In this document: in pieces, positions 1 through 20,012 of the stretch | How positions within the stretch are numbered: position 1 is the first letter of the stretch | Layout: each line of letters starts with the position of its first letter | Virus record (IMG/VR): IMGVR_UViG_3300020477_000175 | Span: 1-20,012 of that record | Source: a virus | Reading direction: 5' to 3' (one strand) | DNA: 20,012 nucleotides | The notes under the pieces: generated by a model | Seen by the model: the letters and a program-made list of their open reading frames with translations, nothing else | Database searches by the model: none | Told to the model about the DNA's origin: nothing | Made by a program: the position numbers and the translations under genes

Positions 1-87
1 TTGCGTGAAGATATGAAAATGGTATCAGACGCATTATATAGATTAGAGGATAAATTAGATAAAGTATTAGAAAGAGGAGGAAAGTAA
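1..87 (+). CDS. 3' end of an upstream phage gene (partial)
   Basis: The window opens inside a reading frame that runs without a stop to a TAA at 85-87. The 28 visible residues contain alternating hydrophobic and charged positions (MVSDALYRLEDKLDKVLERG), the pattern of a short amphipathic or coiled-coil C-terminus. Its last codons (Arg-Gly-Gly-Lys) are written with a GGAGG that also serves as the Shine-Dalgarno of the next gene, one nucleotide downstream, so the two are translationally coupled. The frame begins with TTG at base 1, but the gene most likely starts outside the window. The product cannot be identified from this fragment. Confidence 0.6.
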   Translation: MREDMKMVSDALYRLEDKLDKVLERGGK

Positions 88-88
88 G

Positions 89-1231
89 ATGGCAACGCAA
101 GATGCTCAAGGTAATATAATATTTACTCCAGAGGAGGAAGAGGCATACAAAGAAGCAAATCCAGATGTGGCTGCTGCTATTGATGCAGGTACTATAACTG
201 CATCACAACATTATAATATATTTGGGTGGAAAGAACCTAGAGCAGGTATACCTGAAGGATTACCTTCCAATATTCAACCTGAAACCCCTACACCTGAGTA
301 TCTTACAAAAGCACAATTTGATGAAAGTATAGCAAATCTTCCTGCACCTGTCGTTCAAGGTGGTGGTGGTGACTTCAGAACCATGAACATCACTCAAGCA
401 CCAGAAATAGATTATGGTCGTATTCAAGGTTTTGTAGGTGTTCCTGAAATTAGAGATGAAGAAGGTAATATCACTCAACAGGCAACAGGTATATATGCTC
501 AACAACCTACAGGATTAATGGCAGCACAAGAAGCTACTCAACAGGCAATAGGTCAGGCAGCAGTTGATCCAGACACAGGAGAAGTAATACAACCTGCAAC
601 ACTATTTGAAGGTCAGTCTGCATTAGGTGCAGGTCAGGCACAATTAGGTACACAACTAGGAGCAGGTCAGGCAGGACTTATGGCAGGACAACAGACATTA
701 GGTGAAGGTCAGGCAACACTAGGTCAAGCTATAGGTGTTCCAGATGAACAACAACCTCAAACACTGTTTGGTGGTCAAATGGCTTTAGGTCAGGGTCAGG
801 CAGGTATTCAAACAGGAGTTACTGGATTAGGTAGAGATTTAAGTAGCTTAACAGGAAATATCAGTGATTTTGAAAGAATGCAAAGAGCATATCAAACTAG
901 GGCTGAAGGACAAAGAGCGCAGGGCAGAGAAATTGGTATGACTACTAGAGAGCAGTTAGAGGATCAGTTAAGAACTGTAGGATCTCAAACTAATAGAATA
1001 GCAGAGCAACAGGCACAACAAAGACAACGAAGTATGATGGGTCCACGACCACAGGCACAACAAGCCCCAATGATACCTCAAGCACAACAGGCCACTCAGG
1101 CAGCACAAATAGCAGGACAGAACCTTAGAAATTTTGCCCCTCAACAAGGAGGAATGATGGGTCCAACTGGACCTACTGCTATTGATCCTAGAGATCAAGT
1201 CGGTTTTGGACCTACTAGAAGTCCAGTTTAA
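89..1231 (+). CDS. Gln/Ala/Gly-rich repeat protein, probable virion component (380 aa)
   Basis: Function is not recognised. The ATG follows a GGAGG Shine-Dalgarno lying inside the end of the previous gene. Residues about 20-53 carry an ANPDVAAAI...G....HY..FG..EPR motif, a short module also found in many bacterial surface and repeat proteins and repeated in the next gene here. Residues about 172-260 form a Gly-Gln-rich repeat with 7-residue spacing (GQxxLG units). The C-terminal third is rich in Gln, Ala, Met and Pro (about 300-360), with stretches such as QQAQQRQRS. No signal peptide or membrane segment is evident. Position at the head of a block of large structural-looking genes, low complexity and pairing with the following gene suggest a virion or virion-assembly protein. 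This is inferred from context, not from homology. Confidence 0.75.
   Translation: MATQDAQGNIIFTPEEEEAYKEANPDVAAAIDAGTITASQHYNIFGWKEPRAGIPEGLPSNIQPETPTPEYLTKAQFDESIANLPAPVVQGGGGDFRTMNITQAPEIDYGRIQGFVGVPEIRDEEGNITQQATGIYAQQPTGLMAAQEATQQAIGQAAVDPDTGEVIQPATLFEGQSALGAGQAQLGTQLGAGQAGLMAGQQTLGEGQATLGQAIGVPDEQQPQTLFGGQMALGQGQAGIQTGVTGLGRDLSSLTGNISDFERMQRAYQTRAEGQRAQGREIGMTTREQLEDQLRTVGSQTNRIAEQQAQQRQRSMMGPRPQAQQAPMIPQAQQATQAAQIAGQNLRNFAPQQGGMMGPTGPTAIDPRDQVGFGPTRSPV
551..802 (+). repeat. GGTCAGGCA direct repeats encoding Gly-Gln heptads
   Basis: The nonamer GGTCAGGCA occurs at 551, 632, 665, 707 and 794 within the 380-aa gene, with degenerate copies between them. It encodes repeated Gly-Gln-Ala steps in units such as GQSALGA, GQAGLMA, GQQTLGE and GQATLGQ, so the protein repeat has a 7-residue period with occasional 4-residue insertions. 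All copies keep the reading frame, so this is a coding repeat and not a mobile or regulatory array. Confidence 0.7.
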
Positions 1232-1243
1232 TAGGAGAACAAG

Positions 1244-3268
1244 ATGGCTACTCCAAAACCTAGAACAAGAATACGAGGAGGATCATATGAAATATTTGAT
1301 CCTACTTATGGTCAAGATGGCGAATTTCGTAGAATGTCTCTTAAAGAGATTCAGGATGCAGGAATAACTTTACCTGAAAACTTTGGAGGGTTTAGAGAAA
1401 CTCCTCAAGGAAAGGTAAGAATTAAAGATCCAGATACAGGTTTGTATGTATTTACAGATCCTCCACCTGATCCTAATGCTCCACCACCACCTAAAACACC
1501 AGAGCAGATAGCACAGGAACAGTTTGATCAGTCTATTTCATCTTACTTAGACCCTCAAGGCAATATTCGTGAAGACTTACTGGGTGGTGATTTTAATCTT
1601 ACTACGCAACAGTTAAGAGATTTAAGGAATCAAGGCAATACTGCACAGTTAGATGCTACCCTTGAAAACCTAAAAGGCAGACAGACAGCTAGAGATACTG
1701 GATTTTTAGGTGCATTTGATGATCCAACTAAAGTACAGGCATTCTTAGGAGCGCAGGGTACTAAAAAAGGAGATGTAGATGCATACGGTCAATTAACTGC
1801 TCAAGGCCAACAGGCACAAATGGCAGTTAATCCTCAATTAATACAAGGAACATTTAACGAACAACAATATCTACAAGCAAATCCAGACGTAGCTCAAGCT
1901 GTAGCTAGAGGAGATTTTGCATCAGGTAAGGCACACTTTGATACTTTTGGTCAGACTGAAGGTAGAGATATGCCAACAACAGGTGGCACTGAATTTAAAC
2001 CTATACTGCAAACTGTTAAACCTGAAGAATTAATGGACCCTGCTAGATATCAGGTAGATCCTAGAGGTATTGTAGCTCCTACTTCAACAGTTCAGAATGT
2101 GCAGACAGGAACAGTAGCACCTACTACTCAAATTGAAAGAGTTACTGCTGCAACATCGTTACCTCAAGTACAGCAACAAGAGATAACAGCAGCTAGACAA
2201 ACTGATTTAAGAGATTTAGTATCCGCACAAGAAGAACAGGTAGCAGTAGAGTCTACAGTACAGGGTCAGATTGCTAGTCTTACTTCTCAGTTTGATGGTG
2301 GTGAGATTCCATCATGGGCTGCACCATCAATACGATTAGCAGAACAAAGGTTAGCTGCACGAGGTATGGGTGCATCAAGTATGGCAGGAGCATCTATAGT
2401 ACAGGCTGCTATGGAAGCTGCTACTCCAATAGCTGCTGCTGATGCTCAGACGTTTGCTAGATTTCAACAAGCTAATTTAAACAACAGACAACAGGCAGAG
2501 GTGTTAAATGCACAACAAACCTTACAATTAGATTTAGCTAATTTAAATAACGAACAACAAGCAAACGTATTAAACTCACAGCAAAGAGTACAGGCTATAT
2601 TTAATGATCAGGCAGCAGTAAACTCATCTAGACAGTTTAACGCTCGTAACGAACAGCAGAATGATCAGTTTTTTGCATCTATGTTTAATGAGACAAGTAA
2701 GTTTAATGCACAACAGCAGAATGCAATAGCACAGTTTAACGCTGGTCAAGAAAACACTATGTCTCAGTTTAATGCTAATTTAGAAAATCAGAGAGAACAA
2801 TTTAATACTAAAAATAGTATTTTAATAGATCAGTCTAATACTGTGTGGCGTAGACAGATCAATACTCAAAATACTGCATTGCAGAATGCAGCTAATCAGA
2901 TGAATGTTATGAATAGATTTAACATGAGCCAGACTGCATTAAACAATCGTTGGCAACAGTTTAGAGACAACGAGTTTTGGGCTAGAACAACTTCTAGGGA
3001 TAATGATCAATATGCTAAGAAAATTGCATATGCATCATTTATATATAATAAACAAGCAGATCAGGCTTTTGCAGATACTTTAGGATCTTTTGGTTTTGAC
3101 TTTGCTTCTAAGTTGGGTCAGAGCTTTTTTAACAGTGGAACAGGTCAAGAGATAACTTCAGGTATTTCTGATGCTATTTCTAGCGGTGTAGAGGCTATTA
3201 CTGGTGGTGGTAGTGATTTAGTGGATACTGGTGCAAGTTTTCTAGAAGAAACAGGCTTTTTTGAATAA
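1244..3268 (+). CDS. Large Asn/Gln-rich hendecad-repeat protein, putative virion/ejection protein (674 aa)
   Basis: The ATG is preceded by AGGAG seven nucleotides upstream. The N-terminal third is Pro/Gln-rich and contains, at residues about 209-241, the same ANPDVAxAV..G....H....FG..EGR module as the previous gene. Residues about 345-405 are Ala-rich (GMGASSMAGASIVQAAMEAA). From residue 410 to 585 the chain reads as sixteen consecutive 11-residue units, most with Asn at position 2 and a run of Phe-Asn starts, predicting a very long continuous helix. The C-terminal 80 residues are Gly/Ser-rich with mild hydrophobicity (SFGFDFASKLGQSFF). No catalytic motif is seen. Long amphipathic helix proteins beside a giant internal-virion-like gene suggest a virion core or ejection component; an alternative is a fibre or tail-associated rod. 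Function is inferred only. Confidence 0.8.
   Translation: MATPKPRTRIRGGSYEIFDPTYGQDGEFRRMSLKEIQDAGITLPENFGGFRETPQGKVRIKDPDTGLYVFTDPPPDPNAPPPPKTPEQIAQEQFDQSISSYLDPQGNIREDLLGGDFNLTTQQLRDLRNQGNTAQLDATLENLKGRQTARDTGFLGAFDDPTKVQAFLGAQGTKKGDVDAYGQLTAQGQQAQMAVNPQLIQGTFNEQQYLQANPDVAQAVARGDFASGKAHFDTFGQTEGRDMPTTGGTEFKPILQTVKPEELMDPARYQVDPRGIVAPTSTVQNVQTGTVAPTTQIERVTAATSLPQVQQQEITAARQTDLRDLVSAQEEQVAVESTVQGQIASLTSQFDGGEIPSWAAPSIRLAEQRLAARGMGASSMAGASIVQAAMEAATPIAAADAQTFARFQQANLNNRQQAEVLNAQQTLQLDLANLNNEQQANVLNSQQRVQAIFNDQAAVNSSRQFNARNEQQNDQFFASMFNETSKFNAQQQNAIAQFNAGQENTMSQFNANLENQREQFNTKNSILIDQSNTVWRRQINTQNTALQNAANQMNVMNRFNMSQTALNNRWQQFRDNEFWARTTSRDNDQYAKKIAYASFIYNKQADQAFADTLGSFGFDFASKLGQSFFNSGTGQEITSGISDAISSGVEAITGGGSDLVDTGASFLEETGFFE
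2471..2998 (+). repeat. Sixteen tandem 11-residue (33-nt) protein repeats
   Basis: Residues 410-585 of the 674-aa protein can be cut into 16 successive 11-mers with no insertion or deletion, for example FNARNEQQNDQ, FNAQQQNAIAQ, FNAGQENTMSQ, FNANLENQREQ and FNTKNSILIDQ. Position 2 is Asn in 13 of 16 units; position 1 is usually hydrophobic (Phe in the centre, Leu/Ala at the start). The DNA is only loosely repetitive (AGTTTAAYGC-like starts), so selection seems to act on the protein periodicity. An 11-residue period is the signature of hendecad (straight or right-handed) helical assemblies. Confidence 0.75.
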
Positions 3269-3279
3269 GGATAACATAA

Positions 3280-3594
3280 ATGCTTACATTTGGAACAGCA
3301 GTAAATTTAGGATTTAAAGCATTAGGAATGCTTGGAAAAAAAGGTAAGAGTTCTAGAGAAACTCCACTACAAGCGGCTGCTAGAGGACTAGCATCGTCAG
3401 GGTATCAAACATCATCTATTGCAACTCCAGGTAGACCTGATACAGGTGGTGTAAAAAAAGCTAAAGGATCTGCTGAGATGTATGATTACTATAGAATGGT
3501 TGCAACAGCTAAACTCGTAGCAGATAGATTAGATCCAGAGTCAGGTACAAAAGTAGGTAAATTTGGAGCCATAAAAGAAAGTTCAATAGGTTAG
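3280..3594 (+). CDS. Small basic conserved-looking protein, unknown function (104 aa)
   Basis: The protein is not recognised. The ATG follows AAGGAT eight bases upstream and lies 11 nt after the stop of the repeat protein, so the two are co-transcribed. The N-terminus is mildly hydrophobic with glycines (LTFGTAVNLGFKALGMLGKKGK), resembling a short amphipathic or membrane-associating helix followed by a basic patch. The middle is Ser/Thr/Gly-rich and probably flexible. The C-terminal part (SAEMYDYYRMVATAKLVADRLD) looks helical. Location between large virion-type genes suggests a minor structural or assembly role, inferred from position alone. Confidence 0.7.
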   Translation: MLTFGTAVNLGFKALGMLGKKGKSSRETPLQAAARGLASSGYQTSSIATPGRPDTGGVKKAKGSAEMYDYYRMVATAKLVADRLDPESGTKVGKFGAIKESSIG

Positions 3595-3602
3595 GAGGAG
3601 AT

Positions 3603-4100
3603 ATGTCGATATCAGATCAATTTTTAGGGGATGGTCCAATTCCAGGAGCTTCTTTTACAGAGGAGTTAGGAACTGCTCCTTGGCAAAAACCACCAAGAAT
3701 AACATCTCCAACAGAAGCATTTAGTGAGTTCTTGAGGGTTTTAGAAAGGGATAATAACTATGATATGTTAGTATTTTGTATGGAAGAGGGATTACCTATT
3801 GAAGGTATTACAAATACAATAGTTAATAATATGGTTGCTGGTGGTACAATTACCTATGACGTTGCATTGCTGATGACACCCGAAGTTAGTCGGGTAATAA
3901 AAGCAATAGGAGACAATGCAGAGGTAGAATATATAGAAAGAATACCTAGACAGGTTGATACAGAACTAGTTGAAATGCAACTAGAAAAAATAAAAAGAGA
4001 TAAAAGTAAAGAACCAGAACCAGAGCCAGAGGAAAAAGAAGAAAAGAAAGAACCTGAAGATAAAGAAAAACCCAAAAGAAAAGGTTTAATGGGGGCTTAA
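3603..4100 (+). CDS. Unknown protein with charged Glu/Lys/Pro tail (165 aa)
   Basis: A strong Shine-Dalgarno (AGGAGGAG) sits directly before the ATG. The N-terminal part carries FTEELGTAPWQKPPR, a Pro/Trp motif that I associate with conserved hypothetical proteins of marine phages, followed by a helical-looking core (about 35-125) of alternating acidic and hydrophobic residues. The last 39 residues (127-165) are almost entirely Lys, Glu, Pro and Asp, a disordered polyampholyte tail ending in RKGLMGA. No enzyme motif, signal peptide or membrane segment is visible. It sits in the late structural block; it could be a minor virion protein or assembly factor. Function is unknown. Confidence 0.75.
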   Translation: MSISDQFLGDGPIPGASFTEELGTAPWQKPPRITSPTEAFSEFLRVLERDNNYDMLVFCMEEGLPIEGITNTIVNNMVAGGTITYDVALLMTPEVSRVIKAIGDNAEVEYIERIPRQVDTELVEMQLEKIKRDKSKEPEPEPEEKEEKKEPEDKEKPKRKGLMGA

Positions 4101-4101
4101 T

Positions 4102-5475
4102 ATGGCATCATTTTTTAAAAGAGTACTTACAGCTGCGTTAGAGCGTAGGGAAGAAGTAAGAGATATTGAACTTGCTAGACAGGAAAAAGCTGTAGAGGTT
4201 GGTGTAGATCGACTTAAAAAAGCAGAACAAAATAGGATAAAAAAGTTAGAGGTAATTAAAAAAGGCACAAGAGCAGCCTTACCTATAGTCGATGCTGTAA
4301 AAGCTCAAAAGGGTATTGATGTAAGTCCTGAACTCGCTTTGGCTACACTTTCCGCATCAAATAATGATTCAGAACTAGCTATGAAAGTTTTATTAAGTAA
4401 AGGTTCACAATTAAAGCAAGTACAAACTGACGCATCTAAAGCTGAAAAACAAACACAAGAGTTACTATCTCAACCTACAACAATGCCAGCTAGTGTTCAA
4501 GCTGGTCAAGAAGCAGGTCAGATGGCAATACAGGCAACTAGAGCAGGTGAGTCAAAAGTAGGTGATATGTTTGTAAACGCTTTATTTGGAGCATTAACAG
4601 GACAACCTAATAGAAGCACTAGAGATATAATAAAAGAAAGATATGTTTCATTGTTTCCTGATGCTATGGAGGGTGAAAAGAATTACGAACAAGCAACAGC
4701 GTATTTATCTAAAGTTATAAGTGGTGAAGAAACTGATGACGATATGCCTACGTTACAAGGTGAAGAAGCAGGTATTATCTTACCAGCTATAAGCAGAGAA
4801 AAAGATAGAGAACCTTTTATGAATAAATTACCTACTGCTGTTCTTCGTGCATTAAAAGAGGATTATAAAAAAGCTGATGTAATTCGACAAAATTTTGATA
4901 TACCTCCAGGTCTATCTTTATCCCAAGCAAAAGAGTATATACTTAGAAGCAATAAAAAGGGAATTACTAAAGAACAGGCACTAGAAGAGATAGATAAAGT
5001 AGGTAACAGAAGAATAGCTATTGAAGAAAGAGCAAGAGATCTTTTTAATTCTGGATTACTGCCACTAGGATCTACAGCTTTTGAGGCTGTAAAAGAAGCA
5101 GAAAGACAATTAGATAATGGTTTAGACATAAGAGGTGTAGTTATACCTGCTAATGAAGAAAATCCAAATGCTCAATTTACAAAGGACAATATGAAACTTG
5201 CATTGACAAATAAAAAAGTCCTAAGAGAAACTAATATTAAAAAGAAAACTCAAGACTTATTAAGCATTGAAGATCCTGCTAAATTATTACAATGGGCTAG
5301 AAAAAATATTAAAAAAGAAAATGTAGAAAGGGATTTTGAAGGTCTTAAAATACGAAAGATTCAAGGTAAGTTTATTGCCACAAGAGAAGATGGTAAACAA
5401 TTTTTATTAAAACAAGAAGGTGTAGGTGACGGACTAAGAGGCTTAGTTGTTGATAAAGAATTGGGTGCAGAATGA
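4102..5475 (+). CDS. Unknown late-region protein with N-terminal coiled coil (457 aa)
   Basis: The ATG is one base after the previous stop, with only a G-rich stretch (GGGGG) as possible ribosome-binding site, so coupling to the upstream gene is likely. Residues about 10-55 are highly charged and heptad-like (ALERREEVRDIELARQEK and following), predicting a coiled coil. Residues about 75-170 are Ala/Gln-rich. A Gly-poor mixed-charge helical region follows to the end. No catalytic or membrane motif is seen. The stop overlaps the next start as ATGA, indicating stoichiometric coupled translation with the 1272-aa protein. By position and composition it may be a second internal virion or core protein; this is inference. 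Confidence 0.75.
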   Translation: MASFFKRVLTAALERREEVRDIELARQEKAVEVGVDRLKKAEQNRIKKLEVIKKGTRAALPIVDAVKAQKGIDVSPELALATLSASNNDSELAMKVLLSKGSQLKQVQTDASKAEKQTQELLSQPTTMPASVQAGQEAGQMAIQATRAGESKVGDMFVNALFGALTGQPNRSTRDIIKERYVSLFPDAMEGEKNYEQATAYLSKVISGEETDDDMPTLQGEEAGIILPAISREKDREPFMNKLPTAVLRALKEDYKKADVIRQNFDIPPGLSLSQAKEYILRSNKKGITKEQALEEIDKVGNRRIAIEERARDLFNSGLLPLGSTAFEAVKEAERQLDNGLDIRGVVIPANEENPNAQFTKDNMKLALTNKKVLRETNIKKKTQDLLSIEDPAKLLQWARKNIKKENVERDFEGLKIRKIQGKFIATREDGKQFLLKQEGVGDGLRGLVVDKELGAE

Positions 5476-8400
5476 GTGAAAGAACTGAAACTGACTTCAA
5501 CGATTTAAATACTAGAAATAGTTTAGTCAATAATACTGTTTTTGTAAATAAAGCACAAAATGTACTAACAGAAGTATTTGGTGATGAAGAACTATATGAA
5601 ACTGATGAAGATGTTATTGATGCATTTTATCAGAATTTTCGTGGTGTTGATGTTAATACTTTGGATTCAATGAGATTATATAATAAAATTGGTAACATAG
5701 ATGATTCTGTGAAACAAGATTTAAAAGAAGTTTATGAGGTGTATAGAGCGTTACCTAACTTTTGGGAAGATGATACTGCTAGTGCAGGACAAGCATTTAT
5801 AGATTATGCTTTAGGTATATTTAGTGATCCTTTAACATATGCATCTGTAATTGGTGGTTCTGGTGCTGCTGCCAAAGCTGCTGCATCTGGATTAGTTATG
5901 GCAGGTATAAAAAATGCAACAACAGCAGGATTAAAAACTGCTGCAATAACAAGCACTGGAATAGATGCAGCCAGTTCTGTTTTAGGTGATGCTTATGTGC
6001 AAAATGCAGAAAAAGAGTTAGAGTTAAGAGAAGAATATAGTATAGCTCAAGGAGCATTGGCAGCAGTCTCTACAGTAATTCCAGTAGCAGCCGTTAGTGC
6101 AGCCGTACCTGCTATTAAAGCAGGATTTAAAAAGATTAAACCTTCATCTACAGATATGGTTAAAGCTATAAGAGAGGGCAAAGAAGTATATTTGAAAGGT
6201 AGTGATGCAGGACAAGCGTTTCTTAAAAACGAAATGGTTGAAGGTAGTTTTGTTAATATACCTCAAAAAACAAAAACAGGAGAAAAATTTATTGATGAAA
6301 ATTTAGGATATGTTGAAACTATAGATCGGACAAATAATACTGCTGTAGTTAATGTAGGATTTGATGATGAGACAGGAAATGCAATACAAAAAACTGTATC
6401 ATTAAAAAAATTACAATTAGAAGATCCGTTTTCTACAAGAGTTCAAAAGAAAATAAATAAACAAGTTTTAAAAGATTCTCAAATATATAATACCGTTGCT
6501 GCAAAAGAAGGTTTTGAACAACTACAAAAAGAAATAATGGAAACATTAGGCATAAAACAAAGCGATATGCCTAGCGTTAATTTTATTCTCAGTGAAGAAG
6601 CTATAGGAAGATTAAACAATGTGTATTCAGATATCATCTTAGAATCTAAAATGATTTATAATCCTAATAAAAGAATATCACAAAATGTAGCAGATGCTAT
6701 AAGAAACGGAATGGGTGGATTTACTCAAGAAAGATTGTCTGAAATATTAGCAATGCATAGAATAAGTGCTGCTGAGTTTACAGCGTTTACTTCTGGGGGG
6801 TACATGGGTAGTATCAGTCAGGCTGCTAGTCTTTTAAGTAAACAAGGTAAACTTAAAAAAGATTTAACAAAAGAATTTTTGTCTGCATTAAATGGTGGTA
6901 TTAATGCAAGATACAAAAAAATAACTCAAAAATTAAAACCAGAAGAGTATTATGTTACAATAGGAAAAGAAGCATCTGAAAAACTTGAAGGTAAAAAATA
7001 CATAGGTGGTAGTGGAAAGAAAAGTGAAGCAGATCCTAAAGGTTATGATGATATAAATATAAAAAATGCAATATCAGATATTGTAGGAAACAAAGATTTT
7101 ACTCCAGATGCAGAAGCGTATTTTACTCAAGCATTAGCAGAGAGAGGTAAAACAGATAAGTGGGTAAGAAGTCTAGGTGATGACTCTTTTGTAAACAGAA
7201 TTATTAGATTAGGTATGATATCTCAACCTGCAACCACTGTTCGTAACATAATAGGTTTTGTAGTAAGATCTCCAGTGGACGCTGTTACAAGATCGTTTGA
7301 TAATGCTATAACTTCTGTATTTAATATGGCTGGAGGAGGACAGCAAGTGCGTCCTGTTAAGTGGTTAGATGGGTGGGATCATATATCGTCATTATTTAAT
7401 CCTCAAGAACATAAAATGCTGGTAGATTTTATAGCCTCTCAAAATCCAGAAATAAGAAAAAAGCTATTTAGTGGTCCTGAAGCATTTATGGAATCTATGG
7501 AATTAACCAAAGGTTTAAAAGGAGATAAAACAGGAATAATAAATAGAACAACAAATGGCGTAGAAAAAATGTTTGTAAAATTTAATGTGCTAAACCAATT
7601 ACAGGACAGGTACAATAAATCACAAGCATTTACTGTAGGTTTAAAACATTCTATGTGGAGGGATGGACTAGATTTTTTTGAATTTGTAAGAAAAGGTGAG
7701 TTAGAAAAGATAGATCCAAGATATTATGAAGAAGCTATGGAGTGGGCTTTAGAAGCAAACTACCAACTTCCAGGATTAGAAAAGTATCCTTTTGCAAATA
7801 TGTTACAGATGGCATCTAAATTACCTTTCGGTCTAGGTGCTGCTGTAATGCCTTTCCCAAAATTCTTTTTTAACAGCGTAAGATATATGTATCAACATAG
7901 CCCTGTTGCAACTGCTACTACCGCAATAGATTTAGCAGTAAGAAATTCTAAGCGAAAAGAGTTAGGTAAACTTACTAGCTTTGAAAAGCAAAAGTATATA
8001 AGAAAAATAAGTCAACAGATGGCTGGTAGTAGTTTAATTTTAACTGCTTTTGCTCTAAGAAACTCTGAATACGCAGGTGAGAAATGGAATGAGTTATTTG
8101 ATTATGACGGTGGTATATTAGATATTGCCACATGGTATCCTCTAGCACCAGCATTATATATTGCTGAAGGAATAAAACAACTTTTAGACTTTGATAATGT
8201 AAGTGACGTAGTAAAAAATACTGCCAGAGTATTTGGTTGGGAACCATCAAAAGAATATAGATCGGGAAGCTGGACTGATTTTACTACAGGTTATTCTGAA
8301 GAGTGGCGATTAAATTTTGGTAAAGCATTTGGTGGACCAACAACACGATCAGGTGTTTTTAAAATAATGGACGCAAACTTTTTAGCATCGTTAGTGTCTG

Positions 8401-9290
8401 GTGATGAAGATGCTGCTGGTGTAACCCAATCTTTACTAGGACAGTATATGGGATCTGTTTTAGGTGCAGTGTTACAGCCTGTAAAGATACCGACTGATAT
8501 ATATAGAGAATTTAACTTATCAGATGAGGTTAGATTATATAGAGAACACAGGACTTCTAAAGGGTTTATGGATAATTTTGTAAACATAATATTAAAGGAT
8601 ACACCTTTTGCAGAAGAACAATTAGTGACAGAAGATTCAGGACTAATTCAAGTTAATGATGATGGCTCTGTTGCTGGTTTTGCATTAACTCCTCCTGAGG
8701 AGGGTAAATTTGTACCTGCATACAAATATACTGCACTTAACCCTAAACCTTTAAGAATATCAGCACCTTTAATGAAGCAACTTACAGGTGCTTTTAGAAG
8801 AGATAAAAGAACAGCAGTTGAATCTGAATTTGCTAGATTAGGTATACCTGAATTTAAATTATTTAGAAGAACAAAGATACCTGAGTATGATCGTGTGTTA
8901 AAAGGTTTAACTGCAAAATTTATTTCAGGACCACTGTATGAGTACATAAACAGTAAAGAATATAGAGAAATAGATGATATTGTTTTAAAAACTTTTCTGT
9001 TAAATAAAGTAGCTAGTAAAATGAAATCTCAAGTTAGCAGTAAGGTAAACTCTTTAACAGTTCCTGGAATAATGAATAAGATAAATAGGCATAAACCTGT
9101 TGTAAAAAGATATATAATAGACGCTGCAATGGAAGCAGGTATGTTAAACAAAGATGGAGAAGTAACAGATAAATATAGCATCAAAGGTTTTTCTGGAGAA
9201 GAATTACAATTAATTGAACAAGCAAGTAAAAATTTTACTAAGTATATAACAGGAGTAAGTAAACTGTATATGTATCAAGGTAATCAATAA
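5472..9290 (+). CDS. Giant putative internal virion / DNA-ejection protein (1272 aa)
   Basis: This is the largest gene of the window and starts within the ATGA overlap with the previous gene. Residues about 105-215 form a long Ala/Gly-rich hydrophobic stretch (FIDYALGIFSDPLTYASVIG; later ALAAVSTVIPVAAVSAAVPA), compatible with membrane-penetrating helices. A second well-ordered region (about 575-620) includes ISQPATTVRNIIGFVVRSP, and further hydrophobic patches occur near 786-815 and 848-870. Many mixed helical segments follow to the end. Size, composition and location between structural genes and the lysis genes match the large internal virion (gp16-like) proteins of podoviruses that build the ejection conduit. 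No lytic transglycosylase motif was recognised, so the assignment rests on context and architecture. Confidence 0.8.
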   Translation: MSERTETDFNDLNTRNSLVNNTVFVNKAQNVLTEVFGDEELYETDEDVIDAFYQNFRGVDVNTLDSMRLYNKIGNIDDSVKQDLKEVYEVYRALPNFWEDDTASAGQAFIDYALGIFSDPLTYASVIGGSGAAAKAAASGLVMAGIKNATTAGLKTAAITSTGIDAASSVLGDAYVQNAEKELELREEYSIAQGALAAVSTVIPVAAVSAAVPAIKAGFKKIKPSSTDMVKAIREGKEVYLKGSDAGQAFLKNEMVEGSFVNIPQKTKTGEKFIDENLGYVETIDRTNNTAVVNVGFDDETGNAIQKTVSLKKLQLEDPFSTRVQKKINKQVLKDSQIYNTVAAKEGFEQLQKEIMETLGIKQSDMPSVNFILSEEAIGRLNNVYSDIILESKMIYNPNKRISQNVADAIRNGMGGFTQERLSEILAMHRISAAEFTAFTSGGYMGSISQAASLLSKQGKLKKDLTKEFLSALNGGINARYKKITQKLKPEEYYVTIGKEASEKLEGKKYIGGSGKKSEADPKGYDDINIKNAISDIVGNKDFTPDAEAYFTQALAERGKTDKWVRSLGDDSFVNRIIRLGMISQPATTVRNIIGFVVRSPVDAVTRSFDNAITSVFNMAGGGQQVRPVKWLDGWDHISSLFNPQEHKMLVDFIASQNPEIRKKLFSGPEAFMESMELTKGLKGDKTGIINRTTNGVEKMFVKFNVLNQLQDRYNKSQAFTVGLKHSMWRDGLDFFEFVRKGELEKIDPRYYEEAMEWALEANYQLPGLEKYPFANMLQMASKLPFGLGAAVMPFPKFFFNSVRYMYQHSPVATATTAIDLAVRNSKRKELGKLTSFEKQKYIRKISQQMAGSSLILTAFALRNSEYAGEKWNELFDYDGGILDIATWYPLAPALYIAEGIKQLLDFDNVSDVVKNTARVFGWEPSKEYRSGSWTDFTTGYSEEWRLNFGKAFGGPTTRSGVFKIMDANFLASLVSGDEDAAGVTQSLLGQYMGSVLGAVLQPVKIPTDIYREFNLSDEVRLYREHRTSKGFMDNFVNIILKDTPFAEEQLVTEDSGLIQVNDDGSVAGFALTPPEEGKFVPAYKYTALNPKPLRISAPLMKQLTGAFRRDKRTAVESEFARLGIPEFKLFRRTKIPEYDRVLKGLTAKFISGPLYEYINSKEYREIDDIVLKTFLLNKVASKMKSQVSSKVNSLTVPGIMNKINRHKPVVKRYIIDAAMEAGMLNKDGEVTDKYSIKGFSGEELQLIEQASKNFTKYITGVSKLYMYQGNQ

Positions 9291-9613
9291 TGCAATCACT
9301 GGACAGCATATCACTGGACCTAACCAATGCCCTAGTACCCCTCATTGCTATCTTCCTCAGTCTAGGGCTTGGTTTTTTTATAAAAGACCTACTAACAAAT
9401 TTTATTACTGGTATTAGATTTAAATTTGATGGCAGTTTTAATGAAGGAGATAAATGCATTGTTGATGGAGACAGGGCAGTGCTAGTTAAAGTAGGAATAT
9501 ATGAGAGCGTATTTGCCATAACTAATGGTAGAGGCCATGTCTGGAGATATGTTCCTAATGAAAGAATTAAGTTTCTAAAAATAGAAAAGATAATAGAGGA
9601 GCCTAAAGAATGA
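9290..9613 (+). CDS. Minimal MscS-like membrane protein (one TM helix plus beta domain, 107 aa)
   Basis: The start overlaps the previous stop as TAATG. Residues 14-40 form one hydrophobic helix (LVPLIAIFLSLGLGFF) running into DLLTNFITGI, which resembles the pore-lining third helix and hinge of MscS-type mechanosensitive channels. It is followed by a short beta-rich domain with the MscS-like order F..GD.C.VDG (50-60), a V.VGIYESVF strand (66-75) and YVPNERI (88-94), the counterpart of the family's IPN.KI motif. Full MscS has two or more extra N-terminal helices (about 280 aa), so this is a stripped-down version. It precedes a holin-like gene, with which it overlaps (ATGA). A pore or lysis-related membrane role is plausible; the exact function is not known. 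Confidence 0.75.
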   Translation: MQSLDSISLDLTNALVPLIAIFLSLGLGFFIKDLLTNFITGIRFKFDGSFNEGDKCIVDGDRAVLVKVGIYESVFAITNGRGHVWRYVPNERIKFLKIEKIIEEPKE

Positions 9614-10071
9614 TTACAATACTAGGATCATTAATTGGTTTTGCAGGATCTGCATTACCAAAAGCATTTGATATGTTCTCAGATTGGCAAGACAGAAAAC
9701 ACGAATTGGCAATGATGGATCGTCAGATAGAGGCATCCAAATTAGCACATACGCAAAAACTAGAAGCACTTAATATAGAAGCAGATATAAGTGAAAGCAA
9801 GGCTTTATACAAACATGATCAGTCCATGAAGTCTACAGGGTTTATGGCAGGATTAAGAGCCAGTGTCAGACCAGTTATAACATATTTATTCTTTACACTG
9901 TTTGCAGCTATTAAAGGTACGGCACTGTATGGTTTAATATATACTGACGGTATTGTATGGGAAATAGCTATACAGACACTGTGGGATGAAGAAACACAAG
10001 GCATATTTGCTGCTATTATCTCATTCTGGTTTGGAAGTCGCGCACTTCAGAGATCTAGAAGCAGTTCGTAA
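9610..10071 (+). CDS. Holin-like protein, GTA-type 3TM family (153 aa)
   Basis: The start overlaps the preceding stop (ATGA). The architecture is a short hydrophobic N-terminus (residues 2-16), a charged coiled-coil-like segment (25-75, with RKHELAMMDRQIEASKLAH), a membrane segment at 87-111 (RPVITYLFFTLFAAIKG), and a last hydrophobic segment with FAAIISFWFGSRAL (133-146). The RP...Y start of the second membrane helix and the FWFGSR end motif are typical of the 3TM holin family first described for gene-transfer-agent release. Its role would be to permeabilise the inner membrane so the downstream lysozyme reaches peptidoglycan. Three unrelated small genes separate it from the lysozyme. Confidence 0.8.
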   Translation: MITILGSLIGFAGSALPKAFDMFSDWQDRKHELAMMDRQIEASKLAHTQKLEALNIEADISESKALYKHDQSMKSTGFMAGLRASVRPVITYLFFTLFAAIKGTALYGLIYTDGIVWEIAIQTLWDEETQGIFAAIISFWFGSRALQRSRSSS

Positions 10072-10088
10072 TAATTATATGGTAAATC

Positions 10089-10358
10089 ATGGGTTACTAC
10101 AGAAGATATTATATGCAAGAGGAAACTGAAATGAACGCTATATTAGATAATCTGGGAGGTTGTGGTAAAGAAAGTATACTTTTAAAAGAAAGGACTAATA
10201 ATATGGCTGAAGACATGAACGAGTATTTTGATACATATCATAAAGAGTCTAAATGCGACAGTTGTATAGAATGTAATTGTGACCCTTGTGTATGTAAATG
10301 CAGTTGTCATAAAAGTCCATTTGACAAAACAGAAATATTTAAAAATAAAGGAGAATAA
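10089..10358 (+). CDS. Cysteine-rich mini-protein with putative metal-binding cluster (89 or 75 aa)
   Basis: No family is recognised. The C-terminal half contains CDSCIECNCDPCVCKCSCH, eight cysteines and a histidine in 19 residues, plus one Cys in LGGCGK upstream. Such density of CxC and CxxC pairs suggests metal (zinc, copper or Fe-S) binding in the manner of metallothionein-like peptides. Two starts are possible: 10089 (weak ribosome-binding site) or the ATG at 10131, which has GAGG eight bases upstream and gives 75 aa. The N-terminal MGYYRRYYMQEE extension would be lost with the second start. It lies just before an Fe-S carrier gene, which makes a metal-handling role attractive but unproven. 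Confidence 0.7.
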   Translation: MGYYRRYYMQEETEMNAILDNLGGCGKESILLKERTNNMAEDMNEYFDTYHKESKCDSCIECNCDPCVCKCSCHKSPFDKTEIFKNKGE

Positions 10359-10360
10359 TA

Positions 10361-10453
10361 ATGCCTTATGGAAAAGGAACATATGGAAGTCAAAGAGGAA
10401 GACCACCTAAGAAAAAATCCTCTAAAAAATCTTCTAAAAAAAAGAAAAAATAA
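10361..10453 (+). CDS. 30-aa basic protein MPYGKGTYGSQRGRPPKKK-type
   Basis: This is a 30-codon frame with an excellent Shine-Dalgarno (AAAGGAG, seven bases before ATG) that starts two bases after the previous stop. The protein has a PYGKGTYGSQRGRPP head followed by a Lys/Ser tail (KKKSSKKSSKKKKK), so 12 of the last 14 to 16 residues are Lys or Ser. Small proteins with the GKGTYGS.RGRPPKK pattern are recurrent in marine phages to my recollection. The RGRPP core resembles an AT-hook, suggesting binding to the minor groove of AT-rich DNA, or RNA binding. Its function is not established. It is too short for usual gene length cut-offs. Confidence 0.75.
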   Translation: MPYGKGTYGSQRGRPPKKKSSKKSSKKKKK

Positions 10454-10458
10454 ATTAA

Positions 10459-10785
10459 ATGCTAAATATTACTCAAGAAGCTAAAAACTATCTACGAGAT
10501 ATTACAAAAGAACATAATAAGGAGTATATAGCTTTTGGTGTAAAGGGTGGAGGATGTTCTGGATTTTCTTACATATGGGATTTTTCTGATGGTCCTCTTA
10601 AAGAAGATGAACTAATAGATATAGGAGATGGTGTATCTCTTATAGTAGACGGTATGAGTGTTATGTATACACTAGGAAGTAAAATAGATTACGTTAAGGA
10701 ACTAGGTGGTACATACTTAAAAGTATCAAACCCTATGGCAGACAGCCAATGCGGTTGTGGAGAATCTTTTTCAGTTAAGGTGTAA
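10459..10785 (+). CDS. A-type Fe-S cluster carrier, IscA/HesB family (108 aa)
   Basis: The protein has the full-length family fold and size (IscA and ErpA are about 105-115 aa). The three conserved cluster-ligand cysteines are present: C33 in GGGCSGFSY, and C98 and C100 in the C-terminal QCGCGESF. The start is TAAATTAAATG just after the poly-Lys gene, without a clear Shine-Dalgarno, so translational coupling is likely. A-type carriers accept Fe-S clusters and pass them to target enzymes in the cytoplasm. Phage copies are known as auxiliary genes in marine phages. In this genome a Cas4/AddB-like nuclease (16348-17217) with a four-Cys motif is an obvious possible client. Family assignment is firm; the client is inferred. 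Confidence 0.93.
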   Translation: MLNITQEAKNYLRDITKEHNKEYIAFGVKGGGCSGFSYIWDFSDGPLKEDELIDIGDGVSLIVDGMSVMYTLGSKIDYVKELGGTYLKVSNPMADSQCGCGESFSVKV

Positions 10786-10791
10786 TTAAAC

Positions 10792-11238
10792 GTGAGAAGA
10801 ATGACTGATGAAGGGTTAGACCTTATTAAATTTTATGAAGGGTATTCCTCTTCTGCATACCTCTGCCCTGCCCAACATTGGACAATAGGCTATGGGGCTA
10901 TTTGGGGGATGGATAATAAGAGAGTAACAGAGGATCATCCTGATATAAATAAAGATCAGGCAGACTATCTATTAAGAAGGGATGTAAGAAAATCAGAAGT
11001 TGCAGTATTACGACTAATAAAAGTACCGTTAGAAGATGGACAGTTTAATTCACTTTGTTCATTTGTATTCAATTTAGGTAGCGGTTCTTTACAAAGCAGT
11101 ACATTAAGACGTAAAATCAATAGGGGGGATTATATTGGTGCAGCAAATGAATTTCCAAGGTGGATATGGGCTGGAGGAAGAAAATTAAAAGGATTAATAA
11201 AGAGGAGAAACGATGAGCGATTAATGTTTCTTGGATGA
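10792..11238 (+). CDS. GH24 lysozyme (endolysin), 148 aa
   Basis: This T4-lysozyme-like muramidase hydrolyses peptidoglycan at the end of infection. The GH24 signature E-x8-D/C-x5-T is visible as E16-GYSSSAYL-C25-PAQHW-T31, followed by IGYG. Here Cys occupies the position that is Asp in T4 lysozyme, as in some other GH24 phage enzymes. The C-terminal part contains LCSFVFNLGSGSLQSST and WIWAGGRKLKGLIKRR, the expected helical lobe and arginine-rich end. There is no N-terminal signal or SAR helix, so it needs a holin, consistent with the upstream membrane genes. The frame opens with GTG at 10792; the in-frame ATG at 10801 is an equally possible start, giving 145 aa. Confidence 0.93.
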   Translation: MRRMTDEGLDLIKFYEGYSSSAYLCPAQHWTIGYGAIWGMDNKRVTEDHPDINKDQADYLLRRDVRKSEVAVLRLIKVPLEDGQFNSLCSFVFNLGSGSLQSSTLRRKINRGDYIGAANEFPRWIWAGGRKLKGLIKRRNDERLMFLG

Positions 11239-11282
11239 GTTTAGCAATAACATACAGACATTGGTATCCACCCTAGTAAAGG

Positions 11283-11564
11283 CTATGGGGTATTAGTAAT
11301 AAATATCCTAAATAAACTTGTAGCAATAGTAGCTAGAGCAAAACTGTTTATTACCATTAATGCTCTGTCATTCCAAAGCATCCCTACAATCATCCACCCT
11401 GCAATCCCTACGAAATGGAAATAAAGATTAACAGGGTAGATGTTGTTGGACGTAAGTAACATACCAATCATAAGAACTACACTAGAGAACCACTTGATAT
11501 ACCAATCAAGGGTATACAGGGGGGTTTTGGTTACAATACTAGTTCCGTTGTGGTTGTCACTCAT
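11283..11564 (-). CDS. Small three-TM membrane protein (93 aa)
   Basis: This is the last gene of the minus-strand block; its stop is 44 nt from the lysozyme stop on the other strand. Three hydrophobic segments are visible at about 25-40 (FSSVVLMIGMLLTS), 46-64 (NLYFHFVGIAGWMIVGMLW) and 69-88 (LMVINSFALATIATSLF), preceded by the pattern TPLYTLDWYIKW. The LDWYIKW...GIAGW..G.LW.DRAL pattern recalls a family of small phage membrane proteins of unknown function (possibly DUF6552, from memory and uncertain). It is not one of the holin families I can recognise, though a role at the inner membrane is likely. The start lies eight nucleotides after the preceding 42-aa gene. Confidence 0.8.
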   Translation of the reverse strand: MSDNHNGTSIVTKTPLYTLDWYIKWFSSVVLMIGMLLTSNNIYPVNLYFHFVGIAGWMIVGMLWNDRALMVINSFALATIATSLFRIFITNTP

Positions 11565-11572
11565 GTTCTAAT

Positions 11573-11701
11573 TTATTCTTTACTCTTTTTTTCAGTCTTT
11601 GTTTTAGTCGGTTCACTACCAAAATCTACTATGGGATCAAAAGGCCACTCTTTAGCCCATTGAGCTTTATTTTTTTTCATTATATCAATCACTGACTCCA
11701 T
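11573..11701 (-). CDS. 42-aa protein, unknown function
   Basis: A short frame starts at ATG 11701-11699 behind an ideal Shine-Dalgarno (AAGGAGGTAAAAATG, SD-to-start spacing about 5-7) and ends at TAA 11573-11575, eight bases before the next start. The protein begins MESVIDIMKKNKAQWAKEWP and continues with FDPIVDFGSEPTKTKTEKKSKE, an amphipathic N-terminal helix with Trp residues and a Lys/Glu/Thr tail. The strong ribosome-binding site and exact packing between neighbours support a real gene. It lies directly downstream of a terminator-like hairpin, so its expression may be attenuated. No family is recognised. Confidence 0.7.
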   Translation of the reverse strand: MESVIDIMKKNKAQWAKEWPFDPIVDFGSEPTKTKTEKKSKE

Positions 11702-11716
11702 TTTTACCTCCTTTCT

Positions 11717-11758
11717 AAAAAAATGACCTCTGAGGATGCGCGAGAAATGCCCTCAAAG
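11717..11758 (-). terminator. Rho-independent terminator-like hairpin
   Basis: Read on the minus strand, CTTTGAGG (11758-11751) pairs with CCTCAGAG (11735-11728) over 8 bp including one G-U, across a 15-nt loop. Four bases later comes a run of seven T (11723-11717). On the plus strand the same stem has an A-C mismatch and no T-run, so the minus strand is the functional orientation. It could end the transcript after the 126-aa gene or attenuate the two small downstream genes. Confidence 0.5.
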
Positions 11759-11768
11759 ACCCCTTAAT

Positions 11769-11794
11769 GTAGGTATAGTCCAAAAAATACCTAC
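11769..11794. repeat. Perfect 8-bp inverted repeat GTAGGTAT-N10-ATACCTAC
   Basis: GTAGGTAT at 11769-11776 and its exact reverse complement at 11787-11794 are separated by 10 nt containing an A-run. Being perfect and symmetric, it can act as an RNA hairpin on either strand or as a two-half-site operator. It is the middle element of three inverted repeats. Confidence 0.5.
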
Positions 11795-11799
11795 TTGCT

Positions 11800-11828
11800 C
11801 TGTATAAGGCTTAAAACGCTATATACAG
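11800..11828. repeat. 7-bp inverted repeat CTGTATA-N15-TATACAG
   Basis: CTGTATA (11800-11806) is mirrored by TATACAG (11822-11828). On the plus strand three further inner pairs (G-T, G-C, C-G) are possible after one mismatch. It lies nine bases beyond the stop of the 126-aa gene and next to the following inverted repeat. It could be the first hairpin of a structured transcript. Confidence 0.4.
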
Positions 11829-11836
11829 GATTTTGC

Positions 11837-12217
11837 CTATTTTGAGTCATTTTTATTGCTAAAAGTAGTATCTGTTACCTCTCCAGTAGTTCCAGCATCC
11901 ACCATACATAAAGAATTTATATCTTTAGGCATTATTACATTAGCAGACCATGTTCCTGTCTTTTTATTAAGATGAATTATAGTAACATGACCTCTTTCTG
12001 ATACACCTCTGAATACAATTCTTTCTTTATGTATACCTTCAATTATTCCAGCTGCTATCGGAAGAGGCTTACAAGTTATAGAACTTTTAGGTTGTGACCA
12101 AGCTACTGAGATATTCATACAAATTACAAAGATAAGTATAAATATACAAGCAACAAAATAAGTATTACTAAAAATATCAAATTTAATTTTTTGTATAAGT
12201 TCTTTTATTAAATTCAT
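11837..12217 (-). CDS. Membrane-anchored or secreted small protein (126 aa)
   Basis: The start has the strong ribosome-binding site AAGGAGGTAAAAATG, which overlaps the TAA of the upstream nuclease gene. Residues about 19-39 form one hydrophobic segment (FVACIFILIFVICMNISVAW) followed by SQPKSSITC, which reads either as a signal anchor or as a signal peptide with cleavage near AWS-Q. The remaining 85 residues look like a small beta-rich domain (ERIVFRGVSERGHVTIIHLN, then TGTWSANVIMP and SLCMVDAG) with two cysteines, presumably on the periplasmic side. Similar small exported proteins of unknown role are common in marine phages, by my recollection. Function is not known. Confidence 0.8.
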   Translation of the reverse strand: MNLIKELIQKIKFDIFSNTYFVACIFILIFVICMNISVAWSQPKSSITCKPLPIAAGIIEGIHKERIVFRGVSERGHVTIIHLNKKTGTWSANVIMPKDINSLCMVDAGTTGEVTDTTFSNKNDSK

Positions 12218-12227
12218 TTTTACCTCC

Positions 12228-12665
12228 TTAATTTAAAAATATTTTTCTTAAATGATTTTCAACATACTCTTTTGCTCTATTTAAAGTTTGCAGGTTGTCA
12301 TCAAATCCACCTAATGCTCTATTGCATTTATGACATAACCAACCTCTAAATGTTTCAGTGTCATGGCAATGATCAATAACCCAAGGTGTATTACTAGTAG
12401 CAGTACCGCTTCGTAAAACCTTTTCTTCACCTAAATTACAAATCGGACAAACATAACCTTTTTCAGGTACGCCATATTCTTTCTTTAATTTTTTTCGTAT
12501 TGCTGACATTTTTGTATTGCATGACCTACACTCTGCTCTTAAATAATTTCCACCAGAACAGGGAGAGAAAGCGGATAAAGGTAAATACTCATTACATTTA
12601 GAACATACCTTACCATTTTCATCTGTTACTAAATCTTCATGTTCGTGAAAAAAATCAAGCTGCAT
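12228..12665 (-). CDS. Recombination endonuclease VII-like HNH nuclease (145 aa)
   Basis: The C-terminal domain (residues 71-128) carries the T4 endonuclease VII signature: zinc pairs C73-P-I-C76 and C111-H-K-C114 around VIDHCHDTETFRGWLC, with D98-H99-C100-H101 as the His-Me finger active site and CN.ALG.FDDN after it. The N-terminal part holds a second zinc-ribbon-like set, C21xxC24 and C46xxC49 (CSKCNEYLPLSAF...CRSCN). The family resolves branched DNA or acts as a structure-specific or homing-type nuclease. It overlaps the preceding RMF-like gene by 11 nt, so it belongs to the same transcript. Whether it is a resolvase or a free-standing homing nuclease cannot be decided, but tight operon packing favours a resident function. 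Confidence 0.9.
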   Translation of the reverse strand: MQLDFFHEHEDLVTDENGKVCSKCNEYLPLSAFSPCSGGNYLRAECRSCNTKMSAIRKKLKKEYGVPEKGYVCPICNLGEEKVLRSGTATSNTPWVIDHCHDTETFRGWLCHKCNRALGGFDDNLQTLNRAKEYVENHLRKIFLN

Positions 12666-12852
12666 TTTTCTTTATCCTTTTCAAGTGTATAAAATACGCC
12701 TTGTTAAAACCACGTTCCCATTCTTTATATCTTGATGTACCATAAGAATAGGGATTTGTCAGATTTTCTACAAATCCTATCATCCCTTCCTTATGTATTT
12801 TCTTTAGAGGATAAAAATCTCCACTATATACTCGTCTTTTCTTATACCCCAC
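12655..12852 (-). CDS. RMF/CrpP-like mini-protein (65 aa)
   Basis: The frame starts with GTG, five bases after a GGAGG encoded in the last codons of the ribonucleotide reductase (overlap 11 nt), and overlaps the HNH gene by 11 nt. Residues 20-54 show the pattern HKEGMIGFVENLTNPYSYGT then EWERGFNKAYF. This matches the ribosome modulation factor layout: G..(A/I)G, a central (N/C)PY, then (E)W..G(W/F)..A. E. coli RMF is 55 aa and causes 100S ribosome dimerisation; related CrpP-like proteins exist in plasmids and phages. The head of the protein is very basic (GYKKRRVYSG), as expected for rRNA binding. Assignment rests on a short motif and is tentative. Confidence 0.7.
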   Translation of the reverse strand: MGYKKRRVYSGDFYPLKKIHKEGMIGFVENLTNPYSYGTSRYKEWERGFNKAYFIHLKRIKKNAA

Positions 12853-14548
12853 AAACTCCTCCTGAATTTGTTATCTCGCAAATATCATGTGTCTCAACGT
12901 GTTCATCAAATTCTTCACCTAACTTGTCTACTGCTTCAGAGTAAGGTACTGTAGATAAAGGCTGACCACCCCTACTACCGTCAGGATAACAAGTAAACCC
13001 TCTTAATCTGTGAGCGTAGGATGCTAGAGTGTTTGCAAAATTCTTAACCGTATCAGGGTTATTAAACTTTGTACCCCAAGCAGGTAAGTTAATAGTGGAA
13101 CTGATGGACATATCAACATAGTCTTGAACATCTGCCTGAAATTTAATTCTTCTTTCGTAATCTTCTGCAAGATCCAATGCTGATTCAATACTCTCTGGAT
13201 CAACACCGTACAAATCAATTAATTCTTGAGCAGCACTGTCTATAACGTATTGATACTTCCACCTAGTTCCACCAGTTAAATATCTTCGCTTGTATGCAAC
13301 AGCAAAGATTGGCTCTATACCAGAAGAACTACCAGCAAGTATACTAATAGAGCCAGTTGGAGCAATAGCACGGTTCGCCACTGGCCTAGATATGGATAAC
13401 TCGTCTGCAAATCTTCTAGAAACGTCATCACTAATCCCTTTATATACCGATAACCATCGGTGAAGATCGGTACTAACTTCATATTTTTCTCCTCTTTTAA
13501 TAAGCCATTCATGCATTCCCATAAGTCCAAGACCTAATCTTCTGTTTTTTTGCCTTACAGCATGAACTTTCGGATAAGGTAATTCGGCTCTCAAGGTTCC
13601 GCATATTAAAAATTTAGTGGCTAAGTCTACTACATGGGCCAACTCTGATATCGACTCAATACGGCCCAAATTGATACTCCCCAAATTGCAAACATCACTG
13701 TCATCAGCACTACATACCTCAGTACAGGCATTGCGTAAAGTTTCATTCTCATTCTCCATAAAATTAAAACTGAATCCTGGTTCTGCTGTTCGTAATGCCT
13801 GTTCAATATTCTTAACAAACGTATCACCAACAGATCCAGTATTCCAGTACTCCAGTAACCAATCTGTATCATAGTTAATACTAATATTAGTCATATCTAA
13901 CGGAGCGCGAAAGTTAAAATCTTGCTCCTTAATTTGCTTCAGGGTTAAACCAGTATCTCCTACTGGCATTGTATCCCAATCCTTTGCAGTAAGGAAGTTG
14001 GGAATATCGTTGTGCTTCCAATGCAGTGATGCATACATTGCTGATCTACGAGATCCACCCTGCATTACATTAGCACCAATAGAATTTATCATCTGCATTT
14101 TGGGAATTGGGCCAGACGCAAGACCTCCTGATCCACTAAGAGTACGACCAGATTCTCTATAGGTAGAATAGTCAATACCTATTCCTCCCCCTGTCATTAA
14201 ACAAGACTCAGCTTTCCAACTGAGGTTAGCCCAATCCTCTCTTGTATCCTCTTCAGCAGACAATAGAAAACAGTTATTATAAAAGCGTTTGTCTCTACCT
14301 GCATAGTATAAGTACCTGCCTCCAGGAACAAATTTTAGATCAGTTATATATTCTGCAAGTTGACTTCGTTCTTCTTTTCTCATTAAGGCTTCTTCACCTG
14401 AACGATAGTTGCCACATACATCCTCAACTAAAACTTTAGCAAGTTGTTCCCAACTATCGCATCCAGTGTGTGCATATTTTAAATTAAATATATCCTCAGA
14501 AAACTTTGATCTGAACATAGGGTTCATGTTTGATTTAAATCTAGTCAT
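12842..14548 (-). CDS. nrdJ: Class II (adenosylcobalamin-dependent) ribonucleotide reductase (568 aa)
   Basis: The enzyme reduces ribonucleotides to deoxyribonucleotides for phage DNA synthesis. The catalytic set is present: active-site N273-A-C275-T-E277, the disulfide pair C93 (YNNCFLLSA) and C287 (VCNLGSINL), and the phosphate-binding APTGSIS at 396-402. The C-terminal segment RLRGFTCYPDGSRGGQPL resembles the class II KG.T.YRDGSR motif. There is no Tyr-Tyr radical relay motif typical of class I NrdA and no NrdB gene next to it, so B12-dependent class II is the best reading. The C-terminus ends CEITNSGGVCGV, providing the swinging redox cysteines. No ATP cone is seen at the N-terminus, so activity-site regulation is probably absent. 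The start overlaps the 57-aa gene upstream. Confidence 0.93.
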   Translation of the reverse strand: MTRFKSNMNPMFRSKFSEDIFNLKYAHTGCDSWEQLAKVLVEDVCGNYRSGEEALMRKEERSQLAEYITDLKFVPGGRYLYYAGRDKRFYNNCFLLSAEEDTREDWANLSWKAESCLMTGGGIGIDYSTYRESGRTLSGSGGLASGPIPKMQMINSIGANVMQGGSRRSAMYASLHWKHNDIPNFLTAKDWDTMPVGDTGLTLKQIKEQDFNFRAPLDMTNISINYDTDWLLEYWNTGSVGDTFVKNIEQALRTAEPGFSFNFMENENETLRNACTEVCSADDSDVCNLGSINLGRIESISELAHVVDLATKFLICGTLRAELPYPKVHAVRQKNRRLGLGLMGMHEWLIKRGEKYEVSTDLHRWLSVYKGISDDVSRRFADELSISRPVANRAIAPTGSISILAGSSSGIEPIFAVAYKRRYLTGGTRWKYQYVIDSAAQELIDLYGVDPESIESALDLAEDYERRIKFQADVQDYVDMSISSTINLPAWGTKFNNPDTVKNFANTLASYAHRLRGFTCYPDGSRGGQPLSTVPYSEAVDKLGEEFDEHVETHDICEITNSGGVCGV

Positions 14549-14714
14549 GTATATCTGCCTTCACTATAGAAATGTCTACACCTTCAAAGTGATCTTCAAG
14601 AACCTCTTTGACATCATCAGGAAGAGTTTGAAGAAGACCATCTGCTCCATCTACAGGAACTATATGATGATCTTCTTCTACCCTGACTTTTACTAATAAA
14701 ATAAAACTATGCAT
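14541..14714 (-). CDS. 57-aa acidic protein, unknown function
   Basis: A frame fills exactly the gap between the coiled-coil gene and the ribonucleotide reductase. Its ATG (14714-14712) overlaps the upstream stop as TAATG, and its TAG (14543-14541) lies inside the first codons of the reductase. The protein begins MHSFILLVKVRVEEDHHIVP and continues with VDGADGLLQTLPDDVKEVLEDHFEG and VDISIVKADIHD. A beta-hairpin-like start, an acidic helix (LPDDVKEVLEDHF) and a final strand suggest a small alpha/beta fold. Perfect coupling at both ends supports a real gene. No family is recognised. Confidence 0.7.
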   Translation of the reverse strand: MHSFILLVKVRVEEDHHIVPVDGADGLLQTLPDDVKEVLEDHFEGVDISIVKADIHD

Positions 14715-14950
14715 TAAAACCGAAATGTTCTACTACGCCATAAAGCAGTTGGTGTTAAACCATGACTTGATCTAGCTTCAGACAATGATTTAAATGCATC
14801 AGACAAACCTTTACTAGCTTCTTCATATACTACCTTTGCAGCTTCATATGCATCTTGAGCTTCATATACATCACCGTATTTAAGGCGTTGCAGTTCATCT
14901 TGTTTTATTTTAATTTCATCTTCAAGGGTTTTAATCATTTCATTATCCAT
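14714..14950 (-). CDS. Small coiled-coil protein (78 aa)
   Basis: The ATG sits after AAAGGAG with a spacing of six and overlaps the end of the MazG-like gene by eight bases. Residues 1-62 are an almost continuous charged helix with heptad spacing (MIKTLEDEIKIKQDELQRLK, then YEAAKVVYEEASKGLSDAFK), typical of a dimeric coiled coil. The tail (HGLTPTALWRSRTFRF) is basic and aromatic. No enzymatic motif is present. It may act as an adaptor or chaperone for neighbouring replication proteins; this is only a guess from position. Confidence 0.75.
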   Translation of the reverse strand: MDNEMIKTLEDEIKIKQDELQRLKYGDVYEAQDAYEAAKVVYEEASKGLSDAFKSLSEARSSHGLTPTALWRSRTFRF

Positions 14951-15407
14951 CGTTTACTCCTTTCTCTATTAAGTCAGACAGATCTGGTGGTAAGTGACCT
15001 TTAGGTTTTACAATCTTTCCATCGCTCCTAACGGTTCCCTTTTCTAATTTTTCCATGTTATTACCGTGTACTCTTAAAAAAGCCTCATCTAAATACTTTA
15101 ATTCTTTGTATCTCGATGCAAAACCAAATACAACATAGAGAACATCACATAACTCTTTCATCACCTTCTCTGGATTTATTTCATCGTCAGGTGAATGCAT
15201 AGCATCTAGTTCTTCTATTAGTTCTTGATACTCCTCTGTCATGTTATTGACACAAAGCTGTAATCTTTTTTCGTTGTGTTCATCTTTAATTTTTAAACTG
15301 TGACCTCTACTTTGAAATGGAACTTTATCATATATCGCTCTCATTGTCAAGGCATTTGTTACAGAATCTTGCCATTCATTTAAACATTCTTTATAATTAA
15401 TCTGCAC
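14943..15407 (-). CDS. MazG-like NTP pyrophosphohydrolase (154 aa)
   Basis: The all-alpha NTP pyrophosphohydrolase motif is visible: E58-E59-x-x-E62 (MTEEYQELIEELD) followed by E85-x-x-D88 (KELCDVLYVVFGFA), which bind the magnesium ions. Downstream come VHGNNMEKL and DGKIVKPKGHLPPDL, conserved in the phage MazG-like branch near phosphoribosyl-ATP pyrophosphohydrolases. The enzyme hydrolyses (d)NTPs to monophosphates and pyrophosphate. In phages it has been linked to nucleotide recycling or to ppGpp level control, the latter being debated. It overlaps DUF3310 upstream by 11 nt and the coiled-coil gene downstream by 8 nt, and sits two small genes before the ribonucleotide reductase, forming a nucleotide cassette. 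Confidence 0.9.
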   Translation of the reverse strand: MQINYKECLNEWQDSVTNALTMRAIYDKVPFQSRGHSLKIKDEHNEKRLQLCVNNMTEEYQELIEELDAMHSPDDEINPEKVMKELCDVLYVVFGFASRYKELKYLDEAFLRVHGNNMEKLEKGTVRSDGKIVKPKGHLPPDLSDLIEKGVNDG

Positions 15408-15717
15408 TAAATTTCCTCCCTCTTAATCTGTCTAATTCTTCTTGTGAATCTAATTCTTTAAATTCAGGTATATATACTTCATCTATTAATTTATCTAAAT
15501 ACCATTTGGCTTTTTGTAAATCTTCTAATGGTTTACCTTTATAATCAAAACGCCAGAGATACTTCATTATGTTTCCTTTTAGATAATGTTTAAAGCTATC
15601 TCCTGTAGTCGCTTTGATTGCATCTATACACTCCACACCATGTTGATTGTAATGTGGGGGTTCATTTACCATGTCTTCAATCGTAATGGTTTCCTCACCC
15701 ATAGTTAATATTCCCAT
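15397..15717 (-). CDS. DUF3310 protein (106 aa)
   Basis: The N-terminal motif VNEPPHYNQHGVECIDAIKA followed by FKHYLKGNIMKYLWRF and DLQKAKWYLDKLI is the hallmark of the DUF3310 family, sometimes labelled nucleotide kinase in phage annotation without good proof. It is found mainly in phages, often beside nucleotide-metabolism and replication genes, as here. The ATG used has AAAGG nine bases upstream; an in-frame ATG five codons later (MGEETITIEDM) is an alternative start. The 3' end overlaps the MazG-like gene by 11 nt. The biochemical role is not known. Confidence 0.88.
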   Translation of the reverse strand: MGILTMGEETITIEDMVNEPPHYNQHGVECIDAIKATTGDSFKHYLKGNIMKYLWRFDYKGKPLEDLQKAKWYLDKLIDEVYIPEFKELDSQEELDRLRGRKFSAD

Positions 15718-15735
15718 AGTTTAAAACCTTTCATA

Positions 15736-16038
15736 TTAATGTTTTGTTTGTGGTTTAAAATTGACATAAATTACGTTCTTTAGCTTTTTTTTATCCTCCT
15801 CTGATAAATTTTGATCTTCTTTTTCATATCTTTTTTGTGCATCGTCAATAACACTTTTTACTAACATTAATAAAGAATCACCAATATCATTTACAATATG
15901 ATGACGATCAGTATCATATACATCTTCAGTAGCAAAATCACCACAGGTTATGTTAATACCTTCTCCATCATGCGTAATAAATAATCCAAATGTACAGTCA
16001 GGTACATTTATCATATGAGTTATTTCACTTTTTGACAT
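15736..16038 (-). CDS. Unknown acidic protein of the replication block (100 aa)
   Basis: No family is recognised. It begins inside the end of the small nuclease gene (19-nt overlap) with GGAG five bases before the ATG. Residues 8-40 look like beta strands (MINVPDCTFGLFITHDGEGI, NITCGDFATEDVYDTD), followed by a hydrophobic helix (DIGDSLLMLVKSVIDDAQKR) and a charged helix (YEKEDQNLSEEDKKKLKN), ending with a strand IYVNFKPQ. A small alpha/beta domain is likely. It belongs to the same polycistronic unit as the nucleases. An alternative to an independent enzyme is an accessory or regulatory subunit. Confidence 0.75.
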   Translation of the reverse strand: MSKSEITHMINVPDCTFGLFITHDGEGINITCGDFATEDVYDTDRHHIVNDIGDSLLMLVKSVIDDAQKRYEKEDQNLSEEDKKKLKNVIYVNFKPQTKH

Positions 16039-16397
16039 GACATCTCCAAAAAATCTTTTGCATAAACGACTGCTAGTGGCTCTTTGCGATTTGCTTTGAT
16101 GATCACTAACGGCTTAGTTCCTTTAGTCACATGACTTTCAGCTTGAGATATAATGTCATATATAGCAAACTTTGCTCTTGATTTACACTCTACAGCCCAA
16201 GGCCATTTCTTTCTAGCAAGTGGGGATAAACTAATATCTGGACCGTTTACTCCCATCGGTGTAGATTTAATATCATCCTGTTCCACACCTTTTAGTCGAG
16301 ATAAAAGTAAATCCCTCACCCACTGTTGTAGTAGTCTCCCTTTGTTTTTAGCTGACGCTGGTTTCATATCGCCTAGCCATTTGAGTATAGTATTCAT
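16020..16397 (-). CDS. Small PD-(D/E)XK nuclease, resolvase-like (125 aa)
   Basis: The core reads G-x-NGPDISLSP (P53-D54) followed after 15 residues by E70-C-K72 (WPWAVECKSRAKFAIYDII), a clear PD-x(n)-ExK active site, and then PLVIIKANRKEPLAVV, the expected following strands. The N-terminal KPASAKNKGRLLQQWVRDLL is the conserved helix of this phage nuclease group, seen in many marine podoviruses next to replication genes. It is the size of Holliday-junction resolvase/VRR-type domains. The start at 16397 has AGGA six bases upstream and makes an unusual 50-nt overlap with the Cas4-like gene; the in-frame ATG at 16367 would shorten it by ten residues. Exact substrate is unknown. Confidence 0.85.
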   Translation of the reverse strand: MNTILKWLGDMKPASAKNKGRLLQQWVRDLLLSRLKGVEQDDIKSTPMGVNGPDISLSPLARKKWPWAVECKSRAKFAIYDIISQAESHVTKGTKPLVIIKANRKEPLAVVYAKDFLEMSCQKVK

Positions 16398-17217
16398 AGT
16401 TTCCTGCTTTTGATACAGGGTTTTTAGCGTACTTTAAATTAGGCCAACAAGAAAATTTATAGTCGCAAAACGTACAAGGCATCTGTAATTTTCTGTTACC
16501 AGTAGAGCGTTTATAGTATGTCTCCATAGTATCATCATACAGTCTTTCAAAGTGAGCATCCTCAGTGGTCTTGGATACCTGCAATGCTTTCTGCTCAATC
16601 AAGTCTATATAGTAATCCTCATCTTCTGGATCAGCTTCTATAACTTTGATCTCACCTGTACCTTTGTTTACTACAATCCATCCACCAGCTTTTACACCTT
16701 CAGCCCTAGCATATCCAAACAACTGACAGCAATAACCAAAGTCATCCTGTTTCTTTAGCTGTTCGTAGGATGCAAAGCGTTTGTCATATGACCAAGAACT
16801 AGCACTCTTAATATCCCAAACACTTTTATCACCTAACTGTATAACTAAGTCAAGTTCCCCATATAAATCCCCTGCCTTAGTAGATAACTTAACTTTCTTA
16901 TTCATATCAGTTATCTCTATTCCTGCCGACAAGAGAATGGCAACAGCTAAAACTTCAGTCATATCACCGTAAGCCATCATAATCTTAAAGTGATTTGGCT
17001 TGTCTGCCTCTTTCCATCCTAACTTTGATGCTTGTAATTGACACATAGGTTTGCCAATCTGAGACATGGATGGGAGTCCATTACTGCTACCTAACTTTTT
17101 ATAGTTAAATTTAGACAGCTTCTCATTAAACATCTGACTAGCTGTAAAAATTATACTTTTAGGTATCTCTGGGCCTCCAGACAGAAACAAGTCTAGCTTT
17201 GTTTGAAGATCATTCAT
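16348..17217 (-). CDS. Cas4/AddB-like Fe-S PD-(D/E)XK exonuclease (289 aa)
   Basis: The RecB-type nuclease motifs are in order: E88 in GDMTEVLAV, D123 in GELDLVI, D135-I-K137 in VWDIKSAS, and the QxxxY motif (CCQLFGYARAEG, Q165). Four cysteines are placed as in Cas4 and AddB: C59 far upstream (PMCQL), then C248-x2-C251-x5-C257 (CTFCDYKFSC), which in that group ligate a 4Fe-4S cluster that staples the nuclease fold. The role is probably 5' or 3' resection of DNA during replication, recombination or host DNA breakdown, as for other phage RecB-like exonucleases. It follows the putative SSB with an 8-nt overlap. Cluster loading might use the phage IscA-like carrier. Confidence 0.88.
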   Translation of the reverse strand: MNDLQTKLDLFLSGGPEIPKSIIFTASQMFNEKLSKFNYKKLGSSNGLPSMSQIGKPMCQLQASKLGWKEADKPNHFKIMMAYGDMTEVLAVAILLSAGIEITDMNKKVKLSTKAGDLYGELDLVIQLGDKSVWDIKSASSWSYDKRFASYEQLKKQDDFGYCCQLFGYARAEGVKAGGWIVVNKGTGEIKVIEADPEDEDYYIDLIEQKALQVSKTTEDAHFERLYDDTMETYYKRSTGNRKLQMPCTFCDYKFSCWPNLKYAKNPVSKAGNYEYYTQMARRYETSVS

Positions 17218-18016
17218 CGTCTACTGGTTCTATAAACTCAGCACCAACACTGCCGTTACCTATATTCTCTCTCATTCTTTCGGTAACATCTTCATTCTCT
17301 TTTTGTATAACCTGTTGAAATGTAAGCAAATTTGCTTCATCATCCTTAGTTACTTTAATTTTATTATCAACTATAGGTTTGTAATTAAGAACGAACCACT
17401 GATTAGATCCTCGCTTCTCAACTTTAAAGTCTATGCCAAGCTCATAGTTAAAGTGCTTTAGCTTTTGCTTTTCAAGTTCACCAACAACTTTACCTATTTC
17501 GTAAAAGTTAGATGGGCCAAGACGCATACGGAATGGTATTGGATCAAACTCTACTGGCTCTGATCCAGGTTTTACTGCATCATTCATTCTAATCATGCCA
17601 AACAAATGTCTATACAATTTTGTTCGACTAGCTTTTGCATATGCTACAGGATCTGAAGCCTTGAGTTTTTCTTTTTGTCTGGATGGCATCCAGCCACATT
17701 TATTTCCACCAAACCAATCAGTAGCCTTATCAGCAAACCTGATAAAATGCTGAGACATATTTGCATATTCCTCTGCATCACTGTCAAATACAGAAGTCTG
17801 CATGGTTGTTGCAAAGACACGAACAGCAACGTCCTTGCCAAATACAGGGCCATGATCAGGATGCTCAAGTCTTATTGATGGTACTGGTACACTAGCCATC
17901 TCTTCACCATAGAATGCATCTCTATTTATTGATGCTCTAGGTATTTGTGGGCCAGTGTCTTCTGGCACTACGAAAAGATTCGTAGATTGATTAAAGTCTA
18001 ATTCAACTAACGACAT
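17210..18016 (-). CDS. Putative ssDNA-binding protein (268 aa)
   Basis: The gene starts behind a strong Shine-Dalgarno (AAAGGAG) and a near-consensus promoter. The centre contains aromatic and basic stretches (HFIRFADKATDWFGGNKCGW, RTKLYRHLFGMIRM, FNYELGIDFKVEKRGSNQWF), suited to base stacking in an OB-fold-like domain. The C-terminus is acidic (SVGAEFIEPVDDE), the feature used by phage and bacterial SSBs to recruit polymerase and nuclease. Its place directly between DNA polymerase and the exonuclease matches where podoviruses keep their SSB (gp2.5-like). I recognise no decisive signature, so the function is inferred from context and C-terminal acidity. Confidence 0.75.
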   Translation of the reverse strand: MSLVELDFNQSTNLFVVPEDTGPQIPRASINRDAFYGEEMASVPVPSIRLEHPDHGPVFGKDVAVRVFATTMQTSVFDSDAEEYANMSQHFIRFADKATDWFGGNKCGWMPSRQKEKLKASDPVAYAKASRTKLYRHLFGMIRMNDAVKPGSEPVEFDPIPFRMRLGPSNFYEIGKVVGELEKQKLKHFNYELGIDFKVEKRGSNQWFVLNYKPIVDNKIKVTKDDEANLLTFQQVIQKENEDVTERMRENIGNGSVGAEFIEPVDDE

Positions 18017-18043
18017 TTTTTTCTCCTTTCAAAATGTATAATG

Positions 18044-18072
18044 CTTATAACATATTAATTTTGATTTGTCAA
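18044..18072 (-). promoter_or_regulatory. Sigma70-type promoter upstream of the putative SSB gene
   Basis: On the minus strand TTGACA (18072-18067) is followed by a 17-nt AT-rich spacer and TATAAG (18049-18044). The hexamer is preceded by TGT, giving an extended -10 (TGnTATAAG). The -35 box overlaps the TGA stop of the DNA polymerase gene. Transcription would begin about 18036-18037, leaving a leader of about 20 nt with the Shine-Dalgarno AAAGGAG. The match to the bacterial consensus (11 of 12) suggests use of the host RNA polymerase. Confidence 0.7.
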
Positions 18073-20012
18073 GCACAATCTTCCTGTTCCATCCAATTTT
18101 TTCCAATCGACATTTCAACTTCCAAAGGAATAAATTTTTCTAAACCAAATCTTTTTTCTGCTTCATCTTGTGCTTTAACCAAACAAGTAGGAGCAATCTG
18201 CTTTACTTCCTCAATCTCATCTGGATGACAATCTACTATAACAGAATCGTGTACCGTGTTGATAACTAAGCTCTTTAGTCCACGTTCCTTTAGCTGTTTA
18301 TGTAGCAGTATAACACCAAGAGGAACAATCTCAGCAGTGGCTACAGACTGAACTGGATAGTTCACGATTTGAGTTTTAGAAGATGCGTTACCCTGTTTAG
18401 TACGATAGACATTTGGGAACGCAAACTGTCTACCTGTAGCAGTTGTAACAACCTCATTCTCAATCGCTTCAGACTGTAAAGTTTTGTGCCAGTTAAACAC
18501 TCCTGCATACTTTCCAAAGAACTCCTGAAAGTATACTCGTTGTGCAAATGTACCCTGTGATCCTCCGTATAGAGGTCTGAAAGTAGATGCTTTGGCAGCA
18601 CCACGTTCTGTTGGTTCTCCATTATCTGTAAGAACCTTTGCCGTATATGCGTGGACATCGAAGCCCTCCCTTACTTCTTGTTTTATTCTCTCATCCTTGG
18701 CAAGGATACCTGCAACCCTAAACTCTAATTGAGAATAATCTACTTCAAGTAATTCTCCACCTTCAAACCTACTGACAAACGCCTTGCGAACAGGGAACAG
18801 TTTACCTTTAGGCATATTTTGTAGGTTGGGATTACTACTGCTAAGTCTACCTGTAGCTGTTATACATTGGTTAAAGTTAGCGTGAAGTATAGTATCACCT
18901 TCTCGTATACCCTTTTTAATACCCTCAATAAACGAACTACGATATGTATCTATAGCAGACAATCGTATCAAAGAGTTAAGAAACTTCTTGACTTCTGGAT
19001 TTTTTTGCGTCTTTTCCAAATCAACAAGAGTATTCTTATCAGTCTTAAAACCTCCTGCTGATGCTAGTGCAACAATCGGGGTCACTTGAAGTCCTGCCCT
19101 TTCTGGCAACTCTTTGTATTCAAAACCTGTACCGTTACAATGATCACACTTAGTCATATTTTTAAACTTAGTGCCATCCTTTTTAATCTTATAGTACCCA
19201 CCTCTGCCAAAACAGTGTGAACATTTCATTGCCTGAGTTTTATATGTAGGAGTAAAACAGTCCTCTACGCATTTAATAAAACCTGAGTCCATCATCTTTG
19301 GTCTGCGCTTTGGTTTACCTCTAGCATCTACTCCTATGTTCATGTATTCACGCCAAGATTTTTTATTATTTAACTTGTATGAATAAATAACCTGAGACAG
19401 TTGCTCTGGACTACTTAGATTGATTGGTGTATCTCCTACAAGTTTTTTAACTGTAGTATTTAAATACATTTGAAGATGCCTTTGTTCTTTCTCGTAGTCC
19501 TCATCAACTTTATTCAGAACATCTATATCAATAGCCATACCTGCTCTCTCTATGTCAGTAAGCACATCACAGAACTCACACATAAGATCTCGTATAGCTA
19601 AAAGAGAGTGGTTTGATTTTCTTTTAAACAGTGCTTGTTGCTTCTGAAATACTTCAGCAGTAGACATAACATCATAGTATAAATAATTTTTCTGATCTTC
19701 ATCTGACATATCACTGTAGTTAAGACCTTTATCAAGAGTATCTTTCAATAGACTTTGCTTACGAATAACTTTATATTTCTCAGACAAAGCATCTAACGAA
19801 AGTTTATTTCGTAAACCTTTGCTAAGTACATACTCATTAATCATCGTATCAATAATCTTAACATTGCAGTTTATACCTGCTTCACGCAACCAAGCTACAT
19901 CAAACTTAGCATTGTGAGCTACGACATACTTAGCTTCGTCTATGGCTTTTTGAAACTCATACAAATAATAATTATCTACAGGAAACTTCTTGATATATAC
20001 AGCACCATCACT
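18069..20012 (-). CDS. Family A DNA polymerase with DnaJ-type zinc insertion (5' end outside window)
   Basis: The frame is open to the window edge, so the start and the first 3'-5' exonuclease motif are missing; 647 codons are visible. Using numbering from the TTG codon at 19964, exonuclease motifs are AHNAKFDVAWL (16-26) and YLYYDVMST (94-102). Polymerase motifs are TGRLSSSNPNLQNMP (371-385), motif A VDYSQLEFR (408-416), motif B RGAAKASTFRPLYGG (454-468) and motif C VHDSV (571-575). Between them residues 248-280 contain CSHCFGRGG and CDHCNGTGF, two CxxCxGxG units of a DnaJ-type zinc domain, a known oddity of HMO-2011-like phage polymerases. The residue equivalent to E. coli Pol I 762 is Phe (F462). 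It replicates the phage genome. Confidence 0.95.
   Translation of the reverse strand, partial: SDGAVYIKKFPVDNYYLYEFQKAIDEAKYVVAHNAKFDVAWLREAGINCNVKIIDTMINEYVLSKGLRNKLSLDALSEKYKVIRKQSLLKDTLDKGLNYSDMSDEDQKNYLYYDVMSTAEVFQKQQALFKRKSNHSLLAIRDLMCEFCDVLTDIERAGMAIDIDVLNKVDEDYEKEQRHLQMYLNTTVKKLVGDTPINLSSPEQLSQVIYSYKLNNKKSWREYMNIGVDARGKPKRRPKMMDSGFIKCVEDCFTPTYKTQAMKCSHCFGRGGYYKIKKDGTKFKNMTKCDHCNGTGFEYKELPERAGLQVTPIVALASAGGFKTDKNTLVDLEKTQKNPEVKKFLNSLIRLSAIDTYRSSFIEGIKKGIREGDTILHANFNQCITATGRLSSSNPNLQNMPKGKLFPVRKAFVSRFEGGELLEVDYSQLEFRVAGILAKDERIKQEVREGFDVHAYTAKVLTDNGEPTERGAAKASTFRPLYGGSQGTFAQRVYFQEFFGKYAGVFNWHKTLQSEAIENEVVTTATGRQFAFPNVYRTKQGNASSKTQIVNYPVQSVATAEIVPLGVILLHKQLKERGLKSLVINTVHDSVIVDCHPDEIEEVKQIAPTCLVKAQDEAEKRFGLEKFIPLEVEMSIGKNWMEQEDCA

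Follow-up and report, generated by a model that had tools for sequence, protein, structure and literature searches.

Why would a marine phage encode a protein that resembles the mechanosensitive channel MscS, shorn of its sensor helices, directly ahead of its lysis genes? The question is raised by a 20-kb IMG/VR virus sequence, IMGVR_UViG_3300020477_000175, of which the whole stretch analyzed (20,012 nucleotides) is referred to here as the window. The gene concerned, mini-MscS, occupies positions 9290..9613 of the plus strand and encodes 107 amino acids that correspond to TM3 and the beta-domain of MscS only. The first-pass annotation had described an open reading frame with MscS motifs that is coupled to the genes on both sides, and both points hold. 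The quoted motifs occur in the 107-aa frame, its start shares 1 base with the stop of the upstream gene (TAATG, 9288..9292, plus strand), and its stop shares 4 bases with the start of the downstream gene (ATGA, 9610..9613, plus strand). The annotation also knew of no described phage function for such a protein, and our search of the open-access literature for a phage MscS-type lysis protein likewise found no counterpart.

Conservation and relationship to MscS

Relatives of mini-MscS were found at 25 IMG/VR loci (61-100% identical). Between the window and one of these, L005, more than half of the synonymous sites differ (pS 0.56), with a single amino-acid change. The dN/dS of mini-MscS, calculated for the window against the six relatives with estimable dS (0.5-1.4), is 0.004-0.047; that of the lysozyme encoded nearby is higher, at 0.06-0.08. 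The mini-MscS frame is a real gene under strong purifying selection. Constraint increases toward the beta-domain, the mean pairwise identity being 0.49 for the TM segment, 0.70 for residues 32-48, 0.79 for residues 49-78 and 0.89 for residues 79-107.

Judging from sequence comparison, it is nearly certain that mini-MscS is homologous to TM3 and the beta-domain of MscS. The top 21 matches of a single-sequence phmmer search against the PDB were all MscS-family chains (best E 0.011), colinear over residues 7-95; a PDB search with a profile built on the family's shallow alignment gave weaker matches than the single sequence did and still placed MSL10 at the top. With a profile of 13 relatives, the TM3/beta-domain sites of six E. 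coli MscS paralogues were located, all in one register. Alignment of the phage family with these six paralogues using hhalign, which was unselected in that the paralogues were chosen independently of the phage family, gave a score of 42.7 and a probability of 92.9, against a maximum score of 17.3 among 120 column-shuffled family controls. In a blind family-profile search of 398 Pseudomonadota genomes, translated in six frames, 153 contained a match at E<=0.1 (best 4.5e-7). All 30 of the 30 genomic loci retrieved were of the MscS type by their aligned pore-helix and beta-domain motifs, nearly all with IPN or VPN, and the one retrieved bacterial match tested hits PF00924. The hhalign probability against the retrieved bacterial loci was 98.4, these loci having been pre-selected by the same profile. 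Identity of mini-MscS to cellular MscS is approximately 20-27%. The window protein has no curated Pfam match, that to PF00924 included (curated cut-off 20.2 bits; best relative 15.7), and its PHROG matches are weak.

Structure prediction for the monomer, proposed by the first-pass annotation as a check against MscS, was run as two models. AlphaFold model 1, built from 11 close relatives of the phage family only, had a pLDDT of 55 and gave no MscS match in Foldseek. Model 2, to which rows of MscM were added, had a pLDDT of 73 with a helix at residues 2-46 and five strands; the best 50 PDB matches listed for it by Foldseek were all of the MscS family (TM-score 0.52-0.65), a result that is partly circular owing to the MscM rows. 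The sequence-based tests described above are independent of this MscM-seeded model.

The retained parts follow the order of MscS. A hydrophobic helix at residues 13-31 (9326..9382, plus strand; hydropathy 2.0-2.3 in four relatives) aligns to MscS TM3a and is followed by a TM3b-like amphipathic helix at residues 32-48 (9383..9433, plus strand), which contains KDLLTNFITG and in which N37 and G41 match MscS N117 and G121. The beta-domain and C-terminal tail (residues 49-107; 9434..9610, plus strand; SFNEGDKCIVDG ... NGRGHVWRYVPNERIKFLKIEKIIEE) form the most conserved part. Residues are acidic before the helix at 13-31 and basic after it, which points to an N-out/C-in topology like that of MscS TM3. 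The register N37=N117, G41=G121 and G53=G133 aligns the invariant L25 with L105 of E. coli MscS and F/L29 with L109. L105 is the gate residue of MscS, and L25 and F29 are the predicted gate of mini-MscS. A hydrophobic gate position and the topology of MscS are thus predicted to be kept.

Much else is missing or changed. The sensor helices TM1 and TM2 are absent, as mini-MscS has a single hydrophobic segment with 12 residues ahead of it, and cellular MscS relatives carry 67-492 residues before the aligned region. The C-terminal alpha/beta cage is absent as well: mini-MscS stops 14 residues past the last aligned residue (93), and the cellular relatives continue for more than 120 residues past the aligned region. 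This single segment, together with phmmer, the shuffle-controlled hhalign comparison and the blind genome search, bears out the earlier description of a stripped-down MscS TM3 and beta-domain without sensor helices. In the upper part of TM3, the Ala/Gly pattern seen in MscS is not kept (A98/G101/A102 are replaced by L18/I21/F22), so a tight pore of the MscS type cannot be taken for granted. A 3-residue insertion stands just before VPN, and the last third of the protein (GRGHVWRYVPNERIKFLKIEKIIEE), which hardly varies, is peculiar to the phage family. By sequence, mini-MscS belongs to the MscS superfamily without canonical channel architecture, and perhaps works like a co-holin.

The same pattern of retention and loss would suit a poison subunit, which would join host MscS rings through the shared beta-domain, jam them shut or open and so block the venting of turgor during lysis. 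The pore helix and beta-domain are kept while sensor and cage are lost, and the conserved beta-domain could be the interface; the low identity to cellular MscS noted above, however, makes such mixed rings improbable in our judgment.

A discrete cassette among lysis genes

The window is assigned to the HMO-2011-type marine phages on the similarity of its DNA polymerase (39-44% to CRP-212, CRP-3 and HMO-2011), which carries a DnaJ-like zinc motif, and of its internal virion protein, part of which matches those of HMO-2011 and CRP-345 at 24-26%. This polymerase with its DnaJ-like zinc motif is a hallmark of HMO-2011-type phages, which are described as a dominant, broadly distributed marine viral group (PMC9038755). 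An annotated counterpart of mini-MscS is absent at the corresponding places in HMO-2011, CRP-212 and CRP-345, and tblastn of mini-MscS against 50,697 phage records returned no relatives; mini-MscS is therefore regarded as accessory. The same phage records searched by tblastn with E. coli MscS gave 17 records, several of which are plainly bacterial sequence. No relative was found in GTDB genome contigs scanned with the phage family, nor was any found in viral contigs scanned with the nearest cellular MscS type.

Mini-MscS lies between a 1272-aa internal-virion-like protein (5472..9290, plus strand) and a 153-aa holin-like membrane protein (9610..10071, plus strand; phrog_6637). The latter had been called a 3TM holin-like gene, which we can support: it has three hydrophobic segments, and PF11351 (GTA_holin_3TM) matches its relative in Pelagibacter phage Mosig above the cut-off. 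In AcaML1, MW202825 and MW202481, the relatives of this protein are encoded beside lysozyme genes. The same operon continues with an 89-aa cysteine-rich protein (10089..10358, plus strand), an ErpA/IscA-type Fe-S protein (10459..10785, plus strand; TIGR00049 above cut-off), which is often co-located with mini-MscS, and a GH24 phage lysozyme (10792..11238, plus strand). The lysozyme has no SAR/TM segment; its N-terminus, MRRMTDEGLDLIKFYEGYSS, contains no hydrophobic segment, and its predicted catalytic Glu is at residue 16.

Several features of this region were observed in passing. The 89-aa protein, beside the Fe-S assembly gene, contains a dense cysteine cluster (CDSCIECNCDPCVCKCSCH) and has relatives in several contigs, and the Fe-S gene, inside the lysis operon, accompanies mini-MscS in several groups. 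On the minus strand, a DUF6552 membrane protein (11283-11564) faces the lysozyme gene and is kept in part of the relatives (71-100%), and a 126-aa protein with a signal-like N-terminal helix (11837-12217) is kept in most relatives with enough flank. In Pelagibacter phage HTVC033P (L034; 10525-11541, minus strand), a different lysis set occupies the corresponding place; there the genes that follow the giant protein encode a small coiled-coil/TM protein, an amidase carrying a lysozyme annotation and a membrane protein of phrog_2524.

Across the relatives, mini-MscS is followed directly by the 153-aa holin-like gene in 16 of 25, with lysozyme nearly always further on and the cysteine-rich and Fe-S genes also downstream in part of these 16. 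The ATGA junction is kept in the 16 relatives that have the holin-like neighbor. At three loci (L015-L017), the 153-aa gene is missing and a different membrane-protein gene follows mini-MscS (phrog_38283 in L015); GH24 lysozyme was not found near mini-MscS at these three. L020 shows another order, namely holin-like (phrog_2524), Fe-S, 92 aa, mini-MscS, 67 aa, a 72-aa 2-TM protein, lysozyme, terS and terL, and L022 has a similar gene order from the Fe-S gene onward. L020 and L022 are of the HMO-2011 type, the TerL of L020 being 80% identical to that of HMO-2011; HMO-2011 itself lacks the mini-MscS insert at the equivalent place, which holds holin-like gp58, gp57 and the lysozyme gp56. Taken with the window-type locus, L020 and L022 indicate that one phage group holds mini-MscS in two places, both at lysis genes. 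Like a holin, mini-MscS is a small membrane protein with an endolysin gene nearby; the protein that is homologous to a described holin family is its neighbor and not mini-MscS itself (no Pfam match and no match in the PHROG lysis category).

What other phages place ahead of the holin-like gene was examined in a scan for the 153-aa family, which yielded 80 loci, 2 with mini-MscS and 78 without. In 58 of the 78, by a simple hydropathy rule and among partly redundant loci, a small 2-TM protein lies directly upstream of the holin-like gene, often with an ATGA overlap. These upstream proteins belong to a single sequence family, of which the 72-aa neighbor in L020 and L022 is also a member. Lysozyme of the type seen in the window is within 3 kb at only 2 of the 80 loci. 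By gene order, mini-MscS occupies what appears to be the slot that other marine phages give to a small membrane protein partnering the holin-like one. Both proteins are present in L020 and L022, which means that one does not strictly replace the other. The slot and the position in the lysis module favor a membrane or lysis accessory role.

The upstream genes of AcaML1, Mosig, MW202825, MW202481 and Bradyrhizobium phage ppBjS10J-1 were considered as distant versions of mini-MscS and proved unrelated. As a separate observation, many marine viral contigs (L163-L240) carry 2-TM proteins of 71-125 aa before the GTA-holin-like gene, and in several the N-terminus resembles an EF-hand (DLNNDGVVTEEEL; PF13202 at best E 3.7e-4, below cut-off). 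A calcium-sensing holin partner is a possible reading of this family from its sequence.

Occupation of this slot also bears on a pore-less regulator of lysis, in which a membrane-anchored beta-domain protein would bind, delay or activate the neighboring holin as an antiholin or co-holin. Such a role would account for the overlapping genes, the conserved ATGA junction and the use of the same slot by the 2-TM family. We consider it unlikely, however, since the beta-domain remains almost unchanged while the adjacent holin-like protein varies (phrog_6637, phrog_38283, phrog_2524), a pattern that speaks against a surface fitted to a single holin.

Comparison of flanking DNA separates mini-MscS from its upstream neighbor. 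DNA identity to close relatives rises from approximately 40% to 96-98% exactly at 9290, and such a rise at the start of mini-MscS is seen in 9 of 9 comparisons with differing upstream sequence. Where conservation of the internal virion protein is only 22-38%, that of mini-MscS is 89-100%, and in L015 both flanks of mini-MscS are unrelated to the window. Between the window and L014, the flanks are 95-100% identical, whereas most of mini-MscS (9350-9590) has 81-90% DNA identity, an apparent swap of the mini-MscS gene alone. Mini-MscS moves as a discrete cassette, independently of the internal virion protein.

A part in the virion or the ejection conduit had been suggested earlier, and in the window mini-MscS does lie directly downstream of, and overlapping, the gene of the giant internal protein to which it would be coupled. 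Its behavior as a discrete cassette speaks against co-evolution with that protein: the identity boundary falls at the gene start, the gene is conserved independently, and in L020 and L022 it sits on the terS side, away from the internal-protein gene. Mini-MscS is also missing from relatives of HMO-2011 whose internal proteins are homologous, and co-inheritance with virion genes was tested and was not found. We therefore regard this role as highly improbable.

Proposed function

Tentatively, and with somewhat less than even confidence, we propose that mini-MscS is a homo-oligomeric mini-pore of the inner membrane that acts as an accessory lysis or permeability factor. For this protein we infer oligomerization, conductance and an effect on lysis. 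As the first gene of the late lysis cassette, mini-MscS would be expressed along with the 3-TM holin-like protein and the soluble lysozyme, and its product would self-assemble by way of the conserved beta-domain to give an inner-membrane ring. The beta-domain is a ring-forming part of MscS and the most constrained part of mini-MscS. The ring would constitute a small pore for ions or solutes, with the N-terminus out and the C-terminus in, and late in infection ions would leak, or small solutes be vented, through it. This leak would set the trigger point of the true holin or make it sharper; the 3-TM protein would then open the hole through which the soluble lysozyme exits.

The form of the lysozyme limits what a small pore could do. 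Without a SAR/TM segment on the enzyme, a small pore alone could not release it, and a large hole is needed. A strict pinholin role, one of the options raised earlier, is accordingly unlikely, as the lysozyme, with its predicted catalytic Glu at residue 16, has no room for an N-terminal SAR/TM segment. A pinholin acting alone was rejected because the SAR/TM-anchored endolysin that would be its partner is absent at 10792-11238. A more specific form of the mini-pore proposal, which we hold to be possible and rather doubtful, is a two-part lysis device in which the 107-aa sensorless MscS pore replaces the usual 2-TM partner of the 3-TM holin and provides controlled leakage or release of turgor before the hole opens.

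Protection against osmotic shock was also suggested earlier, with mini-MscS as a safety valve supplied by the phage against early bursting or downshock of the infected cell. Homology to an osmotic channel and strong conservation are in keeping with it, and co-location with the auxiliary Fe-S gene suggests a host-support module; the gene pattern may also be that of an auxiliary gene carried along with the Fe-S gene. However, the tension-sensing TM1/TM2 paddles are gone, the gene is placed among lysis genes and overlaps them, and cultured related phages without it exist. We judge such a valve slightly less likely than the pore-less regulator.

Should mini-MscS form the proposed mini-pore, it would be the smallest known MscS-type channel, would indicate that TM3 and the beta-domain suffice for membrane assembly, and would offer a direct test of the interplay between turgor venting and holin triggering. 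If the lysis role is true, it would be the first MscS-family protein placed in phage lysis, as far as the open-access literature searched shows. Our findings suggest that marine phages recycled a bacterial safety-valve channel as a late-infection membrane tool.

Comparison with known systems

Mini-MscS shares with E. coli MscS, YnaI, MscK and MscM and with T. tengcongensis MscS the KD/NxxxG pore helix, the F..GD start of the beta-domain, the PN motif and the register. It differs from these bacterial channels in lacking TM1/TM2 and the cage, in the 3-residue insertion before VPN and in its own conserved end, GRGHVWRYVPNERIKFLKIEKIIEE. With loci of GTA_holin_3TM (PF11351) that have upstream 2-TM proteins, it shares the slot and the overlapping 3-TM holin-like gene; in contrast to holin models, to which it has no sequence relation, it combines one TM helix with a cytosolic beta-domain. 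Like pinholins, such as that of lambdoid phage 21, mini-MscS is a small phage membrane protein that could make small pores. Pinholins work with SAR endolysins, and mini-MscS differs from them in its predicted cytosolic C-terminal domain and in being accompanied by a lysozyme without a SAR segment.

A 174-aa PDB chain (9BGT/9BGQ) aligns to mini-MscS residues 17-93 (E 0.038). These 174-aa MscS-domain chains are probably microsporidian MscS2. The closest known minimal channel to the phage mini-MscS is microsporidian MscS2 (Nematocida displodere), which is likewise an MscS cut to a TM3-like helix and the beta-domain. MscS2 differs in being longer (174-aa deposited chain versus 107 aa), in belonging to a eukaryotic parasite without a link to lysis, and in representing a separate truncation. 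MscS2 forms heptamers in vitro, and minimal proteins of TM3 and beta-domain can thus do so (PMC11262690).
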